Assembly: GCA_002356455.1 (NCBI GenBank)
Contig: AP017968.1
Coordinates: forward strand, 1,798,001-1,862,000
Source of the DNA: Fusobacterium varium
GTDB taxonomy: Bacteria > Fusobacteriota > Fusobacteriia > Fusobacteriales > Fusobacteriaceae
Direction of reading: 5' to 3'
DNA length: 64,000 nucleotides
A model generated the notes under the pieces. It ran no database searches. It saw only the letters and a program-made list of their open reading frames with translations, and was not told the DNA's origin. Shown one piece after another: positions 1 to 64,000 of the stretch (positions are counted from its first letter, which is position 1; the number at the start of each line of letters is the position of its first letter). Made by a program: the position numbers and the translations under genes.

Positions 1-2
1 AA

Positions 3-266
3 TTCAATATTTTAAATAAAGAGATTTTTACATTAAAAATTAATTTTTCTACTGTTGAAACTAGTTTAATTGAATTTGCTAATTTCTATAAAGTTGAGCG
101 AGGAACTATAGTAAATATTAATTTAATAAAATATCTTGATTACAAAGAAGAAAAAATATTATTTAAAGATCTATCAGAATTGTATATAAGCAAGATAAAG
201 CTGAAAGAGATAGAGGAAAATACATCCATAACCAAAAATAAATTATATTTAAAAAATACACAATAA
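3..266 (+). CDS. C-terminal part of an unrecognised protein (5' end outside window)
   Basis: An open frame of 87 codons runs from the window edge to TAA at 264-266. The composition (many Lys, Glu, Ile, Leu, with regular hydrophobic spacing) is protein-like, and neither of the other two forward frames is open across it. The C-terminus is charged and ends in Asn-Thr-Gln. There is no recognisable motif and no start in the window, so I cannot name it. It is followed by more than 300 bases without a gene. Confidence 0.5.
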   Translation, partial: FNILNKEIFTLKINFSTVETSLIEFANFYKVERGTIVNINLIKYLDYKEEKILFKDLSELYISKIKLKEIEENTSITKNKLYLKNTQ

Positions 267-604
267 AAGCTAACTCTAAATATTTTAATAACAATATCAT
301 ATGATAAAAAATGAAATGAAATTTTTTCATCTGTTTTATTTTTTATTTGGATAAAAATAAATATTATTTATGATAGTTAAAAAGTAATATTATTTTTTAA
401 TTATGAGTAAAAAAGTACGGAAAATAGATGGAAAACAACATATAAAATAAAAAAAATTTTTTAATCGAAAAAATTAATATTAGAGATAATTATAATGGAA
501 AATAAAAACATACAAAATTTAATTTAATTGACTTTAAAAGTTATTAATATATAATTTTAATTAGACAATCAAATTAAATATAAAAATCAAAGGAGGATAG
601 ATTT
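267..604. other. Intergenic stretch without a gene
   Basis: About 340 bases, extremely AT-rich, with stops in all frames. A weak stem (ATGAAA pairing with TTTCAT near 310-335, then T-rich sequence) could end the preceding gene. The last bases carry the strong ribosome site AGGAGG of the next gene. Nothing else is supported. Confidence 0.5.
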
Positions 605-943
605 ATGAGAAAAAGATTAATAGTCATTTTAGGATTAGTTTTTTTTAATTTTATTTATGCATGTGAGTATGATGAAGAAGTAAATAATCTTTTAAAAAAT
701 GAAGTTGTAGTAATAGAAGACAGAGAAATATTAATAGATTTAAAAGATTGGGACAAGCTTTCTGAGATAGAAAAGAAAGAATTACTAGGAATGATGAATA
801 GATATACAAGAAAACATACTAAAAAATCAGCATATAAAATAGTTGAAAAGGAAAGCAGAACTAAATTAGCTGAAATAGGTGTTACAGATGTAGTATTATA
901 TGAATATGTTTTACCAGAAGATAAATCACAGGAAAAGGAATAA
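605..943 (+). CDS. Small secreted or lipid-anchored protein, unknown function
   Basis: 112 residues. The N-terminus is a typical export signal: Met-Arg-Lys-Arg, then a hydrophobic stretch to about residue 18, ending Ile-Tyr-Ala-Cys. This could be cut after Ala by signal peptidase I, or after modification at Cys20 by signal peptidase II. The Tyr at -2 is unusual for a lipobox, so I leave both open. The mature part is highly charged and probably helical in the middle (Lys/Glu-rich, residues 50-90). A strong ribosome site (AGGAGG, 591-596) fixes the start. I recognise no family. A second small exported protein lies at 1672-2043. Confidence 0.65.
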   Translation: MRKRLIVILGLVFFNFIYACEYDEEVNNLLKNEVVVIEDREILIDLKDWDKLSEIEKKELLGMMNRYTRKHTKKSAYKIVEKESRTKLAEIGVTDVVLYEYVLPEDKSQEKE

Positions 944-1065
944 ATTTAAAGTTTAAAAGTTTATTGGAGAGAGAACTTAAAAAAATTAATTAAATAATTA
1001 ATAATCATAAATATTTAGATTTTTCACTAATGGTGATATAATTTAAATAAAAAGGAGTATCTCAT

Positions 1066-1431
1066 ATGGAAAGAGTAGTAAAAAATAAACTCGAACAAAG
1101 ACTGATAAATTCTATGGTAAAAGTTCACAGCCTCTTAAGAGAAAGTTTTATGACAAGAAAAAAAGCTTCTTTTAAAGTAGAAGTTCCAGAATTTAAATAT
1201 TCTGAACTGACGCATCATGATGAACTTAAATTGGCTTTAGAATGTCTTAAATGGAATTATAGAGAACTCCTCAGATATTTAAAGAGTGAAAATTACTCTC
1301 CTTTATTAAAAGTAGTATTTTTATATGATTGTGAAAATTCTGTTCCAGTACCTTTAAATATAACCATAGAGAAATTTTTAGAAAGCGATTTATTTGTAGG
1401 TAAAGAAATATTGAATATAAAGAAAGTATGA
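1066..1431 (+). CDS. Hypothetical cytoplasmic protein
   Basis: 121 residues, no signal peptide or membrane segment. The start is preceded by AAGGAG at a normal distance (1051-1056). The sequence is mostly helical in appearance, with one Cys-Leu-Lys-Trp segment near residue 65 and a C-terminal Val-Pro-Val-Pro-Leu segment. It stands alone between two small exported proteins. The family is not recognised; it is judged real from the ribosome site, length and amino-acid composition. Confidence 0.6.
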   Translation: MERVVKNKLEQRLINSMVKVHSLLRESFMTRKKASFKVEVPEFKYSELTHHDELKLALECLKWNYRELLRYLKSENYSPLLKVVFLYDCENSVPVPLNITIEKFLESDLFVGKEILNIKKV

Positions 1432-1450
1432 AAAGAGAAAATTAAATTGA

Positions 1451-1558
1451 AGTGAACCCAAAAAGTTGGACAATATGTCTAATGAAAAGGGTTCATTTTT
1501 TATGAATAAATATACTTTAGAATTTAAATTAGAAGTAATTAAAAATATTTTGAATTAA
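1451..1558 (+). mobile_element. Remnant of an IS3-family insertion sequence (left end)
   Basis: The sequence TGAACCCAAAAAGTTGGACA (1453-1472) resembles the terminal inverted repeat of IS3/IS150-group elements (CCCAAAAAGTTNGACA). It is followed by GGGTTC, which can pair with GAACCC, and by an ATG at 1502 opening a frame that reads MNKYTLEFKLEVIKNIL and then stops at 1556-1558. This is the usual N-terminus of the IS3 orfA helix-turn-helix protein. Everything after residue 18 is missing and no right end is seen nearby. It is a dead fragment of an old insertion, and shows this region has hosted transposition. Confidence 0.7.
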
Positions 1559-1671
1559 TAAAAATATAAAAAGTTTGTATAAAAACTAAAAAGGAAATTA
1601 ATTTTAAAGCAGTATAGATTTAAATATAAGATATTTTATTAAAAATTATATATACTATTAGGAGGATACTG

Positions 1672-2043
1672 ATGAGAACTAAAATTGTGATACTATTAAT
1701 GTTAATTATTTCTACATTATCTTTTGCTGATGAAAAATTTACTCTTTTTGAAGAAAATATGGAGTTAAATCATGAGTATATTACAGATGGAAATCATAAA
1801 TTAAAAATAACTGATATTGATATTGGAATAACTGATGGAGTTCCTTTTGTCATTTTAAAAACAGAAAGTACTTTTAATGAGAGAGATTGGAAAAAATTTG
1901 ATAAAAAAATCTATAATCAAATTGCTGGAGAAATAGCAGATGAAGTTAGAGGATATTTAAATACAGATGTTGATGTAAATATAATTTTAATTCTTAATAA
2001 AGATTTAGGAGAGGATAAAGTACTTTCAGAAGCACAATATTAA
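1672..2043 (+). CDS. Small exported protein, unknown function
   Basis: 123 residues with a clear signal peptide: Met-Arg-Thr-Lys, a hydrophobic core rich in Ile/Leu, and a probable cut after Ser-Phe-Ala at residue 19, leaving Asp-Glu-Lys at the mature N-terminus. The mature part is acidic with alternating hydrophobic residues suggesting beta strands, and a helical section (residues 70-100). The ribosome site AGGAGG at 1662-1667 supports the start. A strong terminator follows at once. The plan resembles the 605-943 product (short, exported, single domain), but I see no clear sequence similarity and name no family. Confidence 0.65.
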   Translation: MRTKIVILLMLIISTLSFADEKFTLFEENMELNHEYITDGNHKLKITDIDIGITDGVPFVILKTESTFNERDWKKFDKKIYNQIAGEIADEVRGYLNTDVDVNIILILNKDLGEDKVLSEAQY

Positions 2044-2053
2044 TATATAATGT

Positions 2054-2090
2054 TAAAGTTTCCCATTTCTGTTAAAAATGGGAAACTTTA
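2054..2090 (+). terminator. Strong intrinsic terminator
   Basis: A perfect 15-bp stem (2054-2068 with 2076-2090, loop of 7), containing TTTCCCATTT and its complement. It sits just after the stop of the small exported protein and before the convergent gene ending at 2150, so it may work in both directions, although the T tracts are embedded in the stem. Confidence 0.8.
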
Positions 2091-2149
2091 AATAAATACT
2101 ATTATTTTTTATAATACTATTTTGCTGTATACTTATTTAAAAGATACAA

Positions 2150-2860
2150 TTAAAACTGTAATTCTAATTCAGCATTATCAATAGTCAGCATTGCTGTTTT
2201 AACATCACCATTAAGATATTTTTGACATTTTTCTTCTAACATCTTTAAGGCATTTCTTAAATCTTCTTCTCTTTCTGGAGCTAATAATTCGATTACAATA
2301 AAAGCATTTTTAGTTTTATCTGTAATCATTGTTCTTTCACCATCACGCCAGTTAAAGCAACGACATACAGCTCCAATATCATCTTTATAGCATAATTCAC
2401 CTTTGAGTGTAGGAGATGGCTCAGTATCTCCAATCAGATAAAATGAGTCGTTACCTTCAGTGATAGTTAAATGAAGGTCACCTGCAAAGGTATCAATATC
2501 TTCAGCACCACATGGCAGGGCAAATCTTAAGGAAACAGCATTGTAAATATCTACTAATGTATTAATACTTGAAACAGGATTTCCTTTTTCTGCCCGTTTT
2601 AAAAGTGCTTCAATACTGCATCTAGCTCCTTTTTTTGTTTTAAATTTCTGATAAGCATCACGATATATTTTAATTACAGTATTTTCACTAAAAATTTCAC
2701 TAGTCAAAAAATTTTTAGCAATTTCATTGCTGCTTTCAAGAAATTTTTTTATTTCTTGAGGTGAATCATTAGAATTTTTAAAATCTTTCAATAATACTAC
2801 ACCTAATTTTGCATTAGGAAATAATTCCCAAAAAGAATTATCTATAATAAATTTACTCAT
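2150..2860 (-). CDS. B3/B4 (phenylalanyl-tRNA synthetase beta-like) domain protein
   Basis: 236 residues matching the stand-alone B3/B4 domain family, which is related to the editing region of PheRS beta. Family-like features are Asn-Pro-Val-Ser-Ser-Ile-Asn (about 94-100) followed by Asn-Ala-Val-Ser-Leu-Arg-Phe-Ala-Leu-Pro-Cys-Gly (about 107-118), and Phe-Asn-Trp-Arg-Asp-Gly-Glu-Arg-Thr near residue 170. Members are thought to clear mischarged tRNA or bind amino acids, but the exact substrate is not established, so I keep to the domain name. AGGAGG precedes the ATG. It has its own promoter (2923-2951) and converges on the exported-protein gene. Confidence 0.85.
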   Translation of the reverse strand: MSKFIIDNSFWELFPNAKLGVVLLKDFKNSNDSPQEIKKFLESSNEIAKNFLTSEIFSENTVIKIYRDAYQKFKTKKGARCSIEALLKRAEKGNPVSSINTLVDIYNAVSLRFALPCGAEDIDTFAGDLHLTITEGNDSFYLIGDTEPSPTLKGELCYKDDIGAVCRCFNWRDGERTMITDKTKNAFIVIELLAPEREEDLRNALKMLEEKCQKYLNGDVKTAMLTIDNAELELQF

Positions 2861-2922
2861 GGAAACCTCCTAAAATATTTTCATAAAAAAATAACATTCA
2901 TACATATCTTCTTAGACCTAAC

Positions 2923-2951
2923 GATATATACAAATGCTTACCCGGTGGCAA
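2923..2951 (-). promoter_or_regulatory. Candidate sigma-70-type promoter of the B3/B4 gene
   Basis: Read on the minus strand: TTGCCA (2946-2951), 17 bases, TATATC (2923-2928), about 60 bases before the start codon. Spacing is ideal and the -35 fits, but the -10 is only moderate. The locally GC-richer CCGGG in the spacer stands out in otherwise AT-rich DNA and could be part of an operator. Confidence 0.45.
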
Positions 2952-3926
2952 TAATATTTTTTTTTAATTTTATCACAAATAACAACACTTTTCAAATTTT
3001 ATTAAGAAAAATTTTAGGCATTAATAATAAAAATAAAATTCTTTAATAGATGAAAAAGTTATAATTCATATATATGATATTTTTTAAACAAAAATGAATT
3101 GATATGAAAAAGCTAAACTTATCTTTTATAAATTTTTTAAAAAATAAATTAATTATATTCTTTTTTTAATTTTATTGAATTTATTTTTTTATTAATTTAT
3201 AAAGCATCTGCTTTTGCTAACTAAAAGATTAGATGTTCTAAATATCCTTCAAGATATTTAATGTAGACAAATCTTATCATAGTTATAAAATATGTATAAA
3301 TACTAATTTTGTAACAGTGTACAAGTGCGTAATTGTTGATTTTAAAGGATATATTTGATATGATATAAGGAAAGGTGTATTTCATATATATTTTATTTTG
3401 AAAAGTAAAATTCAAAAATTATTATAATTATTTAAACTTAGTAATAAATGGTAAAATATACAGAAAGTTAATTGAGAAGTTTTATTTTAAATTATAAAAA
3501 TATTAAAATTGTTAAGTATTTAATAAGCAATGATTTTCTTATTTTATTAGAATAATAATTGTTGTTATTAAAAAATTGGATATTTTGCTGAGGATTATAA
3601 AAATAATTTTAAGAATGCTTGTTAAATTTTTCTAAGTACCCAAAAACTTTTAAATTTATAAAGAGCATGCTGGCTAATGTCAAAGTGCTGAATTCAATAT
3701 TGAAATACTAGTTCAATTGTTATAAAAGAGCAACAGCTTTATCCAGTGTCTACAGCAAGATGATACTGAAGCAAGTTATTATAGTTCTTACAGTTAATAT
3801 TTTAGTTTCTGGTATGACACTTGAAGTAATGATTATATATCAAAGTCAATTAAAATAGAATATCTGATTAAAAACTTAAAAAATGAATAATCTAAAGAAA
3901 AAATATGCAAAACTGGGGATGGGTAA
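2952..3926. other. Long gene-poor stretch with a decayed coding fragment
   Basis: About 1 kb without a supportable gene. From 3000 to 3650 it is AT-rich with many stops; a 64-codon minus-strand frame there has no ribosome site and a composition of pure AT noise. From about 3660 the composition becomes more coding-like: a frame open from 3712 to TAG at 3858 reads with a hydrophobic stretch (VIIVLTVNILVSGMTLEVMI), interrupted upstream by a TAG. It may be the remnant of a membrane protein. The ribosome site for the following gene is a weak GGGGATGGG. Confidence 0.45.
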
Positions 3927-6005
3927 ATGAAAGAAAAGTATAAAATTTTAATTGTAGATGATGCAGATATTAATCGTTCCATATTATCAGATATGCTGTC
4001 AGCTCAATATGAAATTATAGAAGCAGGTAATGGATTAGAAGCAATTTCAATATTGGATAAACAGTATTCTGAAATATCACTAATTCTTTTAGACATTATG
4101 ATGCCTAAAATGGATGGTTTTGAAGTATTATCTATCATGAATAAAAGCAGATATTTAAAAAGTATTCCTATCATTACAATTTCAGCAGAAACTTCATCTG
4201 CCTATATAAACAAAGCATATAATTTAGGAGCAATTGACTATATTAACAGGCCATTTGATGAAAATACTATAATACATAGAGTTAAAAATACGATTATGCT
4301 TTACACAAAACAAAAAATAATGGAAGATACAATTGCAGAGCAATTTTTAGAAAAAGAACAGAAAACCTTTTTAATGATAGAAATATTAGCTAATATTGTT
4401 GAATTCGGCAATAGTGGAAGCAGTATGCATATATTAAATATTCGAACACTTACAGAACTATTACTGCGACATTTAATTCAAATGACAGATCAATATTCTC
4501 TAGATTCTGTACAGATTTCTCTTATTGCTAATGCTTCCTGTATGCATGACATAGGAAAAATTTCTATCTCTCAAGAAATATTAAATAAACCTAAATGTTT
4601 AACAACAGAAGAATTTGAAATTATTAAAAATCATACTATTATTGGAGCACAAATATTAGAAAAAGTTCCTGAGTATAAAAAAGATGGATTATTACAAATT
4701 GCACATGATATCTGTCGTTGGCATCATGAACGTTATGATGGAGGTGGATATCCTGATGGACTTAAAGGAGAAGAGATTCCAATATCTGCCCAAATAGTTG
4801 CTTTGGCAGATGTTTATGATGCTCTTACGAATGAGAGAATTTATAAACCCACTTATTCTTCTGAAAATGCTGTACAAATGATTTTAAATGGAGAATGTGG
4901 GGTCTTTAGTCCTCTTTTATTGCAGTGTCTTAAAGAAGTTGCTCCTTTTATTGAAATAGAAAAAGAAAAAAATGCAGTATTATTGCCTACTTCAATTGAT
5001 ATTAATAATATACTTATAGAAAAACAAAATTTTAGTAAACCTTCTAAGCGTACAATGACACTTTTAGAACAGGAACGTATAAAATTTCAATTTTTTGCCT
5101 CTATGGCAAAAGAAATAATGTTTGAATATAATGAAGATTCAGATTTATTAACTATTTCTGACTGGGGAGTTGTTAGACTTGGTTTAGATGAAATTACAGT
5201 ACACCCTTTAAATAATGAAAAATTAAGATCAGTATTCAAATTAAAAGATTTGAAAGATTTAGCAGATCGCTTAAGACAGGCAAGTGTTAATCATCCTGTA
5301 ATACATGCTACATATAATTTGAATGTTCAGGGACAGTGGCGCTGGCATAAAATAATAGCCAGACCTCTATGGAGTAATAGTGAAGATGATGAAAGAACAG
5401 GAAGCATTGGAAAAATAATGGATATACATGAAGAATATACACAAATGGAAATATTAAAAATGAAAGTAGAACAAGATTCTTTAACTAAGCTTTATAATCA
5501 TGTATCAATCCGTAAATTGATTGAAGCAGAATTAAAATTAAAAAATAAAAAGCACTATGCATTAGTTATTATAGATCTTGATTATTTTAAAATTGCAAAT
5601 GATAAATATGGACATATGTTTGGAGATAAAGTACTCAAAGAAGTGGCCAAAAGAATACTTAAAAATATAAAAGAGGAGGATATTGCTTCCAGAATTGGAG
5701 GAGATGAATTTTTAATATTTTTTTCTTATAATGAAAATAGTAACATAGAAGTATTGGTAAAACAATTATTTCAAAATATCTGTGGTAAATTTGAAGAATT
5801 TTCAATTTCTATTTGTATGGGAGTCTCTATTTATCCAGAAAATGGAAGAAATTATGAACTGCTTTTTCAACAGGCTGATAAAGCTTTATATAATGCTAAG
5901 AAAAGAGGCAGACAACAATATTGCTTTTACAGCACTTTCATGCAGAAAAACTCTTCTGTTATTTCATCAATAGATAGTAATTTGGACATTTATAGTCAGA
6001 GATGA
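3927..6005 (+). CDS. Response regulator with HD-GYP and GGDEF domains (c-di-GMP turnover)
   Basis: 692 residues with four parts. Residues 1-120 form a receiver domain: acidic pair Asp11-Asp12 and phospho-acceptor Asp56 in LLDIMMPKMDGF; the usual conserved Lys is replaced by Arg108 (INRPF). Residues about 140-335 form an HD-GYP phosphodiesterase: HDIGK at 207-211, HH near 262, DGGGYPDG near 270-277. Residues about 385-505 look like a PAS-type sensor. Residues about 515-680 are a GGDEF domain with intact RIGGDEF at 589-595; the inhibitory RxxD site is not canonical (Lys in place of Arg). The protein could therefore both make and degrade cyclic di-GMP under control of a histidine kinase. No kinase gene is adjacent. 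A terminator shared with the convergent EAL gene follows. Confidence 0.9.
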   Translation: MKEKYKILIVDDADINRSILSDMLSAQYEIIEAGNGLEAISILDKQYSEISLILLDIMMPKMDGFEVLSIMNKSRYLKSIPIITISAETSSAYINKAYNLGAIDYINRPFDENTIIHRVKNTIMLYTKQKIMEDTIAEQFLEKEQKTFLMIEILANIVEFGNSGSSMHILNIRTLTELLLRHLIQMTDQYSLDSVQISLIANASCMHDIGKISISQEILNKPKCLTTEEFEIIKNHTIIGAQILEKVPEYKKDGLLQIAHDICRWHHERYDGGGYPDGLKGEEIPISAQIVALADVYDALTNERIYKPTYSSENAVQMILNGECGVFSPLLLQCLKEVAPFIEIEKEKNAVLLPTSIDINNILIEKQNFSKPSKRTMTLLEQERIKFQFFASMAKEIMFEYNEDSDLLTISDWGVVRLGLDEITVHPLNNEKLRSVFKLKDLKDLADRLRQASVNHPVIHATYNLNVQGQWRWHKIIARPLWSNSEDDERTGSIGKIMDIHEEYTQMEILKMKVEQDSLTKLYNHVSIRKLIEAELKLKNKKHYALVIIDLDYFKIANDKYGHMFGDKVLKEVAKRILKNIKEEDIASRIGGDEFLIFFSYNENSNIEVLVKQLFQNICGKFEEFSISICMGVSIYPENGRNYELLFQQADKALYNAKKRGRQQYCFYSTFMQKNSSVISSIDSNLDIYSQR

Positions 6006-6107
6006 AAGAGTAAATAGCTAAAATTAAGCTTTATATAATGGAAATAAATTTTAAAATAATCTTATTAAAGAATTTGAAGTTCAGTATAAATTTAATTAAA
6101 AACGATA

Positions 6108-6140
6108 AAAATACCAGAGATTTAATATTTCTGGTATTTT
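6108..6140. terminator. Bidirectional terminator between convergent c-di-GMP genes
   Basis: AAAATACCAGA (6108-6118) pairs perfectly with TCTGGTATTTT (6130-6140) across an 11-base loop. A tracts before and T tracts after allow it to work on both strands, serving the genes ending at 6005 (+) and 6170 (-). Confidence 0.8.
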
Positions 6141-6169
6141 ATATTTGATGTTTATTTAAAATTAAATAA

Positions 6170-8035
6170 TTAATTTTCTATGGTTATCCAGTCAATATTG
6201 TTTATTTTTTCAAAATCTGACAGAGGCATAGGTTTATAAAATACATATCCCTGTATTAAATCGCACTTGATTTCTTTTAAAAATTCAACTTGTTCTGTTT
6301 TCTCTATTCCTTCAGCTACTGTTTTCATATCTAACCTATTTGCAAGGGTTACTATTTCTTCTATAATTATTTTTTCTCTTTCTTTATATTCACTGTCATC
6401 AAAAAATAATGAATCGAATTTAATAATATCAACTTTCATATTTTTTAGAGTATTTAAAGAAGAATAGCCCTTTCCAAAATCATCCATAGCACATAAGAAA
6501 CCATTATTATGAAGTTCATTTATTATTTTTTCTACTTTTTTCATATCATCAAATATAATAGATTCTGTAAATTCAATTATTATTACTCTGTCAGGAATAT
6601 TGTATTTTTCTTTAATATCAGTGTATATTTTTATAAAATCTGTACTATAAAATTGTATTTTAGAAACATTTACAGAAATTGAAATAACTCTTTTATAATT
6701 ATCAAGTTGTTTTTTCAACCACTGGCATACACTTTCAAATATATATTGATCTAAAGTATTTATTAAAAAATTTTTTTCTAAAATAGGAATAAAAATACTA
6801 GGAGATATAAATTTTCCATTATTATTCCATCTTGTCAGAGCTTCAGCACTTTCAATTTTCATTTCTTTTAATTCTACTTTAGGCTGGAAATATGTTAAAA
6901 TTTCTCCTGTATTGATTGCTTTATTAATATTATTTTTTATAAAATTTTCTTCCAGCATTTTATTTTTTATGTACTTGTCATAGAATGTATAATTAGTTAT
7001 TCCACCTTTTATTGTTTTTTGAGCAAAATTGGCTTTATCTATCAAATTTTTTATTTTAATATTAGTATTATTTTCATCAATATCTTCTAGACAACATATT
7101 CCACCATAAATTGAGGCTTGATAGCTGTTGTTGTTTTTTTCTAAAAATTCTTTAAAATGCTTGTCAAGATTCAACTGACGTTTTAATAATTCATTTTTAT
7201 TATAATATTTTCTTAATATAACAAATATGTCTCCAGAAACTCTTCCACTAGTTTCCTTTTTCTGATTATCCAGTTCAAGGAGTCTATTATATTCTTTTAA
7301 AATATAATCTCCATATTTATATCCCAAAATATCATTACAATATTTAAAATTTTCAAAATCTAAATAAATAATAGCAAATTTATCATTTTTATTTTCTTTG
7401 ATTAAAATATCAGCCTCTATTTTAAATTGTTTTAAGTTGTTTCCTTCAGTTAATTCATCTTTGAATATTAATTTTCTAAATTTATCATTTGTTTTTTCAA
7501 GAAATACTTGATATTTTAGTTGAAGAATAAAGATAACTATACATGTGACTAAAGAAATTATAGATAATATGATTATTAAAAACATAAGTTTGCTTGAATA
7601 AATTCTTGTATATTTATCAGCAGAGAAAACAGTGCTATTAGCTAGATTAAAAAAATCTTCACTTAAATTTAAGAACTGAGATTTTTCATTTCCATTTCTT
7701 ACATCAGAAATATTATTTTTTATTTCATTCCATTTTTTATTTAATTCTAATAAATTATTATTATATTCCTTGTCACTTATACGAGGTAAATTATATTTTC
7801 CATTTCCATTTAATAAATCAAATAAAATTTCATCAACATACCTTATAAGATCATCATTTGGAAGAGAATTAGTTTCTAATTTAAAAACTCTTTGAGACGC
7901 TCCTCTGACTATTCCCAGATAATTAATCCAACGACTATATCTCTTTATTTGAATGATGGAATTTATAGAAATCAAGCAGGCAGCTACTAATAATGTAAAA
8001 AAAATAGGTTTAATAAACTTTCCGAATTTATTCAT
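6170..8035 (-). CDS. Membrane EAL phosphodiesterase with degenerate GGDEF
   Basis: I start this at 8035 (MNKFGKF), which has AGGAGA at 8041-8046; the longer frame to 8104 would overlap the upstream gene and lacks a ribosome site. 621 residues: a membrane helix at about 10-28, an extracytoplasmic helical part, a second membrane helix near 150, then a GGDEF-like domain in which the signature has become RVSGDIF, so cyclase activity is unlikely. The C-terminal EAL domain keeps AEALTRW, SVNVS, EFTES, MDDFGKGYSS (Lys where Thr is usual), AEGIE and QGY, so hydrolysis of c-di-GMP to pGpG is plausible. It lies 53 bases downstream of the PAS-GAF-GGDEF gene and is probably co-transcribed with it. Confidence 0.88.
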   Translation of the reverse strand: MNKFGKFIKPIFFTLLVAACLISINSIIQIKRYSRWINYLGIVRGASQRVFKLETNSLPNDDLIRYVDEILFDLLNGNGKYNLPRISDKEYNNNLLELNKKWNEIKNNISDVRNGNEKSQFLNLSEDFFNLANSTVFSADKYTRIYSSKLMFLIIILSIISLVTCIVIFILQLKYQVFLEKTNDKFRKLIFKDELTEGNNLKQFKIEADILIKENKNDKFAIIYLDFENFKYCNDILGYKYGDYILKEYNRLLELDNQKKETSGRVSGDIFVILRKYYNKNELLKRQLNLDKHFKEFLEKNNNSYQASIYGGICCLEDIDENNTNIKIKNLIDKANFAQKTIKGGITNYTFYDKYIKNKMLEENFIKNNINKAINTGEILTYFQPKVELKEMKIESAEALTRWNNNGKFISPSIFIPILEKNFLINTLDQYIFESVCQWLKKQLDNYKRVISISVNVSKIQFYSTDFIKIYTDIKEKYNIPDRVIIIEFTESIIFDDMKKVEKIINELHNNGFLCAMDDFGKGYSSLNTLKNMKVDIIKFDSLFFDDSEYKEREKIIIEEIVTLANRLDMKTVAEGIEKTEQVEFLKEIKCDLIQGYVFYKPMPLSDFEKINNIDWITIEN

Positions 8036-8088
8036 TTTTTTCTCCTGATATTGATTTTTATTTAAACAACAAAAATACCCAGAAAAAA

Positions 8089-9441
8089 TTATTTTTCTGT
8101 GCATGAGGTAATTTTATTTTTAAGCTTTACTTTTTTATTATGATATATTTTTTTATCTACATACATTTTTTCTTCTGCTATTTTTATTAAGTTATCTATT
8201 TTTTCTGATTTAGATGCCCAAATATGCCCAATTGAAGCTAATGGACCATTTGAACTTTTTAAATTTTGTTTTAATTTTAAGACATTTAAGGAAAACTCAT
8301 CATAAGTCATAGAATTAGAAAAAACAATAAATTCATCTCCTCCAATTCTATATTTTGAATCTTTTATAAAAATTTTATTTATAGCTTTAAAAACATTTAT
8401 TATAAGTTCATCTCCTGCAGTATGCCCTATGTTATCATTTATATCTTTTAATCCATTTACATCTATAAATAAAATTCCTAATCCATTTTCCATATTTTGG
8501 CTGAAATTTTCTTTAGTTTTTATGAAGGCATTTCTATTTAAAGCTCCTGTTAAAGAATCATAATAACTCAAATTTTCTAACTCTAATAATAAGTTTTTAC
8601 GTTGGAGCATTTCTAAAAAGAAATATGATAGTATTCTTAAAATATCAATTATATTTTTCATCTTTTCTTTAGGAGGATTATCTATACCAAAAAGACCATG
8701 GAAATTGTTATTCTCTATGATTGGAAGAACAATTAAAGAATGAATGCCTTGAGGTTTTAAAGTTGAATATTCAATAGGCTCTATTTCTTTGATATCTTCT
8801 AAATTTTCTATAACTATTGGAAGATCATATATAAATTTATCAATCCATCTTTTAAAATCAACTAAAGATATATTTTGCAGTGAGTTTTTAGCTTCCATTA
8901 TTCCTTCAGCACACCATTCATAAGTATTATCTAAAGTATTATTTTTATTTAATTCAAAGATATATGCTCGTTCTCCATTTAAATAATTTCCCATTGTTTC
9001 AAGAGTATTATTAATTGCAGTACTAATATCTGAAGAAGAGTGCATCATTTTTATACACTCTAAAACAATTTTTTCATTTTTCAATGTTTGTTCTAAAATA
9101 ATTTTTTCATTTTCTTTTTTAGTAATATCAGTTGCAGTAACTAAATGAACAATTTTTCCATTCCATTTAATTAATTTTTCTTTTTTTAATAAATATTTAT
9201 TAATAATTGGATTTTTACATTCCCATTGATGTGATTCTTTTTCACTAATACGGTTTACATTACAAAATGAACATGGAAAATCTTTTTTATAAAATATTTC
9301 AAAACATTTGTGATTTTTTACTTCATTAAAATTTTTATAACCAAATAAATCCAGTCCATAAGCATTTAAGTAAAGCAGCTTATAAGTTTTTAATTCAATT
9401 ATATAAACAATTTCATTTAATTCATCTAATATTTTTTTCAT
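8089..9441 (-). CDS. PAS-GAF-GGDEF diguanylate cyclase
   Basis: 450 residues, no membrane segment. Residues 1-110 form a PAS-like sensor containing a cysteine group (Cys at about 47, 57 and 60, pattern FPCSFC), which might bind a metal or sense redox. Residues about 125-280 resemble a GAF domain. Residues about 290-445 are GGDEF, with YDSLTGALNR at its start and intact RIGGDEF near residue 366, so synthesis of c-di-GMP from GTP is expected. AGGAGA precedes the ATG. With the EAL gene immediately downstream it forms an opposing cyclase/phosphodiesterase pair in one likely operon. Confidence 0.88.
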   Translation of the reverse strand: MKKILDELNEIVYIIELKTYKLLYLNAYGLDLFGYKNFNEVKNHKCFEIFYKKDFPCSFCNVNRISEKESHQWECKNPIINKYLLKKEKLIKWNGKIVHLVTATDITKKENEKIILEQTLKNEKIVLECIKMMHSSSDISTAINNTLETMGNYLNGERAYIFELNKNNTLDNTYEWCAEGIMEAKNSLQNISLVDFKRWIDKFIYDLPIVIENLEDIKEIEPIEYSTLKPQGIHSLIVLPIIENNNFHGLFGIDNPPKEKMKNIIDILRILSYFFLEMLQRKNLLLELENLSYYDSLTGALNRNAFIKTKENFSQNMENGLGILFIDVNGLKDINDNIGHTAGDELIINVFKAINKIFIKDSKYRIGGDEFIVFSNSMTYDEFSLNVLKLKQNLKSSNGPLASIGHIWASKSEKIDNLIKIAEEKMYVDKKIYHNKKVKLKNKITSCTEK

Positions 9442-10184
9442 ACTTTCTCCTAAAAAGTTTAAAAAATTCTTTTAAAGAGTATTATCAACTCTCATAACTT
9501 ACTAATATAATACACTTTTTTTTATAAATGTCAAAGTCAATTTTTAATGTTTATTAGATAAAAAATACGTTTAAAAAATAATTAATACCTCTTAATGGGA
9601 ATTATATTCAGAAAAAACTAAATAAAATTGAGAAAAAAGAATTTATATATGGAATGTCCCCAAAAAAGAAATTCTAAAATTTATAAGATAAAAATTTAAT
9701 TTTCAGTTTTTATAGAAATTTTTAAATTTTTAGATTCTGCAACTTTATTTATATTGCTTTTTAAACTAATATGAAATAGTAGAATATAACATTTCATTGA
9801 AAAGTAAAAATAATAGAACTTAAAAATATAAAAAATTTTATTAGAAAAAGAAAGATGTTAAAAAATAAACAGATTTATTAGTAGGATTGTAAGATATGAT
9901 TATGAATTGGAAGAAGTGCCTGACAAGAAAAGCAATTGGGATAGAAAAACTAATAACAAGAGAAAGAAATACAATCTTCAAAGATAAATAGATAATTGAT
10001 TATATGGTAGAAAAAATAAAAAACAAACATATTGATATAGTAAGAAAAATGTAAAAGAAAAATTAAATTTATAATTTAGATTTTAGAGAAAACAGAGAAA
10101 AAAATAAGATTTTATATAAAAAGAAAATTGAAAATAATATTAAATTTATTAGAAAAAATAATCAGTTAAAAATCGATTTAAATA
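9442..10184. other. Gene-poor stretch with short decayed frames
   Basis: About 740 bases lacking a supportable gene. Between 9870 and 10050 short frames in different phases read like broken protein (for example FISRIVRYDYELEEVPDKK, then IIDYMVEKIKNKHIDIV), separated by stops and shifts, suggesting an old pseudogene on the plus strand that I cannot identify. The remainder is AT-rich. The last bases hold the promoter of the following gene. Confidence 0.4.
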
Positions 10185-10213
10185 TTGTTTTTTAAGAGTG
10201 TTTATGATAATAT
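10185..10213 (+). promoter_or_regulatory. Candidate promoter of the sensor-EAL/binding-protein operon
   Basis: TTGTTT (10185-10190), 17 bases, TAATAT (10208-10213), ending 29 bases before the ATG at 10243. Spacing is ideal and both boxes are close to consensus. Confidence 0.5.
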
Positions 10214-10242
10214 GAGGATATAAAATTAAACTAGGTGAAATT

Positions 10243-12474
10243 ATGAAAAAACTTAAATTGAAAAAGAAAAAAATTATTGCCTCAATAATATTTTTTAATA
10301 TTATCATTGGAATTTTTGTAATAGTTTTAATGAGACATGTACAAAATTTACTTTACTCAGATGTGAATATACATTTATCAGAAGTTATTAATCAAAATAA
10401 GGAAGTGATTACAAATAAATTAAAATTAGAGATAAATAATTTAAATTTTATTTCTTATTTAATTGAAGAAGAAATAAAAAAAGAAGAGATAAAAAATAAT
10501 GAAAAAATAAATGATGAAACTATAAAAAAAATATTTTTAAAGTATTATAAAAGTAAAAATAATAAAGATGTATACTTTTCTAATAAAAGAGGAGAGGCTG
10601 TTTTTCTTAATAAGGTTATTGATATTTCTGGAAGAAATTATTTTAAACTGTCAATTCAAGGAATAAATAATATCTCAGAAAGAATTATTTCCAGAGATAA
10701 TGGTGAGGACATGTTTATAATAAGTGTACCTATAAAATATAAAAGGAAGATTATAGGAACCATACAAAAAAAATTTACTCCAGAAGAAATGTATGATATA
10801 TGTTCTGTTCCTCTATTTTCTTCAAAAGGAAATACATATATAATTAATAGTCAAGGTTATATATTAATAACTTCAAATTATGAGCAATACAATAGAGAAA
10901 CTGATAATTATTTTAGAGTACTTTACTCAGAAGGAAATAAAGAAAAATCAGAGCAATTGAAAAGAGATATAATGGAAAATAAAAGTGGATTTATTGAAAT
11001 AGGAGGAAGTGAAAAATTCTATTTAACATATACTCCTATAAAAGAGGTTCATGACTGGTATCTTATTTCTACTATTTCTACTGAAATAATATCAAGAAAT
11101 GGAAATATGGTAGTTAAAATATTTTATTTCATACTTTTTATTATAATTTTTGTTTTTTTATTCAGTGGTCTATATTTTTTAGATTATAAAAATAAACAAC
11201 AGATTCAATTAGAAAATATTGCGTTTATTGATAATGTTACAAAAGGGGATAGTTACAATAAATTTATTGTAGATTTACCACAAATACTATTAAATAATCC
11301 AGGAAAAAAATATCATATATTAAAGTTTGACATAAAAAAATTTAAATATATAAATAGTTTTTATGGTTTTGAATTTGGAAATAAAGTTTTAAAAGATATT
11401 TATAGAAAAAATAAAGAAAAATTAACAGCAAATGAAAGAATTGCTAGAATATCAGCTGATAATTTTGTTATTCTGCTTGAAGAGTTTTCAATAGAACGTT
11501 TAAATGATATTTTAGAACCATTAAATTACGATGAGGGTGCAACTATTTATTTTTCTGGGGGAGTATATTCAATAAATGATATTTTTGAAAATGTAAATTT
11601 AATGATAGATAAAGCAAATATAGCAGCTAATTCTGTAAAAGAAATAATGAATAAGACACTTGGGTTTTATTCAGAAGAATTTAATTCTCAAATTCTAAAA
11701 AATGAAAAGTTAAAAAAAATGCTAAGAGAAGCAATTGATAAAAAAGAATTAATACCATATTATCAGCCTAAAGTTAATATTAATACGAATAAATTAGTTG
11801 GTGCTGAAGCGTTAGCCAGATGGAAAACTAAGGATGGAAAACTTATATCTCCTTTCGAATTTATTCCAATTTGTGAAAAAACAGGAATGATTGTAGAATT
11901 AGATATGATAATTTTTGAAAAAGTTTTGAAGTTTTTAAGAAATAATTTAGATAAAGGAATAGAGTGTACCCCAATATCTGTTAATTTTTCAAAGTTACAT
12001 ATTAATGATAAAAATTTTTTTAAAAACATAATGGATAAGCTTGATAAATATAATGTTCCAACTTCATTAGTTGAGATTGAAATGACAGAAACTGTTATTT
12101 TTGATAATTATAAATTAATACAAAACTTTATCAGAGAATTACATAAGGTAGGACTTATGATTTCTATGGATGACTTTGGTACTGGATATTCTTCTTTAAA
12201 TATGCTGAAAGATATTCCAATTGATATTTTAAAAATTGATAAAGGATTTTTAGATGAAAGCTCTAATCCTCAAAGAAGAAATATAATTTTTTCAGTAATA
12301 GTGGACCTTGCTCAAAAATTAGGAATAAAAGTAGTGGTAGAAGGTGTTGAAATGATTGAAAATATAAAATTAATGAAAGATTCTGGCTGTTATGTAGCTC
12401 AAGGGTATTATTATGCTAAGCCTATGGCAGAAGAAGAGTTTCAAAAAATATATGAAGAGGGGATTATATGTTAA
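10243..12474 (+). CDS. Membrane sensor with EAL phosphodiesterase and degenerate GGDEF
   Basis: 743 residues. A membrane helix at about 12-32 and a second at about 290-312 enclose a 250-residue extracytoplasmic region of the type seen in Cache sensors (ISGRNYFKLSIQG, ISRDNGEDMFIISVPI, then a second lobe). Inside the cell a GGDEF-like domain has lost its signature (RISADNF, about residues 405-411). The EAL domain looks active: EAL in GAEALARW near 521, SVNFS, EMTET, MDDFGTGYSSL near 641, KIDKGF, VEGVE, QGY. It should degrade c-di-GMP in response to an external ligand. The 3' end overlaps the next gene, a sugar-binding lipoprotein, by 7 bases, suggesting translational coupling and a shared signal. 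Confidence 0.9.
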   Translation: MKKLKLKKKKIIASIIFFNIIIGIFVIVLMRHVQNLLYSDVNIHLSEVINQNKEVITNKLKLEINNLNFISYLIEEEIKKEEIKNNEKINDETIKKIFLKYYKSKNNKDVYFSNKRGEAVFLNKVIDISGRNYFKLSIQGINNISERIISRDNGEDMFIISVPIKYKRKIIGTIQKKFTPEEMYDICSVPLFSSKGNTYIINSQGYILITSNYEQYNRETDNYFRVLYSEGNKEKSEQLKRDIMENKSGFIEIGGSEKFYLTYTPIKEVHDWYLISTISTEIISRNGNMVVKIFYFILFIIIFVFLFSGLYFLDYKNKQQIQLENIAFIDNVTKGDSYNKFIVDLPQILLNNPGKKYHILKFDIKKFKYINSFYGFEFGNKVLKDIYRKNKEKLTANERIARISADNFVILLEEFSIERLNDILEPLNYDEGATIYFSGGVYSINDIFENVNLMIDKANIAANSVKEIMNKTLGFYSEEFNSQILKNEKLKKMLREAIDKKELIPYYQPKVNINTNKLVGAEALARWKTKDGKLISPFEFIPICEKTGMIVELDMIIFEKVLKFLRNNLDKGIECTPISVNFSKLHINDKNFFKNIMDKLDKYNVPTSLVEIEMTETVIFDNYKLIQNFIRELHKVGLMISMDDFGTGYSSLNMLKDIPIDILKIDKGFLDESSNPQRRNIIFSVIVDLAQKLGIKVVVEGVEMIENIKLMKDSGCYVAQGYYYAKPMAEEEFQKIYEEGIIC

Positions 12475-13478
12475 AGAAGATTTTATTGTATTTAGGATTA
12501 ATGATTTTTTTTATAAGTCTGATTGGCTGTAAAGACATTAATAAAAGTAAGGGAAAGATAGGGGTATCCTTAGCAGTAGGAAATGCTGCAAGGTGGGAAC
12601 AAGAAAAAGAATATATGCAAAAAAGGGCAGATGAACTAGGGGTTGAAATTGAGATAAAATTAAATACAAAAAATGAGTCTAAAACACAGGAAAAAGATTG
12701 CTTTGAATTAATCAATAGTGGAATTGATGTATTGATTATTACCCCACGTAATGGAAATGATATGAGTAAAATTATAAAGTATGCTGAAAAAAATAAAGTA
12801 AAAATTATAAGTTATGCACGAATTATTTTAAAAGAAAAAATTGATTTACATATAGGGTATGATAGTAAAAGAATGGGACAGATGCAGGGACAATATTTGG
12901 CTGAAAAAGTTTATAGAGGGAACTATATTATTTTAAAAGGGGATGAAAATGATGACAATGCTAATTTATTATATGAAGGAGCATTGAGATATATAGAGCC
13001 AATAAAGAATGATATTAATATAATTTTGGATACTTCAATTTCTAATTGGTCTCCTAAAGTAGCTAAAGAATTAGTCATGTCAGCAATAAAAGCAAATAAT
13101 AATGAAATAGATGCGATATTAGCACCTAATGATAAAATAGCTGAAGGATGTGCAGAAGCCTTAGAAGAATTAAATATAAAGAAAAATGTAGCTATAACAG
13201 GAATGGACGCAGAATTAAGTGCAATTAGAAGAATTTTAAACGAAAAACAAGATGTAACAATTTATATGGATTTGAAAGAATTGGCAGATACAGCTATAGA
13301 TGAAGCATTTAATATGATACAGAATAAACCTGTCAATATAAATGCAGAATATGATAATAAAAGTGGAAAGAAAATAGCCTCACATCTTATCACAGGAAGA
13401 TTGGTAACAAAACAAAATATAGATAGAATATTAATAGAAAATAAAGTTTTTACAAAAGAAGAAATATATAATGAATAA
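12468..13478 (+). CDS. Orphan periplasmic sugar-binding lipoprotein (XylF-like)
   Basis: 336 residues with a lipoprotein signal (hydrophobic core, lipobox Leu-Ile-Gly-Cys21). The mature protein follows the type I periplasmic binding fold of xylose/ribose-binding proteins: RWEQEKEYMQKRADELG, SGIDVLIITPRNG, a DNNA-type segment (DDNANLLYEGA), APNDKIAEG, and AITGMDAE, matching the ligand-binding positions of XylF-like proteins. No ABC transporter ATPase or permease gene is nearby. The gene begins inside the preceding EAL gene, so the likely role is to present a ligand to that sensor rather than to feed a transporter; this is inference from position. A terminator follows directly. Confidence 0.85.
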   Translation: MLKKILLYLGLMIFFISLIGCKDINKSKGKIGVSLAVGNAARWEQEKEYMQKRADELGVEIEIKLNTKNESKTQEKDCFELINSGIDVLIITPRNGNDMSKIIKYAEKNKVKIISYARIILKEKIDLHIGYDSKRMGQMQGQYLAEKVYRGNYIILKGDENDDNANLLYEGALRYIEPIKNDINIILDTSISNWSPKVAKELVMSAIKANNNEIDAILAPNDKIAEGCAEALEELNIKKNVAITGMDAELSAIRRILNEKQDVTIYMDLKELADTAIDEAFNMIQNKPVNINAEYDNKSGKKIASHLITGRLVTKQNIDRILIENKVFTKEEIYNE

Positions 13479-13486
13479 ATTTACTA

Positions 13487-13518
13487 AAAAATCTAGTATC
13501 AAAAAATACTAGATTTTT
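13487..13518. terminator. Bidirectional terminator overlapping the end of the minus-strand gene
   Basis: AAAAATCTAGTAT (13487-13499) pairs perfectly with ATACTAGATTTTT (13506-13518), loop of 6. It ends the binding-protein operon on the plus strand. On the minus strand it overlaps the last codons and stop of the small membrane protein gene. Confidence 0.8.
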
Positions 13519-13879
13519 TTTTGAAATAATTATATAAAAAAGAATTTAATAAGCTAGCACTAAAACCAACAACTACAATAGTAAAAAATTTTTCACAAAT
13601 TATAAAATGATTAGAAAAAAAAGCATTAAAAAGAATATGAAAAATAGTATTACCAAGTAAAAAATTAAAATAAATAGAAATTATGAGGTAATAAAAAAAA
13701 TATTTTAAATTAAATTTTTTGTCATTTAGCCAATAAATAAGAACTGTTGAATAGTATATAAAGGATATGTATTTTCTTATAAAAGGCAAATGAAAACTTG
13801 TAAAGAAATCCAAAAAAATAGTAAAAATAATCAGTAAAACTCCAATACTAAAAATAAAAATATTAAATTTTTTTATCAT
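13499..13879 (-). CDS. Small integral membrane protein, unknown
   Basis: 126 residues, about four membrane helices (roughly 8-25, 38-52, 60-80, 95-115), very rich in Phe, Ile and Tyr, with a basic C-terminal tail (FKKKSSIF). AAGGAG precedes the ATG at normal spacing, which supports a real gene in spite of the low-complexity composition. It may belong to one of the small uncharacterised VanZ-like or DUF membrane families, but I cannot place it. Its 3' end forms half of the terminator shared with the convergent binding-protein gene. Confidence 0.6.
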   Translation of the reverse strand: MIKKFNIFIFSIGVLLIIFTIFLDFFTSFHLPFIRKYISFIYYSTVLIYWLNDKKFNLKYFFYYLIISIYFNFLLGNTIFHILFNAFFSNHFIICEKFFTIVVVGFSASLLNSFLYNYFKKKSSIF

Positions 13880-14343
13880 ATTACTCCTTTTTAAATTTAG
13901 TATAGCATATTAATATGGCGGAATAAAGGTGGAAATATTATTTGTTTGAAATATAATATTATATTAATGTAATTTATATAAGTAAGTATATATTTAAAGG
14001 GAGAAAAATAATAAATGCCTCAATAACAGATTATTTAAATATTATAAAGATATTATTGAAAATATAAAATTTGATTATATAATCATAGGTTATAAAAATT
14101 ATAAAGGGGTGGGAAAAGTGAATAGAATACAATAAAACAAAATGTTTTTCTATTTAATTATTAGTTTTTTTATTAAAAAATGTAGATTTTAATAGAATAT
14201 TTATTTTTTATAAAAAACATTTTAGATAAATAAAAATGTAATGAAGAAATATATGGCATAATTAAAATTATATTAAAAGAAAAATAATGTTTTATATGAT
14301 ATAATAACTTTAACTATAAAAAATTACAAAAGGGGAAGATTTC
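13880..14343. other. Gene-poor stretch
   Basis: About 460 AT-rich bases. A GGGAGA ribosome-like site near 14000 is followed by ATG with a stop after two codons, and a nearby frame reads on for 17 codons, possibly the start of a lost gene. A second ribosome-like site (AAGGGGTGGG) near 14105 precedes a GTG with a stop soon after. I see no intact gene. Confidence 0.4.
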
Positions 14344-14940
14344 ATGAAAAAATGTTTGCTTGTTTTATGTATTGTATTTGCTGGAGTCACATATTCAGAA
14401 GAAAAGAAAGATTCTTTAGTTACAGAAGGTGTTACTGAGGCAGTTTCAGGAGCAGTTTCAACAGGTAAGAACATATTAAAAGGATTAAAAAAAGGAATTG
14501 ATAAAGGAAGAGTTGAAGGAGAAAGTACAGATGATGCTACAATAATATTGGATGAAAAGACATTTCTTGAACATATTGATTGTAATATTATCTCTGTTGA
14601 AAAAACTGCTAAATATTATGAAGTAAAAGTAGGCTTAAAAAATAAAACAGATAAAATAATAAGACTAATAAATTTATCTGAAAAAAAATCATTGCAGTTA
14701 AAAGATAAAGAAGGTTATGTTTCATACTCTCTACATCCAATTTTAAATATAACAATTCCAGAAGAAAGTGGAATAAGAGCAAATTTTAGATTTTTAATGG
14801 ATGGAACTCCTTCTCAATTAAAAATATATGGAGTAGAATTTGTAATAGATAATACTAAAATTAAACAGGGGACAGAAAAAGAAATATATAATACAGTAAA
14901 TGATGTTCTCAATGAATTAGAACAAATAGACAAAAAGTAA
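14344..14940 (+). CDS. Exported protein, unknown function
   Basis: 198 residues. Signal peptide Met-Lys-Lys then a hydrophobic core to about residue 17, probable cut near Thr-Tyr-Ser before Glu-Glu-Lys-Lys. A Gly/Val-rich amphipathic section (about 26-52) is followed by an acidic linker and a 140-residue beta-rich domain with pairs such as KYYEVKVGLKNKTDKIIRLINL, which has the look of an immunoglobulin-like or DUF4352-type fold. AGGGGAAG precedes the ATG. A stem terminator follows. I do not recognise a specific family. Confidence 0.6.
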   Translation: MKKCLLVLCIVFAGVTYSEEKKDSLVTEGVTEAVSGAVSTGKNILKGLKKGIDKGRVEGESTDDATIILDEKTFLEHIDCNIISVEKTAKYYEVKVGLKNKTDKIIRLINLSEKKSLQLKDKEGYVSYSLHPILNITIPEESGIRANFRFLMDGTPSQLKIYGVEFVIDNTKIKQGTEKEIYNTVNDVLNELEQIDKK

Positions 14941-14986
14941 TTAAAATAATAAAAATCTAGTGTACTTGTTTTAAATATTAATTAAT

Positions 14987-15030
14987 AAGGATTAATTTTT
15001 GTATTTTACAAAAGTTAATCCTTTTAATTT
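14987..15030 (+). terminator. Intrinsic terminator
   Basis: AAGGATTAATTTTT (14987-15000) pairs with AAAAGTTAATCCTT (15010-15023) with one G-T pair and a 9-base loop, followed by a T-rich run. It ends the exported-protein gene. Confidence 0.75.
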
Positions 15031-15138
15031 TATCTTTATTTTTTATTGTTTTATAATTTTTTTCCCATTTTGGTATGTTTTAATTTAAATGTTATGGTAA
15101 GTTATCCCTAGAGAAAAAATATTTTACGAGGTAAAATT

Positions 15139-15375
15139 GTGCCAATAACTGTAACTAATGATACAGGTATAGTAATTCAGATGGCAGGGCAAACAATTAC
15201 AGTTGGAGGAAATATAACAGTTCACTCAGTAAGAAGATTGTAAGGGTTAACAGTTGGAGGAATGGAATATGGATGTACAACTATAACGAATATAACAGAT
15301 AGAGAAAGTGTAACGATAAACCAAAGTTTTATAAATGGAGAAAATTATACAGCTATCACAATAAATAATAGGTAA
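15139..15375 (+). pseudogene. Small beta-rich protein gene broken by one in-frame TAA
   Basis: A frame starting at GTG (15139) behind GAGGT reads VPITVTNDTGIVIQMAGQ, then QTITVGGNITVHS, and stops at TAA 15241-15243 (codon 35). The same frame continues in the same style (GLTVGGMEYG, TITNITDRESVTINQSF) to TAA at 15373-15375. Uniform composition across the stop, the ribosome site and the terminator right after (15398) indicate a 78-residue gene with a single nonsense mutation. The repeated T-V-G-G and Thr/Asn/Ile content suggest a small beta-sandwich. The family is unknown. A sequencing error at the stop is possible. Confidence 0.6.
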
Positions 15376-15397
15376 CACATTTATGAAAGACAATTTG

Positions 15398-15425
15398 AGG
15401 AGCCTCTAAAAGGGAGGCTCCTTTT
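15398..15425 (+). terminator. Intrinsic terminator
   Basis: AGGAGCCTC (15398-15406) pairs perfectly with GAGGCTCCT (15414-15422), followed by TTTT. It is placed 22 bases after the end of the broken small gene. Its GC-rich stem is unlike its surroundings. Confidence 0.85.
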
Positions 15426-15470
15426 CCTTAGTTATATACAAAAATTTTTATGAAGATTATTTTATTGGAA

Positions 15471-16091
15471 TTATTCCTGATCTTTATCTATATTTGAAAA
15501 TTCTCCATATTCATCATTACAGTTATCAAAATTATTATGATGGAATCTAAAACTATGACCTTTCATATTAAATTTTTCATGAATATGAAGCATTTGTTTA
15601 AATTCTTCTTCTCCCATTTCTTCTCTACTTTTTAGCATAAAGCTATGCAAATCATCAATTGATTCTGTAATTCCTAATTTATCCATCAATGCATTTGTCA
15701 CTTTATCTAAATATAAACCAAATTCTTTTTGTTCATCTTCTGATAAGCAAGAAAATATTTCATTTGTTTCAGATGAATCAAATTTATTATTTTTCCCTTT
15801 TTCAGTCAGATAAATGAGTATAACACGTTTATCTAATTCAGAAGGTACCCTTATAATATATTCTTTTTTTTCCAATTTAAGTAATAATTCATTAAGAGAA
15901 GAAACTCTAACTCCTAATAAATAAGATAATTCTTTAGTACTAATTCCATCTTTTATTTTGAGTATAGCAATAATACGACCTTGGCCATGAGTAGGCTCTG
16001 CTAATGGTCCAGAAGACATATGTAGATGTTGATGCTGTTTGTGTAATAGCCATTGAAGCCTTGCTAATTTCTTATGTAATTCATTATTCAT
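15471..16091 (-). CDS. MarR-family transcriptional regulator
   Basis: 206 residues. The winged-helix core spans about 35-105: GQGRIIAILKIKDGISTKELSYLLGV (recognition helix region), then VSSLNELLLKLEKKEYIIR, and the wing SELDKRVILIYLTEKG, all typical for MarR. A His-rich N-terminus (HKQHQHLHM) and a His/Asn/Asp-rich tail (FRFHHNNFDNCND) are unusual additions that could bind metal. AGGAGA precedes the ATG. The promoter region contains two GGTACC-centred palindromes, one inside the -35/-10 spacer, pointing to autorepression. No partner gene (efflux or reductase) is adjacent. Confidence 0.88.
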   Translation of the reverse strand: MNNELHKKLARLQWLLHKQHQHLHMSSGPLAEPTHGQGRIIAILKIKDGISTKELSYLLGVRVSSLNELLLKLEKKEYIIRVPSELDKRVILIYLTEKGKNNKFDSSETNEIFSCLSEDEQKEFGLYLDKVTNALMDKLGITESIDDLHSFMLKSREEMGEEEFKQMLHIHEKFNMKGHSFRFHHNNFDNCNDEYGEFSNIDKDQE

Positions 16092-16120
16092 AATAATATC
16101 TCCTTTTTAAATTTTATTAA

Positions 16121-16168
16121 CGGTACCTGTTATAAATATATATTACAGGTACCTGTTGAAAATGTCAA
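16121..16168 (-). promoter_or_regulatory. MarR gene promoter with two operator palindromes
   Basis: On the minus strand: TTGACA (16163-16168), 17 bases, TAATAT (16140-16145). The spacer contains the perfect palindrome ACAGGTACCTGT (16145-16156). A second, slightly imperfect copy centred on GGTACC (16119-16132) lies just downstream of the -10. Two such sites flanking the -10 are what an autorepressing MarR dimer would use. Confidence 0.75.
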
Positions 16169-16774
16169 GTTTTTTTATATAAAAATAAAAGTAATAATGT
16201 TATTATATAATAAAAAAATTAGATTTTATAGATTTAAAATAATATTAAAGTTTTATAAAATATGTATATAAAATCAAAAAAGTTAAAATTGATATTAAAG
16301 GAGTATAAAGATAAAGAAAAATGAATAAATTAAAAAAATTCAAAAAAAGAAATTGACAATTATAATAAATAATCTTTTGGAAAAATTAAATGAGTTAGGA
16401 GTAAAGTTATATGAAGAAATTTCTCTTAAAAAATGGAGAAGAGAAACTTGAGCAGATTATTGTGAGTATATATAAAATGTAATAATAATTAATGGTCATA
16501 GCAGACAGCAATATCATTTAACTTTAATCTAGAAAATTATAGAATTGTACTTGATTTATTTCATTTAAATTACTTAAATGGATATTGAACAGAATATTAA
16601 GTTTTTAAAGTAAAAGAATGAAGAAAAAAATTATTTAAAGATAAATTTTTTAATACTAATATTTACAACTTTTAAATTTATTATTTTAATTTAAATTATA
16701 CAAAGAAAAAAGGAAAAGTAATAAAGTTTATGTAAATATATTACAAAATATTAAATAAAATTAGGAGGACAGTT
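16169..16774. other. Gene-poor stretch with decayed small frames
   Basis: About 600 bases with no intact gene. A ribosome-like AAAGGAG near 16298 is followed by an 11-codon frame. A longer frame (about 16331-16451) reads NNLLEKLNELGVKLYEEISLKKWRRE-like helical sequence without a start and ends in TGA. This may be a worn-out relative of the small helical gene that follows at 16775. The rest is AT-rich noise. Confidence 0.4.
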
Positions 16775-17056
16775 ATGAGTATTGAAAAAAATCTTAAGTA
16801 TATTTTAGAAGAATGTGAAGTAGAAAAAATAAAATTAGAAAGACTAAATAATTTTATTCACAGTGAGGAATTTAAATTAAAAACTGATGAAACACAAAAA
16901 GAATTAATAATCAAAAAATTTGGATTATTAAAGAGTTATATTGGGGTATTAGAAGAGCAAATAAAATATGATAAAGAACTTCTTGAAAATGAAGCATGCT
17001 ACATATCAAAAGATGGTGGAAGCTATGAAGAATTAGAAAAGAAATGCATAAAATAG
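16775..17056 (+). CDS. Small helical protein, possibly crAss001_48-related
   Basis: 93 residues, AGGAGG before the ATG. Two long charged helices (about 5-40 and 45-75) with the pattern KLERLNNFIHSEEFKLK ... SYIGVLEEQIKYDKELL. This recalls the small phage-associated 'crAss001_48 related' family, in which a helix ends in an L-x-x-F motif and a second helix carries M/L-x-x-Y-x-x-V-L-E-x-R/Q-I. The assignment is by pattern only. No other phage genes are next to it. A terminator follows. Confidence 0.55.
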   Translation: MSIEKNLKYILEECEVEKIKLERLNNFIHSEEFKLKTDETQKELIIKKFGLLKSYIGVLEEQIKYDKELLENEACYISKDGGSYEELEKKCIK

Positions 17057-17101
17057 ATTTTAGATTTGTATAAAACATTTTTTAGAGTTTAATATATTAA
17101 G

Positions 17102-17136
17102 AAAAGAAGCTTTTAATTTTGTTATGGGCTTCTTTT
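17102..17136 (+). terminator. Intrinsic terminator
   Basis: AAAAGAAGC (17102-17110) pairs with GCTTCTTTT (17128-17136) across a 17-base loop, followed by more T. It ends the small helical gene. Confidence 0.7.
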
Positions 17137-17278
17137 TTATTTAGATTTTTTTATATAAGATAAAAACGTAACAAAGAATTAAATTGTGCCTCTATAATTT
17201 CATCAAAAACTAAAATATAAATTTATATGGTATAATATTTTATATATTAAAACTATTTTAATAAAAGGGGATTGATTT

Positions 17279-18334
17279 ATGGAGTTATACCACTATGAAG
17301 ATGAAACTATCAAAACAGAAATACTTATAAAATCTAAGGTTAACAACGAAGAAATAGAACTGAAACAGATAGATTTTTCTAATATAAAAATGTTTCTTAA
17401 AAAAGGAATATTTATTATAACCGGATATTTAAGAGGAGAAGATGAAAAGAATCTTGCAGAGATTATGAAGTTAAATAAATGGAGCATGATTACAGGAACA
17501 TCTAAAGAATCTTTGAGAGATATTGAAATTAAAATAAGTCGTAATGGTTATGTTCTTAGGCATTTGATATTTGAAGGGTATTTATCCTCTTATAATGAAT
17601 CTTATGATAATACTAAAGGGTATAGATTTCATTTTATTCTAAGGGAGCATAAACAAATAAATAGAGATGGGGCATATGTAAGAACAGTTACTCTTAAAGG
17701 GGTAAAAGGCGACATGATAATTATGCCACAAGACTTTAATTTTAAAAATTCACTTTTGAGTGGTTTAAATGGACTTACAGGAGTATCTTTATTGAAAGAT
17801 GCGGGTGTTAAAGTAGCTGTAGCAAGTGAAAGTAGAATAATAACAGGAGCCTTAGGATTTTATTTTATAGCACATGGAACAGGAATGGTAAGTGAATTTA
17901 TGGCTGATATTACCTTTGTTATGAAAAAAGAACCTGAAAAAATGGGAAGCTTTAATATGACTAGAGATTGGGTTTATAAACCAATTGGAGAAGCAATATC
18001 TCAAGAAATTAATAATATATTTTCTGAAATAAATCTAAGTAAAGATATAGGGATAGATGCATATAACCATGCAAATTTAGCATTTTCAATTTTAACTTTA
18101 AGTACAGATGTAGAAAAAAGTTACAGGAATTTAAAAGGTTATGAGGGGGCAGGAATTTATTATAAAATAAAATATAAAGATGTAGCTGTAAGTACATGGG
18201 GAAGAAGATTAACAGCATATAGAAAATATGGTTCTACAACTATTAAAGCATTATTGGGTGACCTTGGCTTTTTAGTACCTGGAACATATTCTGTTAAAGA
18301 ATCTATTAAATCTGAAATCGAAAAGAGGAAGTAA
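17279..18334 (+). CDS. Unrecognised two-part protein, C-terminal part DUF4225-like
   Basis: 351 residues. The N-terminal 140 residues are beta-rich (paired strands, YVLRHLIFEGYLSSY, RFHFILREHKQI) and look like a small binding or delivery module. Around 165-215 comes a Gly/Ala-rich hydrophobic segment (GALGFYFIAHGTGMVSEFMA) that could insert in or lie on a membrane. The last 120 residues (KPIGEAISQEINNIF, LAFSILTLSTDVEKSYRNLKG) resemble, by memory, the DUF4225 family, whose function is not established. AAGGGG precedes the ATG. It is followed after 5 bases by a small membrane protein, an arrangement typical of toxin and immunity pairs, but nothing proves that here. Confidence 0.5.
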   Translation: MELYHYEDETIKTEILIKSKVNNEEIELKQIDFSNIKMFLKKGIFIITGYLRGEDEKNLAEIMKLNKWSMITGTSKESLRDIEIKISRNGYVLRHLIFEGYLSSYNESYDNTKGYRFHFILREHKQINRDGAYVRTVTLKGVKGDMIIMPQDFNFKNSLLSGLNGLTGVSLLKDAGVKVAVASESRIITGALGFYFIAHGTGMVSEFMADITFVMKKEPEKMGSFNMTRDWVYKPIGEAISQEINNIFSEINLSKDIGIDAYNHANLAFSILTLSTDVEKSYRNLKGYEGAGIYYKIKYKDVAVSTWGRRLTAYRKYGSTTIKALLGDLGFLVPGTYSVKESIKSEIEKRK

Positions 18335-18339
18335 AGCAT

Positions 18340-18627
18340 ATGAAAGATAGAAAATTTTTAATCAAAAATCTAATCATTACAGTAATATTCTATATTATTT
18401 TTAGAATAGGTGGATATTTTCATTCTAAAAGATTTGCCCCAATATCATTAGGTGATTTAAAATTATTCATTTTCTTTTTTATTGCCTTTATATTCTTGCG
18501 AAGCTTTTTAGTACTTGCTCAAAATGTAACAGGGGATTTAATGGAAGGATCTTGGAGTAAAAGAATAATTTTTATAATAGTGGCATTAGTTATGATTTAT
18601 TTATATAAATCTACAGGAAGAATTTAA
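18340..18627 (+). CDS. Small membrane protein coupled to the preceding gene
   Basis: 95 residues with three probable membrane helices (about 10-26, 37-58, 72-90). The gene begins 5 bases after the stop of the 351-residue protein, with its ribosome site (AGAGGAAG) inside that gene's end, so the two are certainly co-translated. It may be a partner, anchor or immunity protein for its neighbour. No family recognised. A terminator follows 150 bases later. Confidence 0.65.
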   Translation: MKDRKFLIKNLIITVIFYIIFRIGGYFHSKRFAPISLGDLKLFIFFFIAFIFLRSFLVLAQNVTGDLMEGSWSKRIIFIIVALVMIYLYKSTGRI

Positions 18628-18974
18628 AATATTCTCAAAAGTTTCTTGGAAAATAACAATACTAGTTTATGATATTTTTTAGTAGGAATCCCATTGAATT
18701 TTCTTTTCAAAGCTAGTATAAATCAAGATTTGCTAGTAAAAATATTAGTGGAAAAATATATGAATGCTAAAATATAAAAAGGAGTTTCTGGAGAAGAGGC
18801 TCCTTTTTAATTGTAGAAACTTTTCTAGGAAAGAAAAAGTAATCATTTGTTACTATATAATGTTATTCATAATTATTTTAATATTTCTTTTTTATTTTTT
18901 TTATAAACAAGAATAAGAAAAAAATCCTTATTTTTTTCAATTAAGAGTACTATTATATTATTTTTAATAAAAGA
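18628..18974. other. Intergenic stretch with a terminator
   Basis: About 350 bases between convergent genes. It holds the hairpin at 18776-18808 and otherwise only AT-rich sequence with stops in every frame. Confidence 0.5.
18776..18808 (+). terminator. Intrinsic terminator
   Basis: AAAAAGGAG (18776-18784) pairs perfectly with CTCCTTTTT (18800-18808) across 15 bases. The T run serves the plus strand, and the A run allows use on the minus strand too. Confidence 0.7.
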
Positions 18975-19556
18975 TCAATCCTCTATTATTATTTTTATAG
19001 AAGAAGTTTTTCCACCATTACAATCACTTTCAGAAACACTACAGGCTGCTATACCTAAAGAAACATTCATTAATGCTTTTAAAATTACTTTATCTCCTGC
19101 TTTTGAAAGAGGTTTTTTTACCACAATACTTCCATCTACATTGATTTTTGTATACATAAAAAAGTTAACAGGATGAATAATTGCTCTTTTATTCTCTAAA
19201 CTTATATTTATGTTATCCAAGCAGTTTGAATGTTTTTCTCCATTGTGGTAAAAAAAATCATACATTTCGGGTCTACAACAAGGATGTAATAAATCATGTT
19301 CTTTTACATCATCTGCTAAAATTTCAAACATAGGTTGATAAAGGTTAGTATAAATTATATCTCCTGTTTTTAATTTTAAAGATTCATTGCAATCAATTGT
19401 AACTCCTGTAGATAAAAATTCGTCTGGATTTTCACTTACTTCAGCAAAGAAATCAACAACTTGACTTCCTTCAATATCAACAATAGTTATTAATTGATTT
19501 TTTTTTACTTCTATTTTTTTTCCACTACAAGCATTTATTATATATTCTTTCTCCAT
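18975..19556 (-). CDS. DUF1989 / urea carboxylase-associated family protein
   Basis: 193 residues matching the DUF1989 family, a cupin-like fold found beside urea amidolyase genes and elsewhere. Typical features: VDIEGSQVVDFFAEV near residue 30, a Thr-rich segment, LHPCCRPEMYDFFY (about 90-103), VNFFMYTKINVDGSI, and the C-terminal CSVSESDCNGGKTSSIKI, in which the Cys and Gly-Gly are characteristic. Here it stands alone, without urea carboxylase or transporter genes, so its substrate is unknown. AGGAGG precedes the ATG. Confidence 0.82.
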   Translation of the reverse strand: MEKEYIINACSGKKIEVKKNQLITIVDIEGSQVVDFFAEVSENPDEFLSTGVTIDCNESLKLKTGDIIYTNLYQPMFEILADDVKEHDLLHPCCRPEMYDFFYHNGEKHSNCLDNINISLENKRAIIHPVNFFMYTKINVDGSIVVKKPLSKAGDKVILKALMNVSLGIAACSVSESDCNGGKTSSIKIIIED

Positions 19557-19747
19557 AAAACCCTCCTTAAAATTTTTTATATTATATAATTTATAGAAAA
19601 ATAAATCAATAAAAAATGACTTTATAAAATTGATTTTAAAGGGCTTTGAAAGGGTAAGTCTATTAAAGTATGCCTGTATTTACAATAAAAAAGAGAAGAT
19701 TAATTTCTTTTCTTTTTTAGCTTCAACTATTAAAAAATATTTTAAAC

Positions 19748-19779
19748 AAAAAAGGCCTCAGACCATTTGATCCAGAGGC
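19748..19779 (-). terminator. Terminator downstream of tRNA-Leu
   Basis: On the minus strand GCCTC (19775-19779) pairs with GAGGC (19755-19759), with partial pairing inside, followed by TTTTTT (19748-19753). It lies about 60 bases after the tRNA 3' end. Confidence 0.6.
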
Positions 19780-19838
19780 ATTGCTAACAAATATATATTT
19801 TATTAATACCCTTTATAATTAAGGGGTAGGAGTTCTCA

Positions 19839-19925
19839 TGGTGCCTAGGGAGGGACTTGAACCCTCACTCCTTTGACAGGAAACGGATTTTGAGTCCGTC
19901 GCGTCTACCGTTCCGCCACCCAGGC
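19839..19925 (-). tRNA. tRNA-Leu (anticodon CAA)
   Basis: 87 bases on the minus strand with an encoded CCA end (19839-19841). The acceptor stem GCCTGGG pairs with CCTAGGC (one G-T). The anticodon stem-loop is ACGGA-CTCAAAA-TCCGT with anticodon CAA, reading UUG codons. A long variable arm and GGTTCAAGTCC T-loop sequence are present, as expected for a class II leucine tRNA. It lies 51 bases upstream of nothing else on this strand except the pseudouridine synthase gene, which ends at 19977 and may be co-transcribed into it. Confidence 0.95.
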
Positions 19926-19976
19926 TTGGTTACTCAATTATAATATAACATTTATTGAAAAAAGTCAACACTTTTT

Positions 19977-20861
19977 TTAATTAAATATTTTTGTAAAAAC
20001 TGCAGGAATCTTACTTGAGAAATGTAAGACTTCTTTAGTGACAGGGTGAACGAAAACAATGGTATTAGCATGTAGTCCTAGACGATTGATGGGACTTTTA
20101 CCAGAACCGTATTTTTTATCTCCCACTACACTGTGGCCAATATCCTGCATATGTACACGAATTTGATTTTTTCTTCCTGTTTCTATGTTTACTTCAAGAA
20201 GAGAATAGTTTTTATTCTTTTTCAAAACTTTATAGTGGGAAATAGCTTTTTTACCTTCTTTGGGATTCTGACTTGAATAAGTTATAAAAGCTTTATTTTC
20301 CTGTAAATAAGATATTATAGTATCTTTTTCTTTTTGAACAGCTCCTTCAACTAATGCAATATATGTCCTCTCTTTTACAGAATCGTTCCAAGTAGTTTGA
20401 AGTATATCCTGAGCTTTTTCTGTTTTAGCAAATATCATAATTCCAGAAGTATCTCTGTCTAAACGATGTACAACAAATATTTTATTTTTAGGATCCTTAT
20501 TTTTTAAATAATCTTTAAGCATATTATATGCAGTTTTTTCTCTCTCATTATCAGTTGCAATAGAGAGAATACCATTTTCTTTTTCTACCACAAGGATGTC
20601 ATTATCTTCAAAAATGATAGAAACTCCTTTCATAGTTGTTTCAATAGTTACTTTTCCCCAGTCAACAGTGACAGTTTGACCTGGAAGAAGCGGATGATTA
20701 TATTGGGAAACAACATCATTTCCAACAAAAACCTTTCTTTTAGTAAGAAGAGATTTTATACTTGTACGACTTTTTTCTGGCATTTTTTCTATTAAAAAGT
20801 TCATTAACTCATTTTTTTCTTCAACTTTAAACACAGTATTTTTTTTGCTTTTATTTATCAT
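19977..20861 (-). CDS. RluA-family 23S rRNA/tRNA pseudouridine synthase
   Basis: I start at 20861 (MINKSKKN), which has AGGAGG 8 bases upstream; an upstream in-frame ATG at 20885 would include that ribosome site in the coding region. 294 residues: an S4-like RNA-binding part (about 25-80, RTSIKSLLTKRKVFVG), then the RluA catalytic domain with VHRLDRDTSGIMIFAK (catalytic Asp in RLDRDTSG), and later ETGRKNQIRVHM and HANTIVFVHPV, all family signatures. It converts uridine to pseudouridine in stable RNA. The exact target (RluC-, RluD- or TruC-type) cannot be told from sequence alone. Confidence 0.9.
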   Translation of the reverse strand: MINKSKKNTVFKVEEKNELMNFLIEKMPEKSRTSIKSLLTKRKVFVGNDVVSQYNHPLLPGQTVTVDWGKVTIETTMKGVSIIFEDNDILVVEKENGILSIATDNEREKTAYNMLKDYLKNKDPKNKIFVVHRLDRDTSGIMIFAKTEKAQDILQTTWNDSVKERTYIALVEGAVQKEKDTIISYLQENKAFITYSSQNPKEGKKAISHYKVLKKNKNYSLLEVNIETGRKNQIRVHMQDIGHSVVGDKKYGSGKSPINRLGLHANTIVFVHPVTKEVLHFSSKIPAVFTKIFN

Positions 20862-21196
20862 TATTTGCCTCCTGTTATATATCAAAGAATATTATAGCAT
20901 AGTTAACTTACTAAGTAAATTAAAGCTTATATAATTTAAACTTTAAATTTAAAAATTGAAGAATAAATTTTTGAGAAAAAATCGTTATATGACGAAAAAA
21001 TATTAAATAATAATAGAGGAACTTATTACTTGTAATTGAATATTTAGTATAAGAAAATAAAGAGATGAATTATTTTGTAAAGATACAGTTTTATCTGCTG
21101 AAATAATAAGAGATAGAACCATTAAATAAGATCAAAATATTTTATTCAAATTATAAATCAAACATAACTATAATAAATTTTAGGAGGAATGATATC
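20862..21196. other. Intergenic stretch
   Basis: About 335 bases between divergent genes. It is AT-rich. A short frame around 21060-21128 (DELFCKDTVLSAEIIRDRT, then stop) may be a coding remnant. The end holds the strong AGGAGG site of the next gene. No promoter stands out clearly. Confidence 0.4.
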
Positions 21197-21769
21197 ATGA
21201 AACACGAAGAATTTCATGCTTTTTCAAACAAAAAATTTAACGAGTATTCAGAGAAAAAAAGAGAGGAAGCTATAGAAGCTTTTGGATGTGAAGTCGCTAA
21301 AAATGCAAATGATTTAACTGTTGGAGAGTTAAAAGGATTTCTTGAAGAAAAAATGGGAGAATATTTTGATAAATATCATGTCAAAGAAGTGAAGATTAAA
21401 GAAAAAGAAATAAAAAAAGAAGAATCAGATAAAGATATAATTATTTATGTTCCTTATGATGGAAATGTAGAAATGCTTAGATTAAGACCAAGTACCGCTT
21501 CTGATGAATCTCCCAAGATATTTTTAAAAGAAAAAGAAATTGGGTTAAAAGTTAAAGATTTTGCCTCTAAAACTAAAGAAGAAATTTCAGAAGAAACTGA
21601 TAAAATAGTTGAAGAATTGAAAAAAAATCTAGACTATTTGAAAAAAGATATTGAAGAATGCAATAAGGAATTGAAAAAAGGATTAAAAGATGAAGCAGAA
21701 AAGATTAAGAAAAGAATTGAAAAAGATAAAGAAAAATTAAAAGAAATCAAAGAAATAATAAAAAAATGA
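21197..21769 (+). CDS. Highly charged, coiled-coil-forming protein of unknown function
   Basis: 190 residues, no signal peptide. An N-terminal helical part (about 1-75) is followed by a short strand-rich segment (DIIIYVPYDGNVEMLRLRPS, about 82-102) and a C-terminal helix of about 80 residues made mostly of Lys, Glu, Ile and Leu (heptad-like, coiled coil). AGGAGG before the ATG and a terminator right after show an independent single-gene unit. I do not recognise the family. Confidence 0.65.
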   Translation: MKHEEFHAFSNKKFNEYSEKKREEAIEAFGCEVAKNANDLTVGELKGFLEEKMGEYFDKYHVKEVKIKEKEIKKEESDKDIIIYVPYDGNVEMLRLRPSTASDESPKIFLKEKEIGLKVKDFASKTKEEISEETDKIVEELKKNLDYLKKDIEECNKELKKGLKDEAEKIKKRIEKDKEKLKEIKEIIKK

Positions 21770-21775
21770 TTTGTA

Positions 21776-21805
21776 AAAACCCCAGATATTTTATTCTGGG
21801 GTTTT
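21776..21805 (+). terminator. Intrinsic terminator
   Basis: AAAACCCCAGA (21776-21786) pairs perfectly with TCTGGGGTTTT (21795-21805), loop of 8. It starts 7 bases after the stop codon of the coiled-coil gene. Confidence 0.85.
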
Positions 21806-21882
21806 AAATTCATAAAAGATAGGATATTATTTTATAAATTTGTGATATAATACAAATAATATAATGTTTATGGAGGGAAGCC

Positions 21883-22896
21883 ATGAAAAACAGACTGGGA
21901 GCAGTATTTTTAACAATTTTTTTATTTGGATGTGGTGGTCCAAAAGAAGTAGATATATCTAAAAAACAGGAAAAAAATGGGATAGTATATATTGAAAATG
22001 AAAAAAAACCATTTACTGGAAAAATCATATCAAAATATGAGAATGGTCAAATAAAAATGGATTCTCAATATAAAGATGGAAAACTTGAAGGTATAGTAAG
22101 AGAATACTATGAAGATGGACAAGTTCACAATGAATGGAATTATAAAGATAATCGTCTGGATGGAGAACAAAAAAAATATTATGAGAATGGGCAGTTATCA
22201 ACAGAAAAATATTTTAAAGATAATAAGCCTGATGGAATATTTAAGGAATATTATGAAGATGGAAAAATAAAAAGTGAAACTGAATATAAAAAAGGAAAAA
22301 AAGATGGTCTTTATAAATCATATATTGCAAATGGAAATTTACAATATGAAACAAATTTTAAAAATGGAAAAATAGAAGGACTTTTTAAAGAATATCATGA
22401 AAATGGAAATATGAGTATTGAAACTAATATAAAAAATGAAAAAAAAGAAGGAATATATAAAAAGTATTATGAGAATGGAAATTTAAACATTGAAGCTAAT
22501 ATGGAAGAAAATAAAATAAGAGGGGAATATAAAGTCTATTACGAAAATGGGCAGCTTTATAGCGAAACAAAATATAGAGATGGAAAACAGGAAGGAATAT
22601 ACAGACAATATTATAACAATGGACAGTTAAATATAGAAACTTCATATAAAGATGGAAAAAAAGATGGAAGCTATAAAAGTTATTATATGACTGGGGAAAT
22701 TGCAGATGAAAGTCATTATAAAGATGGAAAATTAGAAGGAAGTCATAAAGAATATTACAAGAATGGACAGCTTATGTTTGAAAAAAATTATAAGAATGGA
22801 AAGGCAGAAGGAGTTGTAGTTTTTTATACTCCTAGTGGAAAAGAAGAGAAAAAAGTGAGATATAAAAATGACGAAATCATAAAAGTAATAAAATAA
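21883..22896 (+). CDS. YwqK-type (MORN-variant) repeat lipoprotein
   Basis: 337 residues. The lipoprotein signal ends Leu-Phe-Gly-Cys17. The rest is about twelve 23-24-residue repeats with core YYENGQL-x-x-E-x-x-YKDGK-x-x-G, the MORN variant of the 'YwqK family antitoxin' annotation. Such repeats form a long beta meander; in Bacillus the YwqK name comes from an LXG toxin operon, but most members are probably structural or binding proteins of the envelope. AGGGAG precedes the ATG, and the gene stands alone. A hairpin repeat element lies immediately after the stop. Confidence 0.82.
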   Translation: MKNRLGAVFLTIFLFGCGGPKEVDISKKQEKNGIVYIENEKKPFTGKIISKYENGQIKMDSQYKDGKLEGIVREYYEDGQVHNEWNYKDNRLDGEQKKYYENGQLSTEKYFKDNKPDGIFKEYYEDGKIKSETEYKKGKKDGLYKSYIANGNLQYETNFKNGKIEGLFKEYHENGNMSIETNIKNEKKEGIYKKYYENGNLNIEANMEENKIRGEYKVYYENGQLYSETKYRDGKQEGIYRQYYNNGQLNIETSYKDGKKDGSYKSYYMTGEIADESHYKDGKLEGSHKEYYKNGQLMFEKNYKNGKAEGVVVFYTPSGKEEKKVRYKNDEIIKVIK

Positions 22897-22901
22897 AGAT
22901 A

Positions 22902-23015
22902 AAGAAGCTGCTGCAAATTAGTAATTTATTTTACTGATTTATAGAGCTTCTTTTTTTATAAAAAAAATAGAAATCATTTTATAGATTTCTATTAGTTTTT
23001 ACTTTAGTATTTATT
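22902..23015 (+). repeat. Structured intergenic repeat, copy A
   Basis: About 115 bases closely matching copy B at 29497-29615. It begins with a long interrupted hairpin: GAAGCT (22904-22909) pairs with AGCTTC (22945-22950), and AAATTAGTAA with TTACTGATTT inside, followed by TTTTTTT. A second hairpin is TAGAAATC/GATTTCTA (22968-22975, 22984-22991). It sits between convergent genes and acts at least as a terminator. A further short inverted match, CTGCTGCA (22908) and TGCAGCAG (23068), spans 168 bases in this copy only. Confidence 0.75.
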
Positions 23016-23136
23016 TTTATTTATTTCAGCTACTTTAATGATAATTTATACTTTATTTTTCAATGAGTGCAGCAGTTTAAATTTATAATAGTTTTTTATT
23101 TATTAAATTTAAAGTTTGCAATAAAATGGAACTATT

Positions 23137-23748
23137 TTAAATTATTTCAGCTATTTCTTCAAATGTTTTTTTTGTTAAAATAGGAAGAGAATAGTTTGGA
23201 TCAGCTTTTCCAACAACTAATATCATAACTGGAGTCTCACCAGCTGGTCTTTTTAACAAGTCTCTCAAAAAGATCATAGGAGCTGGAGTATATGTGAGGC
23301 TGGCATATCCAGCATTATGAAGTGCATTAATAAGAAAACCGATGGAAATACCAATAGATTCATTGACATAATAATTTTTATCTAAAGTTCCGTCTTTATT
23401 TTCTTTATAAAATTCTTTAAATATGACAATAAGACAGGGAGCCTGAGTAAGGAAAGGTTTTTTCCATGTAAGTGTCAATTTATTTAAATCTTCCTGCCAT
23501 TCCTTAGTAATTTTAGAGTCATAAAATTCTTTTTCTATTTTTTCACTTTCTTCTCTTATTTTCTCTTTCATAATTGGATCAATAACTATTGAGAAATGCC
23601 AAGGCTGTTTATCTGCACCACTTGGAGCAGTCGCAGCAGTCATGATACAATCTTTGATTATATCAATATCTACAGGCTCTTCTAAAAATTGACGATAAGT
23701 ATGACGTTTTTTAGATTTTTCTAATAACATTTTTGAAATATCAGACAT
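23137..23748 (-). CDS. Nitroreductase family protein
   Basis: 203 residues, the usual size. Flavin-binding signatures of the family are seen: KRHTYRQFLEEPVD at about 14-27 (Arg residues contacting FMN phosphate), TAATAPSGADKQPWHF at about 36-51, and the C-terminal glycine-containing stretch PVMILVVGKADPNY. Such enzymes use FMN and NAD(P)H to reduce nitro groups, quinones or flavins; the natural substrate cannot be told. A weak GGGG-type ribosome site precedes the ATG. It is transcribed alone and converges on the YwqK-type gene. Confidence 0.88.
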   Translation of the reverse strand: MSDISKMLLEKSKKRHTYRQFLEEPVDIDIIKDCIMTAATAPSGADKQPWHFSIVIDPIMKEKIREESEKIEKEFYDSKITKEWQEDLNKLTLTWKKPFLTQAPCLIVIFKEFYKENKDGTLDKNYYVNESIGISIGFLINALHNAGYASLTYTPAPMIFLRDLLKRPAGETPVMILVVGKADPNYSLPILTKKTFEEIAEII

Positions 23749-23997
23749 AATTTACTCCCCCTTTATTGTCAGTTAAATATATATTCTCTTTATACCTTAC
23801 AAAATACTTTATGTCAATAGATACAGTAAGAATAATATTTTCTGTTTTCACTTGTAATTAACTGAAATTTTATATATTTTTTACAGAAGTATGTTAAAGT
23901 TTATATGAAAGTAAAAAGATAGTATTTGTTTGTAGGAACAGCAGGAAAATTATTGTATAATAATTAAAATAAAACTAATTGAAATGAGGAAAATAAA

Positions 23998-24789
23998 ATG
24001 AAAAATAAAAAATTATATTTATTTGATATTGATGGAACACTTATTTTGGGAAATAAACCTTTAGATGGAGCAGAAAAGATAATTAAAGAAATAAGAGAAA
24101 AAGGTAAAAAACTTATGTTATTCACCAATAATTCTTCAAGAACAAGAGAAGAATATGTAGAAAAATTTAGAAAAATGGATATTGAAATTTTAGAAGAGGA
24201 GATAGTTACTGCTGGATACATGCTTGGAGAATATCTAATTGAAAAAAAAGATAATCCATCAGTATTCTTAGTAGGAACTAAATCTTTAAAAAAACTTTTG
24301 GAAGATATGGGAGTAAAAGTAATAGAGGAGCCTCAAAAAGTTAATGGCAAATATAATGTTGATTATGTAGCAGTTGCATTGGATAGCGAATTAAATTATC
24401 AAAAAATTGTAACTGCCTGTGAGTTACTTAGTGAAGGAGCAGAATATCTGGCTGCTAATCCAGATTTTGTTTATCCAGTAGAGGGTGGGAAATTTCTTCC
24501 TGATTGTGGTGCAATATGTAAAATGCTGGAATATGCAGTTAAAAGAAAACCTCTTTTTTTAGGAAAACCTTCAAGGGAAATATTAGATTATTGTATTAAG
24601 AAAAATGGAGTTTCTAAAGGGGAAACTGTAATAATAGGAGACAGATTATATACTGATATAGCCTGTGGTTATGATAATGGCTGTGATACTATTCTGGTTT
24701 TGACTGGAGAGAGCAAAAAAGAAGATGTGAAGGACAGTCCGTATAAGCCTGACTTCATATTGGAAAGTATAAAAGATATAGAAATATAA
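23998..24789 (+). CDS. HAD-IIA family phosphatase (NagD/AraL-like)
   Basis: 263 residues. HAD motif I is LFDIDGTL with nucleophile Asp10 and Asp12; motif II is LFTNNSSRTREEY (about 41-53), which is diagnostic of subfamily IIA (NagD, AraL, PNPase-type); motif IV is IIGDRLYTDIACG near the end. The cap domain lies between motifs II and III. Members hydrolyse small phosphate esters such as nucleotides or sugar phosphates. Single gene with a GAGGAAAA ribosome site. Confidence 0.88.
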   Translation: MKNKKLYLFDIDGTLILGNKPLDGAEKIIKEIREKGKKLMLFTNNSSRTREEYVEKFRKMDIEILEEEIVTAGYMLGEYLIEKKDNPSVFLVGTKSLKKLLEDMGVKVIEEPQKVNGKYNVDYVAVALDSELNYQKIVTACELLSEGAEYLAANPDFVYPVEGGKFLPDCGAICKMLEYAVKRKPLFLGKPSREILDYCIKKNGVSKGETVIIGDRLYTDIACGYDNGCDTILVLTGESKKEDVKDSPYKPDFILESIKDIEI

Positions 24790-25056
24790 AATAAATATTT
24801 AGCTTGAAAATAATTTCTTGAAATAACTTTATATATATGGAATTTTAAAATTAAAATTTTTGTAGTAGAGGATAATTCATAAGCAGAAATATAATTTTGG
24901 AAATTTTTTATTAGAGAGAGTCAACAAATTTCTCTAAATAACAAGCTTCTAAAATTTAAGGTTGGCTTTTGATTAACCTCTATTTTTTATTAAAAATTTA
25001 ATCTTTTATGTGATATAATAGAGTGGTAAATTCTAGATGTCTGGAGGGATATTTTA

Positions 25057-26181
25057 ATGAAAGCTGAAGTTTTAAACTGTGAAAAAATTAAAGAAGGATA
25101 TATAATAAAATTAAGTGATGGAAATGGTTCTTTTTACATAGATGGAAAAGGGGGACAATTAGGAGACAGAGGGACAATAGGAGAGAGTATTGTTCTTGAA
25201 GTCAGAGATGGAAGTATAGTGATTGATAGAGAAATAACTCTGGGAGAACATGAGTATACTATCAATGCAGAAAGAAGAAAAGATATAGCCTGTCAGCATA
25301 CAGCTCAGCATCTTTTTTCAGCTCTTGCATATAATGACTATCAATTAAATACTGTAGGTTTTAGAATGGCAGAAGAATATACTTCAGTAGATTTAGATTC
25401 TAATACAATATCAGAAGAAACTATAAAAGAACTGGAAAATAAGGCGAATGAAGTTATAAGAAAAGCTATAGAATTGAAAATATATACACTTAACCATGAA
25501 GAAGCTCTAAAAATAGAAGGATTGAGAAAAGCTATTAAAGATAAAGTAACTGGAGATGTAAGATTTGTAGAAATACCAGATATTGATTTAGGGGCTTGTG
25601 CTGGTTTTCATGTTGAAAATACAAAGGATATAAAACTGTTTAAAATATTATCTTATGAAAAAATAAAAGGAAATTACACAAGATTCTTTTTTATAGCTGG
25701 AGATAGAGCTATAAAAGATTACGCTTTTAAACATGAGTTATCAAAAGAACTGTGTCATATATTCAGCTGTAAAGATTATGAAATTCTCACAATGCTGAAC
25801 AAAAGCCTGGAAGAAAAGAAAAAAACTGAAACAGAAATGAAAATGATTGCTTCTGAATTTGCTGAGCTTTTAGGAGAAAAACTGATGAGAGAGGCAGAGG
25901 AAATAAATGGGTATAAATTTATTATATGTACAGGAGATAAGGTAACAGTGCAGTATCTGCCAAGATATGTAACTCCAGAAGATTATATATTGATAGCAGG
26001 AAGTGAGGACAGCTATTCAATCATTTCAAACAGGATTAATTGTAAAGAGTTCTTAAAGGAATTAACTTCATCTAATGTCAATATTAAAGGTGGAGGAAAT
26101 CAGATAAAGGGAAATTTCAAAGGAAAAATATCAAAAGAAGAGTTGAAAAAACAACTTGAAACTTTTCTTAATAAGTTGTAA
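25057..26181 (+). CDS. Alanyl-tRNA editing protein (AlaX-type with DHHA1 domain)
   Basis: 374 residues. A short N-terminal beta part is followed by the AlaRS-like editing domain with the zinc ligands His81 and His85 (HTAQH) and Cys181 and His185 (CAGFH). The C-terminus holds a DHHA1-like domain (INIKGGGNQIKGNFKG-type glycine motif, about 345-360). It lacks the aminoacylation domain, so it should act in trans, removing Ser or Gly wrongly attached to tRNA-Ala. GGAGGG precedes the ATG. It is the first of a head-to-tail run with rlmN and the penicillin-binding protein. Confidence 0.88.
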   Translation: MKAEVLNCEKIKEGYIIKLSDGNGSFYIDGKGGQLGDRGTIGESIVLEVRDGSIVIDREITLGEHEYTINAERRKDIACQHTAQHLFSALAYNDYQLNTVGFRMAEEYTSVDLDSNTISEETIKELENKANEVIRKAIELKIYTLNHEEALKIEGLRKAIKDKVTGDVRFVEIPDIDLGACAGFHVENTKDIKLFKILSYEKIKGNYTRFFFIAGDRAIKDYAFKHELSKELCHIFSCKDYEILTMLNKSLEEKKKTETEMKMIASEFAELLGEKLMREAEEINGYKFIICTGDKVTVQYLPRYVTPEDYILIAGSEDSYSIISNRINCKEFLKELTSSNVNIKGGGNQIKGNFKGKISKEELKKQLETFLNKL

Positions 26182-26236
26182 TTGAGCATTTTTTTTGATA
26201 TAATATTATGTTAGTAATTTTATAATCGGAGGAATA

Positions 26237-27289
26237 ATGTCAGAAAAAATTAATTTATTAAATTTAAATCAACAAGAGCTGGAGGAATTAGTAATTTCCC
26301 TTGGAATGAAAAAATTTTACGGGAAGCAAATATTTAACTGGCTTCATAAAAAAATAGTAAGAGATCTTAATGAAATAACAAATCTTTCACTTAAAGACAG
26401 AGAGCTTTTAGCTGAAAAAGCATATATACCATTTTTAAATCTTTTGAAACAGCAGGTATCTAAAATTGATAAAACAGAAAAATTCCTTTTTAAACTTGAA
26501 GATGGAAATACTATTGAAACTGTATTATTAAGACATAAAGATAAAAGAAATACTCTATGTATATCATCACAGGTAGGATGCCCTGTAAAATGTGCTTTTT
26601 GTGCAACTGGACAAGATGGGTTTGTAAGAAATCTTGATGTAAATGAAATAATCAATCAGGTATATACTGTAGAGAGAAGACTTATAAAACAAGGAAGCAA
26701 TATAAATAATATAGTTTTCATGGGAATGGGAGAGCCTTTGCTTAATCTTTCCAATGTATTAAAAGCTCTTGATATACTTTCTAATGAAAATGGAATAAAT
26801 ATTTCTAAAAGAAAAATAACTATATCAACATCAGGAATAGTACCTAATATAGAAAAAATCTTATTGGAAAAACTTCCTGTTGAGCTTGCTATATCACTTC
26901 ATAGTGCAATAAATGCAAAAAGAGATACAATAATTCCTGTAAACAGAAGTTATCCTCTTGAGGATCTTTATGCAATATTGCAGGAATATCAAAGACAGAC
27001 TAAACGTAGAATAAGTTTTGAGTATATAATGATCAATGATTTTAATGTTTCAGATATAGATGCTAATGCATTGGCTGACTTTGTACATGAATTTGATCAT
27101 GTGGTAAATCTTATCCCATATAATCCTGTGGCTGGAACAGAATTTGAAAGACCTTCTGAAAAGAAAATAGATAAATTCTTTACTTTCCTGAAAGATGTAA
27201 GAAAAGTAAATGTCACATTGAGAAGAGAAAAAGGGACTGATATAGACGGTGCTTGTGGTCAGTTAAGACAGAAAGCTCCTAAGAAATAG
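26237..27289 (+). CDS. rlmN: 23S rRNA A2503 C2-methyltransferase / tRNA A37 methyltransferase RlmN
   Basis: 350 residues, full length. The radical-SAM cluster is Cys115-x3-Cys119-x2-Cys122 in [20 protein letters not shown] follows (about 157-165). The second catalytic Cys lies in GACGQLR near the C-terminus (about 340), as expected for the methyl-cysteine mechanism. It methylates adenine 2503 at the peptidyl-transferase centre and, in some bacteria, tRNA A37. A ribosome site CGGAGGAA precedes the ATG; it lies 55 bases after the editing-protein gene and 27 before the PBP gene. Confidence 0.95.
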
Positions 27290-27316
27290 TTTGATTTTAA
27301 AAGGAGTACTGAAACT

Positions 27317-29488
27317 ATGAAAATACTTGTAAAAAGAATAATAAAAATAATGATAGTTTTATTTATTGTTGGAAGTATTGCATCTGTGGGAGTAGTTTTA
27401 GGAGTTATAAATAAATATTCCAAAGAACTTCCTGATATAGTAACTTTGATAGAAGACTATGCACCCTCTCTGCCAACTGTACTGTATGATAGAAATGGTG
27501 AAGTAATAGATACTATATACAGAGAATCCAGAGATACAGTAAAGCTAAAAGAAGTTCCTATATACAGCAGAAATGCTTTTTTAGCAATAGAAGATAAACA
27601 GTTTTATTCACATCATGGAATACATATAAAAAGACTGATAGGGGCTATTGTAGCTAATATTCGTAGTGGTCGTGCTGTACAGGGAGCAAGTTCAATAACT
27701 CAGCAGCTTGCAAAAAATGCCTTTCTTTCTCATGAGAGAAAACTTTCAAGAAAAATAAAAGAGGCTATTATAACATTTGAAATAGAGAGAAGATATACTA
27801 AAGATGAGATATTTGAAAAATATCTGAATGAGATATATTTTGGAGCTGGATCTTATGGTATAAAGACAGCAGCTAAACAATTGTACAGGAAGGATATTTC
27901 TGAAATAAACATAGCTGAATCAGCTCTCCTTGCAGGGATACCCAACAGACCTGAGAAATATAATCCAAGAAGAAATTTAGAGGCTTCATTAAAGAGAGCA
28001 AATCTTATTTTATCTGAAATGTATAAGGATAAACTTATAACAAAAGAAGAATATGAACAGGCAAAAAATCATAAATTTATAAATGAAGATAAGCTTCCTG
28101 AAAATTTTAAAATGGATGATAATACAACTATAATATATAACAAAAAAAGTGATGTAACAATTAATTATCCTGACTTTTCAAATATGGTGGAAGAGTTTTT
28201 AGTTGATAAATTTGGAGAGAATATGGTATATACTGGAGGATTGAGAGTACATACTACTTTAGATTTAGAAATGCAGAAAACTGCAAAAGAAGTATTTGAA
28301 AATTATGAGTTCTTCAAAAAAAATGATGAACTGCAAGGTGGAATGGCAACTATAGATCCGAATAATGGACATGTAATATCTCTGATTGGTGGGAGAAATT
28401 TTAAATCAGGAAATTTCAATAGAGCAACCATGGCAAAAAGGCAGTTAGGTTCTTCATTTAAACCTTTCTTATATTTTACAGCCATAGAAAATGGAATGGA
28501 AATGAATTCAGTAGTAGAAGACTCATTTATTTCATTTGGAAGCTGGATACCAAAAAACTATGGAAGCAGATATTCAAATAATGTTACTCTGCTTAATGCA
28601 TTGGATAGATCATTAAATATAGTTTCTATAAAAATGCTTCAAAAAATAGGAACAAAAACATTTAAAGAAACTGTTGCAAAACTTGATCCTAGTTTGAATA
28701 TACCAGATGATCTTACTGCGTCTTTGGGATCATTTGAAAATACACCATTACAGCATGCCATAGACTATTCAATATTTTCAAATGGAGGTTATGTAGTAGA
28801 GCCTGTAACAGTAATAGATGTAGAAGATAGATATGGAAATCCTATATATCAGAATACACCTAAAAAAGAAAAAGTATTTGACAGTATTAATACAAGTATA
28901 ATAACATTTATGCTGAAAAGTTCAGTGCAATATGGAAGTTCCAGCAGAGCTTCTGTATATACAAAAGATAAAAAGAGAATAGAACAGGGAGGAAAAACAG
29001 GAACTGTAAATGATAATAGAACTATCTGGTTTGCTGGAATAACTCCTGATTATGTTACAACTATCTACATAGGATATGATGATAATAGAGCTATAAGAGG
29101 AAATGTTACAGGAGGAACTGGAGTGGCTCCTCTATGGGCGAAATACTATCAGACTTTAATTGATAAAGGACTGTATGCTCCAAGTACTTTTTCTTTCTTA
29201 GAAAATCACTTAAAAAATGGAGATTTTAATTTACAGACACTGACTGTAAATAACGGACTTATTTCTGGAGCAGGAAGAGAATTCCTTGTAAGAAAAGGAA
29301 AACTGCAGATGGAAAGTGAAATGAAGTATGCAAACGGAATAGCAGGAATATTTGGAAGTGTAAGAAAAGAAAATGGAACTGAAGGAACTGAGGGGTATAA
29401 TCCAGTTATTGAAAAAACTAACAATGATATAGCTCCTGAAAATACAACTTCAAATGATTCATTATTTAAAAGACTTTTAGGTAATTAA
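27317..29488 (+). CDS. Class A penicillin-binding protein (PBP1A type)
   Basis: 723 residues. A short cytoplasmic tail and one membrane helix (about 10-31). The glycosyltransferase domain has catalytic Glu92 in EDKQFYSHHG, then GASSITQQLAKN and RKIKEAIITFEIERRYTKDEI...YLNEIYFG. The transpeptidase domain has Ser379-x-x-Lys382 (GSSFK), a SLN motif in LDRSLN (near 433), and KTGT near 560. It polymerises and crosslinks peptidoglycan outside the inner membrane. AAGGAG precedes the ATG. It is followed by repeat copy B, which supplies a terminator. Confidence 0.93.
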   Translation: MKILVKRIIKIMIVLFIVGSIASVGVVLGVINKYSKELPDIVTLIEDYAPSLPTVLYDRNGEVIDTIYRESRDTVKLKEVPIYSRNAFLAIEDKQFYSHHGIHIKRLIGAIVANIRSGRAVQGASSITQQLAKNAFLSHERKLSRKIKEAIITFEIERRYTKDEIFEKYLNEIYFGAGSYGIKTAAKQLYRKDISEINIAESALLAGIPNRPEKYNPRRNLEASLKRANLILSEMYKDKLITKEEYEQAKNHKFINEDKLPENFKMDDNTTIIYNKKSDVTINYPDFSNMVEEFLVDKFGENMVYTGGLRVHTTLDLEMQKTAKEVFENYEFFKKNDELQGGMATIDPNNGHVISLIGGRNFKSGNFNRATMAKRQLGSSFKPFLYFTAIENGMEMNSVVEDSFISFGSWIPKNYGSRYSNNVTLLNALDRSLNIVSIKMLQKIGTKTFKETVAKLDPSLNIPDDLTASLGSFENTPLQHAIDYSIFSNGGYVVEPVTVIDVEDRYGNPIYQNTPKKEKVFDSINTSIITFMLKSSVQYGSSSRASVYTKDKKRIEQGGKTGTVNDNRTIWFAGITPDYVTTIYIGYDDNRAIRGNVTGGTGVAPLWAKYYQTLIDKGLYAPSTFSFLENHLKNGDFNLQTLTVNNGLISGAGREFLVRKGKLQMESEMKYANGIAGIFGSVRKENGTEGTEGYNPVIEKTNNDIAPENTTSNDSLFKRLLGN

Positions 29489-29496
29489 TATAAAAT

Positions 29497-29615
29497 AGGG
29501 CTGCTGCGAATTAGTAATTTATTATACTAGTTTTCACAGCCTTTTTTATTTTTCTATAAAAAAATAGAAATCATTTTATAGATTTCTACTAATTTTTACT
29601 TTGATATTTATTTTA
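29497..29615 (+). repeat. Structured intergenic repeat, copy B
   Basis: Matches copy A (22902-23015) along its length. The first hairpin uses different bases for the same pairing: GGCTG (29499-29503) with CAGCC (29537-29541) followed by TTTTTT, where copy A has GAAGCT/AGCTTC. The inner stem and the second hairpin TAGAAATC/GATTTCTA (29565-29572, 29581-29588) are conserved. It too lies between convergent genes. Compensatory change in the outer stem suggests that structure is maintained. Confidence 0.75.
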
Positions 29616-29677
29616 AGTATTTAAAAGTACCTTATTTTATATTGTTTAAACTATTCTAAATTTATATCAGCTCTTTT

Positions 29678-30184
29678 TTAATAAGTTATTTTTTTATAAT
29701 CAGTATATTTATTAATAATAGCTACGGCTTTTTCTAAAATAACTACTTCATCTGAAGAAAATCTTGAGTAAACGGCACTGTCAATATCCAATACCCCATA
29801 TATCTTGTTATCTTTAATAAGAGGAATAACAACTTCAGATTTAGACCTTACATCACAAGTGATATGACCTGGAAATTCACATACATTTTCTACCACTATT
29901 TTTTCTTTTCTTTCTACAGCAGTACCACATACACCACTTCCTACTTGAATTCTAGTAGTAGCAGGCATTCCACAAAATGGGCCTAAAACTAATTCATTCT
30001 TTTTTAGAAGATAAAAGCCACACCAGTTTATTTCATCAAAAAAAGCTGAGATAAAAGCTGAAGCATTAGCAAGGTTAGCAATTGGATCACTCTCTCCAGA
30101 AAGATATTCTTCAATTTCATTTAAAAAAGCTGAATATTTTTCTTTAAAACTTAAATTTTTGTAAAGTTCTGCATTAAAAGCCAT
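29678..30184 (-). CDS. msrC: Free methionine-(R)-sulfoxide reductase (GAF-type)
   Basis: 168 residues, a single GAF domain of the fRMsr family. Signature segments: INWCGFYLLKKNELVLGPFCG (split around residues 53-73), GSGVCGTAV (about 83-91), FPGHITCDVRSKSEVVIPL (about 104-122) and GVLDIDS. The three cysteines in PFCG, VCGT and ITCD are the family's redox-active positions. It reduces free L-methionine-R-sulfoxide with thioredoxin. It is followed by no gene on this strand; upstream lies a small Cys-containing protein 10 bases away, so they are probably in one unit. Confidence 0.92.
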   Translation of the reverse strand: MAFNAELYKNLSFKEKYSAFLNEIEEYLSGESDPIANLANASAFISAFFDEINWCGFYLLKKNELVLGPFCGMPATTRIQVGSGVCGTAVERKEKIVVENVCEFPGHITCDVRSKSEVVIPLIKDNKIYGVLDIDSAVYSRFSSDEVVILEKAVAIINKYTDYKKITY

Positions 30185-30194
30185 AATACCTTCA

Positions 30195-30389
30195 TTATTT
30201 AGTTAAAAGTCTGCAATTTTTATATTCTTCTTTTTGACTTATTCTGTAAGTACAAGTTCCAGAAAGTTTTTTACATTTGATAGAAACATACCCATCATAA
30301 TCTATTCCAATAGATTCATTGCAGTTTAAAACTGGGAATTTTTCTATATAACTTTCTTTTTCCTTCATTGTTATTAAATATTTTTCCAT
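30195..30389 (-). CDS. Small Cys-containing protein, unknown
   Basis: I start at 30389 (MEKYLITM), which has AAAGGAA just upstream; a longer frame to 30404 would use the ribosome site as codons and overlap the preceding gene. 64 residues with four Cys (LNCNES, IKCKKLSGTC, KNCRLL) spaced so that two pairs could bind a metal or form bonds, plus a strand-rich centre (GIDYDGYVSIKC). It sits between the DUF1275 membrane protein and msrC in a tight minus-strand run. Confidence 0.65.
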   Translation of the reverse strand: MEKYLITMKEKESYIEKFPVLNCNESIGIDYDGYVSIKCKKLSGTCTYRISQKEEYKNCRLLTK

Positions 30390-30400
30390 TTTAGTTCCTT

Positions 30401-31084
30401 TCAATATAATTTTAAATCTGAATATCCTAATATTTTTTGATATCTCTGCCTAATTGAAAAATAAGTCAGTCCCACACCTATATATAAAAAAGCTGCAATA
30501 AGAAAAGCTTCCTTTTTAAATACATAAAAAGCTTCTATTCCAAAAAAGCCTCCTGCCATAAAAGATAAAATAGTAAATAAACAGAAAAATACTTTCCATT
30601 TATCTTCAGTTTTTCCTTTTATACAATGTCCTATATATACTCCCATATCAGTAAGACTTCCTGTAATATGAGATGTTCTCACCACTACCCCTTTATATGA
30701 AATGAATAATCCATTTTCTACTCCAATCATAAATGGGAGATAGTAAAAAAAAGGAAGAGTATCATAGAGAAATGAATAAAGGATTAGCAAACCACTTCCT
30801 AAAGTTATTGAAGCATAGCCATACCGTCTTTTAAGATTAAATTCTCTCCCATCTACAAGTGAACCAGAAATAGTAGTTCCAATAACAAAAGCAGCTATAA
30901 TAGTAAAAACTTTAAATACCTCACTAAAGTTTCCTTGAGAAATATTAATAGCAGTTTTGGAAATATTTCCAGTAAAATGAGAAACAGTATATGAATATTT
31001 TACAATGCAGATAGCATTGATATATCCACCTAAAAAACAAAGCATGTAGATCCAATTGAGCAGCATTTTATTTAATACTTTCAT
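30401..31084 (-). CDS. YoaK/DUF1275 family membrane protein
   Basis: 227 residues, about six membrane helices. Family features: FLGGYINAICIVKY in the first helix, SHFTGNISKTAINISQG (about 36-52) and a GxxxxG-type pattern, VVRTSHITGSLTDMGVYIG in the second half. The two halves resemble each other, as is known for this family. Function is unproven; a transport role is usually assumed. First gene of a likely operon with the small Cys protein and msrC. Confidence 0.85.
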   Translation of the reverse strand: MKVLNKMLLNWIYMLCFLGGYINAICIVKYSYTVSHFTGNISKTAINISQGNFSEVFKVFTIIAAFVIGTTISGSLVDGREFNLKRRYGYASITLGSGLLILYSFLYDTLPFFYYLPFMIGVENGLFISYKGVVVRTSHITGSLTDMGVYIGHCIKGKTEDKWKVFFCLFTILSFMAGGFFGIEAFYVFKKEAFLIAAFLYIGVGLTYFSIRQRYQKILGYSDLKLY

Positions 31085-31200
31085 TTAAATCAACCCCAAT
31101 ATAAGTTCATTATGACAATACTAATATTACAACTTTTTATCAGAATTGACAATAGTTAATTTATAGTGGACAAAAAATATAAAAAGAATACTGATTATAA

Positions 31201-31234
31201 AAAAGAGTAGTCCAAGTATTTAGACTGCTCTTTT
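31201..31234 (-). terminator. Terminator of the small 63-residue gene
   Basis: AAAAGAGTAGTC (31201-31212) pairs with GACTGCTCTTTT (31223-31234) with one G-T pair. The T run is on both ends. It lies 58 bases downstream of the minus-strand gene ending at 31292. Confidence 0.7.
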
Positions 31235-31291
31235 GTAACTGGAGATATTATTTAAAAATTATTAAAATATCAAAAATTAATCAAAGATAGA

Positions 31292-31483
31292 TTATTTAGC
31301 TATTTTTTTAAATTTTAAATTTTTTTCTATCAGATTAAAAACATCTTCATGAGTAAGATTTTTTTGAGTTTTTAATGTTTCAAGATATTCTTTAACTGCT
31401 TCATGCTCTTTCTTAGGATATTTATTGATGATATAGTGGACATCATACTCCTGAGAAAAATTTACATATTTATGTTCTTTCAT
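31292..31483 (-). CDS. Small hypothetical protein
   Basis: 63 residues, charged, helix-rich (KKEHEAVKEYLETLKTQKN, then HEDVFNLIEKNLKFKK). GGGAGATGG upstream serves as the ribosome site, and a terminator follows, so it is a self-standing small gene. The shape suits a small DNA- or protein-binding helical protein, but no family is recognised. Confidence 0.5.
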   Translation of the reverse strand: MKEHKYVNFSQEYDVHYIINKYPKKEHEAVKEYLETLKTQKNLTHEDVFNLIEKNLKFKKIAK

Positions 31484-31637
31484 TTAAGACCATCTCCCTG
31501 TTTCTCTCCAGTGATTATATTGTAGTCCTTTTTTAAGATTAGGTCAATACTTTTAGTAAAATAAAATTTTTTACTTGAAGAATATATGATATAATTTATG
31601 TATTAGATAGAGGTAGAGAAAAGATGGAGTTGAGTAT

Positions 31638-34475
31638 ATGGAAAATAAAGAGATAAATTTAAATAAAGAACAGAGAGAGGCAGTAACTTATACAGAGGGG
31701 CCGCTTTTAGTAATTGCAGGACCTGGTTCTGGAAAGACAAGAACATTAGTGGAAAGAGTAGTCCATATGCTTATCGAAAAAAAAATATCTCCAGAAAAGA
31801 TAATGGTATCAACCTTTACAGACAGAGCTTCTAAAGAATTAATTGGAAGAATATCTGAAAGAATAAAAGATTATGATTCAAAAATAAATATAAATGACAT
31901 ATATATGGGAACTTTGCATTCTATATGTCTTCGTTTAATAGATGAATATATAGAATATTCTGATTTTAGTGAAGGCTATCAAGTACTGGATGAACTTGAG
32001 CAGCATTTTTTTATTTTTTCAAAAATAAAGGAATTTAAAGAAATAGATGGATATAATGAGTTTTTTAAGGAAATTCCAGCCGCTAATAATTGGGGAAAAG
32101 CAGGAAAAATTCAAAAATGGGTAAATAGAATAAATGAAGAAGGAAGAAGCCTAGATTATGTAAAAGAGGAACAGGATAAAAAAATAGGATTCTTAAAGGA
32201 AGCTCATGAATTATATCAAAAATTATTAATAGAGGACAATGTAATAGATTTTGCTTCTATACAAAGAGAAATATATAGAATACTTTTAAATAATAATTTT
32301 GTATTGGAGGAAATCAGAAAAAAAATTCAATATATAATGATTGATGAATATCAGGATACAAATTCAATTCAAGAAAAAATAATTTTTGAATTGGGAGGAA
32401 ACAGAAAAAATATATGTGTTGTTGGAGATGATGATCAGGGAATATATAGGTTCAGAGGTGCATCAGTAAAAAATATACTGGAATTTCCAAATAAATTTGA
32501 TGAAAATGAATGCAAAATAGTGACTCTTGATATAAATTACCGTTCGCATAAGGATATAATAACTTTCTGCAACAGATGGGTAAGCCTTATAAACTGGAAA
32601 AATTTTAGATATCAAAAAGATATACAGCCACCAGCAGATAAAGAATTTGTAGATAATCCAGGAGTTATCAGAATAGGAGGAAGTTCTGAAAATCAATGGA
32701 AAGAAAATATATATAAGTTTATAAAGAATTTAAAGACAATGGGAAAAATAGAAGATTACAGTCAAATAGCATTTTTATTTAAATCAGTAAGATTCTCAAG
32801 AGTTAAAGAATTGATAGATTATTTGGAAGAAAGAGATATTCCTGCTTATTCTCCTCGTTCTAAGAATTTTTTCTATAGAAAAGAAGTGAAACTTGTATTG
32901 GGAGCACTGCTTGTGTTATTTCCACAAAGTAAGCCATTAGTTTTAGATGATGTCTATATAAGAAAAACAGCTGCTTATTATAATGATTGTATTACTGCAT
33001 TAAAAAAATATCTGGCAAAGGATAAGGAATTATATGATTGGATATTAAAGAACAGAGAAAAAAATTTAGATTTAGGAGAGGAGAAAGGGGAAAATATAAG
33101 CAGAATTTTTTATTCTCTTTTTGCATTTAAAACATTTAAAGAACTTATAGATTTGAATAAAAATGGTGCTAAAGAGGGAAGAGAAATATACAATCTGGGA
33201 ATTCTTTCACAAATCTTTGATAAATTTGAAAATTTAAGCAGAATAGAGTATATAACAAAGGAAAATATTGAAAAAGTAGTAAGATATCTTTTTGTAACAC
33301 ATATCAGGCTTCTTTTTGAAAAAGGAATAGATGAATATGAAAATAAAGAAACTTTGCTGGGGGCAGTGTCATTTATGACAATTCATCAGGCAAAAGGGCT
33401 GGAGTTTCCAGTGGTTATAGTAGGGTCATTGGAGTCTGAACCAGATAATAGAGAGTTGACAGAAGAAGACAGACTAGAAGACGTTATAACTCTAGGAAAT
33501 GATTTTGAACCTGGAGATAGGAAAAATATTTTTGATTTCTGGAGAGTTTTCTATACAGCTTTTTCCAGAGCACAAAATCTTCTTGTATTGACAAGTATAG
33601 AAAACAGAGCTGGTGGAAAAGAACTGCCATCAAAGATTTTTAAACCTGTTTATGAAACAATACCTTATTGGAATGATGAAAATTTTCATTTTGAAAAGTT
33701 ACAGATATCTAAATTAAAAGAGTCAGAAACTAAAGAATTTTTATCTTACACAGGACATATATTGATATATGAAGATTGCCCTTTGAGATATAGATTTTAC
33801 AAAGAATTTGAATTTAAGCCTTTAAAAACCAATAAAACATCTTTTGGAATACTTGTACATAAAACAATTGAGAATATTCATAAAGAAGTAAAAAGTGATG
33901 TTGAAAAAATTTATTCTGATGAGGAATTAAAAGAGCTTGTTGAAAAAAACTATAATATGCTGAAAAAAAATGTCAGAGTATTTCTTGGAGAAAATATAAG
34001 AGAAAGAGCTTTTGAGCAGATTAAAAGATATGTGGATAGTGTAAAAAATAATTGGAATAATATAATAAGTTCTGAAGAAAAAGAATACAGTGTAGAAAAT
34101 AACTATATTTTAGAAGGAACAATTGACCTTTTGAGAAAACAAGGAGATTATATAGAACTGCTGGATTTTAAAACTGGAAGATTTTCTGGATATAATGACA
34201 GCAGATATACTTCTTATGAAAGGCAGATAGAAATATATTCATATATGCTGAGAGAAAAATATAATCCAGAAAATTTAAGAGCTTACTTGTATTACACAGG
34301 AAATAAAGAAGAACCTATGGTGGAGATAAAATTAGAAAAAAATAAGATAGAGCAAACTATTTCTAATTTTGAGGATACTGTAAAAAAAATATTGAATAGA
34401 GAATTCAATAGAAGAGAGTTTTCAGAAGAAAAATGCAGAGAATGTGAATTTAAAGATTATTGCAGAGGAGAGTAA
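31638..34475 (+). CDS. UvrD/RecB-type ATP-dependent helicase with C-terminal Fe-S nuclease domain
   Basis: 945 residues. Helicase motif I is GPGSGKTRTL (about 28-37), Walker B DEYQDTN (about 235-241), followed by GDDDQGIYRFRGA, and later SFMTIHQAKGLEFPVVIVG (about 577-595) and VFYTAFSRAQNLLVL. From about 700 a RecB/AddB-like nuclease: Cys near 713 (EDCPLRYRF), HKTIENIH, LLDFKTG, QIEIYSYML, and the closing Cys933-x2-Cys936-x5-Cys942, which with the first Cys would hold a 4Fe-4S cluster. It probably unwinds and trims DNA ends. sbcD begins 2 bases after the stop and sbcC follows, so the three form a DNA-repair operon. Confidence 0.9.
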   Translation: MENKEINLNKEQREAVTYTEGPLLVIAGPGSGKTRTLVERVVHMLIEKKISPEKIMVSTFTDRASKELIGRISERIKDYDSKININDIYMGTLHSICLRLIDEYIEYSDFSEGYQVLDELEQHFFIFSKIKEFKEIDGYNEFFKEIPAANNWGKAGKIQKWVNRINEEGRSLDYVKEEQDKKIGFLKEAHELYQKLLIEDNVIDFASIQREIYRILLNNNFVLEEIRKKIQYIMIDEYQDTNSIQEKIIFELGGNRKNICVVGDDDQGIYRFRGASVKNILEFPNKFDENECKIVTLDINYRSHKDIITFCNRWVSLINWKNFRYQKDIQPPADKEFVDNPGVIRIGGSSENQWKENIYKFIKNLKTMGKIEDYSQIAFLFKSVRFSRVKELIDYLEERDIPAYSPRSKNFFYRKEVKLVLGALLVLFPQSKPLVLDDVYIRKTAAYYNDCITALKKYLAKDKELYDWILKNREKNLDLGEEKGENISRIFYSLFAFKTFKELIDLNKNGAKEGREIYNLGILSQIFDKFENLSRIEYITKENIEKVVRYLFVTHIRLLFEKGIDEYENKETLLGAVSFMTIHQAKGLEFPVVIVGSLESEPDNRELTEEDRLEDVITLGNDFEPGDRKNIFDFWRVFYTAFSRAQNLLVLTSIENRAGGKELPSKIFKPVYETIPYWNDENFHFEKLQISKLKESETKEFLSYTGHILIYEDCPLRYRFYKEFEFKPLKTNKTSFGILVHKTIENIHKEVKSDVEKIYSDEELKELVEKNYNMLKKNVRVFLGENIRERAFEQIKRYVDSVKNNWNNIISSEEKEYSVENNYILEGTIDLLRKQGDYIELLDFKTGRFSGYNDSRYTSYERQIEIYSYMLREKYNPENLRAYLYYTGNKEEPMVEIKLEKNKIEQTISNFEDTVKKILNREFNRREFSEEKCRECEFKDYCRGE

Positions 34476-34477
34476 AA

Positions 34478-35659
34478 ATGAAAATACTTCATTGTTCGGA
34501 TATACATTTAGGAAAGAAACCTTTTGGAACAAAAGAGTTTTCTCAAAAAAGATATTTGGATTTTTTTAATGCTTTTGAACAGGCTGCAGACAGAGGAATA
34601 GAAAAAGAAATAGATATTTTTTTAATAACTGGAGATTTATTTGACAAAAAAGAGCTTTCACCAGACACTTTAGACAGGTGTGAAAAGGTATTTTTAAAGT
34701 TAAAAAATAATAATATTCAGGTTCTTCTTATTGAAGGAAATCATGATAACATATCAGGATATGATGAGATAAACTCATGGCTTGGATATCTGGAGAGAAA
34801 AGGTTATGTAAGACGAGGAAAATATAGAGCTTCAAATGAAGGATATGAATTTGAAAAAATAACAATAAGAGATGTTAATTTTTACGGAGTAGGATATCCA
34901 GGGTTTGCTGTTGATGAAGTTTTAGAAAAACTGAGTGAATATTTAAATGAAAATGAAAAAAATATAGTCATGGTGCATACAGCATTGGGAGGGTCAGAAT
35001 TTCTTCCAGGGCTTGTAAATACAGATATAATAAAAAGATTTAAAGATAAGGTTATATATATGGCAGGAGGACATCTCCACTCATTTATAAGCTATCCAAA
35101 AGATAAACCATATTTTTTCATACCAGGTTCAACTGAATTCTGGAATGTTTTAAATGAAAAAAATAACTCTAAGGGAGTTATAATTTTTGATACAGATACT
35201 TTAGAATATGAATTTTCTGAACTTTCTCCAAGAACAAGAATAGAGAAGGAATTTACTTATGAGAATGATATTATAGGTGAATTTGAAGAATTTTCAAAAA
35301 ATTTGGGATTAACTGGAGAAGAACTGGTTATTGTAAATATAAAATTAAAAGATAGTGGATATGTAAATGTAAATGAACTTGAAAAAATATTAGAAAGTAA
35401 TGGAGCTTTAAAAGGTTACATAAAATTGAGATATCCTAACTCTATTTTTGATAGAAATTTAGGAGAAGAGGGATATTACTCTGTGAGAGATGTAGAAAGA
35501 GAAATTATAAACTATTGGGAAGAATTTTCTGATGCTGAAAAAATAACATCTTATCTTCAAAAATTTAAAGAATATCAAGAGGAAAATGATAGAGAAAAAG
35601 ATTTTTTTGAACTTTTTGATACTATGCTTGAGGAGGAGATAGGGAATGAAAATAAATAG
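34478..35659 (+). CDS. sbcD: Nuclease SbcCD subunit D (Mre11-like)
   Basis: I start at 34478 (MKILHCSDIHLG), which has AGAGGAG 6 bases upstream. 393 residues. Metallophosphoesterase motifs: Asp8 and His10 in SDIHLG, GDLFDKKELSP (about 48-58), EGNHDN (about 87-92), MVHTALGG, and GGHLHSF. The C-terminal capping domain is shorter and divergent. With SbcC it cuts hairpins and blocked double-strand ends. The gene overlaps sbcC by 14 bases, a usual arrangement that keeps subunits balanced. Confidence 0.93.
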   Translation: MKILHCSDIHLGKKPFGTKEFSQKRYLDFFNAFEQAADRGIEKEIDIFLITGDLFDKKELSPDTLDRCEKVFLKLKNNNIQVLLIEGNHDNISGYDEINSWLGYLERKGYVRRGKYRASNEGYEFEKITIRDVNFYGVGYPGFAVDEVLEKLSEYLNENEKNIVMVHTALGGSEFLPGLVNTDIIKRFKDKVIYMAGGHLHSFISYPKDKPYFFIPGSTEFWNVLNEKNNSKGVIIFDTDTLEYEFSELSPRTRIEKEFTYENDIIGEFEEFSKNLGLTGEELVIVNIKLKDSGYVNVNELEKILESNGALKGYIKLRYPNSIFDRNLGEEGYYSVRDVEREIINYWEEFSDAEKITSYLQKFKEYQEENDREKDFFELFDTMLEEEIGNENK

Positions 35660-38444
35660 AATACATCTGGAAAATTATCGTATTCATGATAAATTAGATG
35701 TAGAATTTGATAGTGGAATAAACCTTCTTCTTGGAGAAAATGGGAAAGGAAAATCATCTATTCTTGAAGCTATAGGTTATGCTCTCTTTGATTCTGAATT
35801 GAGAGGAGGAAATCAAAGAGAAGCAATAAAATATGGGAAAAAAAGTGCAAAAATAGAGATAGAATTTACTGGAATAGATGGTGAAGATTATATAGTTACC
35901 AGAAAAATACCAGGCTCAACAAGTATATACAAAAAAGATAATCCAGAGCTTCAACTAATAGGAAAAGAAGATAGAATAAGAGAACTTTGTGGTATTAAAG
36001 GTGACTTGAAAGGAATATATGATAATGTAATTGTTGCTAAGCAAAATGAATTTATATCTTCTTTTAAGGAAAAAGATAATGAAAGAGAAAAGATATTTAA
36101 TAAAGTATTTAATACTGATATATATAAAAAAATATATGAAGGATATTCAAGAGAGGCAGTAAATAGATACGAAAAAGATATTGAGATAGAAAAAAACAGT
36201 ATGGAAAATATAGCTGAAATAATGGAAGATCCTGCTGATATAAAAGAAAAATTAGAATTTGAAAAAGGAAAAGCAAAAGAATATAATTTGAGTTTAACTT
36301 TACTAAATGATGAGAAAAGTAAAGTAAAAGAATTTTTGAACTCATATAATTCTTTAAATATAGAGATAGAAAAACTTACTGGTGAGATAAATGCTTTATC
36401 TGAAAATATAAGAAATAAGAATGAAGAATTAATCAAAGTAAGTAATTCTATAAAAGAAAGTGAAATTTCAGAAAAAATAGTAAAAGAAAATAGAGATAAG
36501 TATGAAGAATATCAGAAATATTCCCAAGAAATAAATATATTAAAAGTTAGGAAAAAAGAGTTGGAAAAGATAAAAGAAGAATGTCTTTTACACGAAAAAG
36601 AAATAAATTTATTAGAAAAGTTAAATTCAGAAATTGATGGAGAAATAAAAGTTTTTAAAAATAAAAAAGAAAATAATGAATCACTGCTTTTAGAAAGAAA
36701 GAATAAATTATTAGAAATAGAAAAAGAAATAGAGGATAAAAATGTAAAGTCTGTTGAATATAAGTCTGAATTAAATAAAATAACACCTCTTTTAGTAAAA
36801 TTGGAAGAATTTGAGAAAAAGCTTGAATCTGGAGAAAATAATATAAAAAATTTTGAAATAAAATTAGAGGAAAAGTTGGAGGAGATAAATAAAGAGAAAG
36901 AAAAAAGAAAATATTTAATGAGTGAAAATCTTGAAAGCCAACTTTCTGAATTAGAGGAGTATGAAAAAAAGAAAAAGCTATTAGAGGATGAGATATTAAA
37001 AAAAGATTTACTATTGAAAGAAAATGAAGAAGCTTTTGAAATGTTGAAAACTTCATATTGTCCATATTTAAAAGAACAGTGTAAAAATCTTGATGGAAAA
37101 AATATAGATGAATATTTTAAAGATAAAAGAGAGAAGTATATAAAAGAGATAGAAGATAAAAAAAATACTGTAAAAGAAATAAACCATAAACTCATAAATA
37201 AAAATGAGATAATGGAAAAAATAATAAAATTAGATACCTTATCAAAAGAAATTAATGAAAAAGAAGCAGAATTTATTCAAGAAAAATTAAAACTAGAAAC
37301 TGGAAAATCTAAAATAGAAAATGAAAAGTTGAAATTAAAAAACTTTAAATTAGAAAATAATATTGAAAGTAAAGAAAAGCTTTCTGAAATAAGAATAACA
37401 CTTAAAACAAAGATTGACAGTTTGGATTTATTAAAGTCTGAAGATATAAAAGGTGGCCTTGAAAAAGAGATAGAAAATCTTAATAAAAATATAAATATAG
37501 AATTAAAAAATATAGAAGCAAAAAAAATATTAATTAAAGAAAATATAAAAACTTTAGAAGAAAAAAGAAATTTTCTTGGTGAAAATAAAATTTTCTCTAA
37601 TGAATTGATAACTGTTAATGAGAATATTGATAAATTAGAAAAAAAGACAGATAGTTTAGAAAAAAGCAGTAACCTTTATCTTGAAAATTACAAAAAAGCT
37701 ATGGAAAAAAATCAATTAGAAAAAAATCTTGAAAATATAAAGTTGATTATTGAAAATAATGAAATAAAATTTAAAGAAAAAAGTGCTTTATTAGAACTAA
37801 AAAGAAGAGATATAGAAAGTATGGATTTAGAAAAATTTCAGGAAAAAGATAATAAAATTACATCTGATATTGAAGAGATAAGAGAAAAATTAGGAGCAGT
37901 AAATAGTGAAGTAGAAACTTTAAAAAAGAAATTAGAAGAAATAAAGAAATATGAAAATTTGCTAAAAAATAAAAGAAAGTATTTGGAAAAACTAAATATG
38001 AAATTAGAACTTACTAAGATATTTAGAGAAAAAATAAAATCTATGGGTAAGGAAGTTTCAAAAAATATGCTTAAAGAGATAGAAATACTTGCAACTGAGA
38101 ACTTTAGAAAAATAACTGGAAGAGGAGAAAAAATAATCTGGTCTAATGAAGATAAGAATAAATATGTTGTATTTTTAGATGGAGACAGAGGAGAATTAAA
38201 ATTTGAGCAGCTTTCAGGAGGAGAACAGGTTGCAGTGGCAATTTCTATAAGAGGAGCAATGAGTGAACTGTTTACAGAAAGTAAATTTTCAATATTTGAT
38301 GAACCTACTAATAATCTTGATACAGAAAGAAGAAGAAGTCTGGCTGATTCAATTGGAGAGATATTAAAAAATCTGGAACAAAGTATAATAGTGACTCATG
38401 ATGATACTTTTAGAGAAATGGCACAGAAAGTCATAGAGTTATAG
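35646..38444 (+). CDS. sbcC: Nuclease SbcCD subunit C (Rad50-like ATPase)
   Basis: 932 residues. N-terminal Walker A LLGENGKGKSSILEAIGYALF (about 30-50), then two very long Lys/Glu-rich coiled coils (about 170-460 and 490-800) separated by a zinc-hook-like SYCPYLKEQCKNL near 470-480, with Cys-x6-Cys rather than the usual Cys-x2-Cys. The C-terminus has LSGGEQVAVAISIRGAM, Walker B FSIFDEPTNNLD and the H-loop VTHDD. AGGAGG lies just before the ATG, inside sbcD. Several long frames on the opposite strand are shadows of the Lys/Glu-rich coils. Confidence 0.93.
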   Translation: MKINRIHLENYRIHDKLDVEFDSGINLLLGENGKGKSSILEAIGYALFDSELRGGNQREAIKYGKKSAKIEIEFTGIDGEDYIVTRKIPGSTSIYKKDNPELQLIGKEDRIRELCGIKGDLKGIYDNVIVAKQNEFISSFKEKDNEREKIFNKVFNTDIYKKIYEGYSREAVNRYEKDIEIEKNSMENIAEIMEDPADIKEKLEFEKGKAKEYNLSLTLLNDEKSKVKEFLNSYNSLNIEIEKLTGEINALSENIRNKNEELIKVSNSIKESEISEKIVKENRDKYEEYQKYSQEINILKVRKKELEKIKEECLLHEKEINLLEKLNSEIDGEIKVFKNKKENNESLLLERKNKLLEIEKEIEDKNVKSVEYKSELNKITPLLVKLEEFEKKLESGENNIKNFEIKLEEKLEEINKEKEKRKYLMSENLESQLSELEEYEKKKKLLEDEILKKDLLLKENEEAFEMLKTSYCPYLKEQCKNLDGKNIDEYFKDKREKYIKEIEDKKNTVKEINHKLINKNEIMEKIIKLDTLSKEINEKEAEFIQEKLKLETGKSKIENEKLKLKNFKLENNIESKEKLSEIRITLKTKIDSLDLLKSEDIKGGLEKEIENLNKNINIELKNIEAKKILIKENIKTLEEKRNFLGENKIFSNELITVNENIDKLEKKTDSLEKSSNLYLENYKKAMEKNQLEKNLENIKLIIENNEIKFKEKSALLELKRRDIESMDLEKFQEKDNKITSDIEEIREKLGAVNSEVETLKKKLEEIKKYENLLKNKRKYLEKLNMKLELTKIFREKIKSMGKEVSKNMLKEIEILATENFRKITGRGEKIIWSNEDKNKYVVFLDGDRGELKFEQLSGGEQVAVAISIRGAMSELFTESKFSIFDEPTNNLDTERRRSLADSIGEILKNLEQSIIVTHDDTFREMAQKVIEL

Positions 38445-38456
38445 GAGGAGATTAAA

Positions 38457-38801
38457 ATAATAATACAGATTTTTGGAAAGAAGAATTGTAATGATTCAAA
38501 GAAAGCTGAAAGATTTTTTAAAGAGAGAGGAGTAAAAATTCAATTTATTGATTTAAAAGAAAAAGCTCCTTCTAAAGGAGAATTAAAAAGTATATGCAGT
38601 AAGTATCCTCTTGAGGAACTGATTGATACAGATGGAATAGAATATAAAAAAAGGAATCTTCAATATATGGTATTTAATTTAGAAGAAACTTTATTGGAAA
38701 ACCCAGTTTTATTTAAAAGCCCTATTGGAAGATTTAAAAATGAAATAACATTGGGATATCAACCAGAAATATGGAAAAACTGGACAGAAAAATTAAAATA
38801 A
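38457..38801 (+). CDS. ArsC/Spx-family (thioredoxin-fold) protein with an apparent ATA start
   Basis: An intact frame of 114 codons begins right after AGGAGG (38443-38448), but the only codons at the proper distance are ATA (38457) and ATA (38460); there is no ATG, GTG or TTG before the conserved core. The protein reads IQIFGKKNCNDSKKAERFF, then IDLKEKAPSKGELKSIC, then VLFKSPIGRFKNEITLGY, matching small ArsC/Spx-like 'arsenate reductase family' proteins, with the active-site Cys in CNDS. Most relatives begin Met-Ile-x-Ile-(F/Y)-G, so the first ATA equals the family Met. Either AUA initiation occurs or an ATG has mutated. It lies 12 bases after sbcC. Confidence 0.75.
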   Translation: MIIQIFGKKNCNDSKKAERFFKERGVKIQFIDLKEKAPSKGELKSICSKYPLEELIDTDGIEYKKRNLQYMVFNLEETLLENPVLFKSPIGRFKNEITLGYQPEIWKNWTEKLK

Positions 38802-38883
38802 TATAAGAAAAAACTATTGATTTTTTGACTTTCAGAAGGTATATAAGATATTAAGATAAATAATCTTATGGGAGATGGTGGAA

Positions 38884-39051
38884 ATGAGTATAGGAGAAAT
38901 TGAAAAGCTGGAGAAAATGATCGATGAACTGAAAGAAGAATTGCATGAATGTGATTATGAACCAGAAAGGAATGCTCTGCTCAAAAAATATAGGACATTA
39001 GCTGCCCAAATGGAAGAATTAAAAAATTTAAAAAGGAAGAAAAATGATTAG
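38884..39051 (+). CDS. Small coiled-coil protein coupled to a GNAT gene
   Basis: 55 residues: MSIGEIEKLEKMIDELKEEL, then HECDYEPERNALLKKYRTL, ending in Lys-Lys-Asn-Asp. Two short helices of coiled-coil type with a Cys-Asp-Tyr turn between. GGGAG/GGTGG lies upstream of the ATG, and the frame overlaps the start of the GNAT gene by 8 bases, which argues for a real, translated gene. The family is not recognised; short Spo0E- or DUF-like helical hairpins have similar size. Confidence 0.65.
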   Translation: MSIGEIEKLEKMIDELKEELHECDYEPERNALLKKYRTLAAQMEELKNLKRKKND

Positions 39052-39472
39052 AAATTTAAAAAATGAAGATATTAATACAGTTATGGAATTATGGAAAAAT
39101 TCAACAATGGAAGCTCAAAATTTTATTCCAGACAGTTATTGGCTGGAAAACTATGATAATGTAAAAAATAATTATTTACCAAATTCAACTACTTGTGTAT
39201 ATGAAGAAGGTGGAGAGATAAAAGGTTTTGTAAGCTTGATAGATGAGATATTTATAGGTGGACTGTTTATAGAAGTGGGCAGCCAAAGAAAAGGAATTGG
39301 GAACAGAATGCTTAATTTTTTAAAAGAAAGGTATGATAAATTACAGCTTGCAGTATATGATAAGAATATAAGAGCAATGAATTTTTATCTGAAATCAGGC
39401 TTCAAAATATTAAATACTGAAATTGATGAAAAAACAAAAGAAAAAGAACATTTGATGGAGTGGAGGAGATAA
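39044..39472 (+). CDS. GNAT-family N-acetyltransferase
   Basis: 142 residues. The GNAT fold is visible: IRNLKNEDINTVMELW at the N-terminus, GGLFIEVGSQRKGIGNRMLNFLKE (about 66-90) with the acetyl-CoA pyrophosphate loop Gln/Arg-x-x-Gly-Ile-Gly, and LAVYDKNIRAMNFYLKSGF near 105-123 (motif B). The substrate is unknown; proteins like this acetylate amino groups of small molecules or protein N-termini. Its ATG lies within the end of the small coiled-coil gene, with AAGGAAG upstream. Confidence 0.85.
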   Translation: MIRNLKNEDINTVMELWKNSTMEAQNFIPDSYWLENYDNVKNNYLPNSTTCVYEEGGEIKGFVSLIDEIFIGGLFIEVGSQRKGIGNRMLNFLKERYDKLQLAVYDKNIRAMNFYLKSGFKILNTEIDEKTKEKEHLMEWRR

Positions 39473-39553
39473 ACTCTCTTCCATTTTTATGTTAAGAAAC
39501 TTATTTTGATAAAAATTAAACCTATGATATAATCAATATTGGAGGTTAAAATA

Positions 39554-40207
39554 ATGAAAATTAACTATGATTTAGTAATGGAAAAGCAGTTGAAAGAAAT
39601 AGAAAAAAATAAGATTAAACCTAGACTTCTTCTTCATTCATGCTGTGCACCATGCAGTTCAGCAATATTAGAATTTTTACAGGAGTATTTTGAAATAACT
39701 ATATATTTTTTTAATCCTAATATAACTTTTCAAGAAGAATACTTAAAAAGATTGGAAGAGCAAAAGGAATATCATAAAAAAAGAGGATATCAAATAAATG
39801 TAATTGAAGGAAGATATAATCCTGAAATTGACTTCTTTCAAAATATAAAAGGATTGGAAAATGAAAAAGAAGGTGGAAGAAGATGCCATCAATGTTATAG
39901 AATTCGTCTTGAAGAAACTGTGAAAAAAGCTAAAGAAGATGGATATGAATACTTCACAACAGTATTAAGTATAAGTCCAATGAAAAATGCACAGTGGATA
40001 AATGAGATAGGAGAGGAACTTGAAAAAAAATATGAAGTAAAATTCCTTAATGGAGATTTTAAAAAGAAAAGTAGATATTTAAGATCTATTGAAGTTTCAA
40101 AAGAATATGAATTATACAGACAGGACTACTGTGGTTGTATATTTTCAAAATTAGAAAGAGAAAAAATTGAAAAAGAAAAGAGAGAAAAAAATGGAGGGGA
40201 AAGATGA
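39554..40207 (+). CDS. queH: Epoxyqueuosine reductase QueH
   Basis: I start at 39554 (MKINYDLV), which has GGAGGT at 39541-39546; a TTG five codons upstream lacks spacing. 217 residues. QueH signatures: LLLHSCCAPCSS with Cys30, Cys31 and Cys34, FFNPNI, GGRRCHQCYRIRLEE (Cys-x2-Cys), FTTVLSISPMKN, and DYCGC near the end. QueH replaces QueG in the last step of queuosine synthesis, reducing epoxyqueuosine in the tRNA wobble position with Fe-S/metal chemistry. Stop and start overlap (ATGA) with the next gene. Confidence 0.92.
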   Translation: MKINYDLVMEKQLKEIEKNKIKPRLLLHSCCAPCSSAILEFLQEYFEITIYFFNPNITFQEEYLKRLEEQKEYHKKRGYQINVIEGRYNPEIDFFQNIKGLENEKEGGRRCHQCYRIRLEETVKKAKEDGYEYFTTVLSISPMKNAQWINEIGEELEKKYEVKFLNGDFKKKSRYLRSIEVSKEYELYRQDYCGCIFSKLEREKIEKEKREKNGGER

Positions 40208-40842
40208 AAAACTTTTCAGAAAAAACTGTAAAAAATATTTCAATTTGCTTTTTACTACTATTTTTATTATTAGGGCTTAATCATCATTATTATTTTGCTT
40301 TGATGATAATTCCAATAATGATATATTTTTCTACATGGAAAGTAGTTATGTTTGAGGATAGAATAGGGAGATTTTCTCCAATTGTAATTGGACTTTTACT
40401 TTCAGCATTTATATTTTATTGTCAATACTATTTGCAGGGTGAAGTTGTATCAACAAAAGAAGTAATCGCACTAAAAGGAACAATATCACTTTGTATTGGA
40501 TTATGGCTGGGAAATTTTATTGCTAAATATATTTATATGAGAATAAAGTTTTTTCTTAACAGGATAGGAAGCAAAGGAGAGCAAAAGGAATATAAGATTA
40601 TTAAAATGATTATAGATCAGAAAAAATATTTTAAAAAACCTGGAAGTAAATATTATATTAATTTTTACTATTTGATTGCAGATATAAATGGGGAAGAAGT
40701 AAAATTCCTTATAGAAAAGGATTTTTATGATAAATATCTAGGTAAAAAAAGTATGAATATAAAAATAAAGAAAGGTTCATTTGGAATTTTTTATGGAATA
40801 AATTTAATAGGTTTAGAAACTGAGGAAAATTTTCCAAGTTAA
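40204..40842 (+). CDS. Membrane protein of unknown function, coupled to queH
   Basis: 212 residues. Four probable membrane helices (about 12-30, 32-46, 56-74, 88-106), then a basic cytoplasmic domain of about 100 residues with strands (KYYINFYYLIADINGEEVKFLIEKDFYDKY), resembling small accessory domains of membrane transporters. The start overlaps the queH stop by 4 bases, so translation is coupled, but a shared function is not evident. No family recognised. Confidence 0.65.
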   Translation: MKNFSEKTVKNISICFLLLFLLLGLNHHYYFALMIIPIMIYFSTWKVVMFEDRIGRFSPIVIGLLLSAFIFYCQYYLQGEVVSTKEVIALKGTISLCIGLWLGNFIAKYIYMRIKFFLNRIGSKGEQKEYKIIKMIIDQKKYFKKPGSKYYINFYYLIADINGEEVKFLIEKDFYDKYLGKKSMNIKIKKGSFGIFYGINLIGLETEENFPS

Positions 40843-40999
40843 AAATAGTACTTTTTTTTCTAAGCTAGCTTTCAGAGTAAATTGAGAAAGAAAAAATTAT
40901 TTGATAAAAATTTTATTACACTTGGAAAAAAAGAAGAGAAAGCTTGATGAAATCAAGATTAAGGGAATTAGTAAATAATGTGGAGTCTGATTTCATGAG
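40843..40999 (+). promoter_or_regulatory. Leader of CRISPR array 1
   Basis: 157 AT-rich bases without a gene, directly upstream of the first intact repeat. It contains CTTGGAAAAAAAGA (40921-40934), ending 65 bases before the repeat; the identical 14-mer lies 66 bases before array 2. Degenerate repeats at the far end of the array confirm that this is the leader side. Confidence 0.65.
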
Positions 41000-41481
41000 A
41001 TAGAATATTAACTGAGTAGTTTTTAAATCCAATTATAGATGAAACTACATATAATTTAGTTCAAATAGAATATTAACTGAGTAGTTTTTAAATGCTTTAT
41101 TTCCTGTTTTTGCATTTTCAAAGATATCATAGAATATTAACTGAGTAGTTTTTAAATCTATTCCTAGTTTTAACTTGATAATTTTCCTCCTATAGAATAT
41201 TAACTGAGTAGTTTTTAAATATTTTCCTCCTTACCAAGTTTCTTTATTGAATTCATATAGAATATTAACTGAGTAGTTTTTAAATAAGGATTAAACATGC
41301 TAGAGAGGTTGTGCCAAATAATAGAATATTAACTGAGAATGCAGGGAATTTTAGTAGATTCAGCAGAAAATGGGGTTGTGCCAAATAATAGAATATTAAC
41401 TGAGTAGTTTTTAAATATATAAATTTGATAAATATTGTGTGGAAGATAGATAATAGAATAATAACTTATTAGTCTTTAAAT
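41000..41481 (+). CRISPR. CRISPR array 1 (type I-B), rearranged
   Basis: 29-base repeat: ATAGAATATTAACTGAGTAG followed by TTTTTAAAT. Full copies start at 41000, 41065, 41129, 41192, 41257 and 41388. A copy at 41321 is cut after 17 bases, and a degenerate copy starts at 41453. Intact spacers are 34-36 bases. The truncated copy is followed by a spacer-sized insert and then a second copy of the end of the previous spacer (GGTTGTGCCAAATA). The repeat can form a short hairpin AACT-gagt-AGTT, and its TTTAAAT 3' end agrees with I-B repeats, giving transcription to the right, towards cas6. Confidence 0.95.
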
Positions 41482-41701
41482 TAAAGTAAAAATCCTGCAA
41501 ATAATGAAAATTTTTAAATTTAATAGTAACTGAAAAATTTGTTTGCAAAAAATAATTTAGATAGAATATTAAAGATAAATTTCAGTATCAAAATAGAGAA
41601 GAAATTAAATAAAAAAGTCTTTTAAAAAATTATTTTTAAAGTCTTTTATTTATTAAAAAATGAGGTATAATTAAAATAGAATACTAAAAAGGAGGAGTGA
41701 G
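41482..41701 (+). promoter_or_regulatory. Array-1 trailer and cas operon promoter region with repeat fragments
   Basis: Partial CRISPR repeats continue beyond the array: TAATAGTAACTGAAAAATTT near 41521, ATAGAATATTAA at 41561, and ATAGAATACTAA at 41676-41687, the last lying between a TATAAT box (41666-41671) and the cas6 ribosome site GGAGG. AAAGTCTTTTA occurs twice (41614-41624, 41638-41648), 24 bases apart, and contains the small palindrome AAAG-t-CTTT, a possible operator. No good -35 box is seen for the TATAAT. Confidence 0.5.
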
Positions 41702-42397
41702 ATGAAAAGTTGGGTTTTAGAATTGAAAGTTTTTTTATTGGAAGATATAGAATCACACAGTGCTATAGAAAAAATAGCTGCTTTTATAGATTCTACTTTT
41801 GATAAGGATGAGCACTGGAAAGAATATCATACAGATAAAAAAGTTAAAGAATATTGCTTTAATTCTTTTTATCCAGTAAAAGTTAATACTAAAAAGTATA
41901 ATGCAGGAGAAATATACACAGTTCAAATAAGGACTATTTCTAAAGAATTAAAAGAACATTTTATGAAATATTTAAAAGATAATATAACAAAGGAATTAAA
42001 AGGATTGATAATAAAAGAGAGGGAAATGGAATATAGATATATTGATAAGCTTGTTTCTGTTACCCCTACAATACTGAAAACAGAAAATGGATATTGGAAA
42101 AAAAATATTTCATTAGTAGAGTATGAAAATAGACTAAAGTTAAATATAATAAAAAAATATAATTCTATTTTTAATGAAAATCTAGATGAAAATGTTGATT
42201 TATTTAATTTTATTGAATTTAAAAATAAAGTTCCTGTGAAAGTAAAATATAAGAATATTAATCTACTTGGAGATAAGCTTGTTCTAGGAATAGCTAAAAA
42301 TGAAACTGCTCAAAAATTAGCTTTTCTATGCCTGAGTGTAGGGCTGGGAGAGATGAATGCAAGAGGATTTTCTTATATGAATCCAAGATGGGTATAA
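41702..42397 (+). CDS. cas6: Cas6 CRISPR RNA endonuclease
   Basis: 231 residues, first gene of the cas operon. The two-RRM-like fold and the C-terminal glycine-rich loop LCLSVGLGEMNARGFSYMN (about 208-226) are the Cas6 signature. A His (near residue 43, in KEYHTDKK) and Tyr/Lys residues in the N-terminal part are candidates for catalysis. It cuts the array transcript within each repeat, leaving an 8-base 5' tag (here probably TTTTAAAT). GGAGGAG precedes the ATG. Confidence 0.9.
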   Translation: MKSWVLELKVFLLEDIESHSAIEKIAAFIDSTFDKDEHWKEYHTDKKVKEYCFNSFYPVKVNTKKYNAGEIYTVQIRTISKELKEHFMKYLKDNITKELKGLIIKEREMEYRYIDKLVSVTPTILKTENGYWKKNISLVEYENRLKLNIIKKYNSIFNENLDENVDLFNFIEFKNKVPVKVKYKNINLLGDKLVLGIAKNETAQKLAFLCLSVGLGEMNARGFSYMNPRWV

Positions 42398-42415
42398 TAG
42401 AGGAGGTGAGATTAT

Positions 42416-44209
42416 TTGTTACGAGAATGTGTTGAAATCTTTACTGAAATATACAATAAAAAAGGAGAAAGATTTATAACAGACAGCTATGAATTGGAGC
42501 CAGGTGACTATTTTATAGTTAAGAGTGATAGAAGTTATAGTCATATAAAAATAGAAAGAACAAAAAAAATAGAAGAAAATTCAAATAGAAGAATTATAGA
42601 AGATTATGAATATTTAGCAGAAAGAGATTATTTAAGTAGATTGTTAGATATGAATAAACCAATTGATGGCAAGAAACAAATTCATTCTAATAATTATCTA
42701 TCTTTTTTTGTTAAGAATAATGTTCTAAGTGAGAAGAAAAAAGAATTAGAAGAAAGTATAGAGAAGTATTATGAAATTTTGAAAAATCCATTTCTCAAAT
42801 ATGACAAAGGGGAAAAGAAAAGAGTATATACACAACTTGAAGAAAAGTTAGGAAAACCTTCAGAAGAAAAAATTCAAAAAAATTATGAATGGATTAAGGA
42901 AAATCTTTATAAGATAAAAGAAGAAATAAAAGATGGGAAGGAATATATCAAGATATTTTTTGATGAAGACATAGAAGAGTATAAGAAAGAGAATGAGAGA
43001 TATGTCATTCCTAATATATATAACAGTGTAGACTATAATGTAATAATAAATGATGAAACTTATGGACTGCCAAATAATAACCTCAATTTAAATTCTAAAA
43101 AACCATATTTAGAAAATAAAACGAGAAAAGAGAAATATACTGTTCCTTATTTATTGAATGAAGAAGAGGTATTTAAGCAAAAAAAATTCTTTGACTATAT
43201 CTACAATATGGCAAATTCAGGAAAAAGAAATATATATATTTCATCTGATAAAAAAGAAATAATTCCTTTAGGAAATAGAGAGTCTTTGAGTGATGATTTC
43301 ACTGGGTACTATTTGAGAATAAGAAAAGATAAAAGTGAAAGTGCAATAGAGAGATATGATATTATTCCAAATTATAAAGCTGAAATTTATCCTGAAATAA
43401 AAATATTAGACTGCTTAGGAAATGGAGATAAGGGTAAATTAGAATATGGAAGCTCAATAAATAAAAACTCTGAATTGGCTGCTGTATTGAATAATCTTTT
43501 ATTCAATGGAAAACTTTATGGGATAATTTTTGAAAATTTAAAAGACTTGAAAATATTTGACGAAAGAATAAAAAACATAGCAAATCAATATAAAGAAGTA
43601 TTCTTCGAATTAGTATATAAAGGAGATATGAAAAAATTTGCTGATAATTACAAAAAAATATTTTTAGAACTTATAAAAAATTCTTTGTGTAAAAAAGATT
43701 ACATAACAGAAGCATATGATATGTTTAATTTAATGGCTAGCATAGGAGATAGTATAAAAAATGAAAGGGGTATGACTGTGAATAAACATCAAGAAATAAA
43801 AGAAAAATTTAGAAATATATTTGAAACTGGTGTGGGAGAGATAGAAAATGATGAAGAATATTTCTTCGCTTTAGGACAATTAGCAAAATTTTTAATTTCT
43901 AGAAATAGAATAACTGTAAAAACACATGAATTAGTAGTAAGGGTTATTGAAAGTAGAGATATTGAAGGGTTAAAAAGAGAAATTTATAAACTTTTTAGGA
44001 AATATGCTTATGATATAGGTTTCTACAGTACAAAATTTAATACTCTTTATGAACGAATATTAGGATATGAAGCTGAAAGTGAAGAAATAAATATGGATAG
44101 ATTATTAGGAGGATACTTAGCTGATTCATTGATTTATGAAAAATCAGCTAAAGAAGAAAATGAAACTAATAATGGAGCTAAAGAAATTAATGGGAAGGAG
44201 AATGAATAA
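42416..44209 (+). CDS. cas8b: Cas8b (Csh1/TM1802 type) large subunit of I-B Cascade
   Basis: 597 residues beginning at TTG (42416) behind AGGAGGTGAG; no ATG fits better. Large, Lys/Glu-rich and divergent, as this subunit always is. The N-terminus (EIFTEIYNKKGERFITDSYELEPGDYFIV split over residues 7-35) and the location between cas6 and cas7 identify it as Cas8b, which recognises the PAM and anchors the complex. The helical C-terminal region (about 400-580) corresponds to the small-subunit-like part. The name rests mainly on gene order. Confidence 0.85.
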   Translation: MLRECVEIFTEIYNKKGERFITDSYELEPGDYFIVKSDRSYSHIKIERTKKIEENSNRRIIEDYEYLAERDYLSRLLDMNKPIDGKKQIHSNNYLSFFVKNNVLSEKKKELEESIEKYYEILKNPFLKYDKGEKKRVYTQLEEKLGKPSEEKIQKNYEWIKENLYKIKEEIKDGKEYIKIFFDEDIEEYKKENERYVIPNIYNSVDYNVIINDETYGLPNNNLNLNSKKPYLENKTRKEKYTVPYLLNEEEVFKQKKFFDYIYNMANSGKRNIYISSDKKEIIPLGNRESLSDDFTGYYLRIRKDKSESAIERYDIIPNYKAEIYPEIKILDCLGNGDKGKLEYGSSINKNSELAAVLNNLLFNGKLYGIIFENLKDLKIFDERIKNIANQYKEVFFELVYKGDMKKFADNYKKIFLELIKNSLCKKDYITEAYDMFNLMASIGDSIKNERGMTVNKHQEIKEKFRNIFETGVGEIENDEEYFFALGQLAKFLISRNRITVKTHELVVRVIESRDIEGLKREIYKLFRKYAYDIGFYSTKFNTLYERILGYEAESEEINMDRLLGGYLADSLIYEKSAKEENETNNGAKEINGKENE

Positions 44210-44211
44210 TT

Positions 44212-45156
44212 ATGAAAAATAGAATATATGGTGTAATAGGAATAAGATCAATGATGGCAAACTGGAATGCAGATTTTACAGGATTTCCTAAAACAACTTC
44301 ATCAGGGGAAGTTTTTGGAAGTGATAAAGCTCTGAAATACCCAATGAAAAAAAAGTGGGAAAATGAAGGAGAAAAAGTTCTGTATGTAAAAAGTTTGAAA
44401 GTAGATAGTGGAGAAGGGAAAAAAGGAGAAATAGCAGTAAGACCTAAATCTTTAAGAGAAAGATATGATGAAATATTTGAAGCTAATTTAAAAGAAGAAA
44501 AAGATAAAACTAATGTAATGAAAAATCTTTTTAAAGCAATAGATGTAAAAAATTTTGGAGCAACTTTTGCAGAAGAAAAAAATAATATATCTATTACAGG
44601 AGCGGTTCAGATAGGACAAGGGTTCAATAAATATGCAAATACATATGTAGAAGAACAACAAATATTGTCACCATTTAGAGATAGCAGTAAAGATGAAAAA
44701 GAAGGAGAAGCCAGTCAATCAACTTTAGGGACAAAAATAGTAAGTAATGAGGCTCACTATTTTTATCCATTTGTGATTAATCCACAAGTGTATAGAGATT
44801 TTGTAAAAATGGGAATGACTGAAGGATACACAGAAGAAGACTATAAGAAATTTAAAGATGCAGCTCTGACTTCAGCTACTTTCTTTAATTCAAACTCAAA
44901 ATTAGGATGTGAAAATGAATTTGCATTGTTTATAGAAGTAAAAGAGGGGTATTATCTTCCAGAGTTAGCTCAATATATAAAATTTTCTAAAGAAAAAGAT
45001 TGTGATGTAATAGAATTAGGATTTGATGAGCTGATAAATCAATTCAAAGATAATATTTTATCTGTAGAGATATATTACAATACTTTAAATGTGAAAGTAA
45101 AACATGATATAAAAGGAGCTAAAGAATATAATATCTTTACTAGAAAAGAGGTATAA
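44212..45156 (+). CDS. cas7: Cas7 (Csh2 type) backbone subunit
   Basis: 314 residues. The N-terminus RIYGVIGIRSMMANWNADFTG is characteristic of I-B Cas7, followed by a glycine-rich part (SITGAVQIGQGFNKY) and SFFNSNSKLG-type sequence. Several copies coat the crRNA in the Cascade complex. It starts 2 bases after the cas8b stop. GGAGAATG-type ribosome site lies within cas8b's end. Confidence 0.92.
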   Translation: MKNRIYGVIGIRSMMANWNADFTGFPKTTSSGEVFGSDKALKYPMKKKWENEGEKVLYVKSLKVDSGEGKKGEIAVRPKSLRERYDEIFEANLKEEKDKTNVMKNLFKAIDVKNFGATFAEEKNNISITGAVQIGQGFNKYANTYVEEQQILSPFRDSSKDEKEGEASQSTLGTKIVSNEAHYFYPFVINPQVYRDFVKMGMTEGYTEEDYKKFKDAALTSATFFNSNSKLGCENEFALFIEVKEGYYLPELAQYIKFSKEKDCDVIELGFDELINQFKDNILSVEIYYNTLNVKVKHDIKGAKEYNIFTRKEV

Positions 45157-45158
45157 TC

Positions 45159-45914
45159 ATGGAGATATTAAAATTTACCTTAAGTGGAAGAACAGCTTTT
45201 TTTAAAATTCCAGAAGTCAATTCTTATGTATATTTTTCTTATGGACACATACATAAGGTTTCATTATTGGGGCTATTAGGAGCTGTAATGGGCTATGGAG
45301 GATATAATTCTCAAGAAGAAAAGGAATATCCAGAGTTTTATGAAAAATTAAAAGATATCAAAATTTCTATCATGCCTAAAAATACTAATGGAAGTTTTTC
45401 AAAAAAAATCCAGTTTTTTAATAATTCAGTAGGATATGCAAGTAATGAAGAGGGTGGAAATCTGATTGTTAAAGAACAGTGGCTGGAAGATGTAGAATGG
45501 GATATTTTTATAAAAATAGAGGATACAGATATTCATAAGGAATTGAAAGAAAGAATGCAAAACTATAATTTTGAATATACAGTATATCTTGGAAAGAATG
45601 ATCATTTGGCAACAATAAATAATGTAGAGATACTTCAAGGAGAAAACTTTTTAGAAGATGAAAGTGAAATAAATTCTCTATTTATGAAAAAAAGTATAGA
45701 AGGATTTTCTGAGGAAAAGGAATTTGATTTTCTGGCACCAGAAGAAGATGAGATAAAATATGATTATAAATATGAAGAAAAATTACCTCTTTCCCTTCAT
45801 AATATTTCTAATCAATATGTGGTTGAGAGTTTAATTTTTACTAATAAAAAATGTATTTTAAAGAATAAAAGTAATTTTGTACAAATAAATAATCAAATAA
45901 TAGAATTCTATTAG
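45159..45914 (+). CDS. cas5: Cas5 (I-B type)
   Basis: 251 residues. The N-terminal FTLSGRTAFFKIPEVNSYVYFSYG and HKVSLLGLLGAVMGYGGY are typical of the Cas5 N-terminal RAMP domain of subtype I-B (Cas5h/Cas5b). Cas5 binds the 5' tag of the crRNA and contacts Cas8. It lies 2 bases after cas7, and the cas3 ATG follows 7 bases after its stop. Confidence 0.92.
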   Translation: MEILKFTLSGRTAFFKIPEVNSYVYFSYGHIHKVSLLGLLGAVMGYGGYNSQEEKEYPEFYEKLKDIKISIMPKNTNGSFSKKIQFFNNSVGYASNEEGGNLIVKEQWLEDVEWDIFIKIEDTDIHKELKERMQNYNFEYTVYLGKNDHLATINNVEILQGENFLEDESEINSLFMKKSIEGFSEEKEFDFLAPEEDEIKYDYKYEEKLPLSLHNISNQYVVESLIFTNKKCILKNKSNFVQINNQIIEFY

Positions 45915-45921
45915 GAGGAAC

Positions 45922-48507
45922 ATGTTTGAAGAAGAACTTTTTTCAATAGAAAAATATGTAAAAGATGAAGATAAAATTTTAGCTCATATATCAGATAGAA
46001 AGAATTCAGAGACATTATTAGAACATTCCATTTTAGTCGTAAAATATAATAAAAAAATATATGAAGATAAAAATTTAAAAATAGTTTTTGATAAACTCGC
46101 AGAAAAATTTTTTGATCAAAATGAAATTCTAAAAAAATTTTGGAATGAAATGATAATTAATGTATCTTGTATGCATGATATTGGCAAGTTAAATATAAAT
46201 TTTCAAATTGATAAAATGAAAAATGAAATATTTGAAAGAGTTCCTTTATGTCAAAGTAAAAGGCATTCTGAGTTATCTGCAAGGATATATGTTGACTATT
46301 TTAGTAATAAGCTTATTAAGCTATGTTCAGAAAATAAATTGAATAATGATGCTATCTTTAAATGCTTTATCTTTATCATATTAAACTCTTATGTTATATC
46401 AAGACACCATTCTTCAACTAAAAATTTAAATGAGGATTTTTTTTGTGAGATAACAACAAATTATGAAAGATATAAAGAACTGTTTGATGAGATAAATAAT
46501 TATTGTCCTAATTTAAAGCTTTCAATAAAAGCAAGTAAAAAGTTTTCGCAAATATTTGAAAAATTAAAAACTACTGGAGAAAAATGGAATAAGTATGTTG
46601 AAAATAAAGACTGGGATTCTATTGATTACTACATTTACACAAAACTATTATATTCTTTATTAGTATCATCAGATTTCTATGCTACCAGTGAGTATAGCTC
46701 TGGAAAGTCAATAGATAACTTAAACCTTTTGACAAATATTGATGAGTATAGATCTGCTTTTAATAGCACAGAAATATATAAAGGGATCAAATTACATCAG
46801 AAAACAGGGAGATATTTTAAAAAAGATAATATAAACTGCTATAGAAGTGAGATGTTTATAGAAGCAGAAAAAAATTTAGAAATGGTTAATAAAGAGAATA
46901 TTGTGTTTTTAGAAGCTCCAACTGGTTCAGGGAAAACTGTTACCTCTGTTAATCTGGCATTGAGATTATTGGAAAAAAATAGAGAATTAAATAAGATATT
47001 CTACATATTTCCATTTAATACTTTAGTAGAGCAAACAAATTCATCTTTGAGGGAAATATTTCAAAATTCACCTTTAGAAGAGAGTATTTCAGTAATAAAT
47101 TCAATAACTCCTATAAAAGAAGTTGAAAGTGAAGAAGAGTATAAAAAAGATAATATTGATTATGAAAGATCACTATTAAACAGACAATTTATACATTCTC
47201 CGATAGTCTTGACAACTCATGTCCATTTTTTTGAAACTTTATTTGGAATTGATAGGGAGAGCAGTTTTGCTCTCCCACACTTAGCTAATAGTGTAGTGAT
47301 AATGGATGAAATACAAAGTTACAAAAATAAAATCTGGAAAGAGATAATTATATTTTTAAAAAAATATGCAGAGATTTTAAATATTAAAATAATTATTATG
47401 TCTGCAACCCTTCCAAACTTATCATTTCTACTAGACCAAGAGGCAAAAATTCCATCTCTTATAACTGACAGAGAAAAGTACTATAGTAATTCAATATTTA
47501 GAGAAAGGGTGTCTTTGGATTTCTCTCTTTTGGAGAAAGAATATGGGAGAGAAGAACTATTAAAAAAGATAGAAAAAATTATTTTTGAAAAACATAAGAA
47601 CCAAAAAGTAGTAGTGGAATTTATTAAAAAAGCTTCTGCTTTTGAGTTCTACAAGAAATTATTAGAAAGCGATGAAGTATGCAAAGAAGATATTTTCTTA
47701 ATAACTGGTGATGATAATAAAGCTGAAAGAAAAAGAATAATAAAAGAAGCAAAAAATAAAGAAAGAAAAAGTATGATATTAGTAGCAACTCAGGTAATTG
47801 AAGCAGGAGTGGATATAGATATGGATATTGGATTCAAAAATATATCTATATTAGATGCTGATGAACAATTTTTAGGAAGAATTAATCGTTCTTGTAAGAA
47901 AAAAAAATGTAAAGCCTATTTTTTCCAATTAGATGATGGAAGAAATATCTATAAAGGAGATGTGAGAATACAGGATAGATTTACACTCATGAATGAAGAG
48001 ATGAGAGAGATTCTTAAAAATAAGAATTTTAATGAATACTATACTATAATTCTAGAGGCGTTAGAAAAATTTTCTAAGGATGAAAACAAAGAAGAAAATA
48101 TAGATGATTTTAGAAAAGATAAAGTTGTTCAACTAAATTTTGAGGAAATATATAAAAGATTAAAATTAATAGCAGATGATAGAATAACCAAAATGATATT
48201 TTTCTCTAGAAACATAGATATAGAAGGAGAAAAGATAGCAGGAAATAAAGTATGGAATGATTTTAAAGAAATACTTTTAAATAATGAAATGGGATATGCT
48301 GAAAGAAGGGTAAAATTATCTAAGGTAATGGAGAAAGTAGATCTATTTTCATATAATATTCCTGTGGAAATGACATATAAGTTATCTTATCAAAGTAAAA
48401 TTGGAGATAATATTCTATATATTGAAGATGGAGAAAAATATTTTGTAAATGGAAAATTTGATAGAAAGAAGCTGCAATCAGATAAAGATTATGAAATAAT
48501 ATTGTAA
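45922..48507 (+). CDS. cas3: Cas3 HD nuclease-helicase
   Basis: 861 residues. The N-terminal HD nuclease has His85-Asp86 in CMHDIGKLN and further His residues (SRHHSS near 160). The SF2 helicase part has Walker A EAPTGSGKT (about 331-339), DEIQ at about 462-465 (in MDEIQSYKNK, a DEAD/H-type box), SATLPNL, and motif VI in DEQFLGRINRS. It is recruited by Cascade to nick, unwind and shred target DNA. Full length, no frame break. AGGAGG precedes the ATG. Confidence 0.95.
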   Translation: MFEEELFSIEKYVKDEDKILAHISDRKNSETLLEHSILVVKYNKKIYEDKNLKIVFDKLAEKFFDQNEILKKFWNEMIINVSCMHDIGKLNINFQIDKMKNEIFERVPLCQSKRHSELSARIYVDYFSNKLIKLCSENKLNNDAIFKCFIFIILNSYVISRHHSSTKNLNEDFFCEITTNYERYKELFDEINNYCPNLKLSIKASKKFSQIFEKLKTTGEKWNKYVENKDWDSIDYYIYTKLLYSLLVSSDFYATSEYSSGKSIDNLNLLTNIDEYRSAFNSTEIYKGIKLHQKTGRYFKKDNINCYRSEMFIEAEKNLEMVNKENIVFLEAPTGSGKTVTSVNLALRLLEKNRELNKIFYIFPFNTLVEQTNSSLREIFQNSPLEESISVINSITPIKEVESEEEYKKDNIDYERSLLNRQFIHSPIVLTTHVHFFETLFGIDRESSFALPHLANSVVIMDEIQSYKNKIWKEIIIFLKKYAEILNIKIIIMSATLPNLSFLLDQEAKIPSLITDREKYYSNSIFRERVSLDFSLLEKEYGREELLKKIEKIIFEKHKNQKVVVEFIKKASAFEFYKKLLESDEVCKEDIFLITGDDNKAERKRIIKEAKNKERKSMILVATQVIEAGVDIDMDIGFKNISILDADEQFLGRINRSCKKKKCKAYFFQLDDGRNIYKGDVRIQDRFTLMNEEMREILKNKNFNEYYTIILEALEKFSKDENKEENIDDFRKDKVVQLNFEEIYKRLKLIADDRITKMIFFSRNIDIEGEKIAGNKVWNDFKEILLNNEMGYAERRVKLSKVMEKVDLFSYNIPVEMTYKLSYQSKIGDNILYIEDGEKYFVNGKFDRKKLQSDKDYEIIL

Positions 48508-48520
48508 CTATGGAGGGTCT

Positions 48521-49003
48521 ATGCCTATAAATGGAACAATTATAAATTATTTTATTCATTGTAAAAGGCAGTGCTATATGCATTACAATAGAATAAATAT
48601 GGAAGATGAAAGTGAATTAGTAAAAATGGGAAAAGCTATGCATGAAGAGAAAAAGACTGATGAAATAACTATAGAAAATATCAAGGTAGATAAAATAAAG
48701 AAAGATTATTTAATCGAAATAAAAAAATCAGATGCAGATATTGAAGCAGCAAAAATGCAGGTACTTTATTATCTCTTGAAATTAAAAGAAAAAGGAATAG
48801 AGAAAAAAGGGAAAATAGAAGTAATAGAGAAAAATAAATCTTTGAGAAAAAGCTATGAGATCGAACTTACTGCTGAAAATGAGGCATATATCAAGAATAT
48901 AATAGAAGAAATAGAAAAATTAGTTGAGCAGGATGAATTACCACCAGTTGAAAAAAATAATAAATGTAAAAAATGTGCATATTATTCATATTGCTGTATT
49001 TAA
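48521..49003 (+). CDS. cas4: Cas4 Fe-S nuclease
   Basis: 160 residues. The first cluster Cys lies in FIHCKRQCYMHY (about 11-22), and the other three in KCKKCAYYSYCC at the C-terminus, a 4Fe-4S cluster. The RecB-like nuclease motifs DYLIEIKKSD and MQVLYYLLKLKEKG lie between. It trims prespacers and selects the PAM side during acquisition. It appears intact, though its partner Cas1 is broken. Confidence 0.92.
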   Translation: MPINGTIINYFIHCKRQCYMHYNRINMEDESELVKMGKAMHEEKKTDEITIENIKVDKIKKDYLIEIKKSDADIEAAKMQVLYYLLKLKEKGIEKKGKIEVIEKNKSLRKSYEIELTAENEAYIKNIIEEIEKLVEQDELPPVEKNNKCKKCAYYSYCCI

Positions 49004-49012
49004 GGAGTGTAT

Positions 49013-50014
49013 ATGGGAGCTGAAACAAAGTATATTTTGAGTAAAGGTATTCTTGAGAGAAAAGACAATTCTCTATGTTTTAAAAATGAAAATAAAACAA
49101 CATATATTCCTATAGAAGGAGTTAAAGAAATATTTGCATTAGATGAAATTTCTGTGAATACAAAGCTTTTTGATTTTTTAGCTAAACATGGTATTACACT
49201 GCATTTTTTTAATCACTATGAGGGATATTCAGGAACATTTTATCCAAGAGAAAAATATGTTAGTGGAAAGTTAGTAATAAAATAGGTAGAGGCTCATAAA
49301 AATCATAAAGAAGTTATAGCAAAAAGTATTGTAAAAGGAATTGGTAAAAATATTTATGAACTACTTTATCATTATTATCGTCATGATAAAAAAGAGTTGA
49401 AAGAATATTTAGAGTGGCTTTCTAATGATGTAGAAAAAAGATTGAGTGCGAGCAATGATATAAATGAGATAATGGCAGTGGAAGGGGAGATTTGGGCAAA
49501 ATTTTATGATAGTTTTAAAATCTTTTTAAGAGAGGATTTTATTATAAATAAAAGAGTCAAAAGACCACCTGATAATCCGATAAACGCTTTAATCTCTTTT
49601 GGAAATTCAATTTTATACACTAAAACTATTGGGCAGATTTATCAAACACATTTAGAGCAAACAATAAGTTTTTTACATTCCCCATCTGAAAGAAGATTTT
49701 CACTATCTTTAGATTTATCAGAAATTTTTAAACCAATTATTGTATTTAGAACAATTTTTGAATGTGTAAATAACAGAAAATTAAATGTAGAAAAACATTT
49801 TGAAAAAAACTTAAATTACTGTATTCTAAATGAAACTGGCAAAAAAATATTTTTAAGTGCTTTAGAAGAAAGAATGAATGAAACTTTTGAACATCCTATT
49901 TTAAAAAGAAAGGTTAGTTATATAACTGCTGTGAAATATGACGCATATAAATTAATAAAATTTTTATTGGAAAATAAAGAATTCGTTCCATTTTATATAA
50001 AGGAAAAGATGTAG
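49013..50014 (+). pseudogene. cas1: cas1 interrupted by one in-frame amber codon
   Basis: The start is ATG 49013, 6 bases after GGAG. The frame reads MGAETKYILSKGILERKDN to GTFYPREKYVSGKLVIK, hits TAG at 49283-49285, and continues in the same frame with VEAHKNHKEVIAKSIVKGIG to the end at 50014. Homologues usually have Gln here (KLLIKQVE), so one C-to-T change (CAG to TAG) explains it. The catalytic residues are all in the second part: Glu in VEGEIWAKFY, His in FLHSPSERRF, Asp in LDLSEIFKP. The second part has only a poor TTG start (49397). Without readthrough no full Cas1 is made. Confidence 0.9.
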
Positions 50015-50299
<285 letters not shown>

Positions 50300-50469
50300 T
50301 TTCCAAGTCTAAAAACTAGTAATTTTATTAAATAGTTATTTTAAAAGAGATTGAAAAGATAAAAATTTAAAATACAATAAATTGTATAGCTTGGAAAAAA
50401 AGATAAAAAACCTTTTTAAATTCAATAATAGAAAAGATCATGAATAGTATGAATTCTTTTTTTATGATG
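50300..50469 (+). promoter_or_regulatory. Leader of CRISPR array 2
   Basis: 170 AT-rich bases between cas2 and the first repeat. It contains CTTGGAAAAAAAGA at 50390-50403, 66 bases before the repeat, identical to the array 1 leader motif. A short stem (GAATTC-like and AAAGATCATGAATAG region) lies nearer the array. No gene. Confidence 0.65.
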
Positions 50470-51341
50470 GTAGAATATCAACTGAGTAGTTTTTAAATGG
50501 AGAAGTAACATATCAGCAAGGTCTTGACAGAAAGTAGAATATCAACTGAGTAGTTTTTAAATTGCCTCTAATCTCTAGTAACTGATCTATCTGATCCAGT
50601 AGAATATCAACTGAGTAGTTTTTAAATGCTGTAGTAAAGTCAGCTAATTCTTTACTTTTTTGGGTAGAATATCAACTGAGTAGTTTTTAAATATAAATCC
50701 AGACAGAGCAATTCATGTTAATGAAGTAGTAGAATATCAACTGAGTAGTTTTTAAATCTATCAGTAACCTTTTGGTCGAATTGCTGGAATGCGGTAGAAT
50801 ATCAACTGAGTAGTTTTTAAATTTGTTATCTTAATACTTCCATCTTCATTATAATGTAAGTAGAATATCAACTGAGTAGTTTTTAAATTAAAGACTTCCC
50901 TGTTTTATAGTTCCATCTTCATTCGTAGAATATCAACTGAGTAGTTTTTAAATATCTGCTTTAGTGTTCCAGTTGTTACCCTTTTACCAGGTAGAATATC
51001 AACTGAGTAGTTTTTAAATATATATATGTTAATTGATAATTTTAAAGATTTTTTTGTAGAATATCAACTGAGTAGTTTTTAAATTTCCGCTCCCTTACTA
51101 ATACCCTTTCCTAAACCAGGTAGAATATCAACTGAGTAGTTTTTAAATTAAATTTAAAGCAGCAGGAATAGATACTGAGGGAGAGTAGAATATCAACTGA
51201 GTAGTTTTTAAATGCAGATGACTATGTCGATCCTGACGACAGGCAGGTAGAATATCAACTTATTAGTTTTTAAATGAAGATTTTCAATTGTATATGTATA
51301 AATAATCATTAAAGTAGAATATCAACTTATTAGTTTTAAAT
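50470..51341 (+). CRISPR. CRISPR array 2 (type I-B), 14 repeats
   Basis: 29-base repeat: GTAGAATATCAACTGAGTAG followed by TTTTTAAAT. Copies start at 50470, 50534, 50599, 50664, 50729, 50794, 50860, 50925, 50991, 51056, 51120, 51185, 51247 and 51314, giving 13 spacers of 33-38 bases (mostly 35-37). The last two copies have TATT instead of GAGT in the centre, and the last has lost one T, marking the trailer end at the right. Compared with array 1 the repeat differs at position 1 (G for A) and 10 (C for T) in every copy. Several spacers read as open protein-coding sequence. Confidence 0.98.
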
Positions 51342-51363
51342 ATTCATTAGATTAAATATAAAA

Positions 51364-51390
51364 AACAGGCTAAGAATTTTTTAGCCTGTT
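51364..51390 (-). terminator. Terminator of the transposase-like gene
   Basis: AACAGGCTA (51364-51372) pairs perfectly with TAGCCTGTT (51382-51390), loop of 9. On the minus strand it is followed by a T run. It overlaps the stop codon of the minus-strand gene and keeps its transcripts out of CRISPR array 2. Confidence 0.75.
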
Positions 51391-52499
51391 GCAATATTAG
51401 CAGTTCCTAAAAACTGATTCTTAAAGAATAAGTATAAGATATCGGTATCCAAAGGATTGTATTTAACAATAACTTTCTTTCCTTCCAGAGAGGTTAAAAA
51501 ATTATTAGTGTAAATAAAATTATTAAATCTTAAAGAAGACTTATTTATTTTTCTGCTGGCTTCCTGCAGAAAGATATCAAATTCACGAACATATGGAATA
51601 TCCTGTATCATTTCATATTTAAGTGAAAAATCATATTTTTTATTATCTAAATAGATATATGAATCAAGAAAGTTTTTTAAATTTTGATATGAAAGAATTT
51701 TATTATTTTGATAATAAAATTTCTCTATATCTTCCTCAAGAAAAGAGATAAATTTTTTAGTTTCTTCATTTTCAGTGAAATATTCAGATATTTTTATAGA
51801 AGTATTATCATAGATTTCCTTCAATATTTTTTTGTTATTTATATTTTCAGAAGAAACTAAAATTTCTTGAGGCTTTACAGATTTTCCTGATTTATATGAA
51901 ACTTTAAGTATACTCTCTCTGATAAAACTCAAAAGAGTATATATACTGGAAGTATTATAGTTCAAAGCATGATTTATAGGTTTTAAAGTAGCAGTATCAA
52001 TAGAGATTAACAACTGAGGAACTATTTTATGCTCATTTTCTTCTTCAGATACAAGTATGTATAAAGGAATTTCAAGAATAAGATAAACTTGATTTTCCTT
52101 TTTTATTTTTTTCATATGGAAATTTGAGGATTTATTAAAAAAACCATCTAAATTACTGACTATTCTATAAAAAGTAGGATAGCTTATATTATATTTGTTT
52201 GAAAGTTTTTCTTTGCAGAAAGAATAAAGTTTTGAAATTTTGGTTTCCTTACTTTCACGGCAAATTTGTTCAATATATTCTACACCATCTTCATCAATAG
52301 CTCTATATGAATCCTTATCATTTCTCTGTTTTTTATCAAGTCCCAATATCCCATTTTTTTTGTAAGCATTTACCCATCTCTTCAATGTAGCGTATGAAAT
52401 ACCAGTTTCTTCTTCTATTTCTTTTAATTTTTTTTCTTTTCTTAAAAAAGGCTCAATTATTTTGAAACGTTGCAATTGTAATTCTTTTTCTGTTTCCAT
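51381..52499 (-). CDS. Transposase-like helix-turn-helix protein without a clear catalytic triad
   Basis: I start at 52499 (METEKELQL), which has AGGAGA upstream. 372 residues. N-terminal helix-turn-helix of the transposase type (LKEIEEETGISYATLKRWVNAYKKNG, about 25-50, split here into two helices), a second HTH-like section (about 80-110), a middle region resembling an rve/DDE core (ISIDTATLKPINHALNYN), and a C-terminal Mu-type barrel (GKKVIVKYNPLDTDILYLFFKNQFLGTA region). The second and third acidic residues of a DDE triad are not evident (VSSENINN where DNG would be). No inverted repeats flank it. I infer a domesticated transposase acting as a DNA-binding protein, perhaps regulating the divergent ptsG. 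Confidence 0.65.
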   Translation of the reverse strand: METEKELQLQRFKIIEPFLRKEKKLKEIEEETGISYATLKRWVNAYKKNGILGLDKKQRNDKDSYRAIDEDGVEYIEQICRESKETKISKLYSFCKEKLSNKYNISYPTFYRIVSNLDGFFNKSSNFHMKKIKKENQVYLILEIPLYILVSEEENEHKIVPQLLISIDTATLKPINHALNYNTSSIYTLLSFIRESILKVSYKSGKSVKPQEILVSSENINNKKILKEIYDNTSIKISEYFTENEETKKFISFLEEDIEKFYYQNNKILSYQNLKNFLDSYIYLDNKKYDFSLKYEMIQDIPYVREFDIFLQEASRKINKSSLRFNNFIYTNNFLTSLEGKKVIVKYNPLDTDILYLFFKNQFLGTANIATG

Positions 52500-52594
52500 T
52501 TGTTTTCTCCTAAAATATGAAATTAAATATTTGCTTATATAGATAATACTATATTTAGGAAAAAAAAGCAAATCATTCTATTATGAATAGTTTA

Positions 52595-52656
52595 TTTTGA
52601 AAAAAGCTCATTTTATTTGAAAAAAACTTGACATTTTTTTGAAAAAATATTATTAT
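52595..52656 (+). promoter_or_regulatory. ptsG promoter with three phased TTTGAAAAAA boxes
   Basis: TTGACA (52628-52633), 17 bases, TATTAT (52651-52656): a near-consensus promoter. TTTGAAAAAA occurs three times, with the G at 52599, 52619 and 52641, i.e. 20 and 22 bases apart, about two helical turns. The third copy lies between the -35 and -10. It lies between ptsG and the divergent HTH protein, which is the obvious candidate binder. Confidence 0.65.
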
Positions 52657-52705
52657 TTCAATTACAGAGAATAAATAAAAAAGGGTAGAAGAAACAGGAG
52701 GAGAA

Positions 52706-54202
52706 ATGAAGATTTTTGCAGAAGTACAAAAAATTGGAAAAGCATTGATGACACCAGTTGCTATATTGCCAGCTGCTGGGCTATTCCTTGCTTTTGGCAA
52801 CAAATTGCAATTTACACTGATGGAACAAGCAGGACAGGTAATATTCAGCAACCTTCCATTACTATTTGCCATAGGAGCAGCTATTGGTCTCGTAGGAGGA
52901 GACGGAGTAGCAGCCTTATCAGCAGTAGTAGCAATACTTATCATGAATACTACAATGGGAATTGTATCTGGAGCAGCTGAAGGAATAGCAGCAGGGGATA
53001 TGTCATATGCAATGGTATTAGGAATACCTACACTTCAGACTGGGGTTTTTGGTGGATTAATAGCAGGCATAATAGCCGCAGTATGTTACAAGAAATTTTA
53101 TAAAACTGAACTTCCAGCATTTCTGGGATTTTTTGCAGGTAAAAGATTAGTACCTATAGTGACAGCAGTGGCAGCTTTTATAATTGGATTAGCAATGCCT
53201 GTTATATGGCAGCCTGTTCAAGTCGGATTAGCAAAATTATCATATCTGGCTAATGAAACAAATACAAATGTATCTACTTTTATATTTGGAGTAATAGAAA
53301 GATCTCTTATTCCATTTGGGTTACATCATATATTCTATGCACCTTTCTGGTATCAATTTGGAGAATATACAAATGCAGCAGGACAAGTTGTCAATGGAGA
53401 TCAGGCAATATGGTTTGCTATGCTTAAAGATGGAGTTGTTAATTTCTCTAGTGATACTTATCAAGGAGCAGGGAAATTCCTTACTGGAAAATTTGTATTT
53501 ATGATGTTTGGATTGCCAGCAGCGGCTTTAGCAATGTATCAGGAAGCTAAACCAGCTAATAAGAAATTGGTAGGAGGAATACTTTTTTCAGCAGCCCTGA
53601 CTTCATTTCTTACAGGAATAACAGAGCCATTAGAATTTTCATTCTTATTTGTGGCTCCTATTCTTTATGGAATTCATTGTATATTTGCAGGACTTTCATT
53701 TATGCTTATGAACATGCTTAATGTAAGAATAGGAATGACATTTTCTGGAGGGCTTATTGACTATATCGCTTTTGGAGTTCTTCCAGGAACAAGTGGATTT
53801 CAAAATAATTGGTATTTAGTAATAGTAGTAGGATTATGTCTGTCAGTAGTCTACTATTTTGGGTTTAGATTCGCTATTAGAAAATTTAACTTAATGACTC
53901 CTGGTAGAGAAGAAACAATTGCAGAAACTGTTTCAGCATCTTCAGGTTCTGAAGTGAAGTCAGATGAACTTGCAGTAGGAGTTTTAGAAGCATTAGGCGG
54001 AAAAGATAACCTTGTATCTCTTGATTCGTGTATAACAAGATTGAGAGTGGAAGTTAAAGATACAAAAATAGTAAGTGATCAGGAATTAAAAAAACTAGGA
54101 GCTTCTGGAATACTGAAAGTGGGAACTAATGGAGTTCAAGCTATTTTTGGTTCAAAAGCACAATTTATATGCAATGATTTGAAAAAAATGACTGGAATTT
54201 AG
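52706..54202 (+). CDS. ptsG: PTS glucose-type transporter EIICB
   Basis: 498 residues. The IIC domain (about 1-390) has the usual ten hydrophobic segments, opening with [18 protein letters not shown] and containing [15 protein letters not shown] and the substrate-binding [13 protein letters not shown] linker follows, then the IIB domain (about 415-498) with phosphorylation site Cys442 in [10 protein letters not shown]. There is no IIA domain, so a separate IIA protein is needed. Substrate is glucose or N-acetylglucosamine by family; glucose type is more likely but not certain. AGGAGG precedes the ATG. Confidence 0.9.
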
Positions 54203-54516
54203 GAAAAAAGGGAAATGGGTTTGTTCCATTAAGATAAAAAAGAGAGAAACTTTTAAGCAAAGATATAATTTAAAATTTTACAGTAAAGAGATTTGTCATT
54301 AATTTTGTTTTTAAAATATAAAGAGGATAAGGATTACAGCAGTTCCAATGTTGTGTTTTAATAATTAGGGCAGTTAAAATATTAACTGTTCCAATTAATG
54401 AAAACTTGTTTTGCTTAAATATATTTTTATATTTTATTCATTTCATTAATTATACAAATTTCTCTAATTTCTAAAATAAAATTTATTTTGCTTTTTAAAT
54501 TTCTCTCTTTTATTTA
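54203..54516. other. Intergenic stretch between convergent genes
   Basis: About 310 bases without a gene. It includes AATGG/CCATT (54214-54230) and the perfect palindrome CAGTTAAAATATTAACTG (54371-54388), the latter flanked by two copies of GTTCCAAT (54338 region and 54388 region). Neither has a T run, so classic termination is doubtful. Confidence 0.45.
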
Positions 54517-54954
54517 TTATTCTAATGAAAGAAGCTTTGTTGAACTTACATAGTTTATCTGCTCTATTCCTATAATGATATCTTCAATAGGAATAGTTAT
54601 ATCTGAAATATCTAAGGATATTACTACAGAAGCTACATTATTTATAGGGATATTCTGATTTATTGTAATTATATTTCCATTCACAAATGATAGATAATTA
54701 AGAACTTCAGACAAAACTCCTTTTTTATGCTCAAGCATCATAGAAACCAGAGCTTTTCTTCCTATACTGTTGTCAGAAGGAAGAAAGACATAATCTTTAT
54801 ATTTATAGTAAGTGCTTCTGCTGATTCCAACAATTTTTGCAGCATCACTTATTCCTTTTACTTTACCTTCAGTTAAAAGATTTCTAGCTTCAACTACTTT
54901 TTCAAAATAATCTGGAAGTATTTTTTTATTGACAATAAGGTATTTTTCTTTCAT
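54517..54954 (-). CDS. ACT-domain protein of the PheB/UPF0735 family
   Basis: 145 residues. N-terminal helix-turn-helix-like part (LTEGKVKGISDAAKIVGISRSTYYKYKDYVF, about 28-58), then an ACT domain (KGVLSEVLNYLSFVNGNIITINQNIPINNVASVVISLDIS, about 78-118). UPF0735 members lie beside homoserine dehydrogenase or thrB genes and probably sense an amino acid, likely threonine or phenylalanine. Here the gene is 9 bases after thrB in the same operon, which favours a threonine-pathway regulatory role. GGAGGAT precedes the ATG. Confidence 0.88.
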   Translation of the reverse strand: MKEKYLIVNKKILPDYFEKVVEARNLLTEGKVKGISDAAKIVGISRSTYYKYKDYVFLPSDNSIGRKALVSMMLEHKKGVLSEVLNYLSFVNGNIITINQNIPINNVASVVISLDISDITIPIEDIIIGIEQINYVSSTKLLSLE

Positions 54955-54963
54955 GGTATCCTC

Positions 54964-55839
54964 CTATAAAACAACTGCTCCTTTCATATCTATATCTAAA
55001 GTTCTGATAATCCAGCTGTTTTTTAGATTTTTTATCTCATATTCTATCTTCCACTGAAAATCTTTAGTTTTTGCAATATTCATCAATGTTGGCCCTGATC
55101 CACTGATAAAAAGAGCTGTATTTCCATTTTTTTCACAAATTTCTTTTACTTCTTCATATTCATTGATAAGAACATTTCTGTATTTTTCATGAAGTTTGTC
55201 AGAGAGAGCTTTTTTTATAAGAATTTCATCACCATTTTCAAGAGCTTTTAATAAAACAGCAATTCTTGATACATTGTATATTGCATCTTGATATGGTATT
55301 TCAGATGGAAGAACTTTTCTTGCTTCCACTGTAGACAATCTAAAATCTGGTACTAATGCGCAGAAATAAAGATTTTCACTAATATTATATTGAACAGTAT
55401 ATGGAATACCATCTTCCACTAAAGAAGCTGTAAGGCCTCCAAAAAGAGCTGGGGCTATATTATCAGGATGCCCTTCAATATCATTGCATATTTTAAATAT
55501 TTCATCCTTAGATAATGGATTTCCAGCAATAATATTTGCCCCCATTACTCCCCCAACAATACAGGCAGCACTGCTTCCCAGCCCTCTGGATACAGGAATA
55601 TCACTTTTTATACTTATTTCTATACCTGTGACAGGATAATTTAGAATTTCTAAAGTTTTCTTAAATGATGTATATACTAAATTAGAATCATTTTGATATT
55701 TTTCTTCACAACCAACAATTCTTAAACCATATTCAATTCTTTTAAAAGTAAAATATGAATAAAGTTTAAAAGCAAGTCCCAAAGTATCAAAACCAGGGCC
55801 AATATTTGCTGTAGTTGCAGGGACTTTTACAGTAATCAT
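54964..55839 (-). CDS. thrB: Homoserine kinase
   Basis: 291 residues, a GHMP kinase. The ATP loop is PVSRGLGSSAACIVGG (about 84-99), the N-terminal VPATTANIGPGFDTLGLA is typical of ThrB, and the C-terminal motif FISGSGPTLMNI completes the family set. It phosphorylates homoserine for threonine synthase. Its ATG overlaps the thrC stop by 4 bases (ATGA), indicating translational coupling. Confidence 0.95.
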   Translation of the reverse strand: MITVKVPATTANIGPGFDTLGLAFKLYSYFTFKRIEYGLRIVGCEEKYQNDSNLVYTSFKKTLEILNYPVTGIEISIKSDIPVSRGLGSSAACIVGGVMGANIIAGNPLSKDEIFKICNDIEGHPDNIAPALFGGLTASLVEDGIPYTVQYNISENLYFCALVPDFRLSTVEARKVLPSEIPYQDAIYNVSRIAVLLKALENGDEILIKKALSDKLHEKYRNVLINEYEEVKEICEKNGNTALFISGSGPTLMNIAKTKDFQWKIEYEIKNLKNSWIIRTLDIDMKGAVVL

Positions 55840-57314
55840 AATATCACCTCAAAACAGTTTTTCATATCTTCTTTATTTATAATTGAAGTATGTATATCTT
55901 TTTTATTTTTTAAATTTTTAAGATTTTCAGGGATAGGAACTCCTGTTTTTTCACTTAACAATTCCATAATTTTAAATTCATCAGAATTATTTTCTCCAAA
56001 GAGAGATTCATAAACAGCTTTGCTGAATTTATATGGACTGGCTGTAGCTAGAACTATATTTTTATGGTTAGAATCTTTTTCCTTAAACTCTTTCATGACA
56101 TTGTATGCTACAGCAGTATGTGTATCTAAAAGATAATTATATTCATTATAGACATTTTTAATTGTTTCACTTGTTTGTAAATCATTAGTATATCCAGCAT
56201 AAAATAGATTATCTATACAGCTTTTTATTTCTTGAGTTACAGTATACTTCCCATCAGATTTTAATTCATCCATAAGTGATTTTATATATTTATTATCATT
56301 TCCACTTAAATGATATATAAGTCTTTCCAAATTACTGGATATTAATATATCCATAGATGGAGATAATGTTTTATAGAATGGACGATTTCTATCATATGTT
56401 CCAGTTTGAATAAAATCATACAAAACATTGTTTTCATTAGAAGCACATATTAATTTATTTACAGGGAGTCCCATAAGTTCTGCGTAATACCCAGCAAGAA
56501 TATCACCAAAATTTCCAGTAGGAACAGTAAAATTAACTTTTTCTCCTAAACTAATTTCATTGCTTTCAGCTAATTTCATATATGAATAAAAATAATAAAC
56601 TATCTGAGGAACCAATCTTCCTATATTTATAGAATTGGCAGAAGAAAGAGAATAATTTTTATTTTTTAGCTTTTTCTTTACTTCCTCATCTGTAAATATT
56701 TTCTTAACTTCACTTTGTGCATCATCAAAATTACCATTTATAGCATAAACATATGTATTATTTCCATCTTGTGATATCATTTGCTTTTCCTGCACTTTGC
56801 TGACACCATCATTTGGAAAAAAGACCAGTATTTTTATTCCCTCAATATTTTTGAAGCCTTCTAAAGCAGCTTTTCCAGTATCCCCGGAAGTTGCTGTTAA
56901 TATGAGAATTTTTTCTTTTATTTTATTTAGTTTTAATGCCTCAGTAGAAAGGTATGGAAGTACAGACAGAGCCACATCTTTAAAAGCAGAAGTAGGCCCA
57001 TGAAATAGCTCTAATATATAGTCATTTCCAACCTTAACTAAGGGGGTTATATCATTAGAACTAAATTTTTTATCATAAGCACTTTCTACACAATATTTTA
57101 TACTTTTTTCTGGATAGTCATCTAATATTTTAGAAAGAATTATTTCAGCTATCTCAGTATATTTTTTACCTTTTAATTCAGAAATATTTATCTTTAGATT
57201 TTCCATATCTCTTCTTACAAAAAGTCCTCCATCACTTGCTATTCCTTTTATTACAGCTTGTGAAGCTGAGCATGCTATATTTTGTTCTCTTGTACTTTCA
57301 AATTTGCTGTTCAT
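55836..57314 (-). CDS. thrC: Threonine synthase
   Basis: 492 residues. The PLP lysine is Lys112 in GPTSAFKDVALSVL, followed by TATSGDTGKAALEGF, the phosphate-binding loop, and VPTGNFGDILAGYYA. The length and the N-terminal extension fit the long (class I, E. coli-type) ThrC. It converts O-phosphohomoserine to threonine. GGAGGAAAA precedes the ATG. It is the first gene of the thrC-thrB-ACT operon, divergent from hom-lysC-asd. Confidence 0.95.
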   Translation of the reverse strand: MNSKFESTREQNIACSASQAVIKGIASDGGLFVRRDMENLKINISELKGKKYTEIAEIILSKILDDYPEKSIKYCVESAYDKKFSSNDITPLVKVGNDYILELFHGPTSAFKDVALSVLPYLSTEALKLNKIKEKILILTATSGDTGKAALEGFKNIEGIKILVFFPNDGVSKVQEKQMISQDGNNTYVYAINGNFDDAQSEVKKIFTDEEVKKKLKNKNYSLSSANSINIGRLVPQIVYYFYSYMKLAESNEISLGEKVNFTVPTGNFGDILAGYYAELMGLPVNKLICASNENNVLYDFIQTGTYDRNRPFYKTLSPSMDILISSNLERLIYHLSGNDNKYIKSLMDELKSDGKYTVTQEIKSCIDNLFYAGYTNDLQTSETIKNVYNEYNYLLDTHTAVAYNVMKEFKEKDSNHKNIVLATASPYKFSKAVYESLFGENNSDEFKIMELLSEKTGVPIPENLKNLKNKKDIHTSIINKEDMKNCFEVIL

Positions 57315-57335
57315 AAATTTTCCTCCAAATTGTTA

Positions 57336-57364
57336 TTGCATTTACCTACTTGCTATGATATAAT
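57336..57364 (+). promoter_or_regulatory. Promoter of the hom-lysC-asd operon
   Basis: TTGCAT (57336-57341), 17 bases, TATAAT (57359-57364), 64 bases before the hom ATG. The leader contains a small hairpin, ACAAG-tgttttt-CTTGT (about 57381-57397). No T-box or lysine riboswitch is recognisable in this 114-base divergent region. Confidence 0.65.
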
Positions 57365-57428
57365 GTTTTTCAAATAAATACAAGTGTTTTTCTTGTAAAA
57401 ACAAAAAATAATTTGAAAGGGGTAAAAT

Positions 57429-58601
57429 ATGAAAATAGGATTATTAGGTTTTGGAACAGTAGGAAGTGGAGTATATGAGATAGTTAAGAGCAGTCCAACC
57501 TGTTTTTTTAATGATATAGAAGTGAAAAAGATTCTTGTAAAAGATGAAAAAGATAAAATTATGGATATAATAACTACAGATGCAGAGGAAATATTAAATG
57601 ATAAAGATATTGATTTAGTAGTGGAGGTAATGGGAGGAATTCATCCTGCATATGAGTATATAATAAAATCCTTAAAAAATAAAAAAAATGTAGTAACTGC
57701 AAATAAAGCAGTAGTAGCTGCATATTTAAAGGAGTTTACCAAAACGGCTTATGAGAATGGTGTATCATTTGAATATGAAGCAAGTGTCTGTGGTGGAATT
57801 CCATGGATAAAGTCTTTAGAAAAAGCAAAAAGAATAGATGAGATAAGCGAAGTGTATGGAATATTTAATGGAACAAGTAATTTTATATTGGATAATATGA
57901 CTAAAAAAGGTTATGAATTTCAGGAAATATTAAAAAAGGCACAGGAAAAAGGATATGCAGAGAGTGACCCATCAGCTGATATAGATGGAATAGATATAAT
58001 GAGAAAGCTGTTGATAACTTCTAGTCTGGCTTTTGAATGTGAAATACCAGAAAAAGAAATAGATGTTTTTGGAATAAGAAATATAAAAAAAGAAGATATA
58101 GAATATTTTAATAATATTGGTTATACAGTAAAACTTATTGCAAAAGGAAAAAAAGCAGAAAATAGATATTGTGCTGTAGTAGAGCCAGTACTTTTTAAAA
58201 ATGAAAGAATAGAAGCAGCAGTACCACAAAATTTTAATATAGGAACTATTTGTGGAAAAACTATAGGAGAATTAAAATTTTATGGACAGGGAGCAGGTAA
58301 ACTGCCAACTGGAAATGCAATAGTACAGGATATAATTGATATTATGGAAGCTAAAGGAAATTTAATTGAAAGAAAATTTGAGAAAAGTTTAATAAAGGAC
58401 AGTTCTCTAATAATAGGGAAATACTATGTAAGAATTAATGATGAACAATTTGCAGAAGATAATTCTGATATTATTGAAAAAAAATTAGAATATTCAGGAA
58501 ATATTATTTATATAACTAAAGAGATAGACTGCAGTGCTATGAAAAAAGCAGCAGAAAAATATCTGGAAAAAGAAATATTTTATGCTAGATTTGAGAACTA
58601 G
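57429..58601 (+). CDS. hom: Homoserine dehydrogenase
   Basis: 390 residues. NAD(P)-binding GLLGFGTVGSGVYEIV at the N-terminus, VVTANKAVVAAYLKEF (about 92-107), the catalytic-domain GIFNGTSNFILDNMTKKGYEF and GYAESDPSADIDGIDIMRKL. The C-terminal regulatory region is short (about 60 residues after the core), so a full ACT domain is doubtful; the separate ACT protein across the operon may supply regulation. It reduces aspartate semialdehyde to homoserine. First gene of the operon, with AAAGGGG as ribosome site. Confidence 0.94.
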   Translation: MKIGLLGFGTVGSGVYEIVKSSPTCFFNDIEVKKILVKDEKDKIMDIITTDAEEILNDKDIDLVVEVMGGIHPAYEYIIKSLKNKKNVVTANKAVVAAYLKEFTKTAYENGVSFEYEASVCGGIPWIKSLEKAKRIDEISEVYGIFNGTSNFILDNMTKKGYEFQEILKKAQEKGYAESDPSADIDGIDIMRKLLITSSLAFECEIPEKEIDVFGIRNIKKEDIEYFNNIGYTVKLIAKGKKAENRYCAVVEPVLFKNERIEAAVPQNFNIGTICGKTIGELKFYGQGAGKLPTGNAIVQDIIDIMEAKGNLIERKFEKSLIKDSSLIIGKYYVRINDEQFAEDNSDIIEKKLEYSGNIIYITKEIDCSAMKKAAEKYLEKEIFYARFEN

Positions 58602-58619
58602 AAATTAAAGGAGACTAAA

Positions 58620-59942
58620 ATGATAAAAGTAGCAAAATTTGGAGGATCATCACTAGCTGATGCAGAACAGTTTAAAAAAGTAAAAAATATAATAGAAAAT
58701 GATGAAAACAGAAGGATTGTAGTAGTGTCAGCTGCTGGAAAAAGATTTAAAGAAGATAATAAAATAACTGATTTATTATATCTTTGTTATGCTCATATAA
58801 AATATTCTGTTTCATATGAAAGTATGTTTTCTATTATAGAAAACAGATATTTAGAAATAAGAGATGAATTAGGATTGAAATGTAATCTTGAGAGCGAATT
58901 CAGAATAATAAAAAGCAGGATGAAAAAAGGAATGAACAGAGATTATTTAGTGAGCAGAGGAGAATATCTTGCTGGAATGTTAATGGCGGAATATTTAGGA
59001 TATGATTTTATAGATGCTGAAAATGTAATATTTTTTGATTATAATGGAAAAGTAGATACTGAAAAAACAAGAGAAGCGATGGAAAAAGCAGTAGAAAGAA
59101 GTCCTAAGGGAGTTATTCCGGGATTTTATGGTACATTACCAAATGGAGAAATAAAACTTTTTTCCAGAGGAGGTTCAGATATAACAGGAGCTATAGTTTC
59201 AGATTGCATAAAAGCTGCTATTTATGAGAACTGGACTGATGTATCTGGAATACTAATGGCAGACCCAAATGTAGTTAAAGATCCTAAGAGAATAGAAATA
59301 ATAACATATAGTGAATTGAGAGAGCTTTCATATATGGGAGCTAATGTACTTCATACTGATGCAGTAGCACCAGTAAAAAAAGCTAATATTCCTATCAATA
59401 TCAGAAATACAAATGCTCCAGAAAATCCTGGAACTATAATAGTTGATGAAAATAATGAGTTATTGAAAAATGCCAAAAATTATTTTATAACTGGAATAGC
59501 AGGAAAAAAAGATTTTTCTGTTATATCAATATATAAAGATCATATGTCAGGAGAAGTAGGAGCTATAAGAAAAGCTTTAGAGATATTTGAAAAGTATAAA
59601 GTAAGTATAGAACATATTCCTACTGGGATAGATACATTTTCTATAGTAGCAGCCACTGAGAATATAAAAAAATATCTTTATGAAATAGTGGCAGATCTCA
59701 AAAGGGAATGTGAACCCTCTGAAGTAAAAGTAATAGATAATATAAGTCTTATAGCTACTGTAGGAAGAAATATGGCTGACAGACCTGGAATGTCTGGAAA
59801 GCTTTTTGCTGCCATAGGAAACAGTGGAGTAAATATCAGAATGATATCTCAAGGGTCAGATGAGATAAATATTATAGTTGGAGTTGAAAATGAAGATTTT
59901 GAAAAAGCAATAAATGTTATATATAATAATTTTGTTATTTAA
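58620..59942 (+). CDS. lysC: Aspartate kinase
   Basis: 440 residues. N-terminal VAKFGGSSLADAEQFKKV is the kinase signature; GFYGTLPNGEIKLFSRGGSDITGAI holds the ATP/aspartate site. Two ACT domains follow (about 300-440; LIATVGRNMADRPGMSGKLFAAIG, then GVNIRMISQGSDEINI), which is the amino-acid feedback site. It makes aspartyl phosphate. It starts 18 bases after hom. AAAGGAG precedes the ATG. Confidence 0.94.
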   Translation: MIKVAKFGGSSLADAEQFKKVKNIIENDENRRIVVVSAAGKRFKEDNKITDLLYLCYAHIKYSVSYESMFSIIENRYLEIRDELGLKCNLESEFRIIKSRMKKGMNRDYLVSRGEYLAGMLMAEYLGYDFIDAENVIFFDYNGKVDTEKTREAMEKAVERSPKGVIPGFYGTLPNGEIKLFSRGGSDITGAIVSDCIKAAIYENWTDVSGILMADPNVVKDPKRIEIITYSELRELSYMGANVLHTDAVAPVKKANIPINIRNTNAPENPGTIIVDENNELLKNAKNYFITGIAGKKDFSVISIYKDHMSGEVGAIRKALEIFEKYKVSIEHIPTGIDTFSIVAATENIKKYLYEIVADLKRECEPSEVKVIDNISLIATVGRNMADRPGMSGKLFAAIGNSGVNIRMISQGSDEINIIVGVENEDFEKAINVIYNNFVI

Positions 59943-59954
59943 GGAGATATAAAA

Positions 59955-60974
59955 ATGAGAAAATATAATATAGGAATACTCGGAGCTACTGGAGCAGTAG
60001 GTAAGGAAATGTTGAAAGTATTGGAAGAAAGAAATTTTCCAGTAGAAAATATAAGACTTTTTGCCAGCAGCAGAAGTGCTGGGAAAAAAGTATTTTTTAA
60101 AGGAAAAGAATATGAAATAGAAGAGGCTAAAAAAGGAATTTATGAAGGAATAGATATATTATTAGGAGCAGTGGAAAATGAACAGGCTAAGGAATTCATT
60201 CCAACTGCAATAGAAAATGGTGCAATAGTGATAGACAACAGCAGTGCTTATAGAATGGCAGATGATGTACCTCTTATAGTACCAGAAGTAAATCCAGAGG
60301 CTGTAGAAGTCCATAAGGGACTTATTGCAAATCCAAATTGTGCAACTATAATAGGACTGGTAGCAGTAAATGAACTTAATAAATATTCTAAAATAGAAAG
60401 AATGATAGTATCTACTTATCAAGCTGTATCAGGTGCTGGAAGTGGGGGTATAACTGAACTGGATGCAGAAATAAAAGCTATAGCAGAGGGAAAGGATTTT
60501 ACTATGGAAACATTTCCTTATCAAATAGCTTATAATTTAATACCACAGATAGGTGGATTTGATGAAAAAGGGTACAGTTCAGAAGAAATGAAATTTCAGA
60601 ATGAAGGAAGAAAAATATTAAATAATCCCAAGTTAAAAGTTAACTGTACATGTATTAGGGTTCCAGTGTATCGAAGTCATTCTGAATCTATAACTATTGA
60701 ATTTAAAGATAGAATAGATGCAGAAAAAGCAAGAGAAATATTAAGGAAGGCAGATGGAGTAAAATTAGTAGATGATCCTCAAAATAAAAAATATCCTATG
60801 CCTTTAGATACAAGTGATCAAGACCTGGTATATGTTGGAAGAATAAGAGAGGATATAAGTAATGATGAAGGAAAAGGATTAACACTTTGGTGCTGTGGGG
60901 ATCAGGTACGTAAAGGAGCAGCAACTAATGCTGTTCAAATTGCAGAACTGCTTATAAAAAAAGAAATAAAATAA
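59955..60974 (+). CDS. asd: Aspartate-semialdehyde dehydrogenase
   Basis: 339 residues. NADP-binding GILGATGAVGKEML (about 8-20), catalytic Cys129 in ANPNCATII, and QAVSGAGSGGITEL; the active-site His is in RVPVYRSHSESI. It reduces aspartyl phosphate to the semialdehyde, linking lysC to hom. Third gene of the operon, 12 bases after lysC, with AAGGAG as ribosome site and a terminator directly after. Confidence 0.95.
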   Translation: MRKYNIGILGATGAVGKEMLKVLEERNFPVENIRLFASSRSAGKKVFFKGKEYEIEEAKKGIYEGIDILLGAVENEQAKEFIPTAIENGAIVIDNSSAYRMADDVPLIVPEVNPEAVEVHKGLIANPNCATIIGLVAVNELNKYSKIERMIVSTYQAVSGAGSGGITELDAEIKAIAEGKDFTMETFPYQIAYNLIPQIGGFDEKGYSSEEMKFQNEGRKILNNPKLKVNCTCIRVPVYRSHSESITIEFKDRIDAEKAREILRKADGVKLVDDPQNKKYPMPLDTSDQDLVYVGRIREDISNDEGKGLTLWCCGDQVRKGAATNAVQIAELLIKKEIK

Positions 60975-60980
60975 AATTAG

Positions 60981-61022
60981 AATATCTGTATAGCTGTTAT
61001 GAAAAAGCAGAGTACAGATATT
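60981..61022 (+). terminator. Terminator of the hom-lysC-asd operon
   Basis: AATATCTGTA (60981-60990) pairs perfectly with TACAGATATT (61013-61022), followed by a T-rich run. It starts 6 bases after the asd stop. Confidence 0.8.
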
Positions 61023-61182
61023 TTATTTTTATCCATATAAAAAAGTCCGATAATCAAATGGATAAAAAATAATTTCATAATAAAAAACTAACATTTTCTT
61101 TCTTTAATTTCAAGAAGATTCTATTGTTTTTATAATTTATCTATAATATAATTTAATTGTTAGATAAGGAGGCTGAATAAAA

Positions 61183-62265
61183 ATGGCATTAGAAAAAATA
61201 GTTATGCTTGGTGACAGTATTATAGATTGGAATTACAGCAGTAAGTATATAAATTATGGGCATGCAGGATTTAAAACAAGAGATGTATTATGGCTTCTGG
61301 AAGAAAAACCTGAAATAAAAGGAGATATTGGAATACTTTTAGTAGGAGTAAATGATATTTTATGTGGTTTTCAAGAAGAATATACGTTAGATTATTATAA
61401 TAAAACTGTAGAAATACTCAGGCAAAGATTTAAAAAACTTATAATATTAAGTATGCTTCCAAGTGATACTCCAAGAATAAATGCAAAATCTAAAATGTTA
61501 AATACTAAATTAAAAAATTTATACAATGAATATTTCTTTGATATTTATAACCTGTTTTTAGATGTTCGTGAATTGCTGGCAGATAAGTATACTGTAGATG
61601 GAATCCATTTAAATAATGATGGATATGACATTTTTAATAAAGCTTTAACTGAAATTGCAGAAAAAGTAAAATATGAGGAAATAGGATATCCAGACAGAGA
61701 AACTGCTGAAAGAGAATTAGAAGAAGCAGGAGAACTTAATCCAGGACAGTGGATAAGTCATTCTAAATATACAGCTCTTGCCTGTGAGAAAATTGCAGAA
61801 TATTGCCCTCATATGAACAGTGAAAAAGCCTATATAATTGGATTGCTTCATGATATAGGAAGAAGAGTTGGAATAGTGCAGGAAAGACATATGCTAGAAG
61901 GATATAAATATTGTATGTCCAAAGGATGGAAAGAAGTTGCTCAGATATGCATAACACATTCTTTTATGTTGAAAGATATAACTACATCTATTGGAAAATG
62001 GGATATGACCAAAGAAGACTATGAATTTATGAAAAAATTTATAACTGAAGCTGTCTATGACGATTATGATAAATTAGTTCAAATGTGTGATAGCCTAGCT
62101 CTTCCAAATGGTTTTTGCTTTCTTGAAAAAAGATTTGTAGATGTAGCAATGAGGTATGGAGTAAATGAGTATACTACTAAAAGATGGGGAGCTATTTATG
62201 ATATCAAAAAATATTTTGAAGATATAATTGGCAAACCTATAGAGGATATATTAGAAATTTCATAA
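61183..62265 (+). CDS. SGNH/GDSL hydrolase fused to an HD-domain phosphohydrolase
   Basis: 360 residues. The first about 160 are a compact SGNH hydrolase: Ser12 in MLGDSIID, Gly in block II, Asn58 in GVND, and Asp139/His142 in VDGIHL, a full catalytic set for an esterase or deacetylase. From about 185 an HD domain: His193 (WISHSKY), His223-Asp224 (GLLHDIGRR), His near 257 (ITHSFM), Asp near 286. HD parts of this type (YqeK-like/HDIG) hydrolyse nucleotide phosphates. No signal peptide, so cytoplasmic. The combination is unusual. A promoter (TTGTTT, 17 bases, TATAAT) ends 33 bases before AAGGAGG. Confidence 0.82.
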   Translation: MALEKIVMLGDSIIDWNYSSKYINYGHAGFKTRDVLWLLEEKPEIKGDIGILLVGVNDILCGFQEEYTLDYYNKTVEILRQRFKKLIILSMLPSDTPRINAKSKMLNTKLKNLYNEYFFDIYNLFLDVRELLADKYTVDGIHLNNDGYDIFNKALTEIAEKVKYEEIGYPDRETAERELEEAGELNPGQWISHSKYTALACEKIAEYCPHMNSEKAYIIGLLHDIGRRVGIVQERHMLEGYKYCMSKGWKEVAQICITHSFMLKDITTSIGKWDMTKEDYEFMKKFITEAVYDDYDKLVQMCDSLALPNGFCFLEKRFVDVAMRYGVNEYTTKRWGAIYDIKKYFEDIIGKPIEDILEIS

Positions 62266-62274
62266 AAATATAAA

Positions 62275-62317
62275 AAAGATCAAAGGAAAGAAATATCTCT
62301 TCTCCTCTGATCTTTTC
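62275..62317. terminator. Bidirectional terminator
   Basis: AAAAGATCA (62275-62283) pairs with TGATCTTTT (62308-62316), with further GGA/TCC pairing inside, between the convergent SGNH-HD gene and the RND permease gene. Confidence 0.75.
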
Positions 62318-62320
62318 ATT

Positions 62321-64000
62321 TTATTGTTTCTTTTCAATTTTATATAATAAAGAATATAAAAGTGGAACAACAAACAGTGTCAACATAGTTGAAGCTGTAA
62401 GTCCAAAAACTATTGTTATAGCCATATCTCCGTATAATGGATCAAATACAAGAGGCAGCATTCCGAAAATTGTTGTAACTGATGCCATGGAAACTGGTCT
62501 TATTCTGCTTACTGCTGAATCAATAACAGCAGTATAGGGGTCTTTTTTATCCACATTTATCTCATATTTTATTTCGTCTATAAGAACAATAGAATTTTTT
62601 ATCATCATACCACTGAGGCTTATAGCTCCTATTATAGACATGAATCCAAAAGACCTTCCTGTGAAAAATAATCCAGGTGCTATTCCTATAAATGAAAGAG
62701 GGAGTATAGCAAAAATTATAAATGGATCTTTCAGAGTTGCGAATAAAAGTACACATATTGAAAACATAATAGTTCCCTGTAATGGAAGACTAGAGAATAC
62801 AGCAGCCACATTTTTATTCTGCTCATAATATTCTCCGCCCCATTCAATTTTATAATTTTCTGGAAGAGATAATTTATTTACTTCTGTTTCAACTGCCTTT
62901 CTAATACTTTCAGCAGTGACACCTCCAGAAATATCACATTGAACTTTTATAGCTCTTACTCTGTTCCTTCTCCAGATTTCAGGATCTTCCCATTTTAAAC
63001 TTTCTTTTTCAATAATTCTATTTAAAGGAAGACTTTTTATTCCTAATCCCCATACTGGTGTCTGACCAATATTATTAATTTCAAGCTGCTGTCCGCCAGA
63101 TTTTTCTCTTAGAACTATTGGCATTATTTCAGTTCCCTCTTTATATTTTCCAAGAGTCATTCCTTCTGTTGCTCTATTTAATGAATTGGCAACATCTAAT
63201 GGAGAAATCAGATTTTTTCTTTCAATATTTTGAGATAATACAGGAGACCATGTCAAAACTTTATTTTTCCAATCTGTCTGTATATTTTCTGCATTTGGTA
63301 CAGTTCTCATAATATTCATAACTTCTTTAGACAACTCTCTCAGTACATATGGATCAGGGCCAAGTATTCTCACTTCTACAGGATATTTAGTAGGAATACC
63401 ATTTACATATTTTCTTACCTCTATTTTAGTATCAGGAATATTTTCTTTAACAAATTTTTTTATATTTTCTCCAATTCTATTTACACTCTCTAATTTATTT
63501 ACTGAAATAATAAGCTGAGAAAAACTGCTGTTTTGTAACTCTGGAATAGTTGCAACATAGTATCTGGAAGGAGAAGATCCAACTGCTGCTGTTACATTTA
63601 TTATATCTTTATCTTTAAGCAATTCTTTTTCTACTATTTGACTCACTTTATCTGTTTTATCAAGTGAAGTTCCTTCAGGAAGCCATAAATTTACAACAAA
63701 TCCTTTTTTATCAGAATCAGGGAAAAAGGTAATAGGCAGTCTTGTAAAAAGCAGCATAGAAAATAAAAATGCTCCAATGACTATTCCCAGAGAAAGAAAT
63801 TTATGTGCTAAAACTTTTTCTAAAAATTTGTGACATAAATCATAAAATTTTTCTTTTCTCCCATTTTTATCTTTTTCTTTGTCTATTTTTAAAAAGATAT
63901 CACAGAATACAGGTATTTGAGTTAAGGCTAATATCCAGCTTAAACCTAAGGAAACAGCCATTATCCAGAAAAGAGTGGAAATATATTCTCCAGCATCAGT
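62321..64000 (-). CDS. RND efflux permease, C-terminal part (5' end outside window)
   Basis: The minus-strand frame is open from the window edge (560 codons). It reads through the membrane helices 6-12 and the second periplasmic loop of an AcrB/MexF-like or HAE1-related permease: TLFWIMAVSLGLSWILALTQIP, FFPDSDKKGFVVNLWLPEGTSLDKT, and IGAISLSGMMIKNSIVLIDEI, PVSMASVTTIFGMLPLVFDPLYG, FGLTASTMLTLFVVPLLYSL. An apparent ATG at 63961 is internal, since the same frame continues upstream with matching sequence. It exports small toxic compounds across the outer membrane with partners lying outside the window. Confidence 0.9.
   Translation of the reverse strand, partial: TDAGEYISTLFWIMAVSLGLSWILALTQIPVFCDIFLKIDKEKDKNGRKEKFYDLCHKFLEKVLAHKFLSLGIVIGAFLFSMLLFTRLPITFFPDSDKKGFVVNLWLPEGTSLDKTDKVSQIVEKELLKDKDIINVTAAVGSSPSRYYVATIPELQNSSFSQLIISVNKLESVNRIGENIKKFVKENIPDTKIEVRKYVNGIPTKYPVEVRILGPDPYVLRELSKEVMNIMRTVPNAENIQTDWKNKVLTWSPVLSQNIERKNLISPLDVANSLNRATEGMTLGKYKEGTEIMPIVLREKSGGQQLEINNIGQTPVWGLGIKSLPLNRIIEKESLKWEDPEIWRRNRVRAIKVQCDISGGVTAESIRKAVETEVNKLSLPENYKIEWGGEYYEQNKNVAAVFSSLPLQGTIMFSICVLLFATLKDPFIIFAILPLSFIGIAPGLFFTGRSFGFMSIIGAISLSGMMIKNSIVLIDEIKYEINVDKKDPYTAVIDSAVSRIRPVSMASVTTIFGMLPLVFDPLYGDMAITIVFGLTASTMLTLFVVPLLYSLLYKIEKKQ

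Follow-up and report, generated by a model that had tools for sequence, protein, structure and literature searches.

The genes at 10243–12474 and 12468–13478 of the window (the whole 64,000-nucleotide stretch of Fusobacterium varium DNA that was analyzed, contig AP017968.1, positions 1,798,001 to 1,862,000) encode a predicted membrane c-di-GMP phosphodiesterase and a XylF-like solute-binding lipoprotein. The best explanation for this pair is that the two proteins form one two-part receptor, and we put the probability of this reading at about 0.6. The host genome (G000) is 4.12 Mb in size and belongs to the phylum Fusobacteriota. The initial annotation had described a membrane sensor-EAL protein with a large outside domain whose gene overlaps by 7 bases that of a XylF-like lipoprotein lacking transporter genes, and the open reading frames, Pfam, hydropathy, and NCBIfam all bear this description out. 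The features of the locus are as follows.

10112–10242, + strand: upstream stretch also present in G025, another species of the genus, and probably holding the promoter and leader of both genes (DNA match to the G025 locus, L019)
10243–12474, + strand: membrane c-di-GMP phosphodiesterase (predicted), with a dCache-like sensor, a degenerate GGDEF domain, and an EAL domain (ORF, Pfam, motifs)
10342–11112, + strand: extracytoplasmic sensor domain, dCache-like, residues 34–290 (between two hydrophobic segments; phmmer)
11716–12423, + strand: EAL domain, residues 492–727, with motifs EAL, N, E, DD, K, E, and Q intact (Pfam; motif positions)
12456–12462, + strand: AGAGGGG, inside the enzyme gene and probably the ribosome-binding site for the lipoprotein (sequence, by eye)
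12468–12474, + strand: 7-base overlap of the enzyme and lipoprotein genes (ORF coordinates; identical overlap in L019)
12468–13478, + strand: XylF-like solute-binding lipoprotein (Peripla_BP_4), lipobox Cys21 (Pfam, NCBIfam, phmmer, AlphaFold)
13489–13522, + strand: A+T-rich hairpin followed by a T run, possible terminator (by eye)

The first gene encodes a protein of 743 amino acids (ORF list), for which hydropathy places transmembrane segments at about residues 8–38 and 285–316, with the roughly 250 residues between them outside. Its EAL domain matches PF00563 with an E value of 2e-63 (214 bits against a curated Pfam cutoff of 31.3), and the residues that we take to be catalytic fall at EALARW 522, SVNFSK 579, EIEMTE 611, MDDFGTGYSSL 642, LKIDK 663, VVEGVE 698, and AQGYYYAKP 719. 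The GGDEF domain (residues 350–468) is a weak Pfam match (E 1e-10), and the GG[DE]EF cyclase motif is absent from the enzyme, with RISADNFVIL at 402 in its place; this domain is degenerate, and the enzyme does not qualify as an active diguanylate cyclase. Pfam matched no family in the N-terminal part, including dCache_1 directly, and a search of the sensor sequence against solved structures gave no match up to E 1. With phmmer, the sensor matches proteins that carry dCache_1 over the Pfam cutoff (L048, E 1e-13; L051, E 3.5e-10; L050, E 1.5e-9; L053, E 1.9e-8), a resemblance by which the outside domain is best called dCache-like. The full-length AlphaFold model of the enzyme (m54f756c0e3c2; mean pLDDT 78, pTM 0.44) has the long first helix and mixed strands expected for such a domain. 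In a fold search, its EAL part matched solved EAL enzymes with a Z score of about 32; EAL and GGDEF structures filled the list of matches, so the comparison by fold covered chiefly these domains.

The second gene encodes 336 amino acids with a Pfam Peripla_BP_4 match (E 3e-47). Hydropathy gives a single N-terminal signal segment followed by LIGC, a lipobox with Cys21 that we assigned by eye, suggesting that the protein is anchored in the membrane as a lipoprotein. The top NCBIfam models are those for XylF, with scores far under their cutoffs (NF007680, 204.6 against 504; TIGR02634, 199.2 against 389.55), and the protein does not score as a XylF equivalog. It nevertheless matches XylF in phmmer (E 1e-48), and its AlphaFold model (m513d4dde52b6, mean pLDDT 89) finds E. 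coli XylF (3ma0; target TM 0.90, 31% identity) as its best solved-structure match, one close homolog aside.

The DNA match to L019 starts at 10112, and the approximately 110 bases directly before the enzyme start codon are near-identical; a promoter scan upstream of the enzyme gene yielded no single candidate above chance. The hairpin at 13489–13522 falls outside the DNA shared with G025 and is absent from a terminator scan that requires three G-C pairs. No transporter gene lies next to the pair, as the adjoining ORFs encode proteins of 126 (other strand) and 198 amino acids without Pfam matches, and neither XylG nor XylH is found beside the lipoprotein gene in the window or in L019. The region from 3927 to 12474 holds four clustered c-di-GMP genes: a protein with receiver, HD-GYP, and GGDEF domains that keeps both motifs, another EAL enzyme whose GGDEF domain is degenerate, a GAF-GGDEF cyclase with an intact motif, and, last, the enzyme studied here.

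The pair is also present in G025, where the enzyme is 92% and the lipoprotein 85% identical and where the order and 7-base overlap are unchanged (L019; enzyme 6015–8249, lipoprotein 8243–9253). The initial annotation had stated that a transporter link elsewhere, together with an unconserved EAL adjacency, would speak against its proposal. The adjacency is in fact kept in the only other genome in which the protein was found, but this amounts to just 2 of the 12 genomes of the genus, with no others among the 61 family genomes searched. XylF relatives of 29–35% identity occur in four other family genomes beside ABC transporter genes, as judged by reading. A lipoprotein-only scan of 84,980 species genomes returned 19 pattern matches and no confirmed relative that was close enough.

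The DNA shared with G025 spans 10112–13482 (91.4%), comprising the two genes and about 130 bases upstream and ending 4 bases past the second stop codon; the surroundings otherwise have just short EAL and GGDEF similarities. The window flank at 14392–24000 matches 3.094–3.103 Mb of G025, whose pair sits at 2.242–2.245 Mb, and the DNA to the right of the G025 pair matches 2.947–2.953 Mb of the host genome, whose pair sits at 1.808–1.811 Mb. For the cyclase upstream of the window pair, the most similar G025 protein (57%) is encoded at 2.95 Mb, and the cyclase near the G025 pair is a more distant relative of it (36%). Because the flanks match elsewhere in both genomes, the two genes relocated together as one unit. 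G025 also has an IS200-type transposase gene in the vicinity of its pair. The dN/dS values between the two species are 0.13 for the enzyme and 0.23 for the lipoprotein; both genes are under purifying selection, and the pairing is more than accident. We estimate that, with about 4,000 genes and about ten of each kind, the chance of a Peripla_BP_4 gene standing immediately after an EAL gene at any point in the genome is about 1–2%, so adjacency by itself says little and the joint movement carries the argument. Among the EAL and Peripla_BP_4 matches listed over 98 phylum genomes, only the window and G025 pairs were that close, as judged by eye.

Matches to the sensor domain number fifteen, in 6 of the 98 phylum genomes. 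One in the host genome (E 1e-14) is the sensor of an 839-amino acid hybrid histidine kinase, the gene of which shares 4 bases with an SBP_bac_1 gene that encodes a lipobox-like signal (L047, G000:C1:105000-118000, 4427–8250); these two probably constitute a second two-part receptor in this genome. Four genomes of the genus have, after a sialic-acid operon that includes a TRAP binding protein, an EAL enzyme with a related sensor (27% identity), which ranks among the nearest relatives. The nan operon is found in L045 (G000:C1:239000-257000), L043, L044, and L046, with the EAL enzyme following in the same direction, and the L045 copy in G000 encodes, by Pfam names, NanM, LacI, DctP, a fused DctQ-DctM, an AXE1-type esterase, a ROK kinase, YhcH, and NanA-like and NanE proteins. 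This enzyme could link host sialic acid to c-di-GMP. In four genomes, Peripla_BP_4 matches situated 8–13 kb away from the closest relatives of the sensor were suspected of being a second binding-protein/EAL linkage, which was dropped once they were identified as LacI-type repressors of the sialic-acid operon. The gene tables place no binding-protein gene immediately adjacent to the remaining sensor relatives that were read, which are cyclases and chemoreceptors. This sensor type therefore has an overlapping binding-protein gene in at least one other place, though not always.

In L050 (G025, 4553–9252), the gene of an EAL enzyme with dCache_1 is arranged head to tail with that of a dCache_1-PAS-GGDEF cyclase, at a distance of 231 bases, and the matching place in G000 (L051) has just the cyclase. 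A GGDEF/EAL gene in L054 (G027:C1:985000-997000, 2700–5312) is apparently split into several ORFs, and in L046 the EAL enzyme of the nan operon is interrupted close to its start; these are possible cases of c-di-GMP gene decay or sequencing errors.

In the likeliest of the alternatives, the enzyme would sense its ligand directly through the dCache-like domain while the cotranscribed lipoprotein feeds or buffers the same nutrient without docking. Domains of this kind commonly bind ligands directly, according to the literature, and the dCache_1 domains to which the sensor is related mostly lack an adjacent binding-protein gene. We nonetheless consider this account rather unlikely, given that no transporter was found for the lipoprotein to serve and that the genes overlap tightly and moved jointly.

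Relatives of XylF were collected by a scan based on an alignment of five XylF proteins, in which 568 stretches matched and 498 were confirmed; the best 80 of the 498 were kept. One of these (L115) has no readable binding-protein ORF, so residues were counted over 79. XylG and XylH are both close by in 78 of these best 80. The only readable relative among them without transporter genes, L117, has neither; in its Bacillota assembly (114–6020), a XylF-like lipoprotein has as neighbors a sensor of the His_kinase type, a response regulator of the AraC type, and another Peripla_BP_4 protein, a layout familiar from a known class of sensors. At window positions 117, 246, and 267, which lie outside both scan patterns, all 79 readable relatives of the best 80 have D, Q, and K, whereas the window lipoprotein and its G025 copy have A117, M246, and M267. 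From comparison with ribose-binding protein, we take positions 117 and 267 to be sugar-contacting residues. The three changes make xylose itself doubtful as the ligand. Eight examined positions of the pocket region are kept (R42, W43, R118, N164, W194, N221, D222, and D247), although the conservation of R42 and W43 is partly built in, as one scan pattern contains RW. Judged from these residues, the pocket reads as re-tuned for another ligand rather than dead.

The host genome has ten BPD_transp_2 permease matches. Four were assigned to CUT2 sugar transporters, each with its own Peripla_BP_4 protein within a few kilobases, and the other six were taken as other transporter types by position and size. 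None of the four assigned permeases is spare for the lipoprotein, and no XylGH operon was seen in the genome. A 663-amino acid frame of G002 with a Peripla_BP_4 match was considered as a sensor and rejected; by reading, its position in an ABC operon marks it as a fusion of permease and binding protein. It is conceivable that the lipoprotein works with an ABC transporter from another locus, such as one of the ribose or galactose type, and that its place behind the enzyme gene reflects coregulation only. CUT2 transporters do exist in the host genome, and binding proteins are known in general to be shared among transporters. We regard this as improbable, however, since the four assigned CUT2 permeases are already provided for, since the XylGH operon that accompanies nearly all of the best 80 relatives was not seen, and since the pocket is altered at three otherwise invariant positions. 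In a phylogenetic tree, which has very long branches and gives no support to the placement of the two orphan proteins beyond their own pair, these two sit on a long stem branch of 2.7 changes per column; this branch length would suit a decaying remnant of a lost xylose transporter that lies beside the enzyme by chance, but the intact ORF in both species, the lipoprotein dN/dS, the well-formed model, the eight unchanged positions, and the joint movement with the enzyme gene make decay very improbable.

We favor the two-part receptor because the same pair and overlap recur in G025 after joint relocation and under the dN/dS values given above, because each of the four CUT2 permeases that could be assigned has a Peripla_BP_4 protein nearby, because a host hybrid kinase with a related sensor overlaps an SBP_bac_1 gene, because the transporter-less L117 adjoins a histidine kinase and response regulator, and because NspS-MbaA and ScrB-ScrC are established parallels. 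Against it stand the narrow spread of the pair within the genus and family, the possibility that the sensor binds a small molecule alone, like other dCache domains, the scarcity of immediately adjacent binding-protein genes at most other dCache loci that were read, and the pTM of 0.44 for the full-length, single-chain enzyme model.

In the proposed mechanism, the lipoprotein would descend from xylose-type ABC binding proteins and have been released from transport. Outside the inner membrane, it would bind a sugar or a molecule resembling one and, when loaded (or empty), dock on the dCache-like sensor domain. This contact would then shift the transmembrane helices of the enzyme and alter c-di-GMP hydrolysis by the EAL domain, with the GGDEF domain, devoid of its cyclase motif, perhaps acting as a regulatory relay. 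Just the phosphodiesterase side of the enzyme should be able to respond, and the sequence is compatible with either an increase or a decrease by the loaded form. Thus, of what the initial annotation proposed, the two-part receptor stands as the best reading, given a unit that travels together, no spare CUT2 permease, and a related sensor gene that overlaps an SBP gene, while the docking and the sugar ligand, like the direction of the effect, are what we infer.

Few of the outside signals that control the many EAL and GGDEF enzymes have been identified, least of all in Fusobacteriota. According to a review (PMC8846402), SBP_bac_3 was the only one of 27 PBP-clan families to have been studied in c-di-GMP networks. 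If the pair is a receptor, it would couple the perception of a sugar to motility or a surface-attached way of life in an anaerobe of the gut or mouth, and as ligand binding and enzyme output reside in two separate proteins, each can be assayed apart. We tentatively suggest, as a possibility that we hold to be somewhat against the odds, that several dCache-like sensors of Fusobacterium make up a family in which docked solute-binding proteins, differing in fold, act as the gate, and that the window pair is the first sugar-binding-protein-gated c-di-GMP hydrolase, with a pocket re-tuned from xylose. Under the same tentative reading, the family members might be the XylF-like lipoprotein and its EAL enzyme, the SBP_bac_1 lipoprotein and the hybrid kinase, and, less surely, the TRAP protein that binds sialic acid and the nan-operon EAL enzyme.

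Among known systems, E. coli XylF comes closest to the lipoprotein in both structure and sequence (target TM about 0.90, 31% identity); the window protein differs from it in the lack of XylG and XylH, in its lipoprotein signal, and in having A/M/M instead of D/Q/K. In XylFII-LytS of Clostridium beijerinckii, a sugar-binding protein of the Peripla_BP type without a transport role reportedly feeds D-xylose to an adjacent membrane sensor. The likeness lies in a related type of binding protein beside a membrane sensor gene, whereas its partner is a LytS-type histidine kinase and that of the window protein an EAL enzyme. The lipoprotein is much closer to transport XylF (E 1e-48) than to 5xsd, 5xsj, and 5xss (E 2e-6 to 8e-6), which are presumably the XylFII structures.

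Solute-binding proteins act on chemoreceptors, kinases, and GGDEF-EAL enzymes (PMC9602780, PMC11113362), in agreement with the statement in the initial annotation that kinases and chemoreceptors fed by binding proteins are known. Its further view that an EAL enzyme so fed would be unusual was too strong, as NspS and ScrB are periplasmic binding proteins that control the GGDEF-EAL enzymes MbaA and ScrC (PMC9993111, PMC10269520, PMC9602780). According to PMC9993111, NspS controls the membrane enzyme MbaA in Vibrio cholerae and Sinorhizobium meliloti; the genes adjoin, overlapping in most pairs by 3, 13, or 16 bp, and loaded NspS favors the cyclase activity of MbaA and lowers its phosphodiesterase activity. 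The window pair resembles this system in that a binding-protein gene adjoins or overlaps that of a membrane GGDEF-EAL enzyme, and as a candidate for the wider kind of c-di-GMP enzymes controlled by solute-binding proteins, it shows this gene adjacency conserved in two species. It differs in three respects: NspS is PotD/PotF-like (polyamine-binding), whereas the lipoprotein is a XylF-like Peripla_BP_4 protein and not PotD/PotF-like; MbaA retains cyclase activity, whereas the GGDEF domain here is degenerate; and the binding protein comes first there, whereas the enzyme comes first here. In ScrA-ScrB-ScrC of Vibrio parahaemolyticus, encoded in one operon, periplasmic ScrB switches the dual enzyme ScrC (PMC10269520), so that a periplasmic binding protein and a c-di-GMP enzyme are likewise encoded together; that system includes the signal-making scrA and a quorum-type signal rather than a sugar, and no such synthase gene is found at the window pair. 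ArtI with STM1987 in Salmonella and RmcA in Pseudomonas aeruginosa tie amino-acid binding proteins or domains to c-di-GMP enzymes (PMC8846402). The window pair would share such a link, but ArtI-STM1987 involves amino acids and a cyclase, and RmcA amino acids and a fused binding domain.

By analogy, NspS-MbaA and ScrB-ScrC would be the nearest in mechanism and XylFII-LytS the nearest in type of binding protein; the window pair belongs to neither the NspS-MbaA nor the XylFII-LytS family. The open-licence literature searched yielded no report of a XylF-type protein controlling an EAL enzyme. What is new is the combination of a XylF-like protein with a c-di-GMP hydrolase, and its place in Fusobacteriota.
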